Of a stretch of 64,000 nt of DNA, positions 1 through 64,000 are shown piece by piece. The first letter of the stretch is position 1, and the number at the start of each line of letters is the position of its first letter. A model generated the notes under the pieces. The model was not told the origin of the DNA and did no database searches. It saw nothing but the letters and a program-made list of their open reading frames with translations. Origin of the DNA: Ruegeria sp. SCSIO 43209. Lineage in GTDB: Bacteria > Pseudomonadota > Alphaproteobacteria > Rhodobacterales > Rhodobacteraceae. Position numbers and translations under genes: made by a program. The stretch is from positions 3,408,001-3,472,000 of the forward strand of contig NZ_CP065359.1 in the NCBI RefSeq assembly GCF_019904295.1, in the 5' to 3' direction.

Positions 1-1472
1 ATCGAGTCATGCGGTTCCGCGAAGGTCGGGCCGTCATGGACCACCTTCATCTTATCACCCGAGATATCGATCAACTGCTCGTTTTCCGGCTTCAGTGGCC
101 CGACGTTCAGGAAGCGGTCTTTCGAGAACTTGTTCATCGAAATCAGCCACTTGCCATCAGCCTCAGCCGTTTCGCCCATCGAGGTCGAATTGTGGCCCGG
201 CTGATAATGCACATCCACTTTGTCGAGGATCGGATCAACATCCGCACCACCGAAGGCTTCGATGGCCTTGGCGATGTCCCACTTCACCACCTGGCTGTCC
301 AGGAACAGGGTGGTGTAGGCGTTGCCTTTGCCATCAAACGCGGTGTGAAGCGGGCCAAGACCCAGCTGCGGTTCCGCCACGATGGCCGAGCGTGGATCGG
401 CATTGTCGGCAAACAGCGCATCGACCTTTTCCACATCGATCACGGATACGGTCGGGGACAGCTTGCCGTTGATCATGATGTGTTTCTTGTCGGGTGCTGC
501 GTTCACTCCGTGCGGCGAGTTCGGGATCGGGATGTAACGGGTCAGGTTACCGCCCGCCTCTTTGCGCCCGTCCACGACCTTGACGCCGTTCAGCTCCTGA
601 TAGTTGCCAGCAGCAATCGCGTCTTCGATGCCTTTCAGGTTGAACACGACCACGTGGTCCAGCTCATTCTCGGTCATCTCGGCCAGGTTCATACCCATTT
701 CCGAGTTATACGAGGTCGAGAATGCGTATTTGCCCTGATAGTCGCAGTCAGTGTTGTCGAGGTTGCCCGACACCATCACCTGCCATGCGATCTCCATCGT
801 GTCACCGTCGATGGCAGTGAAGATGTTCACATATTGCGACGGATCATCGAGGATCTCGCCATCATTGACCAGCGGTGCCTCGTGTTCGCCATTGGCGAAG
901 ATATAGCCGGTGCGCGGGTATTTCTGCGGACGCAGACCGTGGATGTCATGCGCGTTCGGGATTTCGATGATCTTGTCGCATTTCATCACGTCGCAGCGGA
1001 TGCGCGCGACGCGTGTGTTGGCCTTGTCATTCATGAACAAATAGCGGCCATCATAGGTGCCATCGGTGAAGGACATGTGCGGGTGGTGCAGGTCGCCATT
1101 GTCGTAGGTGACTTTGCCATTGGCGGCCAGGTACTGCTTGGTCTCTGGCAGCAGCCCTTCGGTCAGGATCTTCAGCGACTCGTTGGTCTGGCCCCAGCCG
1201 GTGGCCGAGCAGCGGTTGAATACCGGAATGCGCATCAACTCGCGCATCGACGGCACGCCGAGGATACGCACCTCGCCGGTCTGACCCGAGGACCAGAAGC
1301 CGTAATATTCGTCCAACTCGCCGGGCTCCAGCGCGGCATTGGCGGCGGCGCTGGCCTCTTTCGCGGTCATCAGGGTGCTGCCCAGACCGGTTCCGGCCAA
1401 CACGGCGCCGGTCGCAGAGGCACCCAGCAGTCCGCGGCGTGTGACATTCAGTTTCTTATCGTGTTCCGACAT
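1..1472 (-). CDS. nosZ: Nitrous oxide reductase NosZ (3' end beyond window)
   Basis: NosZ reduces N2O to N2 in the periplasm, the last step of denitrification. About 490 residues are visible, starting with [18 protein letters not shown], a twin-arginine (Tat) signal. The seven-bladed propeller domain follows, and the histidines expected to bind the CuZ cluster can be read: LHHPHMS near residue 130, [27 protein letters not shown] and, at the very edge of the window, AEPHD. The C-terminal CuA cupredoxin domain (about 150 residues) lies outside. The start lies 15 bp after the nosR stop and is preceded by AGGAGGAACGATC, so the two genes are co-transcribed. The Tat signal and ligand pattern indicate the clade I (Tat-dependent, NosR-linked) type. 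Confidence 0.97.
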
Positions 1473-1487
1473 GATCGTTCCTCCTTT

Positions 1488-3665
1488 TTAGGAAACGGTT
1501 TGCGGTTTGGCGTTCGGATGGTTCGCCGGTGGTTGTCCGAGGGGGGTTTTCGGTTGAACCGACCCTGTCTTGGCCCGCCGTTTCAACTGGCGGATAACGA
1601 CGGGACATTTGTCCTCGGACTGGTAGAGCACCTGACAATGCAGGCAGGTGACGCACTCGTTCGGATTGATCTCACCGGTGGGGTGGATCGCCTGAACGGG
1701 GCATTCGTTGGCGCAGGTCTGACAGGGGGTGCCGCAATCCTTGTAGCGGCGCAGCCAGTCGAACATGCGGATACGGGCAGGGATCGCCAGCGCACCACCC
1801 AAGGGGCAGAGATAGCGGCAATAGAACCGTTCGATGAACAGCCCGATCCCCAGCAGGGTCAGCGCAAAGACCACGAAGGGCCAGTCGCGCATGAATTTCA
1901 GAATGATCGCAGTTTTGAACGGCTCGACCTCGGCATAGGTCTCAGCCAGCGGGATCGAGACAAAACTGATCCCGAACAACACGAGGAAGATCATGTATTT
2001 CGCGGGCCAGAGCCGCTCATTCAGGCCCCAGGGCAGTGTCCATTGCGGCACCTTGAAGGCCCGCGCGATCTTGTTGGTCAGTTCCTGCAGCGCGCCAAAC
2101 GGGCACAGCCAGCCGCAATAAGCACCCCGACCCCAGAACAGCAGCGCGGCAGCGACAGCGAACCATTGGATGAAGACCAACGGGTCCAGCAAGAAGGCAT
2201 CCCAAGAGAAGCCGGTGCGCAGACTGCCTGCCAGCGCCATCAAGTTCACGACGCTCAGCTGCGCATTGGCGTACCAGCCGATGAAGAACAGCGTCATGGT
2301 CAGGTATCCGATGCGGAACCAATAGAAGACGCGGGCGTTCATGGTGGCGTGGAACTGGAAGAAGAATGTCGCTGTCAGCACCAAAAGCATGACGCCCAGC
2401 ACCCCGATCTCAACCGTGCGATCCTTCCAGATGCGTTTCCAAAGCGCGGCCTTGGCTGCTGCCTCGCCGGTGGCGTCATCGACGACTACAGGGGCCGTAA
2501 CGGGCAGCAGATACTGCTCGGGCAGTTTGTAGCCCAGATCGAAGGTCAGAAAGGTCTTCTCAACCGCGCCCACAGCCCGCTGCGCCAACAGTTGCAGGCG
2601 GAAGGGCTCGGCCGGATCAAACTCGGCCTCAGCGGGGATCTTGAAGATGTCCAATTCCGTGAAGCTTGGGGCATCGGGTGCCGCAACCTTGCCTAACCGG
2701 CGCTGCTGCTTGTCGAAGAATCGCACCGAATTGTCGCCTTGGATCAACTGAATCCGGTCGAAAATCCCGCCCCGGACATAGCCCGAGCCCTTGAAGCTGT
2801 AGGCCCCACGCCCCAGCACCAGAATGGCCTGCTCGCCTTCGTCCAGCCAGTCGACCATGTTTTGATATTCGGCCTCACCCAGCAGCGACTTGCCGATCGA
2901 CGGCACGGATACCAACGCCATATGCATATCAATATAGGTGTCATCTGGTTCGCCGGGTTCAGGGCGTTTGATGGCGCGCTGATCTCCGGTGGCTTCGAAC
3001 GCAGCGTTGACCTGCCCGATATCCAGCGTTAGTCGCCGGACCGAGCCGTCGCCGGACAGGGTGGTCCAGTCGTATACCGCATCCTGCGCCAGATCGACTT
3101 CGCGTTTCGGCCCATCGGCCTGCAGCGGAGACAAACCGCCCAACCCCAACGCCCGCGCCACCTTGATGCCGCCGCGCACAAGACTGTCATCAATCACCAT
3201 GATCGTGACGGTGGCCCCCGAGATGATATCGAGGTCATGCCCCTCACCGCCGGTTTCAGCCTCAACCTTCAAGTCCAGACCGGCATAGCCTTCGGTCAGC
3301 TCAACCATGCGCGCGTTGGGGATGCCAATCAGAACGATGGGCTCCGAGTGTTTGACCAATTGCACACCGGTCAGCACCGCTTGATCATCGATGGCGGCGA
3401 CCACATGGATCGGTTTGCCGGAATAGCCGGTGGTGCCAACGAAGTCAGAGGTTAGGAAGGCCCAAGCAACGGTCTCGCCGGCCTTCAGAACGGGTGCAAC
3501 CGGAACGTCATCGCGGACCGGCCCAATGGCATCAGCACCGGGGGCCAGATCGGCGGGTTCAATCTCGGGCAGGAAGCTGGCGAGGCTGTCGGCATGGGCA
3601 CTAATCGCCATCAGGCAGGACAGGGCAAGGGCCAGCATTATATGGATTGCGCGACTTACGACCAC
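1488..3665 (-). CDS. nosR: NosR, membrane flavoprotein and polyferredoxin for N2O reductase
   Basis: NosR is needed for nosZ expression and for electron delivery from quinol to NosZ. The 725-residue protein has an N-terminal signal, a periplasmic FMN-binding domain with the covalent flavin motif SGATVT near residue 149, several membrane helices in the middle, two CxxxCP-type motifs (CGWLCPFG, CRYLCPLG) and C-terminal ferredoxin-like clusters (CGTPCQTCANECP and CVTCLHCQ...CP). The length is normal for the family. The start is GTG at 3665, supported by GGAGG six bases upstream, and overlaps the nosC stop by about 10 bp, so translation of the two is probably coupled. nosZ follows directly. Confidence 0.95.
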   Translation of the reverse strand: MVVSRAIHIMLALALSCLMAISAHADSLASFLPEIEPADLAPGADAIGPVRDDVPVAPVLKAGETVAWAFLTSDFVGTTGYSGKPIHVVAAIDDQAVLTGVQLVKHSEPIVLIGIPNARMVELTEGYAGLDLKVEAETGGEGHDLDIISGATVTIMVIDDSLVRGGIKVARALGLGGLSPLQADGPKREVDLAQDAVYDWTTLSGDGSVRRLTLDIGQVNAAFEATGDQRAIKRPEPGEPDDTYIDMHMALVSVPSIGKSLLGEAEYQNMVDWLDEGEQAILVLGRGAYSFKGSGYVRGGIFDRIQLIQGDNSVRFFDKQQRRLGKVAAPDAPSFTELDIFKIPAEAEFDPAEPFRLQLLAQRAVGAVEKTFLTFDLGYKLPEQYLLPVTAPVVVDDATGEAAAKAALWKRIWKDRTVEIGVLGVMLLVLTATFFFQFHATMNARVFYWFRIGYLTMTLFFIGWYANAQLSVVNLMALAGSLRTGFSWDAFLLDPLVFIQWFAVAAALLFWGRGAYCGWLCPFGALQELTNKIARAFKVPQWTLPWGLNERLWPAKYMIFLVLFGISFVSIPLAETYAEVEPFKTAIILKFMRDWPFVVFALTLLGIGLFIERFYCRYLCPLGGALAIPARIRMFDWLRRYKDCGTPCQTCANECPVQAIHPTGEINPNECVTCLHCQVLYQSEDKCPVVIRQLKRRAKTGSVQPKTPLGQPPANHPNAKPQTVS

Positions 3666-4120
3666 GGCGCACCTCCGATACTTAGGGTGGACGCCATGGA
3701 CGCGCGCAGGGCGCGTTCAGCAGTTTCTTGGGTCGGGCGCGGAGGTCCCCGGGTTTCGGGCCACAGCTTATGCGACTTGTACAACATGGAAGATTTGCTG
3801 TTCTGAAGCTGTACAACACGGAAGTTTCCGATTTGCGGTATCTGCACCAGCTCGGGTGCGGGCGCTGCACTGGTGACAGCGCACAGCGCGCAATCGGCGC
3901 ATTTTGGGCAGTACGCGGTCGGGTCTTCGGTGTCCTCCTCAAGATCAACTTCAACCCAGACCGCGCCGCCTTCCGAGCAGATCTCCATCCAGACACTTTC
4001 ACCGGGACTCGCCAGCACCGGTCCAAAGGCCTGCAACAACAGAAGGAATATGCCTGCCAACCCACATGCCGCGCGAGTTGCGCGTACAGGGAGATTGTGC
4101 AGAGGGATCAGGGCAGGCAT
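3656..4120 (-). CDS. nosC: NosC-like small secreted protein with CxxCxxC motif
   Basis: First gene of the nos operon. The 154-residue product starts with a signal-like segment (residues 12-37, ending LASPGES) and carries a cysteine cluster CPKCADCALC near residues 71-80. A small protein with CxxCxxC in front of nosR is what Paracoccus denitrificans calls NosC, whose function is unknown; the sequence also resembles DUF2946-type proteins. The symbol is given from position and motif only. The gene has a good Shine-Dalgarno (GGAGACTCC) and a Dnr/FNR-like palindrome 59 bp upstream. The C-terminal third is rich in Arg, Pro and Thr and has no recognisable domain. A metal-handling role for the cysteines is inference. 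Confidence 0.75.
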   Translation of the reverse strand: MPALIPLHNLPVRATRAACGLAGIFLLLLQAFGPVLASPGESVWMEICSEGGAVWVEVDLEEDTEDPTAYCPKCADCALCAVTSAAPAPELVQIPQIGNFRVVQLQNSKSSMLYKSHKLWPETRGPPRPTQETAERALRASMASTLSIGGAPWS

Positions 4121-4178
4121 GGAGTCTCCGACTCGGAAAGCTATGCCTTTGGGGTATTGGATTCTACCGAGTCGCGAC

Positions 4179-4192
4179 TTGACTTAGGTTAG
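4179..4192 (-). promoter_or_regulatory. Dnr/FNR-like box upstream of nosC-nosR-nosZ
   Basis: TTGAC-TTAG-GTTAG differs by one base from the TTGAC-N4-GTTAA boxes found in front of norC and nirE in this window. It ends 59 bp from the nosC start, the same distance seen for nirS, nnrS, norC and hemA, which supports a real activator site. It also gives the nos operon its own promoter after the end of the nir operon. Confidence 0.65.
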
Positions 4193-4222
4193 GTGAAGCA
4201 AATTTCTGATTTTCTTTTCAAA

Positions 4223-4486
4223 TCAATCGTCTGCCTCATCCATCAGGCCACGCACCCAGCACCCTGCCAGCCATGAGGCGGGCACGCCCAAGGGGATGGA
4301 CCATAAGATCGCAGGTACTGGTTCAATCGCACCAAACCCCGCGCTGTGCAGGATCAGCCCAGCCAGAAACAGGTTGATGGCCACAGTCAGAGCCGTGGCC
4401 GGATAAAGCAGGATGGCCAGCTTCCAGACCGGCCATTTGCCTTCAGTGGCTGGTGCCTTCCGAGAAGGTGATTTTGTTCCAGACAT
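4223..4486 (-). CDS. Small two-helix membrane protein at the end of the nir operon
   Basis: The 87-residue product begins [12 protein letters not shown], a short basic N-terminus, followed by two hydrophobic segments (about residues 20-43 and 48-68) and an acidic tail. I do not recognise the family. The ATG at 4486 overlaps the last 44 bp of nirN in another frame; a longer reading starting inside nirN is less likely because it only adds nirN shadow sequence. Position as the last gene of nirE-C-F-DL-G-H-J-N and before the separate nos promoter suggests a denitrification-linked membrane role, but that is inference only. Confidence 0.65.
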   Translation of the reverse strand: MSGTKSPSRKAPATEGKWPVWKLAILLYPATALTVAINLFLAGLILHSAGFGAIEPVPAILWSIPLGVPASWLAGCWVRGLMDEADD

Positions 4487-5996
4487 TGTACTTCCCAGAC
4501 GGTTTGCGCATCGGCAGGCGGCGGACCTCTTCCAGCGTTTGCGCGTCATAGACGATCACCGCGCCGTCATCTTCCCAGATCGAAACCAGCGCGTGACTGC
4601 CATCCTTGGTGAATTCTACATGCGCCACGGTCTTACCCGGCGCGGGGCGCAAAGTTCTCACGATTTCAAGGCTTTGCTTGTCGATCACGTGCATGGCATC
4701 CTTGTTCGGGCCAAAGAACACATCGGCCCAGACGTAAGGCGAGTTCTCATGGCTGCGCATGAAAAATCCTGGCCCTTCGGTTTTGATCCGCTTGACGGTT
4801 TCCCATGTTCCCGTGTCGATCACCGAGACCGTGCCATCGGTCAGATGCGGCGTAGCCATCACGGTGGTGTCGCCCTGCTGCCAGGTGATCCCCGAACCTA
4901 AGTGAGGCATCCCCGGCAGGTCCAGATCTGCGATCTTATGACCGATCACCAGATCAATCACCTGCCCGCCCTTGCCATCACGCGAGGCGCCCATAACGTA
5001 TTCATAACTTTGATCGAAAAAGAAATCGTCCAGATAATCAGGCGTGGTGATCTTGCGCACGGGGAACGGGTCGGGGTTCTTGAACTGCCCCTCGATGCGG
5101 AAATCGTGGCCTATACCGGATTGCGGCGGGTTGGCCCCGTAGAACACCTCCCAAATCTCGGGGACATCCTTCAGCGCCAGAACAAAGCTTTCGCGCGGCG
5201 GTGCTTGATAAACGGCGGAAACACGGCTGGGAACGCCCTTTTTGCTTTTGACTTCAATGACTTTCGCGACCGACAAGTCCTCTGTCGACAGCAGGGTCAG
5301 TGAGTTCGGTAAATAGTTCGCTACTGCCACCCATTTGCCGTCACCCGACATGGCGATGTTGCGGCTGTTTAACCCCGCGCGCACGCGGCCCACCTGTTTC
5401 AGCGCCCAGATATCATATTTCTGCACCCAGCCATCGCGCGACATGATGAAGACATAGCGCCCATCGGGGCTGAACTTCGGCCCACCATGCACGGCGAACG
5501 GGGTTTCGAACCGATCCAGAACCTCGAACGTATCGCCGTCCAGCACACTGACATGATGATCGCCTGTTTCCACCACCAGCGTGATGTTCATCGGGTCGCT
5601 GTCCCAGACAGGCGCGTCAACCGATACGTACTCATCATCCAGAGTCCGGCTGGCCATGATATCGGCCTCACCCCATTCGGGATCGGTCTCCAGCGGAGAT
5701 TTCAACCATCCCGCCAGTTCCTCGATCTGCAACGCGTCCAACTCGTGCGAAAACGCAGGCATCTGGGTGGCCGTACGCCCTTCGGCAATCACCGCCGCCA
5801 CGCGTGGCCCACGCATCCGTTTCAACGTCTCGGGGATCAGCGCCGGACCGACCCCACCCAGACGGTTTTCGCCATGACATGAGGCACAGAATTCAGCATA
5901 ATCCGAAGGTGCATCAGCCCAAGCTGCGCCGGTCAGCAGCAGCGAGCAGAATGTGCCGATTTTCAAGGTGTCAAAAGAATTGATGCGCCGGATCAT
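4443..5996 (-). CDS. nirN: NirN, haem d1 biosynthesis dehydrogenase (cytochrome cd1 family)
   Basis: NirN is a periplasmic homologue of nitrite reductase that carries out the last step of haem d1 synthesis (dehydro-d1 to d1) and passes the cofactor to NirS. The 517-residue protein has a signal peptide ending near AAWADAP, a cytochrome c domain with CASCH near residue 37, and an eight-bladed d1-binding propeller. Compared with NirS here, the second active-site histidine motif MPHLG is kept but the LHDG motif is replaced by LDDF, as expected for NirN rather than a reductase. The start overlaps the nirJ stop by 26 bp. Confidence 0.93.
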
Positions 5997-7185
5997 GGCT
6001 TTTCCCTCGGAACGGCGTGACCTGCAGACGCTCGCCTGCGCCCTGCACGCCGATTTCTTCGTTTGATAGATAGCAGGCCGGGTCCTCGGCCCACGGGTCG
6101 CCGGTCAGTTGCAAGGCACGGATGCGGGTGTTGCCACCGCAGACATCCTTTAACTGACAGGCCCCGCAACGCCCCTTCAAAGGACGCGGACGGGTACGCA
6201 GCATGGCGAGCATCGGGTCATCGCTGGTCCAGAGTTCCGAAAACGATTTGGTCTTCACATTGCCAACAGTGTAATCGGACCAATAGGTATCGGGATGCAC
6301 GCGGCCGAGGTTGTCGATATTGGCCACGCCCAAACCGCTAGAGTTGCCACCCCACGCCGCAAGATGTTCCCGCACATTGGCAGCTTTGTCATGGTCGAAA
6401 TGCGACCGAACCCAGTTCAGGAAATACCCGGCATCGGCATCGTTATTGCCAGTCACGATATCCAGCGGACGACCGCCCGAGACGGCTTCCCACGCGCGTT
6501 CCAACAACAAATCCAAACCCTTACGGGTGCGCAAATGCTCGGCATCCTCGCCTCGGTTCTTGTCACCGCGCCCGGCATAGACGAGGTGAGACAGGTAGAA
6601 CTTGTCGACACCCTCGTCGTCGCACAGTTGCAGCAGGTCAGGCAGGTGGTGCTGTGTGCCCTCGGTCAGGCAGAAACGCAGGCCCACCTTGATACCGCGT
6701 TTCTTACATTCGCGTACGCCGCGCAAAGCATCGGCAAAAGCCCCTTCGACGCCCCGGAACCAGTCATTCGTGGCCCCGATCCCGTCTAGCGAAATGCCGA
6801 CATAGTTGAAGCCCACGTCGGCGATCATGTCGGCGGTTTCGTCGTAAATCCGCGTACCGTTGGTCGACAGTGCCAGCATCGGCACCAGATCGCGGGCGCG
6901 TTTGGCGATGTCGAAGAAATCGAACCGGTCCAGCGGTTCCCCACCCGAGAGGATCAGGGCCGGGACGCGGAATTGGCCCAGATCCTCAAGGGTTACCATG
7001 GCTTGCTCGTGACTGAGCTCACCGGGGAACGCGACATCTGCTGAAACGGTGTAACAGTGGCGGCATTTCAGATTGCAGCGCCGCGTCAGGTTCCAGATCA
7101 CTACCGGCTTCACCGGGCCGGGACGGCGTCTGCGCACCGGTGTCGGTTTGACGAGCTGCTGCATGTATTCGGTAAGGCGGAACAT
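5971..7185 (-). CDS. nirJ: NirJ, radical SAM enzyme of haem d1 biosynthesis
   Basis: NirJ removes the propionate side chains of 12,18-didecarboxysirohaem to form the keto groups of haem d1. The 404-residue protein has the radical SAM cluster motif CNLKCRHCY near residues 37-45, a glycine-rich SAM site (LSGGEP), and a C-terminal SPASM-like cysteine set ([12 protein letters not shown] and a later Cys in DPACYL) for a second Fe-S cluster. It lies between nirH and nirN, the usual order. A three-base gap separates it from nirH. Confidence 0.95.
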
Positions 7186-7188
7186 GTC

Positions 7189-7671
7189 TCAGCCTTTCTT
7201 TTTCAACCGCAGCCCTGTCTTCTTCAGGATGCGCGTGGAATAGAGGATGTCCTTGGCCCGGCAGGCATCGCCCAGAATTGCGAAGATCTCGGCGCGTTTT
7301 TTCTCGACTTCGTCCCGGTCAGAGCCGTGGACCATGGCGAACAGGTTATAGGGCCAATCGGGCAGGGCGCGGGGACGTTCGTAGCAGTGGGTGACAAAGG
7401 GCAGCGCCCCGATCCGTGCGCCCAATTCCGCGACCTGGCTGTCGTCTACATCCCAAACAGTCATTCCGTTTGCCGTCATCCCCAGCTTGTAGTGGTTCGG
7501 AGCGGCGGCGATGCGGCGGATAACACCATGGGATTTCAGCTCTGCCAGACGATACAAAAGGGCATCCTCGTCCAACCCAAGCTTTTCGGCAACGGCTGCG
7601 TAAGGCGCAGGCACAAGCGGCAGACCGCTTTGCAGCGCTTCGATAATCTCTCTGTCCTGAACGTCGATCAT
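7189..7671 (-). CDS. nirH: NirH, sirohaem decarboxylase subunit (Lrp/AsnC fold)
   Basis: One of the Lrp-like proteins that decarboxylate sirohaem to 12,18-didecarboxysirohaem in haem d1 synthesis. The 160 residues comprise an N-terminal winged-helix-like part (residues 1-60) and an AsnC ligand-binding fold. A histidine in FVTHCYER matches the conserved catalytic-region histidine of the family, and NirG and NirDL have the same pattern (HNYER, HNYQR, LCYER). The start overlaps the nirG stop as ATGA. Assignment to H rather than G or L rests on the gene order. Confidence 0.92.
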   Translation of the reverse strand: MIDVQDREIIEALQSGLPLVPAPYAAVAEKLGLDEDALLYRLAELKSHGVIRRIAAAPNHYKLGMTANGMTVWDVDDSQVAELGARIGALPFVTHCYERPRALPDWPYNLFAMVHGSDRDEVEKKRAEIFAILGDACRAKDILYSTRILKKTGLRLKKKG

Positions 7672-8117
7672 GCTGCCACCCGGAAGCCGATGAAAAATTC
7701 CTGTAGTTTGGGGAAACGGAGAACTTCGATCCCCGTTTCCCGTTCGATCGCATCAGCGGCGGCCTCGATCCCCTCAGGCGTTTCGGTGGCCAGTACGAAC
7801 CACATGTTCAGCCGGTGCGTACGCTCATAATTATGGGCAACCTCGGCGTGCGCATTGACTTTGGTCAGGACGGTTTCGAATTCATCCTCTGGCACGGCCA
7901 TGGCGCACAGGCAGAACGCTCCACCCATTGCAGCGGCGTCGAAAAACGGGCCGAAACGTGTGATGATCCGCTGCTCTTTCATTCGTGCGAGACGGGTTAG
8001 GAGTTCGTCTTCGGGAATCCCAAGTTCCTGGGCTACACTGGCAAAGGGATGCGCGGTCAGCGGCAGGTCATCCTGCATCCGGTTCAGGATTACGCGGTCG
8101 GTCGCGTCCATAGTCAT
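7668..8117 (-). CDS. nirG: NirG, sirohaem decarboxylase subunit (Lrp/AsnC fold)
   Basis: Second Lrp-like subunit of the sirohaem decarboxylase complex, acting in the cytoplasm. The product of about 149 residues starts MTMDATDRV and has the family motif AEVAHNYERTH in the middle. A longer reading from 8165 is possible, but the chosen start forms an ATGA overlap with the nirDL stop, the same coupling used by the neighbouring genes, so it is preferred. Co-translated with nirDL and nirH. Confidence 0.92.
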   Translation of the reverse strand: MTMDATDRVILNRMQDDLPLTAHPFASVAQELGIPEDELLTRLARMKEQRIITRFGPFFDAAAMGGAFCLCAMAVPEDEFETVLTKVNAHAEVAHNYERTHRLNMWFVLATETPEGIEAAADAIERETGIEVLRFPKLQEFFIGFRVAA

Positions 8118-9103
8118 GCTGCTGCCTCTTTCGGTTGGATCAACGCGCCGGTCTGTTTGAAACAACGGGTCGAGAACAGGACTTTGCGCTGCGCGCCAAA
8201 TAGTTCGGGCAGGGCGGCGGCCCCGGCCAAAACCTCCATTGCCTCAGGGCGCGAACGCGCATGGATCATGGAATAGAGACGATAGGGCCAGACATTCTCG
8301 ACCGGGTTGCGCTCATAGCACAGTGTCACACCTGGATGCGCTGCCAGTGCCGGGCCAGCGCTGCTGACCTGCTCGGCTGGCATATCCCAGACTACCATTG
8401 CATTGGCGGACCAGCCCAAAGCGCGGTGGCGTACGATGACCCCCAGGCGAGAGATGATCCCGGCCCGGTGCAAGGCGGCTACGCGATCCATCACGTCGTC
8501 TGTGTCGCGGTCCAGGGTTCGGGCCAGCGCCGCATAAGGATCTGAGACCAGCGACAGGCCGGAACTGAGGGCCTGCAACAGGGGGCGGTCGCCTTCTCGC
8601 ATTGCCGAACGATCCACTTTTTGCGGGCCAGGGGCATTGCGGGTCTCGCCCGACATACGAAAGCCCAGATCAATGTTGAACGGCCGAACCAGCCGCAAAT
8701 CCAGAACCCGCAGCCCCGAGCGCTGCGAGATCCTTGCGAGGGTGTCGTTCACATGCGCCCGGTCCGGGCCAGTGGCCACAAACCAAAGGTTCCAGTCATC
8801 CTCGCGCTGGTAATTGTGGTTCACACCTGGTTCCGCATCGATCAGCGCCGCGACCTCTTCCAGCAGTTCTTCCGGAGCCGCCACAGCCGCCAGCGTACTG
8901 GCGGAAACCGCGCCGGGTGCGATAGTCGCACCAACCCGCGTTATGCGCCCGGTTTTGCGCATCCGGGCCAGACGGTCGAGCACCTCTGCCTCTTCCAGCC
9001 CAAGGGCGTCGGCCAGAACCTGAAACGGGCGCTCTACGATGGGAAAATCACGCTGGAAATCGTCCAAAAGACGGCGGTCGATCGGGTCGGTGATATGCTG
9101 CAT
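8114..9103 (-). CDS. nirDL: NirDL, fused sirohaem decarboxylase subunits D and L
   Basis: Two Lrp/AsnC-type units are joined in one 329-residue protein: residues 1-150 match NirD-like sequence (MQHITDPIDRRLLDD, with HNYQRED) and residues 165-329 match NirL (PLLQALSSGLSLVSDPYAAL, with LCYERN). Separate nirD and nirL genes occur in Pseudomonas; the fused form is known in several denitrifiers. The start was set at 9103 because an upstream extension to 9244 only runs in shadow over the nirF 3' end. One base separates it from the nirF stop. Confidence 0.92.
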   Translation of the reverse strand: MQHITDPIDRRLLDDFQRDFPIVERPFQVLADALGLEEAEVLDRLARMRKTGRITRVGATIAPGAVSASTLAAVAAPEELLEEVAALIDAEPGVNHNYQREDDWNLWFVATGPDRAHVNDTLARISQRSGLRVLDLRLVRPFNIDLGFRMSGETRNAPGPQKVDRSAMREGDRPLLQALSSGLSLVSDPYAALARTLDRDTDDVMDRVAALHRAGIISRLGVIVRHRALGWSANAMVVWDMPAEQVSSAGPALAAHPGVTLCYERNPVENVWPYRLYSMIHARSRPEAMEVLAGAAALPELFGAQRKVLFSTRCFKQTGALIQPKEAAA

Positions 9104-9104
9104 G

Positions 9105-10250
9105 TCAAAGCCCCGTTCTGTGTGCACGTGCGGTGAAGAAAATGCCCGAGGGGCTGTCGGCCTCAATCTCGCGCAGTTTTTCAAACGTTTGCGTGTCGTA
9201 GACCATAACCTTGTTGGCGTCGCGCACGCTGATCCAGACCTCATGCCCTCGCGGAGTGAACTCCATATGCAGTACGGCAGGGCCGGGTTTGAATTCGTGA
9301 ATGATCTCCTTGGTCACAGAATCAATAACCTGAATGGTGTCGTTCAAAGGGTGGGCAAAGTTTACCCAAACCTGCCGCCCGTCAGGACGGGCCATGGCAA
9401 AGACCGGCTGACCATGGGTCTGCGTACGTCCGGTCTCGGTCAGAGTGTCGGCGTCGATCCACAGAACCTCGTGATGGCCGACGGCAGGCAGCACAAATTC
9501 GCGCCCCGTCAGCGCCCAGCCTTCGAGGTGAGGCATCTTGTAGACCGGCATCTCCTCTTGCCCGCGCCCATAGTTGGGCAGCACGCGGATGGGTTCGGGC
9601 GTCTCGGCCCAAAGGTCCAGCGCGGTCAGGCCATCCTCGCCAAACAAGCCGGTGATATAGGTGCGGCCATTTGCGGTGATCAGCGCGTCGTAAGGATTCT
9701 TGCCCATTTCGGGGATCTTGGTGATCGCGGGTGCGCCGTTGGAGAAATCAGCAATCCAGGTCTCGCCCGTGTCCCACATGGTAAAAACAAACCGGCGGCC
9801 GGGTGCATCGACCAATCCGATGGTTTTGCTATCGGTAGGAATGTCCGCGACCATCTCCAGCGTTTCCGCATCGAAGACGCGTACACCGCCAGGTTCATAA
9901 TTCGATACAGCGACCAGCTCGCCGTCATCCGAAATGGCACCGCCAATGGCGTTGCCCGCCTGCACGACCCGGTTCACGATCTGGCGGGTGACGATATCCA
10001 CCTTAGTCAAGCCGCCGTCTCGTCCAAATACATAGGCAAAGCGCTCATCGGGTGAATAGACCAGCGAGGCATGGGACAGATCGCCCAGACCTTCGATCCG
10101 CGCCAGCGCTGCGCGGTCGGATTGGTCCACCAGAAGAACCGAACCCTTGGCGCGTTCGATCACAAGTCCTAGGTCGCCGGTCGCCGTGGGTTCAGCCTGG
10201 GCGGTGGTCATCATAAGGGCGGCGGCGAGGGTAAGGATGAGCTGTTTCAT
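9105..10250 (-). CDS. nirF: NirF, haem d1 biosynthesis protein
   Basis: NirF is a periplasmic d1-binding beta-propeller protein related to the NirS propeller and required for haem d1 formation, thought to act between NirJ and NirN. The 381-residue product starts MKQLILTLAAALMMTTAQA, a signal peptide without a lipobox cysteine. It lacks a c-haem motif. The conserved histidine motif MPHLEG is present, while the LHDG motif of NirS is absent (YDALITANGR). The ATG overlaps the nirC stop as ATGA, which decided the start against an in-frame extension to 10319. Confidence 0.94.
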   Translation of the reverse strand: MKQLILTLAAALMMTTAQAEPTATGDLGLVIERAKGSVLLVDQSDRAALARIEGLGDLSHASLVYSPDERFAYVFGRDGGLTKVDIVTRQIVNRVVQAGNAIGGAISDDGELVAVSNYEPGGVRVFDAETLEMVADIPTDSKTIGLVDAPGRRFVFTMWDTGETWIADFSNGAPAITKIPEMGKNPYDALITANGRTYITGLFGEDGLTALDLWAETPEPIRVLPNYGRGQEEMPVYKMPHLEGWALTGREFVLPAVGHHEVLWIDADTLTETGRTQTHGQPVFAMARPDGRQVWVNFAHPLNDTIQVIDSVTKEIIHEFKPGPAVLHMEFTPRGHEVWISVRDANKVMVYDTQTFEKLREIEADSPSGIFFTARAHRTGL

Positions 10251-10618
10251 TGTGCCTCCTGTGCCAGCAGGTAACGGGCGATCCATTCGGCCTCTTCTTC
10301 GCTGATCAAGGGCCGCCATGGGGGCATCGCGGTGTCGGGGATGCCGTCGAGGATCACGCCGGTCAGTACCTCGGCATCGTAGTGTTCCAGTGTTTTGGAC
10401 CGCAGATCAGGGCCGAGGCCGCCTTTCAGCGATAACCCATGGCATGAGCCGCAATCCTGATGGACAAGGCGTTTCAGTGCGTTGGGGTCAAGTGTGTCAG
10501 CAGCGAAGGCCGTGGTGGCAACAAGCACTGCGGAAGTGAGAACAGCACGTGCCGCCCATCCTTTGCGTCCTCTCACAGCCGGTTGCTGTGCAGGCCTTCT
10601 GGAACAGAACTTAGCCAT
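10247..10618 (-). CDS. nirC: NirC, periplasmic monohaem cytochrome c
   Basis: NirC (cytochrome c55x) is a small electron carrier for NirS or for the last step of d1 synthesis by NirN. The 123-residue protein has a positively charged N-terminus and a signal segment ending TTAFAAD, a c-haem motif CGSCHG near residue 56, and a methionine in DTAMPPW as the probable axial ligand. It overlaps the nirE stop by 8 bp and the nirF start by 4 bp. Confidence 0.93.
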   Translation of the reverse strand: MAKFCSRRPAQQPAVRGRKGWAARAVLTSAVLVATTAFAADTLDPNALKRLVHQDCGSCHGLSLKGGLGPDLRSKTLEHYDAEVLTGVILDGIPDTAMPPWRPLISEEEAEWIARYLLAQEAQ

Positions 10619-11378
10619 GCGCCCGCTCCAAAAGGTCGGCCACAGGCCGTTCTGCGTAAAGTGAAACTACCTTGCCGATGATGAACAGCGTGGGCGCCTT
10701 AAGCCCGGCCTTGCGCACATCAGCGGCCAGCCGATCCAGCCGGGATACCATCCGGCGCTCATCAGGTGTGGTCGCTTTGCCTACCGCCAAAACCGGAGTT
10801 GAGCCGGGCAGGTTCTCGGTCATCAGTCCCATGGCGATCTGGCCGATATTGGCGACGCCCATATAGACGACCAAGGTCGAGTCCGGGTCGGCCAGACGTT
10901 TCCAATCCAGATCCAGCACCTTGTCGGCCTGTCGGTGCCCGGTGACATATTGCACCGAGGTCGCCAGCCCACGATGGGTCAGCGGCACGCCTGTCGAACA
11001 GGATGCCCCCTGCGCTGCGGTAATGCCCGGCGCGTATTCGACTGGGATGCCGTTTGCCATCAGGTGCGCGGCCTCTTCCGATCCACGCCCGAAGATCATC
11101 GGATCGCCGCCCTTGAGGCGAGCAACGGTGTGACCGGCGCTGGCTTCTTCGACGAGGATTTCGTTGATGCGATCCTGCGGCACGGTATGACACTTGGGGG
11201 CCTTCCCAACCGGGATCAGCCGTGCGCCATCAGAGTGCAGATTGAGGATATCGGCCGAGACCAGACGGTCATAGACCACCACGTCCGCCTCTTGCAGCAT
11301 CCGCAGCGCGCGCAGGGTCATCAGTTCGGGGTCACCGGGGCCTGCGCCAATCAGAAAAACCTTACCGCTCATGTGCAA
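10611..11378 (-). CDS. nirE: NirE, uroporphyrinogen III C-methyltransferase
   Basis: NirE methylates uroporphyrinogen III twice with SAM to precorrin-2, the entry step to haem d1. The 255-residue protein has the tetrapyrrole methylase motifs VFLIGAGPGDPELMT at the N-terminus, YDRLVS, LKGGDPMIFGRGSEE and a central VEYAPGITAA. It is a stand-alone SUMT without the CysG dehydrogenase domain. It is the first gene of the d1 operon and is preceded by a perfect-half Dnr/FNR box. An inner ATG two codons downstream (MSGK) is an equally good start. Confidence 0.93.
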   Translation of the reverse strand: MHMSGKVFLIGAGPGDPELMTLRALRMLQEADVVVYDRLVSADILNLHSDGARLIPVGKAPKCHTVPQDRINEILVEEASAGHTVARLKGGDPMIFGRGSEEAAHLMANGIPVEYAPGITAAQGASCSTGVPLTHRGLATSVQYVTGHRQADKVLDLDWKRLADPDSTLVVYMGVANIGQIAMGLMTENLPGSTPVLAVGKATTPDERRMVSRLDRLAADVRKAGLKAPTLFIIGKVVSLYAERPVADLLERAHG

Positions 11379-11492
11379 ACTCGCTTGGTCTGAATGTCTT
11401 CGGAGCCCGGAATTCCTGCGCGATCAGGGGACGTTGCTGGGTGAGCCGGGCGTGTCATGCGGCCAGACTGGCGTAATCGGAAAGGAACCTCC

Positions 11493-11506
11493 TTGACTAA
11501 AGTTAA
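11493..11506 (-). promoter_or_regulatory. Dnr/FNR-like box upstream of the nirE operon
   Basis: TTGAC-TAAA-GTTAA, located 115 bp from the nirE start and downstream of the cupredoxin gene. It overlaps by two bases the foot of the stem-loop that ends the nirS operon, so one operon stops where the next is switched on. Confidence 0.7.
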
Positions 11507-11534
11507 GGAGCGCGGGAATTGCCCCGCGCTCCTT
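11505..11534 (-). terminator. Stem-loop terminator of the nirS operon
   Basis: A 12-bp perfect stem (AAGGAGCGCGGG paired with CCCGCGCTCCTT, six-base loop) lies 28 bp after the cupredoxin stop. The sequence after the stem on the minus strand is only weakly T-rich (TTAACTTTAG). Confidence 0.65.
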
Positions 11535-11561
11535 TCGGCTTGCCTGTATGATTGCCTCGGC

Positions 11562-11963
11562 TCAGGGTTCGACGGTGATCATGCCGATCATGTTCTGTGT
11601 CTCCCAATGTGGGCCGCACAGATAGTCCTGCGGACCCGGGATGAGGAAGGTCAGGTCAACCGTCTCCTCAGGAAACAAACGGTCGCTTTCGGGCTCGCTG
11701 CCGTCTTTCAGTAGGACCGAGTGACTGGTGCGCTTATCGACATTCACCCAGCGCACGGTTGTGCCCGGTTTCACGGTTAGCTCGGCTGGGCAGAACGTGT
11801 ATTTGTACATCAGCACCACATCGGCATCCTCAACGGCGGAGGAGGGCTGACCGAACAGCTCGACATAGCGTTCTTCGGCTTCGGCACACAGCGCGGCGGT
11901 GTCCTCTGCCCATGCGGGCGCGGCCAGAAGCAGCAGCGCAGGGAGAAGGTGTTGGGGTTTCAT
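11562..11963 (-). CDS. Small periplasmic blue-copper protein (cupredoxin)
   Basis: The 133-residue protein has a signal peptide (MKPQHLLPALLLLAAPAWA) and a C-terminal cupredoxin fold. The type 1 copper ligands can be read as His in TSHSVLL, then Cys and His in YLCGPHW, and Met in MIGMI, an order typical of plastocyanin or azurin. Between the signal and the fold is about 30 residues with an extra CAEAEERY helix. As third gene of the nirS operon it is a plausible electron donor to NirS or NosZ, alongside c-type cytochromes; this role is inferred from position. It is not a close match to pseudoazurin as I know it. Confidence 0.85.
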   Translation of the reverse strand: MKPQHLLPALLLLAAPAWAEDTAALCAEAEERYVELFGQPSSAVEDADVVLMYKYTFCPAELTVKPGTTVRWVNVDKRTSHSVLLKDGSEPESDRLFPEETVDLTFLIPGPQDYLCGPHWETQNMIGMITVEP

Positions 11964-11990
11964 TGTCCAAGTCTCCTCTTTTAAGCGGAA

Positions 11991-12011
11991 GGGGCCGGAT
12001 TGCCCGGCCCC
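11991..12011 (-). terminator. Stem-loop between the NapC-fusion gene and the cupredoxin gene
   Basis: GGGGCCGG pairs perfectly with CCGGCCCC across a five-base loop, starting 7 bp after the upstream stop. There is no T-tract, so it may reduce read-through or protect the upstream mRNA rather than end transcription. Confidence 0.5.
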
Positions 12012-12017
12012 TCTTCC

Positions 12018-13802
12018 TTATTGTTTGACGACGTTGATGAAGGCATTGTCGTCGTCCAATGCCAGGCTGGTATCCAGCGTCACGTGGTGGAACCGTGCGG
12101 CGGCAAAGTCATCGTGGATGGCAAAGCCCACCGTATAGGTCTGACCGGCCTCCAGCGGCACGTCACCGGCTGCGCCCGAGTTCAATGGGCGGGTGAAGAC
12201 CACGGTCCACATACCTGCATCAAGGCTGGCCGAGGCGGCGATCTCACCGTCATTGACCACGCGCTGTTCCAGCAGATAGCCGTTGGTGGCGCTGCCGTCC
12301 GCGTAGACGCGCATCAGGTCCAGATAGGTGCCATCGGCCAGATACTGCTCGATCTGATCGGCGGCCTGCAGCTTGTCCCAGCCACCCAGCGCCTTACCGC
12401 GGCGGCCTTTGATCTCGACCTCGGTGCGGCTTTCGCTGATGTATTTGGTCACAGTGTCCTGCGTGCTCAGCCGACCCGAGACATCGCCATTTGCGGCAAT
12501 CGCCTCGGCACCCGGGTCAAAGGGCATGTAGCTGTTGTCTGCATGGCAGGAGGCCCAGCAGCCCACTTGATCGCCCAGCTCGATCCCTGTGCCAGTGATC
12601 ATCATGGCCACCTTGATCTGGTTGTCCGGGTCCATCTTGCCACCATCCACAAACGGGGCAGGGTTGTGACCCGCATCCGGCCATTGCAGACGGATATAGA
12701 GGGTCTCATCATCATGTGCGGCTTGAACGGTGGCGTCTATCACGCCGCGTTTGCCCGGGATCGGGGTTGGTTCCAGATCCCCACCGGCCACGATCTTGTT
12801 GCCGATCGCGTCCAGTTCGGCAGCGTGACAGGTGGTGCACTTATCTCCGCCCTTGGTCAAAGGACGTGCTCCTCCGTGGGATCTGCCGTTCTGAACCCAT
12901 TCAAACGAGGCCTGACCAGGATAGAACAGTTTCATATCTGCACCGGGGACAGCGGCCCAATCGATATTTGTGCCAACTCCGCTGCCGCCACCTGCCGGGG
13001 CTGCGGCTTCTTCGCCAGAAGCTTTGGCACGCTCTTCCGCGACGGCTGCGTCAACCGCTGCTGCGATCTGGGCCTGTACGGCCTCTTGCTGGGCTACACG
13101 CGCGGCTTTCTCAGCCTCGGCATCGGCGGCTTCTTTGGCTTCGATGCGTTCGAGACTGGCCAGATATTCGGCCGGGATTTCGCGAATGAAAGCGGGGTTC
13201 GGCGCTTCAAGCTTTTCCAGATACTCTTCGTCGGCCCGGTCGCGGGCGTCCGAGTGCGCAATCCCCTTGTGGCAGTCAATACAGGTCTGACCGACGGTCA
13301 TCGCGTTCAGGTGCTGCTGACGGGCGCGGGGTTTCTGGAACTCGGGCATCATCGACTCGAAGTCATGGCAGTTGCGGCACTCGCGCGAGTCCGTGGATTT
13401 CATCCGCTCCCATTCGTTCATAGCCAGATGTACGCGCTTGGCTTCAAACTTTTCGCGGGTGTTGATGGTGCCGACCACCTTGCCATACAGTTCTTTGGAC
13501 GCCTTGATCTTGCGGATGATCTTGTGAGTCCAATCCTTGGGCACGTGACAGTCGGAACAGACCGCGCCTACGCCCGAACGGTTCACGTCGTGGATTGTGC
13601 CGGTGTATTCTTCGTAAACGAAATCTCGCATCTCGTGGCACGAGACGCAGAATTCCTTGGTGTTGGTAGCTTCCATAGCGGTGTTGAACCCGCCCCAGAA
13701 GATGATGCCGGCGGCAAAGGCCGCAGCGATCCCGGCCACGGGCATTCCCCACAGGAAATACCGGCGCCAGATTGGTTTTTTCTTTTCCGGTTCGGAGGTC
13801 AT
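12018..13802 (-). CDS. NapC/NirT tetrahaem cytochrome fused to a C-terminal dihaem domain
   Basis: The 594-residue protein begins with a membrane anchor (residues 15-40) and a NapC/NirT quinol-oxidising domain with four haem motifs: CVSCH (about 52), CSDCH (82), CRNCH (142) and CIDCH (174). A charged Ala/Glu-rich stretch (about 200-275), likely coiled coil, leads to a C-terminal domain with CTTCH near 323 and CWASCH near 420, the latter a rare CxxxCH motif. That domain resembles the ethylbenzene-dehydrogenase-type haem-binding family (EYIRLQWPDAG-like strands, HADNSYMPF). NirT of Pseudomonas is only about 200 residues and lacks it. Its place directly after nirS suggests quinol-to-NirS electron transfer that bypasses bc1, which is inference. 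Confidence 0.9.
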   Translation of the reverse strand: MTSEPEKKKPIWRRYFLWGMPVAGIAAAFAAGIIFWGGFNTAMEATNTKEFCVSCHEMRDFVYEEYTGTIHDVNRSGVGAVCSDCHVPKDWTHKIIRKIKASKELYGKVVGTINTREKFEAKRVHLAMNEWERMKSTDSRECRNCHDFESMMPEFQKPRARQQHLNAMTVGQTCIDCHKGIAHSDARDRADEEYLEKLEAPNPAFIREIPAEYLASLERIEAKEAADAEAEKAARVAQQEAVQAQIAAAVDAAVAEERAKASGEEAAAPAGGGSGVGTNIDWAAVPGADMKLFYPGQASFEWVQNGRSHGGARPLTKGGDKCTTCHAAELDAIGNKIVAGGDLEPTPIPGKRGVIDATVQAAHDDETLYIRLQWPDAGHNPAPFVDGGKMDPDNQIKVAMMITGTGIELGDQVGCWASCHADNSYMPFDPGAEAIAANGDVSGRLSTQDTVTKYISESRTEVEIKGRRGKALGGWDKLQAADQIEQYLADGTYLDLMRVYADGSATNGYLLEQRVVNDGEIAASASLDAGMWTVVFTRPLNSGAAGDVPLEAGQTYTVGFAIHDDFAAARFHHVTLDTSLALDDDNAFINVVKQ

Positions 13803-13876
13803 ATCCGGTCTCCGTTTTGGCTTCTTTTTCTGGCCCTGGATGTCAGGCCTGTGGATTTGGCTGATGAGTCAAACGA

Positions 13877-13907
13877 GGAAAGGGCGGGCGAGGGGCCCGC
13901 CCTTTCC
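13877..13907 (-). terminator. Strong stem-loop after nirS
   Basis: A 13-bp perfect stem (GGAAAGGGCGGGC with GCCCGCCCTTTCC, five-base loop) begins 20 bp after the nirS stop and lies before the NapC-fusion gene. It lacks a T-run on the transcribed side, so partial termination or 3'-end protection that keeps nirS mRNA in excess is the likely effect. Confidence 0.65.
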
Positions 13908-13927
13908 GGTGCTGAGTACAAAACCCG

Positions 13928-15604
13928 TCAGGTGACGTGGTTCGAACGGTTGTAGACGTTGAACTTGCCGGTGGGTGCAAACAGTCCCTTCACGCGGCCG
14001 ATCTCTTCCAGCGTCTTGGCGTCGAAGATCACGATCTCTCCATTTGGCTCTTTCGAGGTCGAGCGGTTCCACTTGGACACCCAAACCTCGGATCCGTCTT
14101 GGTTGAACTCGAAGTGAACGGCGACGTTGCCTTCCTCTTCTGTGATCTGGATCGTTTTCACGATCTCACCGGTTGCCTTGTCGATGACCTGCACCGATTG
14201 CTGGATCTCAGGCTCGGGGTGCTTGGTCTGGTCGGCCCAGATGTAGTCCGAGTTCGGATGGGTCCGGATGAACAGACCGGGTCCGTCGGTTTCCACCTCA
14301 TAGCAGACCTTCCAGGCATCGTCCGGGCGGCCTTCGGGGTCGTTGCCCCAAACGGTAACCGTGCCTTCGCCCAAGTGGGTCGTACCGGCAACAGGACCGC
14401 AATTCGGGTCATCCCAGTTGGCGCCCGGGCCGGGGTGCGGCAGCGGCGCGGTATCGATCATAGCTTCCAGCTTGTGAGTCTCGGTATCGACCACGACCAT
14501 CTTGTTCGACGCGTTTGCGGCGATCTGGAAATAACGGCCGGTCGGATCAAAGAATCCGTCATGCAGGAACTTTGCGCTGTCGATCTTGTCGATACGCAGG
14601 TTGTCCAGATCGGAGTAGTCCACCTGCCACAGCTGACCGAGTTCCTTGACGGCCACGATCCACGTGGGCTCGTTCGGGGTGGTGTAGATGGCGGCCACGC
14701 GGGCCTCTTCCACATAATCCCCGTCCACGTTGTAGCCGCGGGTCGAGACAACCTTTTTCGGCTCCATGGTTTCGGCGTCGACGATGGCGAAATGAGGGGG
14801 CCAATAGGCGCCACCGATGACGTATTTACCGTCACCCGATACCGCCACGTCGCGAGCGTCATAACCAATGGTAACCTCGGCAACCAGCATGTTCTCGGGG
14901 TTCTGCCACAGGTCGATCTTGGTCATCTTCCCGTCGCGGCCCATGGTGTACCAGAAGCGGCCCGGGTTTTCCGGTTCTTCCAGTTTGTGATGTTCCGAGG
15001 CTTTCAGAACGTGCACCGCATAACCGGTCGGGATATGCGCCAGCACTTCCTTGGTGTCACCGTCGATCACGGCCACCTTGCCCACGTCACGCTCGATGAC
15101 CACGAAGAAGTTTTCCCAGTTGCGGCCATGCAGCGGCTCGGTCGGGTAGTCTTCGGGTTCGACATAGACCTTGCGGGTCGCCATCATCTGCTCAAGCGAC
15201 ATTTCTGGCGGTTGGGGCGGCTCCATCTGGATGTAGGTCGCCATATCGCGGATTTCTTCTTCGGACATCACGTCCGAGAAGTTGTTCATCCCGCCTTCGG
15301 TGCCCCATGCGATGATTTTTTCCAGCCGCTCCTGCCCCAGTTTCAGGGTGCCCGACTCGGTTACGGTACCATCGTCATTCTTCGTTTCAACCAGCGGCTC
15401 AAGGCTTTTGCCGGTTGCCCCTTTGCGCAACACACCGTGACAACCGGCGCAGCGTTCAAAGTAAAGTTGTTTTGATGATTCAAAGGCTTCCTTGCTCAGG
15501 GTTGGCTCTTCGGCAAAGACTGGCGCAGCGACGCTGCCCAGCAACATTGCCAAACCGACCCCTAAGGCGCGGCCAGTTCTGTTGTAGCTGATTCCAAGTG
15601 ACAT
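13928..15604 (-). CDS. nirS: Cytochrome cd1 nitrite reductase NirS
   Basis: NirS reduces nitrite to nitric oxide in the periplasm. The 558-residue protein has a Sec signal ending VAAPVFAEE, a cytochrome c domain with CAGCHG at residue 52, and an eight-bladed d1 propeller. The two catalytic-site histidines are visible in KFLHDGFFD and PLPHPGPG. The start at 15604 is supported by GGAGAG nine bases upstream and by the signal peptide; an in-frame extension to 15679 would run through the regulatory palindrome. Divergent from nnrS. Confidence 0.97.
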   Translation of the reverse strand: MSLGISYNRTGRALGVGLAMLLGSVAAPVFAEEPTLSKEAFESSKQLYFERCAGCHGVLRKGATGKSLEPLVETKNDDGTVTESGTLKLGQERLEKIIAWGTEGGMNNFSDVMSEEEIRDMATYIQMEPPQPPEMSLEQMMATRKVYVEPEDYPTEPLHGRNWENFFVVIERDVGKVAVIDGDTKEVLAHIPTGYAVHVLKASEHHKLEEPENPGRFWYTMGRDGKMTKIDLWQNPENMLVAEVTIGYDARDVAVSGDGKYVIGGAYWPPHFAIVDAETMEPKKVVSTRGYNVDGDYVEEARVAAIYTTPNEPTWIVAVKELGQLWQVDYSDLDNLRIDKIDSAKFLHDGFFDPTGRYFQIAANASNKMVVVDTETHKLEAMIDTAPLPHPGPGANWDDPNCGPVAGTTHLGEGTVTVWGNDPEGRPDDAWKVCYEVETDGPGLFIRTHPNSDYIWADQTKHPEPEIQQSVQVIDKATGEIVKTIQITEEEGNVAVHFEFNQDGSEVWVSKWNRSTSKEPNGEIVIFDAKTLEEIGRVKGLFAPTGKFNVYNRSNHVT

Positions 15605-15665
15605 GATCACTCTCCATTTGCTGGTGAGGCAGGTCCTAGGGTGAAACATCGCGCGTTTGTCATCC

Positions 15666-15679
15666 TTGACGAAAGTCAA
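15666..15679 (-). promoter_or_regulatory. Perfect Dnr/FNR-like palindrome upstream of nirS
   Basis: TTGAC-GAAA-GTCAA, fully symmetric in its arms, ends 62 bp from the nirS start. This is the best-matching site in the island. Confidence 0.8.
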
Positions 15680-15769
15680 CGGAGCGCGCGCAAATTGGAA
15701 ATTGACGGGCTATAATGAGCCATAAAACAAAGGGAAAACCTGAGTTTCAGGGACATGTTTGTCGGATGC

Positions 15770-15783
15770 TTGATTTCGGTTAA
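15770..15783 (+). promoter_or_regulatory. Dnr/FNR-like box upstream of nnrS
   Basis: TTGAT-TTCG-GTTAA ends 64 bp from the nnrS start. It is distinct from the nirS box about 100 bp away, so the two divergent genes each have their own site. Confidence 0.7.
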
Positions 15784-15846
15784 GTCCATCGCTGGTCGGC
15801 CTTGCTAGACCTGTACCAACAGCCATTGAGGCCGAGGAGAACAGGC

Positions 15847-17037
15847 ATGTCGGCAGTGATCGCGCGCGTATTGGGCGAGGGGTTTCGCATCTTTTTCCTG
15901 TCCGCCGGACTTTTTGGTCTGTTCGCGGGAGGCGCGTGGGGTTTTTGGTTGATGACGCAGACCGGGTTGGTCGGATACGAAGACCCAACCTATTCCATGA
16001 GTCCCCCAATGTGGCACGCGCATGAGATGATCTTTGGCTATGCCACAGCAGCTCTGGGCGGGTTCTTTCTGACGGCTGTTCCCAACTGGACCGGGACCCC
16101 AGAGGCGCGCGCTAGGTTCATCATGCTGGCCGCAGGTCTCTGGTTGGCCGGGCGGGTATCGATGTGGTTCTCCGGTGCGCTGCCGCCGGTTCTGGTCGCT
16201 GTGTTCGATCTGGTCTTTGTTCCAATTCTGGCGGCAAAGATTGCTACTCAGCTGATCCGACGCCCCAAACCGCAGAACATGGTATTCCTTTTGCTGCTCA
16301 GTGCGATCTGGATTGCCAACTTGTTAACCCATTTAGAGTGGATCGGTGTGACCAGCGATACGCTGGACATCGGATTGCGGGCGGGGTTGCTGACGCTCTG
16401 TAGCCTAATCGCGATACTTGGCGGGCGCATTACGCCAGCTTTCACCCGAAATGCGATGAAACGCGCGGGAGAGCCCGAATCCAACTGGCCTATTTCGGTA
16501 GGAACGTTTGATAAAGCCGCTATGGGGCTTGCACTGTCACTGCCGCTGAGCGTGCTCGTCTTTGGAATCGGACCTGTATCAGGCGCTATCGCGCTGATGC
16601 TTGGCGTTGCTCAGATCCTGCGCATGGCACGTTGGCGCGCACGCTGGGCACTGCGGCAGCCGATCCTGATCGCGTTGCATCTGGGGCTGGGCATGCTGGC
16701 GCTGGGCCTGATCCTGTGGGGGCTGGCAGTGCTGGGGTTCGGCAGCGAGATCGGGGCGCTGCATGTTCTGGGCATTGGTTGCGTCGGCGGCATGACCCTT
16801 GCCGTGATGAGTCGGGCCGCCCTCGGCCATAGTGGCCGTGCCCTCGTGGCCCCGCCACCCATGGCGATCGCTTACGGTTTGATGGCGGCAGCCGCAGTTT
16901 TGCGCTGGGTCGGGTCGGCGTTTGACCAGGGATATCTGGTTGCGATGCTGGCCTCAGATGGGCTGTGGATCTGCGCCATCGTCTTGTATCTGGTTGCGAT
17001 GTGGCCAGCGTTGACCGGGCCACGTCTAGCGGCCTGA
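15847..17037 (+). CDS. nnrS: NnrS family haem-copper membrane protein
   Basis: NnrS is a polytopic membrane protein that lowers stress from nitric oxide and is found with nitrite and NO reductase genes. The 396-residue product has about 12 hydrophobic segments and early conserved features (FFLSAGLFG, PPMWHAHEMIFGY with two histidines, VPNWTGTP). The start at 15847 has GAGGAGA upstream; a longer frame from 15802 is less likely. It is divergent from nirS and has its own Dnr-type box. Its biochemical action remains poorly defined. Confidence 0.95.
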   Translation: MSAVIARVLGEGFRIFFLSAGLFGLFAGGAWGFWLMTQTGLVGYEDPTYSMSPPMWHAHEMIFGYATAALGGFFLTAVPNWTGTPEARARFIMLAAGLWLAGRVSMWFSGALPPVLVAVFDLVFVPILAAKIATQLIRRPKPQNMVFLLLLSAIWIANLLTHLEWIGVTSDTLDIGLRAGLLTLCSLIAILGGRITPAFTRNAMKRAGEPESNWPISVGTFDKAAMGLALSLPLSVLVFGIGPVSGAIALMLGVAQILRMARWRARWALRQPILIALHLGLGMLALGLILWGLAVLGFGSEIGALHVLGIGCVGGMTLAVMSRAALGHSGRALVAPPPMAIAYGLMAAAAVLRWVGSAFDQGYLVAMLASDGLWICAIVLYLVAMWPALTGPRLAA

Positions 17038-17052
17038 GCAACGGTTCTTAGA

Positions 17053-18165
17053 TCAAGAAGGTCGGAGCAACGCCCTGTCATTCTTAATATGTCGTTGCAG
17101 CAAAGTATGGATTTGTCTTCCGCGTTTTGGAATCTGGCGGGCTGCGATTGGTTGATGGTCTGGCAAAGCTAACTCTGGGAAGAGCGCAACAATTTCGGCC
17201 AGCGCCTCGGGCTGTATTCCTTTCAAGGCTTGCTTGCCTGTGAATAGGCTTTCTGACGGCGCGCCTTCCGCCAGCACGATCTCATGCCGGTCGAACAGAA
17301 TATGGAAATACACCACGCCCTGAGCTGTCTCGTCGACGGTTATGCCGGGTATGCCGACCAGCTTATGGGCTGGGACCAGAACCTCTTCGCTGTCGAACAT
17401 GCGAACGGCGATACTCGAACGGATCAACATGCGATGCTGCGGTGAGACCAACAGATCACGTCGCGGCAGGTTGCTTCCCAGGCTGCCCGCTGTGATTCGG
17501 ATCGGGCGCAGCTTGGGATTGAGCGCAAATTCAGACCTATCCAGAGCGCGCGCGCCGATCCAGCGAATTGGTTGTGGCCCATGATCCAAGGTGACAACCA
17601 TGTCACCAGCGGAAAGCGTTTCTATCGCGACATCACCATCAGGTGTCGCGATAAGCGTTCCGGCTGAGAAACAAGGAACATCAACGATGGAACCGGGGTC
17701 AGTCGTGTCCGGTGCGTTGCTCGGTGTAACGTTGACGACGCTCATCGAATACGTCACCCCGGGATCTAGGGGCTCAGAGGTTATGTAGCCAGCGTTGGTT
17801 CCTTCAACCTCGACAAGGTACACAGTGATTGTCCCACCGCCGGGATTCGTCAGAATGTAGGATTCTTCCAGATAGATGTCGCCGCTCAGAAACGTTGTCG
17901 AACCATCAAGGTTTGTTACCGTTCCGATCTGTGTATCGTCGTCGCCATTTTCGTTGTTGAATCTGTCGCCGTTGAAAACATCCCCGGTATCGGGAACTGG
18001 CGGGCCAAACCCATTTCGAATGAAACCACCGGCCTCGTCCTCAACATTGAATACCCTTCGGTCTGTCGCGGGGTCATAGCTTGCGTCCAGGGTGATCGTA
18101 TCAGGCCCAATTGTATTCACCGTAATGACGCCGGGTGCGTATCCGATGTATGAGTAGTTCGCCAT
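17053..18165 (-). CDS. Hint-domain (hedgehog/intein-like) protein
   Basis: The 370-residue protein has an N-terminal half (1-165) rich in Gly, Asp, Thr and beta-strand-like sequence without signal peptide, and a C-terminal Hint domain starting PCFSAGTLIATPDGDVAIETL near residue 167, followed by DMVVTLDHGPQPIRWIG and VSPQHRMLIRS. Such PCFxxGTxI proteins are numerous in marine Rhodobacterales, often with repeats for calcium binding or secretion; here no clear RTX repeat is seen. The Cys at the splice-type junction is present, so self-cleavage is possible. It separates nnrS from norC and has no evident link to denitrification. Confidence 0.88.
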   Translation of the reverse strand: MANYSYIGYAPGVITVNTIGPDTITLDASYDPATDRRVFNVEDEAGGFIRNGFGPPVPDTGDVFNGDRFNNENGDDDTQIGTVTNLDGSTTFLSGDIYLEESYILTNPGGGTITVYLVEVEGTNAGYITSEPLDPGVTYSMSVVNVTPSNAPDTTDPGSIVDVPCFSAGTLIATPDGDVAIETLSAGDMVVTLDHGPQPIRWIGARALDRSEFALNPKLRPIRITAGSLGSNLPRRDLLVSPQHRMLIRSSIAVRMFDSEEVLVPAHKLVGIPGITVDETAQGVVYFHILFDRHEIVLAEGAPSESLFTGKQALKGIQPEALAEIVALFPELALPDHQPIAARQIPKRGRQIHTLLQRHIKNDRALLRPS

Positions 18166-18360
18166 TCTTTAACCACCACGCTTCAGGTGCCATCTAAGCA
18201 CCTCTATTCACCGATAAATCGAGAACGCTCGCTTCAACTTTTCGAACGTCCGGAAACATGCTGTTCTAAGTACTATTTTTCAAGGCAATCTGAGGGCATT
18301 TTAGTGATACTGACGCAATTATGACCACAGGTGTCCAATTCCGCGCTTACTTTGGCATGC

Positions 18361-18374
18361 TTGACTTTCGTTAA
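18361..18374 (+). promoter_or_regulatory. Dnr/FNR-like box upstream of norCBQDEF
   Basis: TTGAC-TTTC-GTTAA ends 64 bp from the norC start. The interval 18166-18437 otherwise shows no gene. Confidence 0.75.
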
Positions 18375-18437
18375 GGCAGCCCTGCGACCCACCCGCCATT
18401 GTCATCAGACTAGCTAATCTGCGCAAAGGAGAGCGCA

Positions 18438-18887
18438 ATGCGAGAAGTCATGACAAAGAGCATGGCTCGCAACATATTCTATGGCGGGTCACTGTTCTTC
18501 ATCCTCATCTTCCTGGCCCTGTCGGCCCACTCGCACTGGTACATCGTCAACTCCGAGAATTCGGCGAAGCTTGATGACAGTGTGGTTCGGGGCAAACATG
18601 TCTGGGAAAAACATGCCTGCATCAACTGTCACACGATCCTGGGCGAGGGCGCCTACTACGCGCCGGAAGTCGGGAATGTGATGACCCGCTGGGGTGTGCT
18701 GGACGACCCGGAATCGGCCTTTGAAGCGCTCAAGGGCTGGATGGAGGCGCAGCCGACCGGCATTCCCGGTCGTCGGCAGATGCCCAATTTCAACCTCAGC
18801 GACGAAGAGATCCGCGATCTGACCAACTTCTTGATCTGGACGGACAACATTGATGCGCAGGGCTGGCCGCCCAACGAGGCAGGCTGA
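18438..18887 (+). CDS. norC: Nitric oxide reductase subunit C
   Basis: NorC is the membrane-anchored cytochrome c subunit that feeds electrons into NorB. The 149-residue protein has one N-terminal transmembrane helix (about residues 12-34), the haem motif CINCHTILGEGAYYAPEVG near residue 61 and a conserved methionine in RRQMPNF as axial ligand. The ATG at 18438 has GGAGAG upstream. norB begins 16 bp after the stop. Confidence 0.97.
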   Translation: MREVMTKSMARNIFYGGSLFFILIFLALSAHSHWYIVNSENSAKLDDSVVRGKHVWEKHACINCHTILGEGAYYAPEVGNVMTRWGVLDDPESAFEALKGWMEAQPTGIPGRRQMPNFNLSDEEIRDLTNFLIWTDNIDAQGWPPNEAG

Positions 18888-18903
18888 GAAAGGGAACGGA
18901 GCA

Positions 18904-20271
18904 ATGAAATACGAATCCCAAAAAATCGCCTACGCCTACTTCGCAGTAGCGATGGCCCTGTTCGCGGTACAGGTAATCGGCGGCCTGCTAGCCGGTTTCA
19001 TCTATGTATTCCCGAACTTCCTGAGTGAGCTTCTGCCGTTCAATATCGTACGGATGCTGCACACCAACTCTCTGATCGTCTGGCTACTGCTGGGCTTCTT
19101 CGGTGCGGCCTACTTCCTGATCCCCGAAGAGACCGAGCGCGAGATTCATTCGACCAAGCTGGCCTATCTGCAGTTGATCATTCTTGTGGTTGGCACGCTG
19201 GGCGTGGTCGTGACCTATGTCTTCAACCTGTTCGAAGGCAACTGGCTGCTGGGCAAAGAGGGGCGCGAGTTCCTTGAACAACCCAAATGGGTCAAGGCGG
19301 GCATCGTCGTGGCCGCGCTGATGTTCCTTTACAACGTGTCACTGACCGTTCTGAAGGGCAAGAAGACGGCAATATCGAGCATCCTTGTTCTGGGCCTCTG
19401 GGGTCTGGCGCTGCTGTTCCTGTTTGCTTTCTACAACCCGGGCAACCTGTCGCTCGACAAGCAATACTGGTGGTATGTCGTCCACCTATGGGTCGAAGGC
19501 GTATGGGAGCTGATCATGGCCTCGATCCTGGCCTACCTGATGCTGAAGCTAACGGGCGTTGACCGTGAGGTGGTCGAGAAATGGCTCTATGTCATCGTCG
19601 CCGCCGCGCTGTTCTCGGGCATCCTTGGGACAGGTCACCACTACTATTGGATCGGTACACCCGGCTATTGGCAGTGGATCGGTTCGATCTTCTCAAGCCT
19701 CGAGGTGATCCCGTTCTTCGCGATGATGGCCTTTGCCTTCGTCATGGTCTGGAAGGGCCGTCGTGACCACCCTAACAAGGCTGCTCTGCTGTGGTCACTG
19801 GGCTGTGCAACGCTTGCCTTCTTCGGTGCCGGTGTCTGGGGCTTCCTGCACACGCTGCACGGGGTGAACTACTATACCCATGGCACGCAGATTACCGCAG
19901 CCCACGGTCACCTGGCTTTCTACGGTGCTTATGTCTGCCTCAACCTGGCGATCTTCAGCTATGCGATGCCGATCCTGAAGAACCGTGATCCCTACAATCA
20001 GGTTCTGAACATGGGCTCGTTCTGGCTTATGACCAGCGGCATGGTCTTCATGACCTTCGTCCTGACCTTCGGTGGTACCGTGCAGACTCACATGCAACGT
20101 GTGGTCGGTGACTACTTCATGGACGTGCAGGACCAGATCGCGATCTTCTACTGGATGCGTCTTGGCTCTGGTGTGGTCGTGGTCCTTGGTGCGCTGCTGT
20201 TCATCTACTCGATCTGGGTGCCCCGGAAAGAGGTGATTGAACCCGGTGCCTCTGAAACCCCGGCGGAGTAA
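18904..20271 (+). CDS. norB: Nitric oxide reductase catalytic subunit B
   Basis: NorB reduces two NO to N2O at a haem b3/FeB site in the membrane. The 455-residue protein has about 12 transmembrane helices, a haem-ligand histidine in RMLHTNSLIVW, and active-site region motifs VHLWVEGVWE, GTGHHYYWIG and HGHLAFYGAY, where the histidines bind FeB and the haems. It lacks the N-terminal quinol-oxidase-type extension, so this is the cytochrome c-dependent cNOR. The start at 18904 removes an 18-residue extension lying over the norC end. Confidence 0.97.
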   Translation: MKYESQKIAYAYFAVAMALFAVQVIGGLLAGFIYVFPNFLSELLPFNIVRMLHTNSLIVWLLLGFFGAAYFLIPEETEREIHSTKLAYLQLIILVVGTLGVVVTYVFNLFEGNWLLGKEGREFLEQPKWVKAGIVVAALMFLYNVSLTVLKGKKTAISSILVLGLWGLALLFLFAFYNPGNLSLDKQYWWYVVHLWVEGVWELIMASILAYLMLKLTGVDREVVEKWLYVIVAAALFSGILGTGHHYYWIGTPGYWQWIGSIFSSLEVIPFFAMMAFAFVMVWKGRRDHPNKAALLWSLGCATLAFFGAGVWGFLHTLHGVNYYTHGTQITAAHGHLAFYGAYVCLNLAIFSYAMPILKNRDPYNQVLNMGSFWLMTSGMVFMTFVLTFGGTVQTHMQRVVGDYFMDVQDQIAIFYWMRLGSGVVVVLGALLFIYSIWVPRKEVIEPGASETPAE

Positions 20272-21086
20272 TGGATATGGATGGCTCCATGAAACTGAAT
20301 GAGGGGGCGGCGAACGCCCCCTTCTACCTCGCCCAAAGCGATGAATGCGATGTGTTCACCGCCGCCTACAACAACGACCTGCCGGTTTTGCTGAAAGGTC
20401 CAACAGGTTGCGGTAAGACCCGCTTTGTGGCCCATATGGCCGCCAAGCTTGGCCGCCCGCTTTACACCGTGGCCTGCCACGATGACCTCGCCGCCGCCGA
20501 CCTGATCGGTCGCTACCTGTTGAAGGGCGGCGAAACCGTCTGGGTTGATGGCCCTCTGACTCGTGCGGTGCGCGAAGGCGCGATCTGCTACCTTGATGAG
20601 GTGGTCGAAGCCCGCAAGGACGTCACCGTTGTGCTGCACCCGCTGACCGATGACCGGCGCATCCTGCCGATCGACCGCACCGGTGAAGAGCTCGAGGCCG
20701 CGCCCGGTTTCATGCTGGTGGCCTCGTACAACCCCGGATACCAGAATATCCTGAAAACCCTGAAACCCTCGACCAGGCAGCGGTTCATCTCGCTGGAATT
20801 CGACTTTCCGTCGCCCGAGATGGAGGCCGAAGTCGTCGCGCAAGAAAGCGGTCTGCCGCTTGAACGCTGTAAACCGCTGGTACGCCTTGCAGGAAAGTTG
20901 CGCGGGCTTAAGGGTCAGGACCTTGAGGAAGGCGTGTCCACCCGTCTGGTCGTTTATGCCGCGACGCTGATCGCACAGGGCATGTCCACCGACCGCGCCA
21001 TCCTCGCCGCAATGATCGAACCTCTGACTGATGATGAGGATATCAAACGCGGGCTCCTCGATCTTGTCACGGCTGTCTTTGGGTGA
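20271..21086 (+). CDS. norQ: NorQ, MoxR-type AAA+ ATPase for NO reductase activation
   Basis: NorQ works with NorD to insert the non-haem iron into NorB. The 271-residue protein has a Walker A motif GPTGCGKT near residue 43, Walker B AICYLDEV, and the sensor-region SYNPGYQ. The start codon shares one base with the norB stop (TAATG). Cytoplasmic. Confidence 0.95.
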   Translation: MDMDGSMKLNEGAANAPFYLAQSDECDVFTAAYNNDLPVLLKGPTGCGKTRFVAHMAAKLGRPLYTVACHDDLAAADLIGRYLLKGGETVWVDGPLTRAVREGAICYLDEVVEARKDVTVVLHPLTDDRRILPIDRTGEELEAAPGFMLVASYNPGYQNILKTLKPSTRQRFISLEFDFPSPEMEAEVVAQESGLPLERCKPLVRLAGKLRGLKGQDLEEGVSTRLVVYAATLIAQGMSTDRAILAAMIEPLTDDEDIKRGLLDLVTAVFG

Positions 21087-21095
21087 GGCCGGCCG

Positions 21096-23018
21096 ATGGT
21101 CAGGATCGATTTTGAGCCATGGGAACCCGAAGAAACGATCGGGAAACTGTGGCACACCCTTGCCAGTCGCCTTGATGCACCTGAAGTGCATGATGGAGCC
21201 GCGGTTGACCTCTCAGAGGTCGCAGGGCGGCTGGCAGTCCTCTTTCGAGGACTTGGGGGTAGTCCGGGCGTAGAATTGCGCCCGGTCTCGCCCGAGATTT
21301 CGCGCCACCGTCTGGGGTGGCGTCGTCGTCTGGCAACCGAGGCCGAGATGATGCCGCGTGCGTCGTTCGATGGCGAAGTTCTGCGTTTGCCGGATCGGCT
21401 GGCGGTGTTTCCCGCGCGTGAAGCCAACGGTGCGCTTTATGTCTGGCTGGCCGCCGCCGCTGCACATGCCGGAACTCGTATCGACGAAGACGACCCGTTG
21501 CGCGCCGACCTGCATGCGCTTGTCGCCGCCCGACAGATGGTCGAGGCGGCGTTGCACAACGCCCCCGGCCTGCGCCCGCTTTATACCGAGCTGTGCAAGG
21601 GCGTGCTGTATCAACGCGACATTTCCGGGCTGCCACCCGTCGAGGCAGCGGTTGAAGAACTGGTCCGCCACATGCTGGGCGACCCCGCGCCTTTGTCGCC
21701 AAAGGTTGAACATCTTCTAGCGTTGGATGACGACCTCACCGCCCCGCGCGGCTATCAGCATTTCCGGCCTGTCCCGCTGTGGCCCGAGTTGCGCCCGGTC
21801 GGGTTCTCCGAACATAACGAAGTGGAGAACCCCGAAACCGAAGGACCGCCCGAGGAATCCGGCGAAAAAACCCACCGTGCCCGCCGCCGCAAATCGGATC
21901 AGGCCAACCGCAGCGACAGTTTCATCCTGCACAAGTTCGAAGCGATCCTCAGTTGGGCTGAGTTCCTGAACATCAACCGGCGCATCGACGATGACGATCC
22001 TGATAACGCCAAGAAAGCCGCCGATGATCAGGAAGAGATTGGCTTGGGTCAGATCTCGAAGGCGCCGCCGACCAAACTGAAACTTCATCTGGACCTCGCT
22101 CCGGAGGACGTGAACCGCGAACGCCTGTCGGGACGGGTTTTGTATCCCGAATGGGACGTGCGCATCGGCCAATACTTGCCCGATCATGTCAACGTTCTGA
22201 CCTCGGATGCCGAGATTCGCGAAGATGCCGCCGAGTTCGGCAAAGACCCCGCCACTGCCCGCCGCATCCGCGCCGTGAAACGCCAGTTCGAGGCGCTGCG
22301 CCCGGGCCGCGTGATGACGCGCGGTCATCTGGATGGTGATCAATTGGATATCGAGGCAGCCGTTCGGGCGCAGGTAGACCGTTGTGCCAATGGCGAAGGC
22401 ACCGAACGTATTTGGATGCAATCGCGCCCCGAGGCGCGCGATTTGGCGGTGTCTATCCTGCTGGATGTCAGCCGCTCGACCGAAAGCGCCGTCACAGGCC
22501 GCGCCGTAATCGACATTGAACGCGAGGCTCTTGCGGCACTCGCCTGGGGTCTGAACGCCTGCGGCGACGATTTCGCCATCCACGCCTTCAGCTCGCTGAA
22601 ACGCCAGCGGGTTTATGTGCAGCGCTGTAAACGCTTCGATGAGCCGATGGGTAGTTTGGTGGAACAGCGCATCGCCTCGCTGCGCCCCGGCCACTATACC
22701 CGCCTCGGCGCCGCAATACGCCATTGTTCCGCCGATCTGGCCGGCCAATCGCGCAAACGCCGGTTGCTATTGATCATCACTGACGGCAAACCCAACGACC
22801 TGGACCATTACGAGGGTCGCCACGGTATCGAAGACACCTGCATGGCCGTGCGCGAGGCGCGTAGGGCAGGGCAATCGGTCTTTGGCGTTACCATCGACAA
22901 AACCGGCAAAAGCTGGTTCCCGCGCATGTTCGGTCAAGGCGGCTTCGCCGTCATCCCCGACCCGCACCGGCTGATCATGGCCCTGCCTCAGATCTACCGC
23001 CAACTGGTTGGAGCATGA
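21096..23018 (+). CDS. norD: NorD, VWA-domain partner of NorQ
   Basis: NorD is a 640-residue soluble protein with a C-terminal von Willebrand factor A domain. The MIDAS metal site is visible as DVSRSTES near residue 452 with the later ITDGKPNDLDHY. The N-terminal 400 residues are family-specific, with a charged segment of about 30 residues (TEGPPEESGEKTHRARRRKS). It begins 9 bp after norQ and its stop overlaps norE by 4 bp. It helps assemble the NorB iron centre together with NorQ. Confidence 0.95.
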   Translation: MVRIDFEPWEPEETIGKLWHTLASRLDAPEVHDGAAVDLSEVAGRLAVLFRGLGGSPGVELRPVSPEISRHRLGWRRRLATEAEMMPRASFDGEVLRLPDRLAVFPAREANGALYVWLAAAAAHAGTRIDEDDPLRADLHALVAARQMVEAALHNAPGLRPLYTELCKGVLYQRDISGLPPVEAAVEELVRHMLGDPAPLSPKVEHLLALDDDLTAPRGYQHFRPVPLWPELRPVGFSEHNEVENPETEGPPEESGEKTHRARRRKSDQANRSDSFILHKFEAILSWAEFLNINRRIDDDDPDNAKKAADDQEEIGLGQISKAPPTKLKLHLDLAPEDVNRERLSGRVLYPEWDVRIGQYLPDHVNVLTSDAEIREDAAEFGKDPATARRIRAVKRQFEALRPGRVMTRGHLDGDQLDIEAAVRAQVDRCANGEGTERIWMQSRPEARDLAVSILLDVSRSTESAVTGRAVIDIEREALAALAWGLNACGDDFAIHAFSSLKRQRVYVQRCKRFDEPMGSLVEQRIASLRPGHYTRLGAAIRHCSADLAGQSRKRRLLLIITDGKPNDLDHYEGRHGIEDTCMAVREARRAGQSVFGVTIDKTGKSWFPRMFGQGGFAVIPDPHRLIMALPQIYRQLVGA

Positions 23019-23563
23019 GTGACGCCTCATTGATCGATGAGCTTCCGGGCGAGCTGCTGATGTGGGTTCTGATCATCTCGGAATTGCTGGTTTTCGGCGC
23101 GGGCCTGATTGCCTTTATGGGCGTGCGCCTGACCGACCCGACAGGATTTGCCGAGGCTCAATCGCACCTTTACCGGACAGGGGCAGCGCTCAACACGGTG
23201 GTGCTGGTCACCTCGGGCTATCTGGCGGCGCAGGCGCTGCAGTGGCGAAAAATCGCGCGCCGGGGCGTGGCTCGAATGGCCTTGATCACTGCCGCCGCGC
23301 TGGGTGTCGTGTTCCTGATCATCAAAGGTGCGGAATACGCGGGCAAAGCTGCACAGGGGATCACCCATGAGACCCACCCATTTTTCCTGTTCTATTATCT
23401 GCTGACCGGGTTTCACGCCGCACATGTGTTGGCAGGGGTCGGTATCCTGCTGCTGGTCGCCTGGCGTGACGATCCACGCAACATTGAGGCAGGTGCACAA
23501 TTCTGGCACATGGTCGATCTGGTCTGGATCCTGCTTTTCCCCGTGATCTACCTGCTGGGATAA
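23015..23563 (+). CDS. norE: NorE, cytochrome c oxidase subunit III-like protein
   Basis: The 182-residue membrane protein has five hydrophobic segments and the COX3 family features ELLVFGAGLIAF and HPFFLFYYLLTGFHAAHV, ending in FWHMVDLVWILLFPVIYL. NorE is accessory to NO reductase, affecting activity or stability but not catalysis. It overlaps the end of norD by 4 bp (ATGA). Confidence 0.93.
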   Translation: MSDASLIDELPGELLMWVLIISELLVFGAGLIAFMGVRLTDPTGFAEAQSHLYRTGAALNTVVLVTSGYLAAQALQWRKIARRGVARMALITAAALGVVFLIIKGAEYAGKAAQGITHETHPFFLFYYLLTGFHAAHVLAGVGILLLVAWRDDPRNIEAGAQFWHMVDLVWILLFPVIYLLG

Positions 23564-23568
23564 TTCCG

Positions 23569-23856
23569 ATGCCTGCAGCACCATCTTTTCCCAAATACTG
23601 GCGAAGGGCGCTCCATAATTCGCTCACACGTGCATGGCTGACCCTTTTGGTGCTCAGCGTCGCATCAGCACTGCTGACTGTGCTGCCCATCCCGCCAGCC
23701 GTTCTGGCGGGGTGTATTCTGGTCCTCGCACTGGCGAAATGTCGCGTTATCCTGGCTTGTTATCTTGATCTCGTAAACAGCCCGGCCTGGCTGCGAGGTG
23801 TCACCATGGTGCTGACGGGCTTTGCCATCATTGTCTTCGCCCTCTACCTGATCTGA
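23569..23856 (+). CDS. norF: NorF, small COX4-like membrane protein
   Basis: The 95-residue protein has three hydrophobic segments with the family core LAKCRVILACYLDL typical of the prokaryotic cytochrome c oxidase subunit IV group. It closes the norCBQDEF operon, in the same order as in Paracoccus, and is an accessory of NO reductase. Confidence 0.88.
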   Translation: MPAAPSFPKYWRRALHNSLTRAWLTLLVLSVASALLTVLPIPPAVLAGCILVLALAKCRVILACYLDLVNSPAWLRGVTMVLTGFAIIVFALYLI

Positions 23857-23859
23857 CTC

Positions 23860-23887
23860 AAAAAACGCCGCCTCCGGGGAGACGGCG
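23860..23887 (-). terminator. Terminator of hemA, shared with the norF end
   Basis: A hairpin (CGCCGcCTCC with GGAGaCGGCG, single mismatch) is followed on the minus strand by TTTTTT, so it is a good intrinsic terminator for hemA. In the norF direction it has a stem but no T-run. Confidence 0.75.
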
Positions 23888-23915
23888 AAGTATTACGCTA
23901 GGGGGCGCTTCTTGG

Positions 23916-25139
23916 TTACTGGGCTGCCATCGGCATGCGCGCAATCTGACAGCGTTGCCAGAGGGTGGACAGCGCGCCAACCAGATGCTCGATATCCTCA
24001 TCCGTATGTACCGGAGACGGCGTGATCCGCAGACGCTCGGTCCCTTTTGGTACGGTGGGATAATTGATCGGCTGAATGTAGATGCCGAACTCTTCCAGCA
24101 GCGTGTCCGAGATGAACTTGCACTTCACCGGATCGCCAACCATCACCGGGATGATGTGGCTGGGGTTAGGAATATGAGGAATACCTTCCGCATCCAAACG
24201 AGCCCGAACCTGCGATACACGGGCTTTCTGCAGGTCGCGTTCAGCATTCGATTGTTTCAAATGCCGGATCGAGGCCGCGGCCCCGGCCGCGATCGATGGT
24301 GGCAGGGCGGTGGTAAAAATAAACCCGCTGGCGAAGCTGCGCACGAAATCGCACAGCGCAGCCGAGGCAGCAATATACCCGCCCACCACACCGAACGCTT
24401 TACCAAGCGTGCCTTCGATCACCGTCAGGCGATCCATGAGGCCTTCTCGTTCAGCGATACCACCGCCGCGTGGCCCATAGAGGCCAACGGCATGAACCTC
24501 ATCCAGATAGGTCATCGCGCCGTATTTGTCGGCGAGATCGCAAATCTCTTTGATGGGGGCGATGTCACCATCCATCGAATAGACCGACTCGAACGCGATC
24601 ATCTTTGGCGCATCGGGATCAGCTGCGGCCAGTTTGGTTTCAAGGTCATCCAGATCGTTGTGTTTCCAGATCACCTTCTGCGCCCGCGAGTGGCGGATGC
24701 CTTCGATCATCGAGGCATGGTTCAGTGCATCAGAGAATACGATCAGGCCGGGGATTTTCGCGGCGAGAGTGCCAAGGGCTGCCCAATTCGAAACATACCC
24801 GGAAGTAAACAGAAGCGCGGCTTCCTTTCCATGCAGATCGGCCAGTTCGGCCTCAAGCAGCACGTGGTCGTGAGTGGTGCCTGATATGTTTCGCGTGCCC
24901 CCGGCCCCCGCGCCACAGCGATCCAATGCGTCATGCATTGCATCGATAACAGATGGGTGCTGACCCATGCCAAGATAGTCATTCGAACACCAGATCCGCA
25001 CATTTCGCTGGACAGATCCATCCGTCTGACGTGCGTTCGGGAAAGAGCCACAGCGACGTTGCAAGTCTATGAAAACACGATAGTTCCCTTCATCCCGAAG
25101 GTCACTGAGGCTTTGATTGAAATAACGCTCGTAGTCCAT
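23916..25139 (-). CDS. hemA: 5-aminolevulinate synthase
   Basis: ALA synthase joins glycine and succinyl-CoA to make 5-aminolevulinate, the first haem precursor in alphaproteobacteria. The 407-residue PLP enzyme shows [31 protein letters not shown] and the PLP lysine in [13 protein letters not shown]. The start MDYERYFNQ at 25139 is chosen over an extension to 25208 that would pass through the regulatory box. Its place between nor and nap, with a Dnr/FNR box 63 bp upstream, ties haem supply to denitrification. Whether the genome has a second ALA synthase cannot be seen here. Confidence 0.96.
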
Positions 25140-25201
25140 GTTACGTGCTCCCCGGAATACTGGCTTTGAGCCGAGAATAGGGCAGCGAACCAAGCCGCAA
25201 C

Positions 25202-25215
25202 ATGACAATAGTCAA
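25202..25215 (-). promoter_or_regulatory. Dnr/FNR-like box between hemA and the regulator gene
   Basis: ATGAC-AATA-GTCAA, one base from a perfect palindrome, ends 63 bp from the hemA start. It also lies about 110 bp in front of the divergent regulator gene and could serve autoregulation. Confidence 0.7.
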
Positions 25216-25324
25216 GTTTAGACAACATAAAACTATGGTGCACAACTGCCGGCTCTGGCATAGCGTGGAACAGGGATGGACCGACCGCGCCCATGCGCCG
25301 GCAGGAAATAACAGGGGTATTCTC

Positions 25325-26026
25325 TTGTCTCACGAAGCACAAAAAGCGATCGCACGTCAGTCGCTGCTGCTGCGCAGTTTACCGGAACAGCATGTGGAAA
25401 CACTGCTGAGCCACGCGATCTGGCGTCAGTATGACCGTGGTGAGACAATATTCCTGCAGGAGGAAAAAGCGCAGGCCATCCACGTCGTGCTTGAGGGTTG
25501 GGTCAAGCTGTTCCGCATGACCCCCACCGGGGCCGAAGCCGTCGTGAGCGTCTTCAAACGTGGTGACAGCTTCGGTGAGGCCGTAGCTCTGCGTAACGTT
25601 CCCTATCCTGTATCCGCCGAGGCCGTATCGGCCTGTGATGTCATGCATATCCCCAGTCCGATCCTGATCTCTTTGATGAGAGAGGACCCTGAGATCGGTA
25701 TTTCTATTCTGGCCGCGACCTTTACCCATCTTCACTCGTTGGTGGCGCAGCTAGAGCAACTCAAGGCTCAGACCGGAGCGCAACGCGTGGCCGAGTTTTT
25801 GTTGAATCTCTGCGACAGCGACAAAGGCGGATGCGAGGTTTTGCTGCCCTACGACAAGATGCTCATCGCAGGCCGTCTGGGGATGAAGCCGGAAAGCCTG
25901 AGCCGGGCGTTTTCGCGGCTCAAGGCGGTGGGTGTGAAGATCAACCGCAACCACGCCGAAATCTCGGATATCGCGCTTTTGCGGGACTATGCGGAAAGCG
26001 ATCCGGCGGAAAACTGGGGGCGGTGA
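25325..26026 (+). CDS. CRP/FNR family regulator, Dnr/NnrR type
   Basis: The product of about 233 residues has a cyclic-nucleotide-binding-fold sensor domain (EETIFLQEEKAQAIHVVLEG, GDSFGEAVAL) and a C-terminal winged helix with recognition helix KPESLSRAFSRLK. The E-x-x-S-R pattern is that of FNR, which reads TTGAT/C half-sites. There is no N-terminal cysteine cluster, so it is not an oxygen-sensing FNR; in this context a haem- or NO-responsive Dnr/NnrR type is most likely. The start is uncertain: TTG at 25325 with AGGGG upstream gives a normal family length, while ATG at 25235 or 25202 would add 30-41 residues and overlap the palindrome. Confidence 0.88.
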   Translation: MSHEAQKAIARQSLLLRSLPEQHVETLLSHAIWRQYDRGETIFLQEEKAQAIHVVLEGWVKLFRMTPTGAEAVVSVFKRGDSFGEAVALRNVPYPVSAEAVSACDVMHIPSPILISLMREDPEIGISILAATFTHLHSLVAQLEQLKAQTGAQRVAEFLLNLCDSDKGGCEVLLPYDKMLIAGRLGMKPESLSRAFSRLKAVGVKINRNHAEISDIALLRDYAESDPAENWGR

Positions 26027-26059
26027 CCCCGGAATTGCCGCCGGGCCCGACCAACCACT

Positions 26060-26317
26060 TCAGACGGTTGCGCCCTTGCGGCGAATGGCGGTGCCCAGAC
26101 TTCCGGCGCAGAGACCAACGATAATTGCGATCAGCAGCGCTATCGTTCCAACGTGGGAAATCTGCCAACCGGCAAAGAGCAGAGGCGCGATTAGGCCAAC
26201 CAATCCACCCATCAGTGCACCCAACCAGTATTGGCGCGTCATCATTCCCAGTGCCAGACCCAGAATGCCGGGCAGACCCAGTACGTTACCGCCGATGGTT
26301 CCAAGTATCTCTAACAT
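26060..26317 (-). CDS. Small membrane protein at the end of the nap operon
   Basis: The 85-residue product is very hydrophobic, with three predicted membrane segments (about residues 3-24, 27-47 and 53-77) and a short basic tail. I do not recognise it as a named Nap subunit; NapE is a smaller single-helix protein. The ATG at 26317 overlaps the napC stop and has GGTGGGGA upstream. It is the last gene of the nap operon; any role in nitrate reduction is inferred only from position. Confidence 0.7.
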   Translation of the reverse strand: MLEILGTIGGNVLGLPGILGLALGMMTRQYWLGALMGGLVGLIAPLLFAGWQISHVGTIALLIAIIVGLCAGSLGTAIRRKGATV

Positions 26318-26318
26318 C

Positions 26319-27023
26319 TCAGTCCCCACCTTGTTCCGAGCTTTTGTTCAGGAACGCGCGGATGTCGTCCCCTGATGCTGCAGCGTGTTCCTGCAGAACC
26401 TCACCATCTACCTCTTTCGCAATCTTCTCATACGTTTCCAAATAGTTGGGTGGGAGACTGTGTGCGATGCCCTGGTGGCAATCGATGCAGGTCATGCCGG
26501 TGTCGATTGCGCGCTGGTGTTCGCTGGCTGCGCGGGTTTCCTGAAGGGTGAAGTCCATATAGTCAAAGTTGTGGCAGTTGCGGCATTCCCGGCTGTCGGA
26601 TTCCTTCATCTTCTTCCATACGGCCGACGCCATGGAAAGACGATGGTCCTCATACTTCTCTTTCGTGCTGATGGTGCCTGCCAGTTCGTGGTAGACGTCC
26701 TTCACGGCCATGATCTTGGCCTTGATCTTGTGGTTCCACTCGTCCGGGACGTGGCAATCGGAACAGATGGCCCGCACGCCGGAATCGTTATTGTAATGGA
26801 CCGTTTCCCGATATTCGCCCAGATTGGTTTCCATCGTGTGGCAGGATACGCAGAACTCTTCCGTGTTGGTCAATTCCAGTGCCCAGTGGAACCCACCCCA
26901 GAACAGGATGCCTGCCAGAAACCCGGCCAGTAGTGTAAAGCCGACACTGAGGACGGCGATCGGGCTCCAGAACCAGGTCCAGAGGCGCCGGATGAGCCCT
27001 TGTTTTTCTTGGGAGTCGGACAT
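26319..27023 (-). CDS. napC: NapC, tetrahaem quinol dehydrogenase
   Basis: NapC oxidises membrane quinol and passes electrons to NapB and NapA. The 234-residue protein has one N-terminal transmembrane helix (about 20-45) and four c-haem motifs: CVSCH, CSDCH, CRNCH and CIDCH. Its haem domain closely parallels the N-terminal part of the fusion protein after nirS (FWGGF...TNTxEFCVSCH, VCSDCHVP), so the two share recent ancestry or function. It follows napB with a 26-bp gap. Confidence 0.95.
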   Translation of the reverse strand: MSDSQEKQGLIRRLWTWFWSPIAVLSVGFTLLAGFLAGILFWGGFHWALELTNTEEFCVSCHTMETNLGEYRETVHYNNDSGVRAICSDCHVPDEWNHKIKAKIMAVKDVYHELAGTISTKEKYEDHRLSMASAVWKKMKESDSRECRNCHNFDYMDFTLQETRAASEHQRAIDTGMTCIDCHQGIAHSLPPNYLETYEKIAKEVDGEVLQEHAAASGDDIRAFLNKSSEQGGD

Positions 27024-27049
27024 GTCACGCTCTCCTTTTCGACCTGAGT

Positions 27050-27484
27050 TTAGTTTCCGGAGGAAGGTTCAAAAGTGTTGTCGACCAGCGGCAGCGCATC
27101 GGCCTGCGGCACGTGGCACTGATTGCAGAAATACCGTGTGCCGGCGATCTGATCCAACTCTCGCCCTTCGCGGTCCAGATAGTGAGTCATCGACAACGTC
27201 GGAGCGTTGCGCTCACCAGCCTTGGTCCAGTCATGGCAGGAGAGGCACTGATTGGTGCGCAGGTCGATCTGGTACTGTTCGATCGAATGTGGGATCAGCG
27301 GCGGCTGCTGGCGATAATTACGCTGCATTCGGCCTTCGACTGTCCGATGCACCTGATCCAGAACGGCGGGCTCATCGACTTCGGCACCGCGTAGGCTGTT
27401 AACTCCGGCAGACTGCGCGAGGGCCAGGCCACCGAGGAGCAGCGGCGGGATCAGGGCAAGGCCCACTAGGATCGGCTTTTTCAT
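27050..27484 (-). CDS. napB: NapB, dihaem cytochrome c subunit of nitrate reductase
   Basis: NapB is the periplasmic electron-transfer subunit bound to NapA. The 144-residue precursor has a signal peptide (residues 1-25) and two haem motifs CLSCHDW and CNQCHVPQ, with further histidines (IPHSIEQY, SMTHYLD) as sixth ligands. Length and motif spacing are normal. Confidence 0.95.
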   Translation of the reverse strand: MKKPILVGLALIPPLLLGGLALAQSAGVNSLRGAEVDEPAVLDQVHRTVEGRMQRNYRQQPPLIPHSIEQYQIDLRTNQCLSCHDWTKAGERNAPTLSMTHYLDREGRELDQIAGTRYFCNQCHVPQADALPLVDNTFEPSSGN

Positions 27485-27496
27485 CTTCTCACTCCT

Positions 27497-28408
27497 TCAA
27501 AAAGGTCTTGAGGCGCGCGGCTGGGGCGCGGCGGTTGATTCCGGTGGCGCGACGGTCAGGGCGTCGAACCGATGGGTGAATTTGAAAACGTCTTCAGCGC
27601 AGACATCGATGCAGCGACCGCAATTGGTGCAGTCGGGCGACAGGATCAGCGGGTTGTCTTTGCCTTTCAGCGCCGGAGAGATCACATGGTTTTCCGGGCA
27701 AACCGCGTAGCAGTCCATGCAATCGTCACAGGCGTTGCGATTGGCGGCGCTGACCCGCAGCATCGCCTTGCTGCCCACCAGTCCGTAGAATGCGCCTACG
27801 GGGCAGACATGGCCGCACCACCCATGGCGCGAGACAAGCAAGTCAAACAGGAAGATCGCGGCGACCATCGCCCAGACGAAGCCCATGCCAAAGATCAGTC
27901 CGCGATGCAGCATGGTGATCGGGTTGACCAGTTCCCATGCAATTGCGCCGGTCAGGCCGGACACGACCAGCACGGTGGCCATGATCCACAGCCGCGTTCC
28001 GCGTTTGGGCTGCCAGCCTTTTTGCAGGCCCAGCTTGCGGTGCAGCCAGTGCGCGCCGTCGGTTACAGGGTTGATCGGGCAGACCCACGAGCAATAGACG
28101 CGGCCTCCGACCAGCGCGTAGGTAACCAGAACGATGACGGCACCAATGGCGGCGGTCAGCTCGGGCCAGTGCCCTGCGATCAGACTTTGCAGAAAGACAA
28201 ACGGATCGGTCAGGGGCAGTACGCCTAGGGTCAGCGACCCGGCCAGAGTGCCCTGCACGATCCAGAGGCCGAACCACGGGCCCAACAGGAACAGTACCAG
28301 GAAGAACACCTGGCTGGCGCGGCGCAGCAGCAGGTATTTATGGGCACTCAGCCAACCTTTGGCGGCGATAGCTTCATGCCCCAGCGGCATGTTTGTGCGG
28401 ACGGTCAT
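27497..28408 (-). CDS. napH: NapH, membrane polyferredoxin-like quinol dehydrogenase
   Basis: NapH with NapG forms a second quinol-to-NapA route. The 303-residue protein has four transmembrane helices, two CxxxCP motifs at the cytoplasmic face ([18 protein letters not shown]), and two [4Fe-4S] ferredoxin motifs ([12 protein letters not shown] and [11 protein letters not shown]). The start overlaps the napG stop by 4 bp. Confidence 0.94.
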
Positions 28409-29223
28409 TGAGTGACCTCCGGCAATTTGAAGCTGGGCTCAAACCCGCCCGGTGCGACAAGGTTATCGGTGCCCGGTCCCGGCAGGCGATCAGGCAAATC
28501 GATGATACCTTCGACGACGGGCGCGCCTTTGGCTTCTTTCTCTTCCCAGCCCTTGCGGTAATGGTCGGCGCTGCTGCCCCGGGCCAGTCGGGCGGGCAAA
28601 ACCTTAATTGCGGCTTCAGGAAGAACGCAGCTTTTCTCGCAAACGCCGCAGCCGGTGCAATGATCGGCGTGAACGGTCGGAATGAAGATCGCGTGGCTGC
28701 CTGAGCGGGCATTATGCTCGGTTTCTAGCGTGATTGCCTCGTCGATGACGGGGCATACGCGATAGCAGACGTCGCAGCGCAGGCCGAGGAAGTTCAGGCA
28801 GTTTTCCTGATCGACCAGAACGGCCACGCCCATCTTGGCGTCGTCGATATTGTCCAGCCCGGGGTCCAGTGCACCGGTCGGGCAGGCCGCGACGCAGGGG
28901 ATGTCGTCGCACATCTCGCAGGGAACATCACGGGCGGTGAAATACGGCGTGCCGGTGGCCACCGCATCGACACCCAGCTCGGCCAGTTTCAGCGTGTCAT
29001 AGGGACATTCCCGCACGCACAAACCGCAGCGAATGCAGGCTGATAGAAAGTCTTTTTCCGGCAAGGCACCGGGAGGTCGCAATGCTTCGGCCGGCAACGC
29101 CCGTGCGTCCCGCGCCAGCCAGGCCAGCAAGGACCCTGCTGCGACGCAGCCACCCGCTGCGCGCGCCGAGTCCTGCAGGAACCGGCGCCGCTGCGGCGAA
29201 AGGGGTGTGCCAACACGAGACAT
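28405..29223 (-). CDS. napG: NapG, periplasmic Fe-S protein
   Basis: NapG is a Tat-exported protein with four [4Fe-4S] clusters that works with NapH. The 272-residue product has the Tat signal [12 protein letters not shown] and cysteine sets [35 protein letters not shown] and [12 protein letters not shown]. The C-terminal 50 residues are proline-rich and lack clusters. It overlaps napH and follows napA with a 27-bp gap. Confidence 0.94.
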
Positions 29224-29250
29224 GGGGACGACCTTTGCCTTGCCAGCCTT

Positions 29251-31743
29251 TTACGCGCGCTCGACCTTACAGGCGCATTTCTTGAAGTCGGTCTCTTTCG
29301 ACAGCGGGCAGGTTGCGTCTAGCGTCAGCTTGTTGGTTAGCTGGCCTTCGTCGAACCACGGCATGAACACCAGACCACGCGGTACTTTGTTCCGGCCTCG
29401 GGTTTCGACACGGCTGTTGACCTCGCCGCGGCGGGTAGACAGAACGATCTCCTGTCCGCGCCGCAGACCACGCTCGCGCGCATCATCCGGGTGCATGTAG
29501 ACAACGGCGGCGGGATAGGAGCGGTGCAATTCGGGCACGCGGCGGGTCATCGAACCTGAATGCCAATGTTCCAGCACACGCCCGGTGCAGAGCCACAGGT
29601 TGAATTCCTCATCCGGTACCTCGGGGGCGGGTTCGTATGGCGCGAAGATGATCTTGGCCTTGCCGTCCTTATGGCCATAGAATTTCACGTCTTCGCCTTC
29701 AGGCACATACGGATCATAGCCTTCTCGGAAGCGGTACAGTGTTTCCTTACCATCCACGACTGGCCAGCGCAGGCCACGCGCCTGGTGGTAGGTTTCGAAT
29801 GGGGCCAGATCGTGCGCGTGGCCGCGCCCAAACTCGGCATATTCCTCGAACAGGCCCTTTTGCACGTAGTAGCCAAAGTGCTCGGACTCGTCGTTGTCGA
29901 ATCCTTCTGCGGTCTCTGACAGCGGGAACTTGTCGATCGTGCCATTGGCGAACAGCACGTCATACATGGTCTTACCACGATGTTCTGGCATGGTCGCCAG
30001 CAGTTCCTCGCCCCAAACCTCTTCAACGGTGAAGCGTTTGGAGAACTCCATCAACTGCCACAGATCGGATTTCGCTTCGCCCGGAGCTTTGACCTGTTGC
30101 CGCCAGAATTGGGTGCGACGCTCGGCGTTGCCATAGGCGCCTTCCTTCTCGACCCACATGGCGGTAGGCAAGATCAGGTCAGCCGACAGGGCTGTTACAG
30201 TAGGATAGGGATCGGAGACGGCAATGAAGTTCTCCGGGTTGCGATAGCCGGGATAGCCTTCTTCGTTGATATTGGGCGCGGCCTGCATGTTGTTGGTGCA
30301 CTGCACCCAATAGGCATTCAGATCGCCGTCCTTCAGCTTGCGGTGCTGCAAAACGGCGTGGAATCCGGGTTTGGGTGGGATGGTGCCCGCAGGAATTTTC
30401 CACGCGGTCTCGCAAATCTCGCGGTGTTTATCGTTTGCCACAACCATATCAGCCGGCAGACGGTGAGCGAAGGTTCCGACCTCACGTGCCGTACCACAGG
30501 CCGAAGGTTGACCGGTGAGCGAGAAGGGCGAGTTTCCGGGTTCGGAAATCTTACCCACCAGCAGGTGCACATTGTACATCAGCGAGTTCACCCACGATCC
30601 GCGAGTATGCTGATTGAAGCCCATGGTCCACAGGCTCATCACTTTGCGGTTGGGGTCGGCATATTGCTGGGCCAGACGCTCAAGCTGAGCGGCAGGAACA
30701 CCGGAGAGTTCCGATGTGTATTCCAGCGTGTATTCCGATACCGCTTCGGCATATTCTTCGAAGCTGATCGGCTCCATCTTGCCAGAGTTTGGATTCTCTG
30801 CCTCTTCCTGCAGCGGGTTGTTATCGCGCAGTCCATAGCCAATATCGGTGGCGGTCTTGGTGATGTTGACGTGTTTGTTGACGAACTCTTCGTTCACCGC
30901 GCCGTTCTGGATAATGTAGTTGGCGATATAGTTCAGGATCGCCAGATCGGTCTGCGGCGCAAAGACCATTCCATTGTCGGCCAACTCGAACGAGCGGTGT
31001 TCATAGGTCGACAGTACATGCACTTCGGATCCCGGTTTGGTCAGACGTGTGTCGGTCAGGCGTGACCACAGAATCGGGTGCATCTCGGCCATGTTCGAGC
31101 CCCAGAGCACGAATGTGTCTGCGTGCTCGAAATCGTCATAGCAGCCCATTGGTTCATCAATGCCGAAGGTGCGCATGAAGCCGACAACCGCCGAGGCCAT
31201 ACAGTGGCGCGCGTTCGGGTCGATGTTGTTGGACCGGAAACCAGCCTTCATCAGTTTGGCAGCGGCGTAGCCTTCCCAAACGGTCCACTGGCCCGAGCCG
31301 AACATGCCGACACTGGTCGGGCCTTTCTTGGCCAATGCCTCTTTCCACTTGGCAGCCATGACGTCGAAGGCTTCGTCCCAGCTGACGGGTTCGAATTCAC
31401 CGTTCTTGTCATATTCGCCGTTGGTTTTGCGCAGCATCGGCGTGGTCAGGCGGTCTTTGCCGTACATGATCTTGGACAGGAAATAGCCCTTGATACAGTT
31501 CAGACCGCGGTTCACCGGCGCATCCGGGTCGCCTTGCGTGGCGACCACGCGCCCGTCTTTGGTGCCAACCAGAACCGAGCATCCGGTGCCGCAGAACCGG
31601 CAGGCGGCTTTGTCCCAACGGATATCAGGGTTGCCGACCTGAGCGCTGGCTTGTCCGGTCGCAAGGGGAAGTCCTGCGGCTGATGCTGTCGCAGCGGCGG
31701 CGGTTGATTTCAAAAAGGTCCGGCGGGATTCAGAGATGGTCAT
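29251..31743 (-). CDS. napA: NapA, periplasmic nitrate reductase catalytic subunit
   Basis: NapA reduces nitrate to nitrite at a Mo-bis-MGD centre in the periplasm. The 830-residue precursor has a Tat signal ([13 protein letters not shown]), one [4Fe-4S] site at the N-terminus ([13 protein letters not shown] and later NCIKGYF), the Mo-ligand cysteine in [13 protein letters not shown] near residue 181, and the C-terminal cofactor-binding domain ([17 protein letters not shown]). The length is typical. It lies between napD and napG. Confidence 0.97.
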
Positions 31744-31760
31744 GACATGGGTCTCCGGCT

Positions 31761-32033
31761 TTAGATCTGGCGAGAAGCGTTAAGGTGCGGACGGGTCTCC
31801 GCGAGGTCTTCGAAATGGTGGTAGGTCAGGGTCAGAGAGATCACACCCGGGATCTGGTGCAGATCCATGATCGTCTCGGACGCCATTTTTTCCGGCGTAT
31901 CCTCGACCACAACAACAATGCGGCCATCCTCGGATGCCGCGTGAACTTCTGCCCCGTTTGTACCTGCAATCGCGGCCTGTGCACTCTGCGTGGTTTCGGG
32001 GGTTACATGGACGAGGCATCCACAGATATTCAT
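31761..32033 (-). CDS. napD: NapD, Tat-signal chaperone for NapA
   Basis: NapD binds the NapA signal peptide and controls its maturation in the cytoplasm. The 90-residue protein has the ferredoxin-like fold of the family with starting motif [11 protein letters not shown] and the strand [13 protein letters not shown] near the end. It overlaps the napF stop by 4 bp and precedes napA by 17 bp. Confidence 0.92.
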
Positions 32034-32539
32034 AAGGCTACCTCCTGAGTGGGCGGGGTGTGGCGTTCAAAGCTGACAGAACCGGCAGGACAGGCGCTGG
32101 CACAAGCGCCACAGCCGGTACAAATATCGGTGTCAAGTTGCGGTTCAGCACGACCACCGGTTTGCAGCCGAAAGCGGATCGCATTGTGGTCGCAGACATC
32201 CTGACAGACCCGACAACTGACACCATTCATCGACAGGCAAGAGGCCGACACCGCAGCGCGCCAAGGCCAATCGGCCACGTGTTCAGGATTCAGCGCCCCG
32301 GTCGGGCAAGCGTTGGCGCAATCACCGCAAAAAGTGCAGGGGCCTGCATCCAATTGCACAACAGGCCAGCCTTGCGCGTCGAAACGGATGATATCTTCAG
32401 GGCAGGCCTCGCGGCATTCGTCGCATTGGGTGCAAAGCTCAAGAAACTCGGTCACCGCACCCGGTGGGTGGATGGCTGATGTATCCTCGCGCAGCACTTT
32501 CCCTTTCAGGAATGCGCGTCGGCTGGCTAGCTTGTTCAT
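32030..32539 (-). CDS. napF: NapF, cytoplasmic Fe-S maturation protein
   Basis: NapF helps to assemble the Fe-S cluster of NapA before export. The 169-residue protein has cysteine-rich ferredoxin motifs CTQCDECREACP, CTFCGDCANACP, CRVCQDVC and CTGCGACASACP. The N-terminal SRRAFLKG looks Tat-like but no hydrophobic signal follows, in line with a cytoplasmic protein. It is the first gene of the nap operon. Confidence 0.93.
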   Translation of the reverse strand: MNKLASRRAFLKGKVLREDTSAIHPPGAVTEFLELCTQCDECREACPEDIIRFDAQGWPVVQLDAGPCTFCGDCANACPTGALNPEHVADWPWRAAVSASCLSMNGVSCRVCQDVCDHNAIRFRLQTGGRAEPQLDTDICTGCGACASACPAGSVSFERHTPPTQEVAL

Positions 32540-32616
32540 TCGCTCGCGACCTTTGAGTGATCGACAGGGGTTGGCCTGCCTGACTCGGGTGTTAGCGTAG
32601 CACAGCGTGTAAGGAA

Positions 32617-32630
32617 TTGACCTAGATCAT
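32617..32630 (-). promoter_or_regulatory. FNR-like box upstream of napFDAGHBC
   Basis: TTGAC-CTAG-ATCAT, one base from the FNR-type TTGAT-N4-ATCAA on each arm, ends 78 bp from the napF start. The right arm reads ATCA rather than GTCAA/GTTAA, so it may prefer an FNR protein over Dnr. Confidence 0.55.
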
Positions 32631-32679
32631 TTTTGAACTGCTTATTTTTTCAGCATCCAGGGGCGGCAACACCCGAATA

Positions 32680-34608
32680 TCAGGCGCGTTTCTCACCGAT
32701 TGTAGCAACGCCAAGAACCGAAAGCACCTTTGCCTCGATCTGTTCTGCGTTCATTCCTGCGACGGCGTACATATCCGCCGGGCTCGCCTGATCGATGAAG
32801 ATATCCGGCAGCACCATCGAGCGATACTTCAACCCTTCGTCAAACACGCCCTCATCCGCAAGCAATTGCGCAACATGGCTGCCAAAGCCGCCGATGGCCC
32901 CTTCCTCGATGGTGATCAGTGCCTCGTGATTGGCAGCCAGATCAAGGATCAGGTCCCGATCCAGCGGTTTGGCAAAGCGTGCATCGGCGATGGTGGGCTT
33001 GATCCCGCGCGCCGACAGCGCCTCTGCTGCTTTCTGCACTTCGGCCAGCCGCGTACCGAAAGACAGCAGCGCCACCCGGGCACCTTTCTGGATCAATCGG
33101 CCCTTGCCGATCTCCAATACTTCTCCGCGCTCGGGCAGATCAACGCCCGCTCCTTCGCCGCGAGGATACCGGAAAGCGATCGGGCCATCGTCATGTGCCG
33201 CCGCAGTGGCGACCATGTGCATCAATTCGGCCTCATCTGCAGCCGCCATGACAACCATACCCGGAAGGTTGGCCATGTAAGCAATATCAAACGACCCCGC
33301 ATGGGTCGCACCGTCTGCCCCAACCAGACCCGCACGGTCGATGGCAAATCGCACCGGCAGGCGTTGGATCGCCACATCATGCACAACCTGATCATAGCCA
33401 CGCTGCAGGAAGGTTGAATACATCGCACAGAAAGGCTTCATCCCCCCGGCGGCCAACGCAGCCGAGAAGGTCACGCCATGCTGTTCGGCAATCGCTACGT
33501 CGAAACAGCGCGACGGATAGCGCTCGGCAAACAGGTTCAGCCCGGTCCCGTCCGGCATCGCGGCTGTAACCGCGACGATCTTGTCATCCCGCGCTGCTTC
33601 ATCGACCAGTGTCTTGCCAAAGACCGAGGTATAGGAAGGCGCGTTCGAAGGCGCCTTTTTCTGCTCGCCCGTCACCACATCGAACTTGGCGGTCGCGTGA
33701 CCCTTGTCGCGGGCCTGTTCGGCGGGGGCATACCCCTTGCCTTTCTTGGTCAACACATGGATCAGGATCGGTCCGCTTGCCTTCGCCTTGACCGCACGCA
33801 GAACCGGCAGCAACTGGTCCAGATCATGCCCGTCGATGGGGCCGAGATAGGAAAAGCCGAGCTCTTCAAATAGCGTCCCACCCATAGCCATGCCTTTCAG
33901 CATATCCTTGGCGCGCTTTGCCCCTTCGCGGAAGGGTTCCGGCAGCAACGATACCGCACCTTTGGCAGCAGCTTTCAGATCGTGAAATGGTTCTTCGGCA
34001 TAGATGCGCGATAGATAGTTCGACAAGGCGCCCACTGGTGGTGCAATGCTCATCTCATTGTCATTGAGAATTACGATCAAGCGTTTCTTCAGATGGCCTG
34101 CATTATTCATCGCCTCAAAGGCCATACCGGCGGACATAGAGCCATCGCCGATCACAGCGATCGCATCGCCCAGCCCTTCAGGCGTAACGCCGCCTAGATC
34201 ACGCGCGACAGCAAAGCCTAGCGCGGCACTGATTGAGGTACTGGAATGTGCAGCGCCGAATGGATCATAGGCGCTTTCACTGCGCTTGGTGAATCCGCTT
34301 AGGCCGTCTTTTGTGCGCAGGGTGCGAATTCGGTCCCGGCGTTCTGTCAGAATCTTGTGCGGATAACACTGGTGACCTACGTCCCAGATGATCTTGTCTC
34401 GTGGCGTGTCGAATACCGCGTGCAACGCCGTGGTCAGCTCGACGACACCCAGACCCGCGCCCAGATGCCCTCCGGTCACCGACACTGCTGAAATCGTCTC
34501 GGCCCGCAACTCATGTGCGACCTGATGCAACTGCGCATCTGAAAACTGCTTCAGATCCGCTGGGCGGCTCACAAGGTCCAACAAGGGCGTATTCGGGCGG
34601 TCAGACAT
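32680..34608 (-). CDS. dxs: 1-deoxy-D-xylulose-5-phosphate synthase
   Basis: DXS condenses pyruvate and glyceraldehyde 3-phosphate, the first step of the MEP isoprenoid pathway. The 642-residue TPP enzyme shows the [18 protein letters not shown] cofactor motif, [13 protein letters not shown], and the transketolase-like C-terminal half ([19 protein letters not shown]). The start MSDRPNTPL at 34608 is preferred to a 32-residue longer frame. It forms an operon with ispA and xseB, as in many alphaproteobacteria. Confidence 0.96.
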
Positions 34609-34622
34609 TTGGCGTTCCTGGC

Positions 34623-35489
34623 TTAGCTGTCCCGGGCAATAACGAAGCGGGCAGCCTGCTTCAAGGTTTCTGCAGCGGAGCCATGTTCGTCCAGCGCAGC
34701 ACAAGCCTGTTCCACAAGCTCAATTGCACGGGATCTGGCGGCGTCCAGACCCAGTAGCGAGACAAAGGTCGCCTTGCCCGCCTCGGCGTCTTTCTGCAGC
34801 CGCTTTCCGGCCTTTTCGGCATCTCCTTCGACATCCAAAATGTCATCCGCGATCTGAAAGGCAAGCCCAAGCGCCTGGGCATATTGGCGCAAGGGGGTGG
34901 GATCGGCCTGCGCCAATCGCGCACCCGCGCAGGCGGACCATTCGATCAACGCACCGGTCTTGCCCGCTTGCAGATGTGTAATCTCATCCAGTGTCAGCGG
35001 CTCCGCCGCCGTCTCAGCGGCGATATCCAGCGCCTGACCCAGAACCATACCCTGTGCGCCGCTCGCTTTTGCCAGTGTTAGAGCCAATTCAGCGCGTATT
35101 TCAGCGTTTCCAACCTCTGGCCGAGCGCAAAGCTCAAACGCAAGTGTCTGCAGCGCATCCCCGGCCAGAACGGCGGTGCCCTCATCCCATTTCACGTGCA
35201 CCGTCGGGCGTCCACGCCTCAGGTCGTCATCATCCATGCAAGGCAGGTCGTCATGGACCAGAGAGTATGCATGCAGCGCTTCGATACCCGTCGCTGGCCA
35301 GATTGCCCGAGCTGTATCGACGCCAAGCAACCGCGCGCTTTCCAATACCATAAACCCTCGCAGACGCTTGCCGCCCTCGGTGGCATAGGCCATGGCCCGT
35401 GTCACATCCAGATCATCCAGCGCGCTCAGAACCAGATCGAAATGGCTCTGAATCAGCGCGGCATCCTGTGCCAGCTTTTCACGAAACAT
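34623..35489 (-). CDS. ispA: Farnesyl diphosphate synthase (IspA type)
   Basis: A 288-residue short-chain polyprenyl diphosphate synthase. The first Asp-rich motif is [17 protein letters not shown] and the second is DDILDVEGD. The CM-to-D spacing in DDxxCMDDDD, with two residues before the diphosphate-binding Arg, is the bacterial FPP synthase type. It lies 14 bp before dxs and directly after the xseB stop, in the order xseB-ispA-dxs. Confidence 0.94.
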
Positions 35490-35732
35490 TTACTGACCTT
35501 CGACAGGCGTCGTCCCGGTTGGCTGACCACCTGCGTCCAGAGTGATCGCGGCCACTTTTTCCTCAGCACGCTTCAGCTCATCCTCGCAGCGCTTCTTCAA
35601 TGCGGCGCCACGTTCGTACAGCGCAATCGATTGATCCAGCGCCACATCACCACGTTCCAACTGGCCAACCACGGCCTCAAGCTCTTTCATCGCTTGTTCG
35701 AACGTCATCTGTTCAACTGGGGTATCGGTCAT
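35490..35732 (-). CDS. xseB: Exodeoxyribonuclease VII small subunit
   Basis: The 80-residue XseB protein forms the regulatory coiled-coil subunits of exonuclease VII. The family core is readable: FEQAMKELEAVVGQLERGDVALDQSIALYERG. It overlaps the end of the upstream deacetylase-like gene by 4 bp and abuts ispA. The large subunit XseA is not in the window. Confidence 0.95.
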   Translation of the reverse strand: MTDTPVEQMTFEQAMKELEAVVGQLERGDVALDQSIALYERGAALKKRCEDELKRAEEKVAAITLDAGGQPTGTTPVEGQ

Positions 35733-36655
35733 CGTGCTGCCTTTATCAGTTCTTCCACATGGGCGCGTGTCGCCTCGGCCAATGCGTTCAGATCATAACC
35801 GCCTTCCAGAGTCGAGACGATACGGCCATCACACACTTCATCGGCAATCTTGCACAGCTCCGCCGTGATCCAGGCGAAATCGCCAGTGGACCAATTGAGA
35901 TTGGCCAACGGATCATCCTGATGCGCATCAAACCCAGCGGATATAATGATCAGTTCCGGCCTGAACGCCCGCAGACGCGGAAAGGCTTGCGCCTCATAGG
36001 CTGCCCGCATCTCGGCCCCACCCGTGCCCGGAGCCAGTGGTATGTTCAAAACGGTCTCATAAGCACCGGTCTCATCCGGGCGGCCCGAGCCCGGCCATAA
36101 GGGCATCTGCTGGCTGGTAATCACCAAAGCGCGTTTCTCATCCCACAGCAGGTCTTGCGTGCCATTGCCATGATGCACGTCGAAATCCACCACTGCCACG
36201 CGGTTCAACCCGTGATGATCCAACGCGTGCTTTGCAGCCAGCGCGGCATTCCCAAACAGGCAGAACCCCATGGCCGTCTCGGTCTCGGCATGATGCCCCG
36301 GAGGCCGAATAGCGCAAAACGCGTTCGGCGCTTCGCCGCCCAGAACTATATCAACGGCCCGCACGGCGGCACCTGCCGCACGATAGGCTGCATCAACAGA
36401 TCCCGGAGACATGAACGTATCCCCATCAATCTGCTTGAACCCATCCGGGGGCCTATGGTCGAGAATATCGCTGATATGGTTCTGCGGATGCACCCTTAGC
36501 AGATCATCATCCGCCGCCAACGGCGCCGTCACACGCTGAAGATCCAGCCCCTCAAGCGCATGCAGGATATGCTCTAACCGCGCCACCCGTTCCGGATGTC
36601 CCTCAGGTGTCACATGGTTCAAACAATCTGCATGGGTCAATAGGGCGGTTTTCAT
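35729..36655 (-). CDS. Histone deacetylase superfamily (AcuC/APAH-like) hydrolase
   Basis: A 308-residue zinc amidohydrolase of the class II HDAC-like group. Catalytic motifs are intact: RPPGHHAE (two histidines), VDFDVHHGNGTQ (Asp and His for zinc), SAGFDAHQDDPL (third zinc Asp) and LEGGYD. In bacteria such enzymes deacetylate polyamines or other small amides or lysines; the substrate here is not known. It is the first gene of the xseB-ispA-dxs run and is preceded closely by an intergenic repeat. Confidence 0.93.
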   Translation of the reverse strand: MKTALLTHADCLNHVTPEGHPERVARLEHILHALEGLDLQRVTAPLAADDDLLRVHPQNHISDILDHRPPDGFKQIDGDTFMSPGSVDAAYRAAGAAVRAVDIVLGGEAPNAFCAIRPPGHHAETETAMGFCLFGNAALAAKHALDHHGLNRVAVVDFDVHHGNGTQDLLWDEKRALVITSQQMPLWPGSGRPDETGAYETVLNIPLAPGTGGAEMRAAYEAQAFPRLRAFRPELIIISAGFDAHQDDPLANLNWSTGDFAWITAELCKIADEVCDGRIVSTLEGGYDLNALAEATRAHVEELIKAAR

Positions 36656-36667
36656 CAGGATCCCATT

Positions 36668-36689
36668 TTCATCTGGCTAAAAATACCTT
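36668..36689 (-). repeat. Intergenic 22-bp element, copy 1
   Basis: Reading on the minus strand, the element (AAGGTATTTTTAG...CAGATGAA) matches 20 of 22 bases of the copy at 49617. It is preceded by a small hairpin (CCTTCGGCGAAGG) and ends 13 bp before the deacetylase-like gene start. Function unknown. Confidence 0.6.
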
Positions 36690-36724
36690 CGCCGAAGGCT
36701 TAAAATCGCCGCGTAGCGGCAAAA

Positions 36725-37426
36725 TCAATCCGGTGCCAACATATACCCTGCACCCCGTACGGTCTGCAGATACCGGGGTTGCTTCGGATCTTGCTCAAGC
36801 TTACGACGCAAGCGGGTGATCTGTACGTCCACAGCGCGCTCCTGTGCCTGACCTTTGTCACGCCCTAGATCTTCGACCAGCTTGGCACGGCTGATCGGTT
36901 CGCCGGGTTGAGCCGAGAATATTTTCATCAACTGGCTTTCGGTCGCGGTTAGGCGCACCGGGTCTTCGCCCTGCCACATCTCACCGCGTTCGATATCATA
37001 GCGAATGGGCCCAAGATGTAGAATCTTCGCCGCCGTGTCCTGTGCAGGTGTCTCTGGCATCCGACGCAGAATGGCGTTGATCCTCAGCAGCAACTCTTTC
37101 GGCTCGAATGGCTTGGCCAGATAGTCATCCGCACCCGCCTCAAGCCCGGCAATCCGATGCTCGGTCTCGCCCTTGGCCGTCAAAAGCAGGATCGGGGTGG
37201 AATGGGTGTCGCGCAGGGATCGGGTCAGGCTAACGCCGTCTTCGCCGGGCATCATCACATCCAGTACAATCAAGTCGAAATCGAGCCCCGACAAAACCCG
37301 CCGTGCGTGCGCTGCATCCCGCGCCGCGGTTACAAGAAAACCGCTGCGCATCAGGAATTTCTTGAGCAAATCACGAATACGCTCGTCATCGTCGACGATC
37401 AGAAGATGGGCGTCCATTTCGCTCAT
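36725..37426 (-). CDS. petR: OmpR-type response regulator, PetR-like
   Basis: The 233-residue protein has a receiver domain with the acidic pocket (IVDDDE), phospho-acceptor Asp in IVLDVMMPGEDG near residue 56 and Lys in YLAKPFEP, and a C-terminal winged helix (LTATESQLMKIF, VDVQITRLRRKLEQDP). It overlaps the upstream MarR-type gene by 4 bp. The pair matches petP-petR, which sits next to petABC in Rhodobacter capsulatus; here petABC is about 9 kb away. No histidine kinase is adjacent. The symbol rests on pairing and order. Confidence 0.9.
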   Translation of the reverse strand: MSEMDAHLLIVDDDERIRDLLKKFLMRSGFLVTAARDAAHARRVLSGLDFDLIVLDVMMPGEDGVSLTRSLRDTHSTPILLLTAKGETEHRIAGLEAGADDYLAKPFEPKELLLRINAILRRMPETPAQDTAAKILHLGPIRYDIERGEMWQGEDPVRLTATESQLMKIFSAQPGEPISRAKLVEDLGRDKGQAQERAVDVQITRLRRKLEQDPKQPRYLQTVRGAGYMLAPD

Positions 37427-37935
37427 GAAGTCGTATCCCGCAGTTTCGTATATGCACGACGCATATCAGCATCCATCATCGCTTCAAGCACTTTGCGAAA
37501 CCCGGCCACCGCTTCGGGGCCCGCATCTTTGTAGGCCGCACGCATCCGGGCGCGCTGGGCGTCAGATAGTTTGGCCTCGAGTGCCTTTCCCTTATCCGTC
37601 AGAAATAGGTGGCGTTCTCGTTTGTCCACTGTCCCGACCCGGCTTTCGACCAACCCATCTTCAATCAGGCTGCGCAAGACGCGGTTCAGCGATTGCTTCG
37701 TGACACCCAATATGGCCAGCAAATTATTGACGGTTGTTCCCGGCGCACGGTTGATGAAGTGGATGGCCCGGTGATGCGCCCGGCCATAGGCCAATTCAGT
37801 CAGGATGCGATCAGGATCAGCGGTAAAACCTCGATAGGCAAAAAACATGGCCTCGATGCCCTGCCTCAGTTGTTCATCTGTCAGAAACAACAGGCTTTCT
37901 CCGCCAAAGACCGGGGCGGGACGGATGTCGGTCAT
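37423..37935 (-). CDS. petP: MarR family regulator, PetP-like
   Basis: A protein of about 170 residues with a winged-helix MarR core (VNNLLAILGVTKQSLNRVLRSLIEDGLVESRVG, with the wing TVDKRERHLFLTDKG). It is translationally coupled to petR by an ATGA overlap, as in the petPR pair of Rhodobacter capsulatus. The ATG at 37935 (MTDIRPA) is chosen over one six codons upstream. A 15-bp inverted repeat just upstream may be its operator. Confidence 0.85.
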   Translation of the reverse strand: MTDIRPAPVFGGESLLFLTDEQLRQGIEAMFFAYRGFTADPDRILTELAYGRAHHRAIHFINRAPGTTVNNLLAILGVTKQSLNRVLRSLIEDGLVESRVGTVDKRERHLFLTDKGKALEAKLSDAQRARMRAAYKDAGPEAVAGFRKVLEAMMDADMRRAYTKLRDTTS

Positions 37936-37959
37936 GTTGGGCCTCATTCGCAATATAAT

Positions 37960-37974
37960 CTGACTTTATGTCAG
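37960..37974. promoter_or_regulatory. Inverted repeat in the petP-ilvE intergenic region
   Basis: CTGAC-TTTAT-GTCAG, perfect 5-bp arms, lies 25 bp upstream of petP and next to an AT-rich TATAAT-like stretch. The position suits a MarR autoregulatory operator or a site for the divergent ilvE promoter. Confidence 0.45.
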
Positions 37975-38093
37975 CCTTATTGACATTCCAAGAGCGCACA
38001 GGTATCGAATCGCAGTTTTTGCGCAACATTGTGTCCGATACGGACCTAAACGGCGCAACATTTGGAAATATCGACCGGTTCAGGAGGTTTCGC

Positions 38094-38960
38094 ATGGCTG
38101 GATATGACGATCGCGACGGTGTCATCTGGATGGATGGCGAATTGGTGCCCTGGCGTGAGGCCAATGTGCACATCCTGTCCCACGCGATGCATTATGCGTC
38201 TTCGGTGTTCGAGGGTGAGCGCGCTTACAACGGCAAGATCTTCAAGAGCCGCGAACATTCCGAACGCCTGATCGCGTCGGCAGAGGCGCTGGATATGCCG
38301 ATGCCATACTCGGTCGATGAGATCGAGGCCGCCAAGGAAGAAGCGCTCAAAGCCAGTGGTCTTCAAGATGCGTATGTACGTGCGCTGGTCTGGCGCGGTT
38401 CGGGCGAGGATATGGGTGTGGCGTCCGCCAAGAACCCGGTTCGGATGGCCATCGCTGTTTGGCCTTGGGGTGCCTATTACGGTGACGCTAAGATGCAAGG
38501 CGCCAAGTTGGACATTGCCGAGTGGAAACGACCCAGTCCGGAAACCATTCCAGTCCATGCCAAGGCAGCAGGTCTTTACATGATCTGCACCATTTCCAAA
38601 CACAAAGCTGAGGCCAAAGGCTGCTCGGACGCTTTGTTCATGGATTATAATGGCAACGTCGCCGAGGCGACGGGGGCAAATGTCTTCTTCGTTAAGGATG
38701 GCGAAGTGCACACCCCGCTGGCCGATTGCTTCCTCAACGGCATCACTCGTCAGACGGTGATCCAGATGCTGAAAGACAAGGGCATCACTGTTCATGAACG
38801 TCGGATCCGTCCCGAGGAGATGGCCGATTTCGAGCAATGCTGGCTGACTGGCACTGCAGCCGAGGTTACACCTGTCGGGCAGATAGGCGATTATACCTTC
38901 GAGGTTGGCGATCTGACCCGCGAAATCGCCGAAGATTACGAGAAATTGGTCCGCGCGTAA
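38094..38960 (+). CDS. ilvE: Branched-chain amino acid aminotransferase
   Basis: A 288-residue fold-type IV PLP enzyme that interconverts branched-chain amino acids and 2-oxo acids. Family features are HAMHYASSVFEGERAY, the PLP-lysine region IPVHAKAAGLYMIC, and GNVAEATGANVFFV followed by CFLNGITRQTVI. The start at 38094 has AGGAGG eight bases upstream; the open frame continues upstream to 37968 without a better start. It is followed by a strong terminator. Confidence 0.94.
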   Translation: MAGYDDRDGVIWMDGELVPWREANVHILSHAMHYASSVFEGERAYNGKIFKSREHSERLIASAEALDMPMPYSVDEIEAAKEEALKASGLQDAYVRALVWRGSGEDMGVASAKNPVRMAIAVWPWGAYYGDAKMQGAKLDIAEWKRPSPETIPVHAKAAGLYMICTISKHKAEAKGCSDALFMDYNGNVAEATGANVFFVKDGEVHTPLADCFLNGITRQTVIQMLKDKGITVHERRIRPEEMADFEQCWLTGTAAEVTPVGQIGDYTFEVGDLTREIAEDYEKLVRA

Positions 38961-38977
38961 GTTAACACCGTATTGAA

Positions 38978-38999
38978 CCCCCGCTCAGGCGGGGGTTTT
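38978..38999 (+). terminator. Intrinsic terminator of ilvE
   Basis: CCCCCGC-TCAG-GCGGGGG followed by TTTT, 17 bp after the ilvE stop. Confidence 0.85.
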
Positions 39000-39002
39000 G
39001 AT

Positions 39003-39035
39003 TGCAGATCATGCAAATATGCATGCAGATCGTTC
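39003..39035. promoter_or_regulatory. Direct repeats upstream of the AraC-type gene
   Basis: TGCAGATC occurs at 39003 and 39024, 21 bp apart (two helical turns), the geometry AraC proteins use. The second copy extends to TGCAGATCGTTC, which recurs inverted in front of the gene downstream of the regulator. Confidence 0.55.
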
Positions 39036-39076
39036 GAAGGTATGGACGCTGCCGGGCCAAGCCGTATCGTTGGCTC

Positions 39077-40027
39077 ATGTTAGATCTTCTCAGCGATATC
39101 CTTACACGCCTGTCTCTGCGTGGCACATTTTATTTCCGCACATCCTTTACTCCGCCGTTTGGGATACAGGTGCCGGGCTTCGAGAACGTGGCCCGGTTTC
39201 ACTTTGTGCAACGCGGTGAATTGAAGGTGCACCTGCCAACAACCGGCGAGACCTTGCGGTTGCGGCAGGGTGATCTGATTCTTATTCCCCACGGTGCGCC
39301 GCATGCGCTGCTGTGTAATGAAGTCAAACCCTATGATGCCTTGCCCCTTGAGCGGGTGTTAGAGCTGTCAGGCTACAAAGGCGATGGTGTCCTGGTTTAT
39401 GGCGGTGAGGAAGACGAGCGCGATACGCAACTGATTTGCGGACATTTCTCATTCACCGGGCCAGCCGGGCGAAACGGAACCGGTCATATGCTGATCGACC
39501 GGTTGCCACCTTTTATACTGATCGAGAATTACGGTGAAGAAGCGGGTGCCTGGATCGAGGCGACATTGCGTATGATCGGATCTGAAGTGTCCGGTGCTCG
39601 TATCGGCGGTGACCTGATCGCGCTGAAACTGTCCGAAGTGCTGTTTGCGCAAGCGATCCGGGCATACCTTGAACATCAAAGTCCTCATGATGCCGCGCTT
39701 GCCGGATTTGCCGATCCGCGCATCTCGCGGGCGCTGACAGCATTTCACCAGTCTCCGGCGCAGGAGTGGAGCGTTGCGATGCTCGCGCGAGAAGCAGCAA
39801 TGTCACGCACCGCATTTGCGCAGCTTTTCTCACAAAAGATGGGGACTACCCCGATGCAGTACCTGACGGACTGGCGGATGCAGATCGCGTGCCATGGGTT
39901 GACCGAAAATCGCTGGAACGTTGCGGATGCCGCAGCAGAAGTGGGATACGCGTCCGAGGCTGCGTTTTCACGCGTGTTCAAGAAGCAGGTCGGACTGTCG
40001 CCCGCCGCGTACCGTGCGATGCACTAA
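39077..40027 (+). CDS. AraC family regulator with cupin sensor domain
   Basis: The 316-residue protein has an N-terminal cupin-type domain (GDLILIPHGAPHALL) of the AraC-binding/cupin_6 kind and a C-terminal double helix-turn-helix (WSVAMLAREAAMSRTAFAQLF and WNVADAAAEVGYASEAAFSRVFKK). The start at 39077 is chosen because the in-frame extension to 39002 would lie over the direct repeats. The effector is not known. The next gene on the same strand, a small membrane protein, carries a matching site in its promoter and is the likely target. Confidence 0.9.
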   Translation: MLDLLSDILTRLSLRGTFYFRTSFTPPFGIQVPGFENVARFHFVQRGELKVHLPTTGETLRLRQGDLILIPHGAPHALLCNEVKPYDALPLERVLELSGYKGDGVLVYGGEEDERDTQLICGHFSFTGPAGRNGTGHMLIDRLPPFILIENYGEEAGAWIEATLRMIGSEVSGARIGGDLIALKLSEVLFAQAIRAYLEHQSPHDAALAGFADPRISRALTAFHQSPAQEWSVAMLAREAAMSRTAFAQLFSQKMGTTPMQYLTDWRMQIACHGLTENRWNVADAAAEVGYASEAAFSRVFKKQVGLSPAAYRAMH

Positions 40028-40042
40028 TCGTACTGATCAATT

Positions 40043-40054
40043 GAACGATCTGCA
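40043..40054. promoter_or_regulatory. Putative AraC operator upstream of the SPW protein gene
   Basis: GAACGATCTGCA is the exact reverse complement of the 12 bases at 39024-39035 upstream of the regulator gene. It lies 85 bp before the SPW protein start. Confidence 0.5.
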
Positions 40055-40138
40055 ATAAATGCAAAACGAACTGAGATGTTGCGTTCAATCGCGCGCCCCT
40101 AATCTTTGATCATCACTGATTGAAGAAAGGAAGTTCAC

Positions 40139-40504
40139 ATGTCCCTGCGTTTTGTCACCCGCTCTGTCCATGCCTATCTTGACTACCCGGTTGCGATTGC
40201 GCTGATGGTTTTGCCTTTTGTACTGGGGCTGGGCCAGTCCAACCCGCTGGCACTCTGGCTGTCCGTTGTGACCGGCATTGCAGCATTCGTACTGACCGTT
40301 CTGACAGACCATCACCTTGGGATTTGGCGGGTTCTGCCATACAAGTTCCACTTGGCTGTTGATCTGCTTGTCGGCGTCACGTTCCTGTTTGCGCCCAGCC
40401 TGTTTGGATTTTCTGGGCTTGATGCGTTGTTCTACTGGGTGAACGGGGCCGCAGTCGTTGTGGTGATCTCGCTCAGCGCGCCCGAACAGAGCACTATTGC
40501 TTGA
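40139..40504 (+). CDS. SPW-repeat-like small membrane protein
   Basis: The 121-residue product has four hydrophobic segments (about 17-34, 36-56, 71-88 and 92-110) arranged as two similar halves, each with a Leu/Ala/Pro-rich start followed by W-containing turns (NPLALWLSVVTG, DALFYWVNGAA). This matches the SPW repeat membrane family, which has no known function. It is preceded by AAGGAAGTTCAC and a putative AraC operator, and followed by an intrinsic terminator, so it is probably a single-gene unit. Confidence 0.8.
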   Translation: MSLRFVTRSVHAYLDYPVAIALMVLPFVLGLGQSNPLALWLSVVTGIAAFVLTVLTDHHLGIWRVLPYKFHLAVDLLVGVTFLFAPSLFGFSGLDALFYWVNGAAVVVVISLSAPEQSTIA

Positions 40505-40531
40505 AGTGAGTCAGAACCGTAGCGATCAGCT

Positions 40532-40563
40532 GGGCCATGCGGGCATCCGGATGGCCCTTTTTT
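40532..40563 (+). terminator. Intrinsic terminator after the SPW protein gene
   Basis: GGGCCAT paired with ATGGCCC across a loop, followed by TTTTTT, 28 bp after the stop. Confidence 0.85.
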
Positions 40564-40772
40564 GTTTTAGACACTAATAAGGCCAAATTTGCCCAATGGG
40601 TCGCCCCTGTTGCATCAGATTTTCAGGCTTGAATTTTCCGACAAAAACCATCAGATATAGCGCAACGCCAGATGACACCATCAAGCAACTGGTTCCGGGG
40701 CGATCTGTGGGCTCAGCAAAAGCAGATGTGAAAGCCCGCCATCGCCCCGGGAACGACCAAAGGAGCCCGCGA

Positions 40773-40982
40773 TTGCGTGATCGATTTGAAGAACTGATGG
40801 CCGATCCCTGCTGTGCATCGTGTGATTGCGACGCGCTAACCTCAGAAGTCGCGGCCTATCTCGATCACAAGACCTGCAACGCCGAGCGCTGCCGGGCGCT
40901 CGAAGAACGCTCAGCCGCAACGATGTACGCAGTCAGGCGCGATTCGATGCGCGCGCTGAATGAGGGTGGTGCGCGGGCCTAG
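40773..40982 (+). CDS. Small cysteine-rich protein of unknown function
   Basis: With a TTG start at 40773, supported by AAGGAG seven bases upstream, this reads as a 69-residue protein containing CCASCDCD and a second pair in HKTCNAERC. An inner ATG at 40797 would give 61 residues. The frame is open back to 40596 but that part looks non-coding. The six cysteines suggest metal or Fe-S binding. I do not recognise the family. The stop overlaps the cobO stop on the other strand. Confidence 0.5.
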   Translation: MRDRFEELMADPCCASCDCDALTSEVAAYLDHKTCNAERCRALEERSAATMYAVRRDSMRALNEGGARA

Positions 40983-41578
40983 AAATCCACACCACGTTGG
41001 GCTTTGATGCCGGCTTGGAACGGGTGTTTTTCTTCGGTCATCTCGGTTACCAGATCCGCATAGTCCCTGAGGGCTTGCGGGGCATCCCGGCCAGTCAGGA
41101 ACACGCTGGTTTTGTCTGATCGGGTCTGAAGCCCTTCAATAACAGTGTCTACTGAAAGGTATTCGTAGCGCAGGGCGATATTGATCTCGTCGAGGACAAC
41201 CAGATCGTAGTCGCCGCTTTTCATCAGATCACAGGCCTTGTTGAAGGCCGAAGTCGCTGCCGCGATGTCGCGCTCGCGGTCCTGCGTATCCCAGGTAAAC
41301 CCTTCGCCCATTGTGTGCCAGGTGACCAGGTCGCGTTCCTCAAAGAACCTGCGCTCACCGGTTTTCCACTTGCCCTTGATGAACTGAACCACAGCCACTT
41401 TCTGGCCCCAGCCCAATGCCCGGATCACCACGCCAAATGCAGCCGAGGATTTTCCCTTGCCCTTACCTGTATTGATCAGCACCAGTCCCCGGCCGGGATC
41501 GACCGCTTCCGAGACTTTCTTGCGGTGCTTGGCTTGCACCTCTTGCATCTTTTCTTTGTGGTTCTGTGCGTCGCTCAT
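40979..41578 (-). CDS. cobO: Cob(I)yrinic acid a,c-diamide adenosyltransferase
   Basis: CobO transfers the adenosyl group of ATP to the corrinoid in cobalamin synthesis. The 199-residue protein has the P-loop NTGKGKGKSSAAFG near residue 36, the VVQFIKGKWKTGE segment, and LVVLDEINIALRY. The N-terminal 25 residues are charged, as usual in this family. No other cob genes are in the window. Confidence 0.95.
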   Translation of the reverse strand: MSDAQNHKEKMQEVQAKHRKKVSEAVDPGRGLVLINTGKGKGKSSAAFGVVIRALGWGQKVAVVQFIKGKWKTGERRFFEERDLVTWHTMGEGFTWDTQDRERDIAAATSAFNKACDLMKSGDYDLVVLDEINIALRYEYLSVDTVIEGLQTRSDKTSVFLTGRDAPQALRDYADLVTEMTEEKHPFQAGIKAQRGVDF

Positions 41579-41636
41579 CGGGAAACCTCATAGGTATATC
41601 GCGACCCAACCTAGGGAAAGATTGCGAAAGGTAAAG

Positions 41637-42572
41637 TCAGGCTTTGGGATCCGTTGCTGATCGCGCTTTGGTCCGATCAAGGCCAAGTTGTCGTTCACGC
41701 AGGATCACCACGACGTTGCCTGCAATCACCAACGCCGCGCCGCCCAGCATCACCAGGGTTGGCAACTCATCGAACCAGAAATAACCAATGACAATGGCGA
41801 ACAGCATTGTGGTGTAGTCATAAGGTGCCAGCATTGACGCTTGTCCAAACTTGTAGGACGAGGTCACTAGAATCTGCGCCACTCCGCCGATCAGGCCGAT
41901 TGTCACCAGCAATGCGGCTTGCTCCCATGTCGGGATAACCCAGCCCCAAAACACTGTGAGACCCGAAAGCAAGGTCGCTGTGAGAGAGAAATAGAACACG
42001 ATTGCGGCGGGATGATCCACCTGTACCAGTTGGCGAATATGTATCTGCACAAAGGCACGGGCAACGGTTGCAGCCAGCACGCAAAGCGCACCTATTGTTG
42101 CGGCGGTTTCGGCAGTGCCTGAACCCAGCCGGGGCCAGATCATGATCAGAACGCCGACAAGGCCAAGCGCGACGGCCCCGATACGAATCATTCGTATCCG
42201 CTCGCCCAACATGATTGCAGCCAGAATCAGCGTGAAGATCGGGGTTGCATATCCGATGGCGGTTACCTCGGGCAGCGGCAACAGGCTAAGACCAGTAAAG
42301 GTCAGTCCCATGGCCGAGGTTCCCAGAACCCCGCGCCAGAAATGGCCCATCGGCTTCTTGACAACAAAGCCATGCACCAGCTCTCCTCGCCAGACCAGCC
42401 AGGCGATGATAACCGGAATCGCGAAAAGCGAGCGGAAAAACACCATCTCTCCCGGCGGGAAATCATCTGACAAAGCCTTGACCAATGCAGACATCGTCGT
42501 GAACAGCACGAGCGCACTGAGCTTGAGCGCCACGGCCAATGCCGGACGATGCGATGTTAAGGATTTCGCCAT
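41637..42572 (-). CDS. EamA/DMT family transporter
   Basis: The 311-residue protein has ten hydrophobic segments in two EamA repeats (about residues 12-145 and 155-290) with the family pattern PLPEVTAIGYATPIFTLILA in the first. The start MAKSLTSHRP at 42572 is preferred to a 12-residue extension. Substrate unknown; relatives export amino acids or metabolites. Confidence 0.88.
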   Translation of the reverse strand: MAKSLTSHRPALAVALKLSALVLFTTMSALVKALSDDFPPGEMVFFRSLFAIPVIIAWLVWRGELVHGFVVKKPMGHFWRGVLGTSAMGLTFTGLSLLPLPEVTAIGYATPIFTLILAAIMLGERIRMIRIGAVALGLVGVLIMIWPRLGSGTAETAATIGALCVLAATVARAFVQIHIRQLVQVDHPAAIVFYFSLTATLLSGLTVFWGWVIPTWEQAALLVTIGLIGGVAQILVTSSYKFGQASMLAPYDYTTMLFAIVIGYFWFDELPTLVMLGGAALVIAGNVVVILRERQLGLDRTKARSATDPKA

Positions 42573-42626
42573 GGTCGCGAACCTGCGCCTTTGAGGCGGA
42601 AAGATCAACTGGCCAAAGTTGCCGTA

Positions 42627-43310
42627 TCAGAGATTGGACCAGTCTAGTGGAAGCTGAGCTCCAATTTCCTCTGACAGGTCCTTTAGAAACCTCATCATCC
42701 GCGCGGCTCGGTCCTGCGCGATGGCCCTGCCTTTTTCGGTCAGCATATCATTGGGTAAGCGCAGCAGTTTTATTTGCCAGTGATCGATTGAAAAAATCAG
42801 GTCATTCGGCAAACGGTTTTCGGCAAACGGATCTGACGGGTCATAAAGGGTGCGTCCCAGGGCGCCCGATACTGAAAAGTTGCGGGCGATACCGATAGCA
42901 CCCAACGCATCCAGACGATCGGCATCCCGTAATATTCGCGCTTCGAGTGTTTCGGGCGGGATGTTAGCCGAAAAGCTATGGGCGGCAATCGCGTGTTGCA
43001 CGGCTCCAATTTCAGTGGTGGAATAGCCGAATTCTTCAAGAATAGGCTCTGATTTAGTGGCGGATCGCATCGAGGCCAGATGCCGATCCGGATCATCTTT
43101 TGACAGGTTGATCAGATCATGCAGATAACACGCCGCCAGCAAGACACGCGGGTTGGTTTCATCATCCGCAATCGCCTGCGCATTAACCCAAACCCGATCC
43201 AGGTGCGCCAGATCATGCGCCGGATCCGTCTGCATCCGTTGCCTGACGACAGCGCGCAGCGAAGCGCGCAGATCAGCCAATCCGTCCACGGTTCTCGCCG
43301 ATTTGACCAC
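42627..43310 (-). CDS. HD-domain phosphohydrolase
   Basis: The 227-residue protein has HD-superfamily metal residues: His in [13 protein letters not shown], the HD pair in ACYLHDLIN, a further HSF motif ([13 protein letters not shown]) and Asp in [14 protein letters not shown]. This pattern is that of the YedJ/YpgQ group of nucleotide-type hydrolases. The GTG start at 43310 overlaps the aroC 3' end by 38 bp; another GTG at 43289 is possible. Substrate not known. Confidence 0.85.
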
Positions 43311-44373
43311 GGTGCAGGAGCAGGTGATCGAGGATCACGCAAGCCATCATTGCCTCACCTACCGGAACGGCGCGGATGCCGACGCAGGGGTCGTGGCGGC
43401 CTTTGGTAATGATCTCGGTCTCTTCGCCGGATTTGGTGATGGTCTTGCGGGTGGTCAGAATGGACGAGGTTGGCTTGACCGCAAAGCGCACCACAACATC
43501 CTGGCCGGTCGAAATGCCGCCCAGAATACCGCCTGCGTGGTTCGAGCTATATTGAGGGCCGTCCTGCCCCATGAAAATCTCGTCGGCATTGGCCTCGCCG
43601 GTCAGTTCGGCGGCGGCCATGCCTTCACCGATTTCGACCCCTTTAACGGCGTTTATCGACATCATGGCTGCAGCCAGATCAGTGTCTAACTTGGCATAAA
43701 TCGGCGCGCCGAGCCCCGCCGGAACGCCGCGCGCGACCACTTCGACCACTGCGCCGACCGAGTTGCCGGATTTGCGCAGGTCGTCCAGATAAGCGGCCCA
43801 ATCTTCGGCTGCTTTGGCGTCGGGCGCCCAGAATGGATTCTGTTCGATCTGCGACCAGTCGAAATTGGCACGGTCGATCTTGTGCGGACCGATCTGGGTC
43901 ATATAACCGGTGATTTGAACATTCGGAGCGATCTGTTGGATAGCCTCACGCGCGAGTCCTCCGGCCGCCACACGTGATGCCGTTTCCCTCGCCGAACTGC
44001 GCCCGCCGCCGCGATAGTCACGGATCCCGTACTTCTGCCAGTATGTGATGTCGGCGTGTCCCGGACGAAACTTGTCCATGATGTCGCCGTAGTCTTTCGA
44101 GCGCTGATCGGTGTTCTCGATCATCAACTGCACCGGTGTGCCTGTGGTCTGGCCTTCGAAAACACCAGACAGGATTTTGACCTGATCGGGTTCGCGCCGC
44201 TGTGTGGTGAATTTGTTCTGACCTGGTTTGCGCTTGTCCAGCCAATGCTGGATCATGCCTTCATCGATCGTGACGCCCGGAGGGCAGCCATCTATGGTCG
44301 CACCCAAAGCGGGTCCGTGGCTTTCACCCCAGGTGGTAACGCGGAAGAGGTGGCCAAAACTGTTCATCGACAT
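43273..44373 (-). CDS. aroC: Chorismate synthase
   Basis: AroC converts 5-enolpyruvylshikimate 3-phosphate to chorismate with reduced FMN. The 366-residue protein shows the signatures [19 protein letters not shown] near the start, [20 protein letters not shown] near 125 and the C-terminal [17 protein letters not shown]. Full length. The neighbouring ribH supplies the FMN precursor pathway, although the two are separated by a terminator. Confidence 0.97.
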
Positions 44374-44451
44374 GGGGCATGCTCCTTTGAGCGATGTGAT
44401 TAGCGGGGAGTGCCTTGGTCCTCAAGCGGATTTGCATTTGCAGAGAAGCAA

Positions 44452-44472
44452 GCGCCGCCCTGTGGGCGGCGC
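44452..44472 (-). terminator. Stem-loop terminator after ribH
   Basis: GCGCCGCCC-TGT-GGGCGGCGC, a perfect 9-bp stem, 12 bp after the ribH stop and before aroC; followed on the minus strand by TTGCTTCTCT. Confidence 0.65.
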
Positions 44473-44484
44473 GATTGGAATAAA

Positions 44485-44928
44485 TCAGGCGGCTTGAGCC
44501 ACCGCGGCGCGGGTTGCGTTGATCTTAAGCGCTGCAAGTGCCGCCTCGCGGCCTTTCTCGATGAAATGCGCGCGATAGATGGCGTTGTGGTGATCCGTTT
44601 CCTGATACTGATGCGGTGTCAGCGAGACCGACAGGACCGGAACACCTGAATCGAGCCCGGCCCGCATCAAGCCATCGACAACCGCTTGTGCGACGAAGTC
44701 ATGCCGGTAGATGCCGCCATCCACTACAAAGGCAGCGCAGGCTACGGCGGCGTAGCGCCCCGTTTGCGCCAGGTCACGGGCCAGCAGGGGCATCTCGAAA
44801 GCGCCCGGAACGTCGTATACATCAACCTGATCGGCTGGAATTAGTTCGAGAAACCCATCCAGCGCGCGATCCACGATATCTGAATGCCAGTTGGCTTTGA
44901 CAAAAGCATAGCGGGTGTGTGTCATCAT
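44485..44928 (-). CDS. ribH: 6,7-dimethyl-8-ribityllumazine synthase, type II
   Basis: RibH makes the riboflavin precursor lumazine. The product of about 147 residues shows FDVPGAFEMPLLA-like core (YDVPGAFEMPLL), DGGIYRHDFVAQAVVDG and VLSVSLTPHQYQET, which are features of the decameric RibH2 form known in Brucella and relatives rather than the icosahedral type. Start at 44928 (or one codon later) behind AAAGGAGATC; an upstream extension to 44955 is not needed. It is controlled by the FMN riboswitch directly upstream. Confidence 0.94.
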   Translation of the reverse strand: MMTHTRYAFVKANWHSDIVDRALDGFLELIPADQVDVYDVPGAFEMPLLARDLAQTGRYAAVACAAFVVDGGIYRHDFVAQAVVDGLMRAGLDSGVPVLSVSLTPHQYQETDHHNAIYRAHFIEKGREAALAALKINATRAAVAQAA

Positions 44929-45000
44929 GATCTCCTTTCGTAACAGACACGTCACCCAAGGCGATCACGAGCAGGCACACCGCATTACCGGCGTGCTGCA

Positions 45001-45138
45001 CGTTCTCTTTCATCCGGACTGTAACCGTCGGCTCTGGCTTCTCACCAGATCTGCTGACACCCCGGAGACCGGGGCCGCTCGCGGGCTTACGGGTCATGCC
45101 CGCATACCGCCGGTGGGGAATTTCGCCCCGCCCTGAGA
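45001..45138 (-). promoter_or_regulatory. FMN riboswitch (RFN element) in front of ribH
   Basis: On the minus strand the RFN consensus can be followed: CTCAGGGCGGGGCGAAATTC, CCCACCGGCGGTA, AGCCCGCGAGCG, GGTGTCAGCAGATCTGGTGA, GAAGCCAGAGCCGACGGTTA and CAGTCCGGATGAAAGAGAAC. All conserved FMN-contact segments are present. It ends about 73 bases before the ribH start; the space between can form an expression platform (AACGTGCAGCACGCC-type stem). Confidence 0.95.
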
Positions 45139-45199
45139 ACGAGTGGGACCTTGCCAAGGAGATATCGCTTCTGCAAGAGAAATTGGCAGGAGGACGAAT

Positions 45200-45814
45200 A
45201 TGCATCCCAATCCCACCTTTCGCGCCGAAACGCGCGAGCGTCACATCGAGTTTGCGCGTGACCGCGCCTTTGGTGTTCTGGCGGTGTCGACATCGGATGC
45301 ACCGTTGTTAAGCCACGTTCCCTTTCTTCTGAACGAGGATGCTTCATCGGCTGACCTGCATCTGGTCCGGTCAAATCCGATTGTTAGGGCGCTGAAACAG
45401 CCGCAACCTGCGAAGATCGCTGTGTTGGGGCCGGATGGGTATATCTCGCCTGACTGGTACGAAGTCGATGATCAGGTGCCGACCTGGAACTATGTAGCGG
45501 TGCATCTGACTGGAGTGCTTGAGATGCGGCCAACGGACGACCTGCGAAATCTGCTCGACCGGCAGGCGGCAGACTTTGAAAATCGCCTGCTGCCAAAGCC
45601 GCCATGGTTGGCGTCCAAGATGACACCAGACGCGCTGGATAGAATGATGCGCATGATCGTTCCCTGCCGACTCATGATCTCGGATATCGACGGCACTTGG
45701 AAGCTGAATCAGAATAAGCCCGATGAGGCGCGACATCGCGCGGCTGATCACGTGCACTCAGCAGGACTTGGCAGCGAGGTGGCGCGCTTGGCCTCGTTGA
45801 TGCGCAAGGCCTGA
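45200..45814 (+). CDS. PaiB-like FMN-binding protein
   Basis: The 204-residue protein matches the PaiB/negative transcriptional regulator family, a flavin-binding split-barrel fold: MHPNPTFRAETRERHIEFARDRAFG at the start, VLGPDGYISPDWY, VPTWNYVAVHLTG and KLNQNKP near the end. In Bacillus PaiB affects sporulation and protease genes, but biochemical function is generally FMN binding. The start at 45200 is set by AGGAGGACGA. It is divergent from ribH, separated by the FMN riboswitch. Confidence 0.9.
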   Translation: MHPNPTFRAETRERHIEFARDRAFGVLAVSTSDAPLLSHVPFLLNEDASSADLHLVRSNPIVRALKQPQPAKIAVLGPDGYISPDWYEVDDQVPTWNYVAVHLTGVLEMRPTDDLRNLLDRQAADFENRLLPKPPWLASKMTPDALDRMMRMIVPCRLMISDIDGTWKLNQNKPDEARHRAADHVHSAGLGSEVARLASLMRKA

Positions 45815-45836
45815 GGCACGCGTTCTCGCCTTCCAT

Positions 45837-46283
45837 TCATTGAGCGCTGAATGTGGCGAGATAAGCAGCGATGTCATCTGCGCCTTTTTTCAGCTTGACG
45901 CTCATGTTCGGGCGGGCGGTGTCATCATCCAGATATTCCTTGATGAACCCGATCGGATCCCGAGAATAGGCGGCGATGTTTTCTTCAGTCCACACAAGCC
46001 CTTCTTGCCCGGCGCGGATCATGTCGTCGGTGAACATCCCGATGGGCAAACGTTCACTTCCATAAAGATAATCGTTCTCAGTTCCGGCGGTGCGGCCAAC
46101 TACGCCAAAGAGATTCGGCCCGGTGATGCCGCCTTTGACCAGAACCTCGCCATTTTTGATGATCGCATGGCACGAAGAGCATCTGTTATAGAGCTGTTCG
46201 CCTTTCGCCGGATCGCCGGCTGCGATCGCCTGTACTGAAGTCAGAAACGAAACAAAAACTACGGTTGCTGCTATCTTGAGCAT
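45837..46283 (-). CDS. Cytochrome c2 / c550
   Basis: A 148-residue precursor: signal MLKIAATVVFVSFLTSVQAIAAG, haem motif CSSCHAI near residue 38, GPNLFGVVGRTAGT, and methionine ligand in ARPNMSVKLKK. This is the class I cytochrome c2/c550 of Rhodobacter and Paracoccus, which accepts electrons from the bc1 complex and feeds oxidases, NirS, NorC and NosZ. The start at 46283 is preferred to a 21-residue longer frame. petABC follows on the opposite strand after a 0.5-kb gap. Confidence 0.92.
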   Translation of the reverse strand: MLKIAATVVFVSFLTSVQAIAAGDPAKGEQLYNRCSSCHAIIKNGEVLVKGGITGPNLFGVVGRTAGTENDYLYGSERLPIGMFTDDMIRAGQEGLVWTEENIAAYSRDPIGFIKEYLDDDTARPNMSVKLKKGADDIAAYLATFSAQ

Positions 46284-46768
46284 TGAACATCTCCGGCTGG
46301 GAATATTGCGCCTGTGGCCTTTCACGCATTCCCGTTTAGAGTGCAATCGAATTCTGGTAGATAATCACGTGTTTGAAATATCTATTTTATAGTAATAATT
46401 TAAGAGGAATCGTATCGCGCTAAAATAGAAGTAATACAGTGTTCCTAAGGTAGAGCTGCACGTGAAATCGGCGGCGTTCGCATAGGGTGAGGAGATTTCA
46501 ATTTGGGGATCTACCAGCGCGGGTCGATGCCGAATCACGTCCCGCCTGCCTGGCGCCAATTCGCCGCTCTGAGGGTTAAAATCTGCATTTGAGATTGAAA
46601 TTTTGCCCTTTCACCGTGACATGAATGCTTAGATGCGGCGTATTGCGCGTTTAAGAGCGCTGGACGAACTCTATTCTCCCCGATAGATACCCCGTTTAAG
46701 ACGCCGCACTTGTGCGGTGCGCGAGCTTTATGCCCGTTCGCGGGCGCCAGATAATCGGAGATAACCTC
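46284..46768. other. Intergenic region between cytochrome c2 and petA
   Basis: 485 bp without a credible gene. Bases 46360-46450 are markedly AT-rich (TATTTTATAGTAATAATTTAAG) compared with the surrounding GC-rich sequence and probably hold promoters for both divergent genes. No FNR-type palindrome is seen. Confidence 0.6.
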
Positions 46769-47353
46769 GTGTCCCAAGCTGAAGACCACGAAGGCACCCG
46801 CAGAGATTTCCTCTACTACGTCGCTGGCGGCGCAGGTGTCGTTGCCACCGGGGCTGCCGTTTGGCCCCTGGTAAATCAAATGAACCCATCGGCAGACGTC
46901 CAGGCGCTGTCCTCGATCCGTGTGGATGTAAGCGGGGTAGAGCCGGGTACGCAGCTGACTGCAAAGTGGTTGGGTAAGCCTGTTTTCATCCGTCACCGCA
47001 CAGGTGCCGAGATTCAGGAAGCTCAGGAGCAGGACGCTGAAGGTGTCGACGCGCTGCCTGACCCGCTGGCTCGCAACTTCAATTTGAACGCCGACGCACC
47101 AGCGACCGATGCCAATCGCGTCATGCCTTCGCCCGAAGGCGAAGGAGAAGGGGCGTGGATCGTTCAGATGGGTGTTTGTACACACCTGGGTTGTGTGCCG
47201 CTTGGCGATGCTGGCGATTTTGGCGGTTGGTTCTGCCCCTGCCACGGCTCGCACTACGATCTTGCCGGTCGTATCCGCAAAGGCCCCGCGCCTGAAAACC
47301 TGCCCATTCCGCCCGTTGAATGGGTAGACGCCACCACCATCAAGCTCGGCTAA
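46769..47353 (+). CDS. petA: Rieske iron-sulfur protein of the bc1 complex
   Basis: The 194-residue Rieske protein starts with GTG at 46769 ([16 protein letters not shown]), supported by CGGAG eight bases upstream and by likeness to Rhodobacter PetA; the Arg pair before the membrane anchor is Tat-like. The [2Fe-2S] ligands are CTHLGC and CPCHGSHYD. It takes electrons from quinol at the bc1 Qo site and passes them to cytochrome c1. Confidence 0.96.
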
Positions 47354-47367
47354 GGGAGACCTAACTT

Positions 47368-48699
47368 ATGTCCGGAATTCCCCACGATCATTACGAGCCG
47401 AAGACAAATGGCGAGAAGTGGCTGAACAGCCGTCTGCCCATCGTCGGCCTGCTTTATGACACCCTGATGATCCCAACCCCCAAGAACCTGAACTGGTGGT
47501 GGATCTGGGGCATCGTCCTGGCGTTCTGCCTGGCGTTGCAGATCGTCACCGGTATCGTTCTGGTGATGCACTACACCCCGCATGTTGATCTGGCCTTTGC
47601 CAGCATCGAACACATCATGCGCAACGTGAACGGCGGCTATATGCTGCGCTATCTGCACATGAACGGCGCATCGCTGTTCTTTGTAGCAGTCTACATCCAC
47701 ATCTTCCGCGGCCTGTTCTACGGCTCGTACAAAGCCCCGCGTGAGATTACGTGGATCATCGGGATGCTCATTTACCTGATGATGATGGGCACTGCGTTCA
47801 TGGGCTACGTTCTGCCCTGGGGTCAGATGTCCTTCTGGGGTGCGACCGTGATCACCGGCCTGTTTGGTGCGATCCCGTTTGTTGGTGATGCGATCCAGAC
47901 CTGGTTGCTGGGCGGACCTGCGGTGGACAACGCCACTCTGAACCGCTTTTTCTCGCTGCACTACCTTCTGCCGTTTGTTATCGCGGCGCTTGTGATCGTG
48001 CATATCTGGGCCTTCCACACCACAGGCAACAACAACCCGACAGGTGTTGAGGTTCGCCGTGGCTCGAAAGCCGAGGCAGAGAAAGACACGCTGCCGTTCT
48101 GGCCCTATTTCGTGATCAAGGACCTGTTCGCGCTGGCGGTCATTCTGGTCGTGTTCTGGGCCATCGTGGGCTACATGCCGAACTACTTGGGTCACCCGGA
48201 TAACTACATCGAAGCCAACCCGCTGGTTACACCTGCGCACATCGTCCCTGAATGGTACTTCCTGCCATTCTACGCGATCCTGCGTGCGTTCACTGGCGAA
48301 GTCTGGGTCGTTCAGTTCGCCAGCTTCATCACCGGCGGCATCATCGACGCCAAGTTCTTTGGTGTGATTGCGATGTTTGGTGCGATCCTGGCCATGGCCC
48401 TAGCCCCTTGGCTGGACACCTCGACCGTGCGTTCGGGCAAGTATCGTCCGATGTTCAAATGGTGGTTCTACCTTTTGATCATCGACTTCTTTGCTTTGAT
48501 GTGGCTGGGTGCGATGCCCGCGGAAGAGCCCTATGCGACCTTCTCGCTGATCGCTTCGGCTTACTGGTTCGCCTATTTCTTCGTGATCCTGCCGATCCTG
48601 GGTGTCATCGAAAAACCCGAGGCGCAGCCGGAAACCATCGAAGAAGACTTCAACGCGCATTATGGCAAGGCAAACGCCGACGCCACGCCGGCCGAGTAA
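47368..48699 (+). CDS. petB: Cytochrome b of the bc1 complex
   Basis: A 443-residue membrane protein with about eight transmembrane helices. Haem-ligand histidines lie in [11 protein letters not shown] and the Qo motif [13 protein letters not shown] is intact, as is the [11 protein letters not shown] segment. Contains both the N-terminal b6-like and C-terminal parts. It follows petA by 14 bp and precedes petC by 17 bp. Confidence 0.97.
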
Positions 48700-48716
48700 G
48701 AAGAGGGACCGGAAAC

Positions 48717-49502
48717 ATGTTCAAGAAACTTGCAATCGGTGCCGCGTTCGCTTTGGCCCTTGCGCCCGCCTCGACTTTTGCGGCAGGTGGCGGTGAGCAG
48801 CACATCGAAGATTTCGACTTCTCGTTCGAGGGACCGTTTGGAACCTGGGATCAGAACCAGCTTCAGCGCGGCCTACAGATCTATACCGAGGTCTGCGCAG
48901 CCTGTCATGGTCTGCAATATGTACCTCTTCGGACCCTTGAAGATTTGGGGTATTCGGAAGAGCAAGTCATCACCTACGCGGCCGACAACTTCGAGGTGTT
49001 CGATCCCGAGCTGGACGATTTCCGCCCGGCAATCCCGACCGACCACTTCCCGGCCAACAACGGTGTCGGCGCGCCTGACCTGAGCCTGATGGCGAAGGCC
49101 CGTGCCGGTTTCCATGGTCCTTACGGTCTGGGCATCAACCAGCTGGTCAAAGGCATGGGGGGCGCGGAATATATTGCCTCGCTTCTGGATGGTTATACCG
49201 GTGAAGAAAAGGAAGAAGCCGGTACTGTTCTCTATGAGAACAAGGCCTTCCCCGGTGGTTGGATTTCCATGGCTCCGCCGCTGGCAGAAGATCAGGTTGA
49301 ATTTGCCGACGGACATCCTGCAACCGTTGAGGCAATGTCCGAAGACATAGCAGCCTTCTTGATGTGGAGCGCCGAGCCGAAAATGATGGAGCGCAAAAAT
49401 GCCGGTTTCGTCGGTGTTCTGTTCCTGACAGTTCTGTCTGTTCTGCTGTACCTTGTGAACAAGCGCCTGTGGGCACCGATAAAGGGCAAACGTCTGGACT
49501 AA
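48717..49502 (+). CDS. petC: Cytochrome c1 of the bc1 complex
   Basis: The 261-residue precursor has a signal peptide ([24 protein letters not shown]), the haem motif [13 protein letters not shown] near residue 59, a methionine-ligand region [10 protein letters not shown], and a C-terminal membrane anchor ([20 protein letters not shown]). The start at 48717 removes the long out-of-phase extension over petB. It ends the petABC operon and is followed by a strong terminator. Confidence 0.97.
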
Positions 49503-49526
49503 GGTCGACGTATAACTAAAAACTAA

Positions 49527-49560
49527 ACCCCCGCGCCATCACGGTGACGGGGGTTTTTTT
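49527..49560 (+). terminator. Intrinsic terminator of petABC
   Basis: CCCCCG paired with CGGGGG around a partly self-pairing loop, followed by TTTTTTT. Confidence 0.9.
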
Positions 49561-49616
49561 GTTGCGATGGTGTGGAAGGGGCCAGCCCCTTCTTGGCCTG
49601 CGGCCAATTCATCCCC

Positions 49617-49638
49617 GAGGTATTTTTGGCCAGATGAA
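49617..49638 (+). repeat. Intergenic 22-bp element, copy 2
   Basis: GAGGTATTTTTGG...CAGATGAA, 20 of 22 bases identical to the copy at 36668 on the other strand. It lies just beyond the mtaB stop, between two convergent genes. No function is known to me. Confidence 0.6.
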
Positions 49639-49645
49639 GAACGGA

Positions 49646-50902
49646 TCACACTTGTAATTGAGCTTTGCTGTGCCCCCGTATCGTCGCGATTACGATCTCG
49701 CCTTCGGGTTGGGCGTTGCCGAAGGTTACTTCGGTAAATTGTTCGGTGCGGCCCATTGTGGGATTTTCCATCAGGATATTGTGGGTTTTGCCGATCTGTG
49801 CCGTCAGATGCTTGATGACCTGTGCATCGCCGGCTGCACGCAGGCGCGCGGCGCGTTCTTTGATGACATTGCCGTTGATCTGTTGCGGTATGCGGGCTGC
49901 CGGAGTGCCTTTGCGTTTGGAATAGGGGAATACATGCAGCCAGGTCAGGTTGCACTCGGTGACGAGCTTGAGGGAATTCTCAAAATGAGTCTCGGACTCG
50001 GTCGGGAAGCCAGCGATGATGTCCGCGCCAAAAGTCATGTCGGGTCGTAGTTTGATGGCGTCTTCAGTGAAACGAATCGCATCTTCGCGCAGGTGGCGGC
50101 GTTTCATGCGCTTCAGGATCAGATCGTCGCCATGCTGCAAGGACAGATGTAAATGGGGCATCAGGCGCGGCTCGGTCGCGATAGCATGCATCAGGTTCTC
50201 GTCGACTTCGATCGAGTCGATTGAGCTGATGCGCAGGCGCGACAGGTCTGGCACCAGTTTGAGGATGCGCATCACGAGATCGCCCAGTTTCGGCTGAGCG
50301 GGCAGATCCGTGCCCCATGAGGTCAGATCGACCCCGGTCAGAACAACTTCGTTGTAGCCCCTATCGACCAATCGTTTGATCTGATCCACCACAACGCCCG
50401 CAGGGACGCTGCGAGAATTGCCCCGGCCGTAAGGGATAATACAGAAGGTGCAGCGATGATCGCAGCCATTCTGAACCTGTACATAGGCGCGTGAGCGGGT
50501 TCCGAAGCCATCAATCAGATGCCCGGCGGTTTCCGTGACAGACATGATGTCGTCAACCTGAATCGCCTCGGTCTGACCGATGAAATCGGCGGCCATGCCT
50601 TTCCAGGTATCCGGTTGCATCTTTTCGGTGTTGCCGATGACCGCGTCTACTTCGTCCATAGCAGCAAAGGTCTGCGGCTCGGTTTGCGCCGCGCACCCGG
50701 TGACGATCAGACGTGCCGAGGGGTTTTCGCGGCGCAGCTTGCGAATCTCCTGCCGCGCCTTGCGGACGGCCTCGGCGGTCACCGCGCAGGTGTTGACGAT
50801 CACAGCATCCGTTAGCCCCGCCTGCTGCGACAGTTCTTTCATCGCTTCGGTCTCATAGGCGTTCAGGCGGCAGCCCAGAGTGCTGAACTTAGGCGGGTTC
50901 AT
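49646..50902 (-). CDS. mtaB: tRNA t6A37 methylthiotransferase MtaB
   Basis: MtaB adds a methylthio group to t6A37 of tRNAs for ANN codons. The 418-residue radical SAM protein has an N-terminal UPF0004 domain with cysteines in LGCRLNAYE, NTCAVTAEA and VTGCAAQTEP, and the radical SAM motif CDHRCTFCIIPYGRG near residue 150. The LGCRxN motif and lack of a kinship with MiaB-type extensions favour MtaB. The start overlaps the dapF stop by 4 bp. Confidence 0.94.
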   Translation of the reverse strand: MNPPKFSTLGCRLNAYETEAMKELSQQAGLTDAVIVNTCAVTAEAVRKARQEIRKLRRENPSARLIVTGCAAQTEPQTFAAMDEVDAVIGNTEKMQPDTWKGMAADFIGQTEAIQVDDIMSVTETAGHLIDGFGTRSRAYVQVQNGCDHRCTFCIIPYGRGNSRSVPAGVVVDQIKRLVDRGYNEVVLTGVDLTSWGTDLPAQPKLGDLVMRILKLVPDLSRLRISSIDSIEVDENLMHAIATEPRLMPHLHLSLQHGDDLILKRMKRRHLREDAIRFTEDAIKLRPDMTFGADIIAGFPTESETHFENSLKLVTECNLTWLHVFPYSKRKGTPAARIPQQINGNVIKERAARLRAAGDAQVIKHLTAQIGKTHNILMENPTMGRTEQFTEVTFGNAQPEGEIVIATIRGHSKAQLQV

Positions 50903-51732
50903 TCCAGTGACCTCAGGTATTCAGGCGTCAGCGTGCCCGAAAACACATGGGCTGTGGGCCCCGTCATCCAGACCCCATCTTCGCGCCAGTCGACCCAGAT
51001 CGTGCCGCCGTCCAGATCCACTTGCACCTTACGTCCAGTGAGGCCTCGACGTGAGGCAGCAACAGCGGTGGCGCAAGATGATGACCCCGAGGCCAGAGTG
51101 ATCCCCACTCCTCGCTCCCACACCCGCATGCGGATGTGGTCGGGTGCGACTATCTGTGCGACCTGAACATTGGTGCGTTCGGGATAGAGTGGATGGTATT
51201 CGTAACGCGCGCCGAACTCTTCCATCGGAATGGCCTCGGCGTTGTCGACAAAGAAAGTGCAGTGCGGGTTGCCCATGCCGGTCGCTGTTGGACCACCTTC
51301 TATCGGCAGTTCCAGCGTGTCCATCTCTTCCGCCAGGGGAATCTCGTTCCAAAGGAGTTGGGGGTGCCCCATATTCACCGACGTCAGTCCATCGCCAGCG
51401 TCGCAGGCCTGCAGTGTGCCGCGTTCAGTTGTGAGCGTGAGTTCGGATTTGCCCGTCTCGTCCATCAGAAACCGAGCGATACAGCGCGTGGCGTTGCCAC
51501 ACGCAGCCGAAGTCGACCCGTCGACATTGTAGAACACCAGATGCGCATCCGCTTCGCCGCGTTCGATCACTGCCAACTGATCGAACCCCACGCCGAACTG
51601 CCGGTGCCCGATTCCCCTGGCAAGGGCCGGGGTGACCGGCACGGCATGCGCGCGCGCATCGACAACGACAAAGTCGTTGCCCAACCCGTGCATCTTCATA
51701 AAGGCCAAACCGGTGTCGAGTATCTGTTGCAT
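50899..51732 (-). CDS. dapF: Diaminopimelate epimerase
   Basis: DapF converts LL- to meso-diaminopimelate for lysine and peptidoglycan. The 277-residue protein has the two catalytic cysteine motifs ACGNATRC and ASGSSSCATAVAA, and starts near FMKMHGLGNDFVVVDA. In the second motif the usual ACGTG-type sequence reads ASGSSSCAT, so the exact catalytic cysteine there appears shifted or changed: serine replaces the first cysteine. Start at 51732; an internal methionine (MKMHG) is possible. Confidence 0.92.
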   Translation of the reverse strand: MQQILDTGLAFMKMHGLGNDFVVVDARAHAVPVTPALARGIGHRQFGVGFDQLAVIERGEADAHLVFYNVDGSTSAACGNATRCIARFLMDETGKSELTLTTERGTLQACDAGDGLTSVNMGHPQLLWNEIPLAEEMDTLELPIEGGPTATGMGNPHCTFFVDNAEAIPMEEFGARYEYHPLYPERTNVQVAQIVAPDHIRMRVWERGVGITLASGSSSCATAVAASRRGLTGRKVQVDLDGGTIWVDWREDGVWMTGPTAHVFSGTLTPEYLRSLE

Positions 51733-51797
51733 GGCGGGCGTATAACGCCGGTCCGGACATGAATCCACCCTGTCGCGTAGATTCCTGAAAAAAGGGG

Positions 51798-51826
51798 TTG
51801 ACCCCCCAGTTCCACCTGCCTAATTA
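51798..51826 (+). promoter_or_regulatory. Possible promoter for tRNA-Lys
   Basis: TTGACC, a 17-base spacer and TAATTA, about 125 bp before the tRNA. The spacing is ideal and the -35 is near consensus; the long leader is unusual. Confidence 0.4.
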
Positions 51827-51950
51827 GGCCGCCTATCGGGGCGCCGAACTCATACGAATGACGGCGAACTGAAGTACGAAATAAGGTCTTGAACCCGGTC
51901 GGGTATTTACCTTACAGAGTGCTGCGGATCGAAGAGATCCTAAAAAGAGT

Positions 51951-52026
51951 GGGCCGTTAGCTCAGTTGGTAGAGCAACTGACTTTTAATCAGTGGGTCGC
52001 AGGTTCGAATCCTGCACGGCTCACCA
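51951..52026 (+). tRNA. tRNA-Lys (anticodon TTT)
   Basis: The 76-base cloverleaf can be drawn: acceptor GGGCCGT with ACGGCTC, D arm GCTC-AGTTGGTAGA-GAGC, anticodon arm ACTGA-CTTTTAA-TCAGT, and T arm CAGG-TTCGAAT-CCTG, with discriminator A and an encoded CCA. The anticodon TTT reads lysine codons. Confidence 0.96.
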
Positions 52027-52462
52027 CTTAAGCCAAGCAAATACAAAAGCTTAGAGTAGGTGGTGCCCGCCCTGCGGGGTGGTGTGTTTGCCCAAACCAG
52101 TACAATACAAGCAATGCGGCTTGCTGTGGTGACTCGCTCAGCAAAAGCGCCCCGGAACTCATGCCCCCGGGGCGCTTCACCGATGCAGGCAGCAAGGAGA
52201 CACTGCCGAGGTTTGCTCTGTTGGATTTACGAGGGACGGTCTCCAATGCCTTGCGCGGCTGGCGAAACAGCTTGCCGTTACTCTGCCATCTCCTGCGGCA
52301 ACGGCTATCGTGAATGACTTTGCAATCGGGTCGGCGTCTTGCAGTTATCGCGGATGCGAATCCCTATTGCAACCAAGCTCCATAACGGTTTCGTACAGTT
52401 CAGGCAGTGGTTCCAGCCTGTCTTCCTGACCACACGCGGCGGGGTGTGGTCCAAGTCCATGA
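52027..52462. other. Gene-free stretch after tRNA-Lys
   Basis: About 435 bp with no convincing gene, integrase or repeat of the tRNA 3' end. It may hold the decayed 5' part of the cephalosporin-hydroxylase-like gene that follows, since an in-frame TGA at 52460 blocks the reading frame. Confidence 0.5.
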
Positions 52463-52954
52463 CATGTTCACGCCGCTTATGCGAGCACGACGCTTGATCT
52501 CGCTCGTCCCAAATGCAGGGTTCTTGGCGTTGACATTGGTACTCTCGCCCACAATCGTGCAGCCATAGAAGAGCATCCGATGGCCTCCAGAATCGAGATG
52601 ATTCAAGGCTCATCTATCGACGAAGATATTTTGGACCAGGATCGAACTGCTGCTGAAGATTACCATAAGGTACTTGTTTGTCTCGACAGCAATCATACAC
52701 CCGATCATGTGCTTGCTGAGTTATATGCGTATGCCCCGCTTGTTCCTTCGGGTAGCTATTGCATTGTGTTCGATACAATCGTTGAGGAAATGCCTCCCAC
52801 TAAGTTCACTGATCGTCCATGGGGACCTGGAGACAACCCAAAGACTGCAGTTCATGATTGGTTGAAAGTCAATCCTGATTTCGAGATCGACAAGAGTATC
52901 GATCACAAGCTGCAAATTTCGGTGGCACCGGACGGCTTCTTACGACGCCGGTAG
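52463..52954 (+). pseudogene. Remnant of a cephalosporin hydroxylase (CmcI)-like gene
   Basis: The open frame after the TGA at 52460 reads CRVLGVDIGTLAHNRAAIEE, then SRIEMIQGSSID, VLVCLDSNHTPDHVLAELYA, FDTIVEEMP, DRPWGPGDNPKTAVHDW and FEIDKSIDHKLQISVAPDGF, all typical of the C-terminal two thirds of the CmcI/rhamnosyl O-methyltransferase family (SAM-dependent, about 240 residues). The N-terminal part with the first SAM-binding glycine motif is missing or out of frame, and no good start codon exists before ATG 52580. Family members sit in polysaccharide clusters. Truncation next to a tRNA suggests leftover of an old insertion. Confidence 0.75.
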
Positions 52955-53049
52955 TTTTGTCACGGTGGATTTCGACCAAACAGACAAAGTCCATGACAGG
53001 CCCGCGCTGATTGCCTAGAAATGCCTATTAGATTTGCTTTTGGAACCAG

Positions 53050-54942
53050 GTGATCCCAGTGGAGCAATTGGCGTTTACATACGAAATGGGTGTGGTCTCG
53101 GCGCTTTTGGCCTTCACGGTGTTCTTGTTTGTGTCCGAGATTGTAAGGATCGATCTTTCGGCCATCCTGGTGTTGGTCATTGTGGGTCTGCTGAGTTATG
53201 CACCGGGTCTCGAAAATCTGGCAAATGTTCCTCATCTGTTTGACGGGTTTGCGTCCAATGCCGTGATTTCGATCATTGCGGTCATGATCGTAGGGGCGGG
53301 TTTGGATAAAACGGGGCTGATGAACAAGGTCGCGTCCGTCATTTTGAAATATGGTGGTAAGTCTGAAAACCGAGTGCTGCCGATCGTTTCGGGCACAGTC
53401 GGTGTTATCTCATCATTCATGCAAAATGTCGGGGCGGCGGCGTTGTTCCTGCCGGTGGTTAGCCGTATCTCATCGCGATCGGGTATTCCGTTGTCACGTT
53501 TGCTTATGCCCATGGGGTTTTGTGCCATTCTGGGGGGGACAATGACGATGGTCGGGTCCTCGCCCCTTATTCTGTTGAATGACCTGATCCAAACTGCAAA
53601 CGAAGGACTGCCCGAAGCTCAGAAGATGGAACCCTTTGGATTGTTTTCCGTTACCCCCATCGGTGCGGTGCTGATCTTAACGGGGATCGCATATTTCCTG
53701 CTGCTGGGACGTTGGGTGCTGCCGGGTGATTCAGGGTCGGAGAGTACGGGTACCGGGCGCGGGACTCAGGAATATCTTCAGCGGGTCTACGGGCTGAAGG
53801 CCGATGTGTTCGAGGTTGTGGTTCCGGCCGACAGCCCGCTGGTTGGGCAGATTCTGGCAGATATCAACTTTGAAAATCACCTCTATATCATCTCGACCTT
53901 TTATCGTGGCAAGACCTCGATGGTTCAGGTGTTAACAGCCGAGATTGCCGCACCCTGTCGATTAGCGATTGTGGGTCGGCGCTGGGTTGTCGAAGAGTTT
54001 GCCGAAAAGTACGGGCTGACGGTGCTGCCTGATCTGGATGTGTTTGTCGAAGAGTTCGCACCCACGAATGCTGGGGTCGCAGAGGTGGTCGTGACGCCTG
54101 ACAGCAAACTGATCGGCAAATGCCCTCGCGAATTGCTATTCCGCAAAACCTACGGAATGTCTTTGCTCGCCATCCACAGGGGTGAAGAGACGCTGAGTCA
54201 TGTCGAGACTGAGACGCATGAATCCACCCAGATCGGGCTTGAGAAGTTCAAGGCTGGCGACATGTTGGTTGCTCATACCCGCTGGGACAACCTGATGCGG
54301 ATAAAGCGTGATCCGGATTTTGTTGTGGTCACCTCGGACTTCCCGCAGGATGAATTGCGCCCGCAAAAGGTAGGCTGGGCGCTCTTGTTCTTCTTGATCT
54401 CATTGTCGCTGATCCTGTTCACGGATGTGCGGTTGTCGCTCTGCTTGCTGACCGGAGCCGCAGGAATGATGTTGACCCGGGTGCTCAGTGTTGACGAGGC
54501 GTATCGAGCAGTTGGATGGAACACGGTCTTTCTGCTGGCGTGTCTGATCCCGTTGGGTCAGGCGGTGCAGAATACCGGGACTGCGGCATGGATTGCGCAA
54601 CAGATCATGATCATCTTGGATGGATGGCCGAATTGGGCGCTACAGGCGGGCGTCGCCATTCTGGCGACGGCATTTTCTCTGGTCATGTCAAACGTCGGCG
54701 CGACGGTTCTGTTGGTGCCCCTTGCGGTTTCAATTGCGGTTGCGGCGGGTGCCAACCCGGCGGTCTTTGCATTAACCGTCGCGATTTCGACCTCGAACAG
54801 TTTCATTATCCCGACCCATCAGGTGAATGCGCTGATCATGGGGCCAGCTGGGTACAAAGTGACCGATTTCGTCCGTTCGGGCGGGATCATGACGATCATT
54901 TTCTTGATCGTCTCACTGTTGATGCTGAATGTGATTTTCTGA
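53050..54942 (+). CDS. SLC13-type anion transporter with two RCK_C (TrkA-C) domains
   Basis: The 630-residue protein has an N-terminal membrane half (residues 1-225), two cytosolic TrkA-C domains (about 245-325 and 335-420) and a C-terminal membrane half (435-630). The SLC13-type signatures are FMQNVGAAALFLPV in the first half and MSNVGATVLLVPLAV in the second. Relatives carry sulfate or other divalent anions with sodium or protons. The start codon GTG at 53050 is uncertain; an ATG lies at 53083. It precedes a putative sulfonate cluster, so a role in moving sulfate or sulfite is conceivable but unproven. Confidence 0.88.
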   Translation: MIPVEQLAFTYEMGVVSALLAFTVFLFVSEIVRIDLSAILVLVIVGLLSYAPGLENLANVPHLFDGFASNAVISIIAVMIVGAGLDKTGLMNKVASVILKYGGKSENRVLPIVSGTVGVISSFMQNVGAAALFLPVVSRISSRSGIPLSRLLMPMGFCAILGGTMTMVGSSPLILLNDLIQTANEGLPEAQKMEPFGLFSVTPIGAVLILTGIAYFLLLGRWVLPGDSGSESTGTGRGTQEYLQRVYGLKADVFEVVVPADSPLVGQILADINFENHLYIISTFYRGKTSMVQVLTAEIAAPCRLAIVGRRWVVEEFAEKYGLTVLPDLDVFVEEFAPTNAGVAEVVVTPDSKLIGKCPRELLFRKTYGMSLLAIHRGEETLSHVETETHESTQIGLEKFKAGDMLVAHTRWDNLMRIKRDPDFVVVTSDFPQDELRPQKVGWALLFFLISLSLILFTDVRLSLCLLTGAAGMMLTRVLSVDEAYRAVGWNTVFLLACLIPLGQAVQNTGTAAWIAQQIMIILDGWPNWALQAGVAILATAFSLVMSNVGATVLLVPLAVSIAVAAGANPAVFALTVAISTSNSFIIPTHQVNALIMGPAGYKVTDFVRSGGIMTIIFLIVSLLMLNVIF

Positions 54943-54951
54943 CCCTGTTAA

Positions 54952-56052
54952 TCACCCAGCTAGGCTGATCGTTTGGCCCTGCTCTGACGCCTGTTGTGCG
55001 GCAAGGCCGATACGCACGGCCCAAATCCCATCACGCAGTGAGACCTCGGGTTTGGCGCGCTCGCCCCTGACCAGCTCCAGAAAGCCTTTGTGCTGGTAAT
55101 AAGTCGAGCCATTGTGGTCGCCAGCCGCCAGCAACTCGGGATCAACGGGGATGTCGCGCTGGATTGGGCCTTTCGGTGCACGAGGGCTGATGATCAGCTG
55201 TGGTACAGGCGCGTCGCCCAAATGTTCGGGCCAGAAGCGGCCCGGGCCGGGCACAAGCGCTTCAATCTTGGCATCGCGCCCAATGGCCGAGATTTCTTCT
55301 TGATACCGCGAACCCTCGGCAAACATGCAAAGCTCGAGCATCGCGCGTGTGCCCGAAGCAAAATCGACAATGACATAGCCGTGGTCCAGAATATCTGGAG
55401 TATCGCCGTCATAAACTTCGTCCAAATGATTGACGGCTTGGCCACCGCTTGCGGAAACGCGAACCGGGTCTGATTGCAGGATCAGGCGCATGAGGTCGAA
55501 GAAGTGGCAACATTTTTCGACGAATGTACCGCCAGTGTTACGGTTGAACCGGTTCCAATTGCCGACCTTTTCGAGAAACGGAAAGCGGTGTTCGCGGATC
55601 GTGAGCATCTTGATCTCACCACCTGCGGTCGCTGCTTCATCGATCAGCGCCGTGATCGGGGGCATATAGCGATATTCCATCGCGACCCAGATCGGGTGCG
55701 GAAAATTGCGCTCTAACTCTTCAAGCCGTGCAAGATCGGCGGGATCAGTGAACAACGGTTTCTCGATTAACAGTGGCAGTGGGCGGGTTTCCGCAATCTC
55801 GGCCAGTTGATCAACATGCAGGTGGTTGGGGCTGGCGATGACCAGACAGTCCAGATCATTGACCGTCAGAAGGTCCTGAAGGGAAGACACCATCTGCGCG
55901 TCGGGTGCAATCGCCTGCGCCTTATGCGCCATCTCCGGGTCGGGTTCGAAGATTGCGGCGACTCGTGTGCCCTCAAGCAGAGCAATGTTGTGCAGGTGTT
56001 CCTGCCCCATCATACCGCATCCGATCAGCCCATAGTTGGTGGTCCGGGTCAT
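54952..56052 (-). CDS. Gfo/Idh/MocA family oxidoreductase
   Basis: A 366-residue NAD(P)-dependent dehydrogenase with N-terminal Rossmann motif GLIGCGMMGQEHLHN, the EKP catalytic lysine in LLIEKPLFT, and the conserved GGTFVEKCCHFFDLMR with Asp and His. Such enzymes act on sugars or inositols. It is in an apparent two-gene operon after the GntR gene (12-bp gap) and divergent from the monooxygenase operon, so it likely acts on the same carbon source. The exact substrate cannot be told. Confidence 0.92.
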   Translation of the reverse strand: MTRTTNYGLIGCGMMGQEHLHNIALLEGTRVAAIFEPDPEMAHKAQAIAPDAQMVSSLQDLLTVNDLDCLVIASPNHLHVDQLAEIAETRPLPLLIEKPLFTDPADLARLEELERNFPHPIWVAMEYRYMPPITALIDEAATAGGEIKMLTIREHRFPFLEKVGNWNRFNRNTGGTFVEKCCHFFDLMRLILQSDPVRVSASGGQAVNHLDEVYDGDTPDILDHGYVIVDFASGTRAMLELCMFAEGSRYQEEISAIGRDAKIEALVPGPGRFWPEHLGDAPVPQLIISPRAPKGPIQRDIPVDPELLAAGDHNGSTYYQHKGFLELVRGERAKPEVSLRDGIWAVRIGLAAQQASEQGQTISLAG

Positions 56053-56064
56053 GCGCAGTTCCTT

Positions 56065-56775
56065 TTATTTCAGGCGTTGAACGTATGTGGCTCGATCTGA
56101 ATCAAACCATGTTTTTGAAAACTCGATAGGTTCAGCTTTCTCAGACCAACTGAACCGTTCGATATACCCTGCGGCTTGGCCCGCAGGTTTGGTGAAGCCT
56201 TCAGGAGTCCAGTCGGGCAGGGCACTGACAGAAACGCGATCCTCTGCCCGAGTGATCCAGAAGCCAAGTTGTTGCTGGTAATAGCGATAAAGCGAGTCGG
56301 ACAGCAGGTTCTGGTCTATGGTCCCGGCTGATTCGTCCAGCCAGATTTCTTCGACCGCGATGATTGTGTCATTCAGATAACGCATCCGGCGTACGCGCGA
56401 ACCGCTATCAGACAGGCCGAACTTCGGCAGCTTCGCAGGCTTCTTGAGATGATCAACTGACAGAATATCGGCACGCGGCAACCCGCCGCCTTCGGGCAGT
56501 TCCAGCCGGAACATCGCATAGACGCTGTTCTGCGTTCCGGTCTCGCGGATGTAGTTGCCCGAACCCTGAATACGCTCCAACATGCCTTTTTTCTCAAGCT
56601 CGGCGAGGGATTTTCGCAAGGTCCCGACCGAGACATTTAGGTTCGAAGCCATGTCCCGTTCAGGTGGAAGACGCTCACCATCAATCAGACGGCCCGCAGC
56701 TATATCGCGGATCAGAAGCTCTGAGATCTGGACATAGATCGGCAGGGCGTTGGGGTTGCGGCTGTTGGCGGACAT
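56065..56775 (-). CDS. GntR family (HutC subfamily) regulator
   Basis: The protein of about 236 residues has a winged-helix GntR domain (LPIYVQISELLIRDIAAGRL, PPERDMASNLNVSVGTLRKSL) and a UTRA effector domain of the HutC/FarR kind (ADILSVDHLKKPAKL to SWSEKAEPIEFSKTWF). The start MSANSRN at 56775 is preferred over 56814, which lies in the intergenic operator region. It is the probable local repressor of the divergent monooxygenase-TRAP operon, with a sugar or sugar-derived ligand. Confidence 0.92.
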   Translation of the reverse strand: MSANSRNPNALPIYVQISELLIRDIAAGRLIDGERLPPERDMASNLNVSVGTLRKSLAELEKKGMLERIQGSGNYIRETGTQNSVYAMFRLELPEGGGLPRADILSVDHLKKPAKLPKFGLSDSGSRVRRMRYLNDTIIAVEEIWLDESAGTIDQNLLSDSLYRYYQQQLGFWITRAEDRVSVSALPDWTPEGFTKPAGQAAGYIERFSWSEKAEPIEFSKTWFDSDRATYVQRLK

Positions 56776-56815
56776 TGAGGGCGCTTCACTCGGTCGCAGG
56801 AAAAATTGATACACT

Positions 56816-56831
56816 ATTGATCTACATCAAT
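56816..56831. promoter_or_regulatory. Perfect FNR-type palindrome in the GntR-monooxygenase intergenic region
   Basis: ATTGAT-CTAC-ATCAAT matches the FNR consensus TTGAT-N4-ATCAA exactly. A second ATTGAT lies 11 bp upstream at 56805, so overlapping direct repeats could instead be a GntR operator. The palindrome ends 50 bp before the monooxygenase start. Confidence 0.6.
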
Positions 56832-56880
56832 GCGCTTGCTACGCAAGAGGAAAGTCAAAGATGTACGGAGCGTGAATCAA

Positions 56881-58035
56881 ATGACCATCGTCCCCATCAC
56901 ATCCCCCGACCTGGATGCGGCCGAGGTTTCGTGGTTTGCAGCGCTTTGCTCGGATGACTACCAGTTTCTGGGTGTGCCCGATGGTGAACTGCGATCCAGC
57001 TGGGAGCATTGTTCAGGCATCGTGAAAGAGGCCGAGGCGCAAGGCTTTCGCAATATCCTGTGCCCATCGTCTTATCAGGTCGGACAGGACACCCTGAGCT
57101 TTGTTGCAGGTTGCGCGCCGATTACCGAAAACATCAACCTGCTGGCCGCCGTGCGCTGTGGCGAGATGCAGCCCATCATGCTGGCCCGTACCATCGCGAC
57201 GCTGGACCACATGCTTAAGGGGCGGTTGACAGTCAACATCATCTCGTCCGATTTCCCGGGCGAGAAAGCCGACAGTGCGTACCGCTATCAGCGTTCGCGC
57301 GAAGTGGTCGAGATCCTGAAACAGGCCTGGACGCAGGACGAAATCAACCATGCGGGCGAGGTCTATAACTTTTCAGGCCTGACCACCGACCCGGCTCGGC
57401 CTTACCAGACCGGTGGCCCACTGCTGTATTTCGGCGGCTACTCGCCGTCTGCTTTGGACCTGTGCGGCGAGCATTGCGATGTCTACCTGATGTGGCCGGA
57501 AACAAAGGATCAGTTGGCCGAGCGGATGAAAGCCGTTCATGCGGTTGCCGAGAATTACAATCGTACTCTGGACTACGGTCTGCGCGTCCACATGATTGTT
57601 CGCGATACCGAGGCTGAGGCACAGGAGTACGCCGACTACATCGTCTCGAATCTGGATGACGAATATGGTCGTGCGATCCGCGAGCGGGCACTGGACGCGA
57701 CATCCTTGGGCGTGGCGCATCAATCCAAGAACCGCGATCTGGCCGACGAATATGGCTATGTCGAACCTGGACTGTGGACCGGCGTCGGACGCGCACGGTC
57801 GGGCTGTGGTGCTGCGCTGGTCGGTTCGACCGATCAAGTTATGTCTAAAATCGAAGAGTATCAGAAGATGGGCATCCGCGCCTTCATCTTCTCGGGCTAC
57901 CCGCACATGGACGAGGCCAAGCATTTTGGCGCCCGTGTGATGCCCAACCTGAAAACCTGCTCGCTTCCCGAAGCTTACGGGCGCGTGCCAGCAACCACCC
58001 CGGCAACCCCGCTGGGCAACGGAGTTCGTCGCTGA
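56881..58035 (+). CDS. FMNH2-dependent sulfonate-type monooxygenase (SsuD/SmoC-like)
   Basis: The 384-residue protein is a bacterial luciferase-like monooxygenase of the alkanesulfonate (SsuD) type. SsuD active-site patterns are readable: GLRVHMIVRDT (Arg-x-His), VGRARSGCGAALVGS and SGYPHMDEA (Tyr and His). It should split a C-S bond of a sulfonate using O2 and FMNH2, releasing sulfite and an aldehyde. Together with the following aldo-keto reductase and flavin reductase the set equals the SmoC-SmoB-SmoA core of sulfoquinovose breakdown; the sugar substrate is inferred. Start ATG 56881 is chosen because the frame from 56830 runs through the operator. Confidence 0.85.
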   Translation: MTIVPITSPDLDAAEVSWFAALCSDDYQFLGVPDGELRSSWEHCSGIVKEAEAQGFRNILCPSSYQVGQDTLSFVAGCAPITENINLLAAVRCGEMQPIMLARTIATLDHMLKGRLTVNIISSDFPGEKADSAYRYQRSREVVEILKQAWTQDEINHAGEVYNFSGLTTDPARPYQTGGPLLYFGGYSPSALDLCGEHCDVYLMWPETKDQLAERMKAVHAVAENYNRTLDYGLRVHMIVRDTEAEAQEYADYIVSNLDDEYGRAIRERALDATSLGVAHQSKNRDLADEYGYVEPGLWTGVGRARSGCGAALVGSTDQVMSKIEEYQKMGIRAFIFSGYPHMDEAKHFGARVMPNLKTCSLPEAYGRVPATTPATPLGNGVRR

Positions 58036-58925
58036 TGCAACGTGTGAAACTATCTGACACGCTGGAAATGAGCCGTCTTGTCTATGGCATGTGGCGCTTG
58101 GGTGATGACAGTGACACCTCGACTGCGTATGTTGAGGCCAAGATTCAGGCCTGTCTGGATCAGGGCATCACCACCTTCGATCAGGCCGACATTTATGGCG
58201 GATACGCGGCCGAAGCCGTTCTGGGCAATGCCTTGCGCACCAATCCCAGCCTGCGCCAGAAAATGGAGATCGTCACTAAATGTGACATCGTCGCGCCGAT
58301 GGGGCGTTATGCCGAGGCCAAGGTCAAATATTACGACACGTCGCGTGCGCATATTCTGAAATCGGTCGATACATCTCTGTCGGAAATGGCGATCGACCAC
58401 ATCGACTTGCTACTGATCCACCGCCCGGATCCAATGATGGATCACCATGAAACCGGTGCAGCGCTGGATGAGGTGGTTGCCAGTGGCAAGGTCGGCGCGG
58501 TTGGTGTGTCCAACTTCCGCCCTTGGGACTGGTCTTTGCTGCAGTCGGCGATGAAAACCCAATTGGTCACCAATCAGGTCGAGATATCTCTGGGCGAGAT
58601 CAGCCCGTTCACCAACGGTGATCTGGCGTTCCATCAACAGCATGGTCACCCGCTTATGGCGTGGTCTCCACTGGGTGGAGGCCTTTTGATGGCCGGGAAT
58701 CCACCGGTCGGCGTTGTAGCGGATGAGATCGCCGCAGAATTCGGGGTGGATCGCGCCGCTGTGGCCGTTGCCTTCCTGCTCGCGCATCCAGCAAGCATAC
58801 TGCCTGTTCTGGGCACAAATAATCTGGGCCGTATCAAACGCGCCTCGGATGCGTTGAAGGTCAAGCTGGATCGTGAAAGCTGGTACCGCCTGTATGAGGC
58901 GGCGCTGGGACATGAGGTGCCATGA
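58035..58925 (+). CDS. Aldo-keto reductase
   Basis: A 296-residue NAD(P)H-dependent aldo-keto reductase. The catalytic tetrad is visible: Asp and Tyr in FDQADIYGGYAAE, Lys in IVTKCDI and His in LLLIHRPDP. The cofactor-binding end reads LGTNNLGRIKRA. It begins at the last base of the monooxygenase stop, so the two are co-translated. In the sulfo-SMO pathway such an enzyme (SmoB) reduces 6-oxo-glucose from desulfonation to glucose; here that is a working idea. Confidence 0.9.
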   Translation: MQRVKLSDTLEMSRLVYGMWRLGDDSDTSTAYVEAKIQACLDQGITTFDQADIYGGYAAEAVLGNALRTNPSLRQKMEIVTKCDIVAPMGRYAEAKVKYYDTSRAHILKSVDTSLSEMAIDHIDLLLIHRPDPMMDHHETGAALDEVVASGKVGAVGVSNFRPWDWSLLQSAMKTQLVTNQVEISLGEISPFTNGDLAFHQQHGHPLMAWSPLGGGLLMAGNPPVGVVADEIAAEFGVDRAAVAVAFLLAHPASILPVLGTNNLGRIKRASDALKVKLDRESWYRLYEAALGHEVP

Positions 58926-59440
58926 TGAACGCAATCTCGCGCGATATGAACCATACATTCGTCCCGCATAAGGACGACACGCGAACCCTGCGCGATGCTT
59001 TTGGCCGTTTTGCCACCGGAGTTACTGTCGTGACCTGCGACAGCGAGGATGGGCCAATCTGCATTACCGCCAACAGCTTTTCGTCCCTGTCGCTGGATCC
59101 GCCGCTGGTGATGTGGGCGGGCGACCGCAATTCGCGCCGGTTCCGCTATTTTCACGCGGCGCGTCACTTCAGTGTGCATGTTCTGTCTGCTGAACAGGCC
59201 GAGCTGTGCTTTGGCTGTTCAAAAGACGCCCATGCGCTGCGTGATATCGAACATGACCGTTGTGAAAACGGCACCCCGTTGTTGCCGGGCAGTCTTGCCC
59301 GGTTCGAATGCGAGCAGCACGCTTATCACGATGCAGGCGATCATGTGATCGTGGTGGGCAAAGTTCTGAAAGTCAGCATGGCGGATGGAGACGCGCTGAC
59401 GTTCTTTGCCGGAAAACTCGGCCAATTCGCGCAGAGCTAA
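58922..59440 (+). CDS. Flavin reductase (NADH:FMN, split-barrel type)
   Basis: A 172-residue flavin reductase-like protein (DIM6/HpaC type) with DAFGRFATGVTVVTC, ITANSFSSLSLDPPLVMW and HVIVVGKVLKVS. It provides reduced FMN to the monooxygenase two genes upstream. It overlaps the end of the aldo-keto reductase by 4 bp, forming one operon. The N-terminal 20 residues are variable. Confidence 0.92.
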   Translation: MMNAISRDMNHTFVPHKDDTRTLRDAFGRFATGVTVVTCDSEDGPICITANSFSSLSLDPPLVMWAGDRNSRRFRYFHAARHFSVHVLSAEQAELCFGCSKDAHALRDIEHDRCENGTPLLPGSLARFECEQHAYHDAGDHVIVVGKVLKVSMADGDALTFFAGKLGQFAQS

Positions 59441-59454
59441 GCGCGATATGACGA

Positions 59455-59473
59455 CTGCGGGTCAAACCCGCAG
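59455..59473 (+). terminator. Stem-loop between flavin reductase and TRAP genes
   Basis: CTGCGGGT-CAA-ACCCGCAG, a perfect 8-bp stem without a T-tract. It may set different mRNA levels for enzymes and transporter. Confidence 0.45.
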
Positions 59474-59493
59474 CTGACAGTGGGAGGATCCGC

Positions 59494-60081
59494 ATGGGCG
59501 GACTGGCATCGGCGTTGACGCCGATTGCATTCGTGAACGAAACCGTGCTGCGTCTGGGCCGCGCGGTCGGTGTTGTTGCGATTGCAGTTATGGTTATCGC
59601 GATCCTGATTCAGGTGTTCTTCCGATATGTCTTGGGTAACGCACTGCCATGGCCGGATGAGGCTGCCCGGTTCTGCATGCTCTGGATGACGGGCCTGATG
59701 GCCCCCACAGCTTTCCGTCGCGGAGGGTTCGTCGCCATCGATATGCTTGCGCGCTTCCTGCCGCGCGTGCTTGGTCAATCGCTCAATTTGTTCCTGCTGC
59801 TGATCTCGCTGGCCGTGCTGCTTGTTGCGGTCAATATCGGCTGGTCTGAGGTTACGGGCTTTGGTGGCCGGTTCGCCACTGCGGCGTTGTACCTGCCTAC
59901 CTCTTTCGGGTTCGATGAATGGTACCGTATTCCGCGCAGTTGGATGATGGCCTCGCTGCTGGTTGGGATCATCTTGCTGATCTCGGTCAATATCGAACTG
60001 ATCTTGCGGTCGATAGTAACCATGTTGGGCGGAGCACATCTTTTGCCTGAAATTCCCGAAGCTGCGGTGGGGGCTGAATAA
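59494..60081 (+). CDS. TRAP transporter small membrane subunit (DctQ type)
   Basis: The 195-residue protein has four transmembrane segments and the family pattern RYVLGNALPWPDEAARFCMLWM. DctQ forms the membrane complex with the large DctM subunit next to it. GGGAGGATCCGC precedes the start; the stop abuts the DctM gene. Confidence 0.93.
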   Translation: MGGLASALTPIAFVNETVLRLGRAVGVVAIAVMVIAILIQVFFRYVLGNALPWPDEAARFCMLWMTGLMAPTAFRRGGFVAIDMLARFLPRVLGQSLNLFLLLISLAVLLVAVNIGWSEVTGFGGRFATAALYLPTSFGFDEWYRIPRSWMMASLLVGIILLISVNIELILRSIVTMLGGAHLLPEIPEAAVGAE

Positions 60082-61371
60082 ATGCTGATTTGGTTCCTGC
60101 CCACCTTCCTGATTTTCCTGCTGATCGGCCTGCCGGTCTTTTTCGCACTGCTGGCAGCGCCCGGCATTCTGCTATGGCTCAGCGGTCAGACCAACGACAT
60201 TACGCTGCTCTATCGCAATGTCTATAACGGTATGGATAGCTTCCCGCTGATGGCGATCCCTTTCTTCATGCTGGCCGGAGAACTGATGAACCGGGGCGGC
60301 ATCACCATCCGACTTGTGGAGTTCAGCCAGGCCCTGATGGGCCACCTGCGGGGCGGCCTTGCGCATGTGAACGTCCTCAGCTCGATCCTGTTCGCGGGCC
60401 TTTCAGGGTCCGCTGTCGCCGATACTTCGGCGCTTGGGTCAATGCTGATCCCGGCGATGGAGAAGCAAGGCTATACCCGCAAATTTGCCGCCGCGATCAC
60501 GGCAGCCAGTTCGGTGATCGGGCCGATCATCCCGCCCTCGGGCATCATGATCATCTATGCCTATGTCATGGGTGAAAGTGTGGCTGCGCTCTTTCTCGCT
60601 GGCATCGTGCCTGGGGTCATGGTCGGTGTCGGTTTGATGCTCATGATCAAGCTGATGGCGGATCGCTACGACTTCCCGGTCGCCAGCCGTAAATACACTT
60701 GGCCGGAACGCCGTCAGGCCAGCCTAAAGGCGTTCTTCCCACTGATGACCCCTGTGATCATCCTGGGCGGAATACTGGGTGGCATCTTTACCCCGACCGA
60801 GGCTGCCGCTGTCGCCGTAGGGTATGCCTTCATCATCGGTTTCTTCGTCCTGCGCACATTGACGTGGAAAGAAGTCCCCGAAGTGCTCAGCAACGCAGGC
60901 ATGACCTCAGCTGTCGTCCTGTTGTTGGTCGGGGCGGCAATGGCCTTCAAGACGGTCGTTAGTCTTAGCCATGCGCCGGAGCAGCTGGCCTCGCTAATCC
61001 TCAGCCTGTCGGAAAACCCGCTGATCCTGCTGTTCCTGATCAACCTGCTGCTGTTCATCGTCGGAATGTTCCTGGATGCAGGCCCCGCTATTATCATCCT
61101 TGGCCCGATCCTCGGTCCGATCTTCACCAGCCTCGGTGTAGACCCGATCCATTTTGCCATTATCATGAGCGTCAACCTGACTGTCGGTCTGGCCACCCCG
61201 CCCATGGGGCTGGTGCTGTTCGTAGCCGCCGCCGTGTCTCGGGAACGGGTTGAAACCATCGCCAAGGCAATCCTGCCGTTTCTGGCGGTCGAAATCATCG
61301 TGATCTTCTTGATCACATACATCCCCGCACTATCCATGACGATCCCGAGGATAACGGGATTTGCAAACTGA
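60082..61371 (+). CDS. TRAP transporter large membrane subunit (DctM type)
   Basis: The 429-residue DctM protein has about 12 membrane segments, with conserved FAGLSGSAVADTSALGSML, PPSGIMIIYAYVMGES and LATPPMGLVLFVAA. It is the substrate channel with sodium coupling in tripartite TRAP systems. Its end overlaps the frame before the solute receptor gene. Confidence 0.95.
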   Translation: MLIWFLPTFLIFLLIGLPVFFALLAAPGILLWLSGQTNDITLLYRNVYNGMDSFPLMAIPFFMLAGELMNRGGITIRLVEFSQALMGHLRGGLAHVNVLSSILFAGLSGSAVADTSALGSMLIPAMEKQGYTRKFAAAITAASSVIGPIIPPSGIMIIYAYVMGESVAALFLAGIVPGVMVGVGLMLMIKLMADRYDFPVASRKYTWPERRQASLKAFFPLMTPVIILGGILGGIFTPTEAAAVAVGYAFIIGFFVLRTLTWKEVPEVLSNAGMTSAVVLLLVGAAMAFKTVVSLSHAPEQLASLILSLSENPLILLFLINLLLFIVGMFLDAGPAIIILGPILGPIFTSLGVDPIHFAIIMSVNLTVGLATPPMGLVLFVAAAVSRERVETIAKAILPFLAVEIIVIFLITYIPALSMTIPRITGFAN

Positions 61372-61396
61372 ACTGAGTATCACAGGGAGGAAACGC

Positions 61397-62458
61397 ATGC
61401 TCAGAAGATTTATCAAAACCGCAGCGGTGGCCACGTCGCTAGTGGCCGCGTCTGCGATTGCCGCGGCAGCCGCCGACTACACGCTACGCGCCACAGCAAA
61501 CTCGAATGAAAACGACGAAGACTATGACGGTCTGGTCGTTTTTAAGAACTACGTTGAGGCGGCCTCGAACGGAGCCATTGAGGTTGAGCTGTTCATCGGT
61601 ACGCAGCTCTGCTCGAACGGTGCCGAGTGTCTGCAGGGCGTGGCAGACGGTACGATCGACATCTACATCTCAACCTCTGGAGGGGCCTCGGGCATCTTCC
61701 CTTACGTGCAGGTTCTGGACCTGCCTTACCTGATGGCCGATGACCGCATTGCCGAACATGTCCTATCTGGTGATTTCACCCGGCAGATGCGCGACATGGC
61801 GCTGGAGGATTCCGGCGGTGCGATCCGTCTGATGACAATCGGCAATACAGGTGGCTGGCGCAACTTCGCCAATACACAACGCCGTGTCGCCGAGCCGGCT
61901 GACATGGAAGGTCTGAAAATCCGCACCGTGGTTGCCGACCTGCCGCAGGAGCTGGTCAAAGCACTGGGTGCATCACCGACCCCGATCCCGTGGCCAGAAC
62001 TGTTCACCAGCTTCCAGACCGGCGTGGTTGAGGGCTCGAAAAACGGCATCACTGACATCATGGGTATGAAGTTCCCTGATGCAGGCCTGCAATATGTCAC
62101 GCTGGATGGGCATGCCTACATGGGTGCGCTGTGGTGGATGAACAACGCCAAGTTCCAGGAGATGCCAGAAGATATGCGCCGCGTGGTAGTCGACGGGTTT
62201 TATGCGCTGCAGCAGGCGACCTTTGCCTCACCCAAGCGCAAGTCGATTCAGGCTTATGAGGATTTCGTTGCCGGTGGCGGGGACCTCTATGTTCTGACAC
62301 CCGACCAGAAAGCTGCGTTCAAAGAAGCCGCAACCCCGGTCTATGACTGGTTCCAGTCCAATGTGGCACGTGGTGATGAGATCTTTGTAGCGTTGACTGA
62401 CGCTGTGGCAGCAGCCGAGGCGGATGTTAATGCCTCACGTGATGCGGATCTGAACTGA
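61397..62458 (+). CDS. TRAP transporter solute-binding protein (DctP type)
   Basis: The 353-residue precursor has a signal peptide ending SAIAAAAADY (residues 1-30) and the DctP fold with IYISTSGGASGIFPYVQVLDLPYL, the ligand-binding Arg region GLKIRTVVADLPQELVKALGASPTPIPW and GVVEGSKNGITD. The start at 61397 has GGGAGGAAACGC upstream. The carboxylate-binding Arg suggests an anionic ligand, in line with a sulfonate or sugar acid. Confidence 0.93.
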   Translation: MLRRFIKTAAVATSLVAASAIAAAAADYTLRATANSNENDEDYDGLVVFKNYVEAASNGAIEVELFIGTQLCSNGAECLQGVADGTIDIYISTSGGASGIFPYVQVLDLPYLMADDRIAEHVLSGDFTRQMRDMALEDSGGAIRLMTIGNTGGWRNFANTQRRVAEPADMEGLKIRTVVADLPQELVKALGASPTPIPWPELFTSFQTGVVEGSKNGITDIMGMKFPDAGLQYVTLDGHAYMGALWWMNNAKFQEMPEDMRRVVVDGFYALQQATFASPKRKSIQAYEDFVAGGGDLYVLTPDQKAAFKEAATPVYDWFQSNVARGDEIFVALTDAVAAAEADVNASRDADLN

Positions 62459-62464
62459 ATTGCT

Positions 62465-62488
62465 GGGCCGGGCCCTGGGGTCCGGCCC
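62465..62488 (+). terminator. Stem-loop after the TRAP operon
   Basis: GGGCCGG paired with CCGGCCC in the short gap between the convergent DctP and Sel1 genes; no T-tract. Confidence 0.55.
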
Positions 62489-62959
62489 TCACCGAAACGG
62501 GTACATCCACCCTTTGTAGTCGTTGACCAGAACATGCGCCTTCTCGATCTGCTCCGGCGACATTTTTTTGACCACTTCTTCAAGGCTGATCGCCGCATCG
62601 GGGTCGCCGCCGATGGCGCTGAGCGTATACCACATGTACGCTCGAACCAGATCAGGAGCGGGCATGCCCAGACCCAACTCGTAGTACCAACCGATACCGG
62701 ATTGCGCCCCGGGATGACCTTTCATCGAGGCGCGCAAGTACCATTCAAACGCGCGTTCATAGTCCTGTTCGACCCCAAGGCCCAACCCGTACATCACACC
62801 GATCAATTCCTCGGCTTCGGCATTGCCGGAGCGCGCGGCGGGCAGCAATTCCTCACGCGCGGCTTCAAACTCTCCGGCCTCCATCAGATCGCGTGCTTGT
62901 TCCAGTTCAGCCAGCGCTGGGGTCGCGAGAAGGCACAGGGCAAATACAAACTGGCGCAT
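62489..62959 (-). CDS. Secreted Sel1-repeat (TPR-like) protein
   Basis: The 156-residue precursor has a signal peptide (MRQFVFALCLLATPALA) and at least two Sel1-like repeats (AEAEELIGVMYGLGLGVEQDYERAFEWYLRAS and GAQSGIGWYYELGLGMPAPDLVRAYMWYTLSA), each of 36 residues. Such repeats mediate protein contacts. The open frame runs much further upstream, but the signal peptide and AGGAAAG upstream set the start at 62959. It is divergent from the dihaem peroxidase gene. Function unknown. Confidence 0.85.
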   Translation of the reverse strand: MRQFVFALCLLATPALAELEQARDLMEAGEFEAAREELLPAARSGNAEAEELIGVMYGLGLGVEQDYERAFEWYLRASMKGHPGAQSGIGWYYELGLGMPAPDLVRAYMWYTLSAIGGDPDAAISLEEVVKKMSPEQIEKAHVLVNDYKGWMYPFR

Positions 62960-62974
62960 GGGGTTGCTTTCCTC

Positions 62975-64000
62975 TTGGCAGGGGCTGCGGCAGCTCAGGA
63001 ATTGCCGCGCCCGCTGACGGATGACGATTTCATCCCCTTTGATATGGAACAGGCCGCTATCGGTCATCAACTGTTTTACGATCCCATTTTGTCGGGAAAC
63101 CGGAACATAAGCTGCGCCCATTGCCATCACCCGGATTTCGGCACCTCGGACGGCTTGTCGCTTGGCATCGGAGAAGGCGGGATGGGCTTGGGGCCAGACC
63201 GGACGCCGGGCATCGGAGCGGACAAAATCCGCAAGCGAATTCCCCGCAATTCGCCGGGGCTTTGGAACCTTGGCGCAAAGGAGCTTCACACGGTTTTCCA
63301 TGATGGCCGTCTGAGTATCTCTGACGTCTACGGTAACGGTTTCAACTCACCCGCGCAGGAGTGGTTGCCGGACGGCTTGAATTCGCTGCTGGCCGCGCAG
63401 GCGCTTTTCCCGCTGACTTCGCAGTTTGAAATGGCCGGAAATGTGGCCGAAAATCAAGTCACCGGCGCGGTGCATGACCGCATCGACAAGGGCTGGCCGA
63501 TCCTCGCCAAACGCGTGCGCACTGATCCGCGCTATGGGCCTGCCATGGTCAAGGCGTTCGATGACATCGACACGACCGAGGACATCACGATAACTCAGAT
63601 CACCAACGCGCTGGCCGCGTTCATGGCACTGGAGTGGCGCAGCACCAACAGCCCGTTTGATCAATATCTGGCCGGAGACCATGCCGCTCTGACGCCAGAG
63701 CAATACGATGGTATGACCTTGTTCTATGGTGAGGCAGGTTGCGCAAACTGCCATTCCGGCCCGTTGCTATCGGATCAAAAATTCCACGCGCTGAGCTTGC
63801 CGCCATTTGGACCGGGCAAGACCCGCCAATGGGACCCCTATGCCCGCGACGTGGGTCATATGGGTGAAAGCAACCGTCTTGAGGACGCCTATCGTTTCCG
63901 CACACCGATGCTGCGCAATGTGACAGAGACGGCGCCCTATGGTCACAACGGTGCCTTTCCCGATCTGGAAGGCATTATTCGCCACCACTTGAACCCATCT
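62975..64000 (+). CDS. Dihaem cytochrome c peroxidase / MauG-like protein (3' end beyond window)
   Basis: The open frame reads to the window edge without a stop, with two c-haem motifs, CAHCHHPDF near 63113 and CANCHSGPL near 63740, and family features ISGNRNISCAHC-like (ILSGNRNIS), PRNSPGLWNLG, FHDGRL and TPMLRNVTETAPYGHNGAF near the edge. This is the bacterial cytochrome c peroxidase/MauG family. A signal-like stretch (GVAFLLAGAAAAQELP) precedes the mature part, but no ATG is in frame; TTG at 62975, CTG at 62951 or an upstream start are possible. The substrate cannot be told; the position is next to a Sel1-repeat gene. Confidence 0.85.
   Translation, partial: MAGAAAAQELPRPLTDDDFIPFDMEQAAIGHQLFYDPILSGNRNISCAHCHHPDFGTSDGLSLGIGEGGMGLGPDRTPGIGADKIRKRIPRNSPGLWNLGAKELHTVFHDGRLSISDVYGNGFNSPAQEWLPDGLNSLLAAQALFPLTSQFEMAGNVAENQVTGAVHDRIDKGWPILAKRVRTDPRYGPAMVKAFDDIDTTEDITITQITNALAAFMALEWRSTNSPFDQYLAGDHAALTPEQYDGMTLFYGEAGCANCHSGPLLSDQKFHALSLPPFGPGKTRQWDPYARDVGHMGESNRLEDAYRFRTPMLRNVTETAPYGHNGAFPDLEGIIRHHLNPS

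Follow-up and report, generated by a model that had tools for sequence, protein, structure and literature searches.

A predicted sulfo-SMO operon for sulfoquinovose with a GH188 sulfoquinovosidase and a TRAP importer in Ruegeria sp. SCSIO 43209

A gene cluster in Ruegeria sp. SCSIO 43209, found within an analyzed stretch of 64,000 nucleotides (hereafter the window), most probably constitutes an oxidative sulfo-SMO operon for sulfoquinovose in this Ruegeria-like bacterium, with uptake by a TRAP transporter, the sulfoquinovosidase SqgA, SmoC, SmoB and control by a GntR protein; we put the probability of this reading at roughly 0.8. Sulfoquinovose, the sulfur-containing sugar found in the membranes of plants and algae, ranks among the largest pools of organic sulfur; in the sea, Roseobacter bacteria are known to consume it. 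In the proposed mechanism, DctPQM would bring in a glycoside (sulfoquinovosyl glycerol, for example) or, less probably, sulfoquinovose itself, and a cytoplasmic GH188 SqgA would release sulfoquinovose by transient NAD+-dependent oxidation. SmoC, with O2 and with FMNH2 from the flavin reductase, would then split the C-S bond to give sulfite and 6-dehydroglucose, which SmoB would convert to glucose. The analysis shows which genes are present, the families they belong to, which residues are conserved, and how the genes are linked and co-occur; from this we infer all catalytic and transport activities, how the cluster is regulated, and whether the free sugar or a glycoside is taken up.

The open reading frames named in the original prediction are all present, on the strands and in the families it gave, and the translational coupling that it described in the order C-B-A is seen as overlaps between the genes for SmoC and SmoB (TGATG) and between those for SmoB and the flavin reductase (ATGATG). 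The genes for DctQ, DctM and DctP lie downstream of the smo genes on the same strand, and the GntR/UTRA gene and the gene it called a Gfo/Idh dehydrogenase are divergent, as it had said. The eight-gene arrangement is not due to chance; it recurs, with the same order and strands and within 9 kb, in 63 of 80 related loci. The interval first proposed for the cluster, 56065..62458, held for its genes but not for its end, as the module runs beyond 62458 into linked genes for a Sel1-repeat protein and a MauG-like protein.

A gene predicted to encode an FMNH2-dependent sulfoquinovose monooxygenase, SmoC (56881..58035, plus strand), has a product that aligned to SmoC-type chains at 711 bits (PDB: 7olf) and 708 bits (PDB: 7oh2), whereas other solved alkanesulfonate monooxygenases scored at most 192 bits (7jv3, 192 bits; SsuD 1nqk, 177 bits). 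SmoB, a predicted aldo-keto reductase (6-dehydroglucose reductase; 58035..58925, plus strand), matched PDB 7bby at 409 bits, and the next family scored 211 bits. The flavin reductase predicted to fill the SmoA role (58922..59440, plus strand) was identified by PF01613 (119 bits) and belongs to the same unit as the smo genes; the FerA model gave 200 bits against a cut-off of 260. The chains matched by SmoC, SmoB and SqgA are ones that we take to be sulfoquinovose enzymes. Because SmoC and SmoB are close to solved SmoC- and SmoB-type chains, the encoded pathway is assigned by sequence as sulfo-SMO, with enzymes of a known kind; the sulfo-SMO reading of the original prediction is thus supported. 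The criterion used for sulfo-SMO in PMC13372026 is that homologues of SmoB and SmoC share a cluster; both are encoded here, by overlapping genes. The SmoC start is likely ATG 56881 rather than 56830, because residue 18 of the open reading frame is where the solved chains start and because a conserved non-coding element occupies 56805-56847.

A gene on the minus strand next to the cluster (54952..56052), outside the interval first given, encodes a putative SqgA-type GH188 NAD+-dependent sulfoquinovosidase. Its product aligned to the solved GH188 sulfoquinovosidases ArSqgA and FlSqgA (8qc2, 386 bits; 8qc3, 379 bits) and to 8zn9 (555 bits), whereas the other solved Gfo/Idh proteins among the matches listed scored at most 53 bits. 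In the main-text portions of PMC10755693, the contact residues of ArSqgA are K107, Y136, R166, L170, K172, E189, H193 and H321; the aligned residues in SqgA here, K98, Y127, R156, L160, K162, E179, H183 and H313 (numbering by manual count), are identical in all eight cases, a count that leaves out Glu163, also named in those portions, as its placement is uncertain. The alignment therefore keeps the sulfonate site (R166/L170/K172 of ArSqgA), and the label of Gfo/Idh dehydrogenase gives way to that of a sulfoquinovosidase, an enzyme that the original prediction had reported as missing. SqgA is taken as cytoplasmic because no signal peptide was seen by eye. GH31 matches were absent from this genome and present in 6 of 14 control genomes. 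With GH188 SqgA beside the cluster, the operon can, as predicted from sequence, serve sulfoquinovose glycosides; the earlier restriction to the free sugar or a different sugar sulfonate is thereby left unsupported, all the more as relatives carry the same TRAP transporter near GH188.

The GntR/UTRA protein (56065..56814, minus strand; PF00392, 58 bits; PF07702, 74.5 bits) is probably a local regulator, and its start is likely Met14, near 56775. Its gene is divergent from smoC in all 80 related loci. Alignment identified a conserved non-coding element at 56805-56847 (no strand assigned), with a direct repeat, ATTGATACAC(T/C)ATTGAT(C/T)TAC, and a palindrome within 56805-56830. The repeat is matched exactly by 67 of 81 rows and with at most two mismatches by 79 of 81, the rows being related by descent, and its core occurs without mismatch once in the genome. 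This repeat is probably where the divergent GntR protein acts to control the cluster. Overlapping the repeat, at 56817-56830, is an FNR-like palindrome, TTGATCTACATCAA; in the gntR-smoC interval, the form TTGAT-N4-ATCAA is perfect in 57 of 81 rows versus 0.03 in simulated sequence (45 of 72 in a first pass on a shorter stretch, which left out nine rows whose start was unrecognised), and the genome has 11 perfect sites. FNR-type control of the operon was considered and set aside, as the left half of the palindrome is part of the direct repeat and is kept where the right half is lost. Because the direct repeat persists in rows without the right half, the palindrome may be secondary to it, and FNR control is kept as a lead.

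The Agrobacterium and Novosphingobium sulfo-SMO systems have the SmoEFGH ABC importer and a GH31 sulfoquinovosidase, the importer lying beside the smo genes in the Agrobacterium layout, whereas the locus here has TRAP and GH188. In the portions of PMC9594981 that describe the sulfo-SMO (sulfo-ASMO) pathway of Agrobacterium tumefaciens and Novosphingobium aromaticivorans, SmoC, SmoB and a flavin reductase are encoded together, as they are here. Marine Roseobacter sulfo-SMO clusters with SqgA have the same enzymes as this locus, and GH188 is near-universal in them, based on the main-text portions of Kaur et al. 2023 (PMC10755693); the presence of GH188 in such clusters is therefore already published. 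Those main-text portions contain no discussion of an importer. The importer is the newer part of the finding, and in relatives the TRAP transporter also lies beside a different sulfoquinovose pathway. No link between sulfoquinovose and TRAP appeared in the titles and abstracts searched, a scope beyond which key papers lie, and the portions of the literature covered name no Roseobacter sulfoquinovose importer. In the relevant portions of PMC11236759, PMC11659671 and PMC10507020, co-mentions of sulfoquinovose and TRAP are unrelated, as are the TRAP-word passages of PMC12421959 to sulfoquinovose import; the word sulfoquinovose is absent from PMC12661815, on Roseobacter genomes.

The TRAP genes are contiguous and encode the small permease DctQ (59494..60081, plus strand; PF04290, 77 bits), the large permease DctM (60082..61371, plus strand; TIGR00786, 441 bits, over cut-off) and the periplasmic solute-binding protein DctP (61397..62458, plus strand; PF03480, 181 bits). 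With PF03480, PF04290 and PF06808 all over cut-off, the three subunits occur together. They occupy the importer position, and no SmoEFGH ABC importer lies beside the smo genes, which bears out the claim of TRAP in place of SmoEFGH. With regard to sulfite disposal, the genome has six TauE-type matches, all of them outside the window. Based on sequence, the DctP start is likely ATG 61397 rather than TTG 61361, and DctP relatives are 353 aa long. Arg155, Arg176, Cys72 and Cys78 are invariant in 33 rows, and the two arginines presumably lie where TRAP binding proteins usually bind their ligand. As a point against the proposed mechanism, DctP has no close match among solved TRAP binding proteins (best, 121 bits). 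The isethionate TRAP protein (PDB: 8t9t) belongs to the same binding-protein family and matched at 101.5 bits; however, it is distant, and the putative ligand of DctP here is expected to be a sugar sulfonate. The AlphaFold model of DctP is likewise a weak point (mean pLDDT 66.8), with values below 50 in several stretches, among them 69-85, 152-157 and 206-225.

It is unlikely, though the least so of the alternatives, that the enzymes degrade sulfoquinovose while the TRAP transporter carries a different acid, being a neighbor by chance or shared ecology, and sulfoquinovose enters by another transporter. Against this, the TRAP genes run in the same direction as the smo genes, and the presence or absence of SqgA and DctP agrees in 54 of 54 genus genomes (both in the same 41, both absent from the other 13; lists compared by eye, DctP at at least 649 bits). 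Also in support of the operon reading, SmoC follows this pattern in the 37 genus genomes covered (28 with, 9 without). Across 149 genomes of the family (threshold E 1e-100), 40 have SmoC and DctP, 14 DctP only, 21 SmoC only and 74 neither, giving an odds ratio of 10 (p 5.8e-10, kinship ignored). The 21 of 61 SmoC genomes without this DctP count in favor of a different acid and mean that the SMO pathway does not need it, although some absences are possibly misses, as only the best 13 candidates were scored in many genomes; this DctP was absent from all six SmoC-only stretches examined. Also weighing against the operon model, dctQ is absent from 12 of 80 named loci despite at least 5.8 kb of downstream sequence, and no clear replacement importer was found in the non-TRAP loci examined (five by Pfam). 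Sugar-type ABC genes lie near two of these loci (L074 and L077), and at L057 an ABC ATPase lies on the opposite strand; a TRAP-to-ABC swap at the same position was considered, and the two ABC binding proteins match sugar-binding ABC proteins weakly, leaving sulfoquinovose import by them unsupported.

The DctP-only genomes weigh further against a different acid, as the TRAP stays near GH188 even when the other pathway genes change. GH188 lies in the same stretch as DctP in 11 of the 14, each time with the sulfonate-site motif RFPFLxK (11 of 11); three stretches (L140, L142 and L143) have no GH188, nor do the further flanks of L142 and L143, which again speaks for a different acid. Nine of the 14 encode a PfkB kinase and a protein resembling sulfoquinovose isomerase, eight of them with a LacD/DeoC-type aldolase. 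In these sulfo-EMP-type clusters DctPQM lies near GH188 as it does at our locus, and Sel1 and MauG-like genes occur in several of them, but these clusters contain isomerase-like, PfkB and LacD-type aldolase genes instead of those for SmoC, SmoB and flavin reductase. SMO- and EMP-linked DctPs interleave in a tree of 42 rows (L141 left out, as its piece reached a stop after 3 residues), with four label changes, at least three forced by well-supported branches. Because the same TRAP lies near GH188 in sulfo-EMP-like clusters, both contexts probably share sulfoquinovose, or one of its glycosides, as substrate.

Action of the cluster on another sulfosugar, such as sulfofucose, by enzymes of sulfoquinovose ancestry is very improbable, and the published sulfofucose pathway, in the portions of PMC12421959 that describe it, is an ED-type route with ABC importers. 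Such a sugar would fit with the lack of a close solved relative of DctP and with the isomerase-like proteins of relatives falling below the NF048012 cut-off of 700 bits (254-285 bits in the four tested), but SmoC, SmoB and SqgA are close to sulfoquinovose-type chains, and all eight SqgA contacts are kept. An SsuD-like sulfur-scavenging operon for alkanesulfonate or methanesulfonate is most improbable; the NCBIfam SsuD model (TIGR03565) does match SmoC, at 237 bits, but this is less than half of its cut-off of 518, SmoC-type chains outscore the others as given above, and SmoB and GH188 would be out of place, there being to our knowledge no expectation of either in an ssu operon.

Two further genes travel with the TRAP genes in related loci. 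The Sel1-repeat gene (62489..62959, minus strand; PF08238, 58 bits) is convergent to dctP; its start is at Met115 of the open reading frame, at 62959, and is followed by a signal-peptide-like sequence, judged by eye. The first 114 residues of that frame are antisense to the MauG-like gene. The MauG-like di-haem c-type protein (62975..64000, plus strand, with a provisional start) is partial at the window end, with its stop projected at window coordinate 64243, and has 68% identity to the MauG-like homologue of L137 over 63038-63997. TIGR03981 scored 251 bits on it, below the cut-off of 340, and the open frame L150:2976-4244 has two CxxCH motifs (by eye). The Sel1 and MauG-like genes occur together in 55 of 64 DctP-bearing rows, a count identical with the Sel1 part alone as query, and no tie of either protein to sulfoquinovose was found in the literature searched. 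We tentatively suggest, at somewhat less than even odds, that in marine alphaproteobacteria this TRAP clade is a dedicated sulfoquinovose-glycoside importer that sulfo-SMO and sulfo-EMP-like pathways use interchangeably, accompanied by a periplasmic MauG-like and Sel1 module.

If a TRAP clade does stay near GH188 while the pathway changes, it would allow sulfolipid-sugar uptake to be recognised in marine genomes and metagenomes, and it would offer a defined target for tests of ligand binding. The MauG-like and Sel1 genes pose the question of which periplasmic chemistry, if any, accompanies sulfoquinovose uptake.

In the window, a real sulfo-SMO operon, of a kind that is already known, runs on the plus strand through smoC (likely start 56881), smoB (58035), a FerA/HpaC-type flavin reductase gene (58922) and the TRAP importer genes dctQ (59494), dctM (60082) and dctP (likely start 61397, end 62458); the nearest named relatives of the genome are Ruegeria. 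The few-base overlaps between smoC and smoB and between smoB and the flavin reductase gene are present in the window sequence, in agreement with the original prediction, whose sulfo-SMO reading is supported by matches to solved chains. SmoC aligned to 7olf and 7oh2 with 711 and 708 bits, over solved chains spanning SmoC residues 18-400; the remaining alkanesulfonate monooxygenases among the matches listed scored ≤192 bits. These entries are deposited under the names “Methanesulfonate sulfonatase” and “Alkanesulfonate monooxygenase”; we take both to be SmoC structures of the sulfoquinovose pathway. SmoB aligned to 7bby (deposited as “Aryl-alcohol dehydrogenase”), presumably SmoB itself, with 409 bits, and to the next family with 211 bits. 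An FMN riboswitch (113 bits) lies elsewhere in the window, at 44998-45144 on the minus strand.

Two genes lie on the minus strand, encoding a GntR/UTRA protein (56814-56065) and a Gfo/Idh-type protein (56052-54952). The latter overturns the earlier statement that no sulfoquinovosidase is seen: its top match is 8zn9 (555 bits, deposited as “Oxidoreductase, putative”), and it aligned with 386 bits to 8qc2 and 379 bits to 8qc3, identified in PMC10755693 as FlSqgA and ArSqgA, GH188 NAD+-dependent sulfoquinovosidases. Eight ArSqgA residues that the same paper assigns to catalysis or to sugar/sulfonate contact are identical in the aligned protein. No GH31 was matched in the window’s genome, and 6 of 14 control genomes gave a match. 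By eye, SqgA lacks a signal peptide, which suggests that the cell would need to take up the substrate of SqgA uncleaved. A CitMHS/SLC13-type transporter gene with TrkA_C domains (53050-54942) adjoins sqgA; it lies outside the conserved module, since among 80 related loci it occurs only in L002 and L006.

Those 80 loci ranked highest in a scan of named genomes that yielded at least 572 related stretches. All eight genes are found within 9 kb in 63 of the loci, with order and orientation conserved. A divergent gntR gene is common to all 80; dctQ is missing in 12 despite at least 5.8 kb of sequence downstream of smoC, and five loci are partial, four of these near a contig end. Because the full set is this frequent and occurs across genera including Ruegeria, Phaeobacter, Tateyamaria, Cognatishimia, Tritonibacter, Planktotalea and Roseibium, it is a common marine alphaproteobacterial cluster. 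For sulfo-SMO clusters of marine Roseobacter bacteria, GH188 has already been described as near-universal by Kaur et al. 2023 (PMC10755693).

Between the divergent genes, the repeat ATTGATACAC(T/C)ATTGAT(C/T)TAC is exact in 67/81 rows and has ≤2 mismatches in 79/81; its core has one zero-mismatch copy in the window’s genome, the next best copy having two mismatches. Read most simply, the repeat would be an operator dedicated to the GntR protein, or else a core promoter. An FNR-like palindrome, TTGATCTACATCAA (56817-56830), overlaps the conserved direct repeat and is perfect in 57/81 rows; it lies upstream of an oxygen-dependent monooxygenase gene.

The substrate of the TRAP importer was addressed by three gene-linkage tests: co-occurrence in the genus, co-occurrence in the family and the stretches around DctP. 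Across 54 genus genomes, side-by-side comparison placed SqgA and DctP (≥649 bits) in the same 41, other DctP proteins among the matches listed scoring ≤163 bits; SmoC followed the same pattern in the 37 genomes covered (28 with, 9 without). The family-level test, on 149 genomes with a threshold of E 1e-100, found SmoC in 61 and DctP in 54 (both, 40; DctP only, 14; SmoC only, 21; neither, 74), an association with a Fisher odds ratio of 10 and p of 5.8e-10, uncorrected for kinship. Within the DctP clade, Cys72 and Cys78 are invariant in 33/33 aligned rows (window 61397-62458), possibly a disulfide and clade signature.

The 21 SmoC genomes without this DctP at E 1e-100 count against the importer reading, although some absences may be misses, as at most 13 candidates were scored per genome and many genomes had more. 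This DctP was absent from the stretches of six SmoC-only genomes that were opened, and no replacement importer was revealed in the non-TRAP clusters examined. The structure model of DctP was not good enough for a pocket to be read from it.

DctP neighbourhoods were opened in all 14 DctP-only genomes. GH188 with the sulfonate-site motif RFPFLxK lies within the same stretch as DctP in 11; it was not found in the stretches L140, L142 and L143, which also counts against the importer reading. Of the 14 stretches, nine have genes for a sulfoquinovose-isomerase-like protein and a PfkB kinase, eight have a LacD/DeoC-type aldolase gene and eight a DeoR regulator gene. Nine loci (L130-L134, L137-L139 and L141) combine GH188, isomerase-like and PfkB genes near TRAP without SmoC, and eight of them also have a LacD-type aldolase gene there. 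These clusters look sulfo-EMP-type, a name we infer; the four isomerase-like proteins compared with the NCBIfam sulfoquinovose isomerase model scored 254-285 bits, below its cut-off of 700. On a 42-row DctP tree, the eight EMP-linked rows require four label changes, at least three of them forced by well-supported branches. Two further loci, possibly remnants or variants, are L136, with GntR, SqgA, SmoB, flavin reductase and TRAP genes and without SmoC, and L135, in which SqgA-GntR directly adjoins the TRAP genes without Smo enzymes. Import and GH188, with which the pathway starts, are what the SMO and EMP-like contexts have in common. From gene linkage in the three tests we conclude that the most likely cargo of the TRAP system is sulfoquinovose or its glycoside.

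Two divergent genes downstream of dctP, encoding a Sel1-repeat protein (62959-62489, minus strand) and a MauG-like di-haem protein (plus strand, continuing past the window end), are further members of the module. The pair spans window 62489-64000 and positions 2490-4244 of L150, the stretch that covers the window end and beyond. Both genes are present in 55 of 64 DctP-bearing rows (the window and 63 loci) and either alone in none; of the nine rows without them, six have at least 5 kb downstream and three end sooner. Both also occur in 9/14 DctP-only stretches, within ~6 kb of dctP; among the six SmoC-only stretches opened, L147 alone has a MauG-like gene, without a Sel1 gene. The MauG-like frame contains two CxxCH motifs, and solved di-haem cytochrome c peroxidases and MauG aligned to its product with ≤106 bits. 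What merits a second look is the importer assignment, the finding of the TRAP system beside two different pathways, and the MauG/Sel1 pair linked to it.
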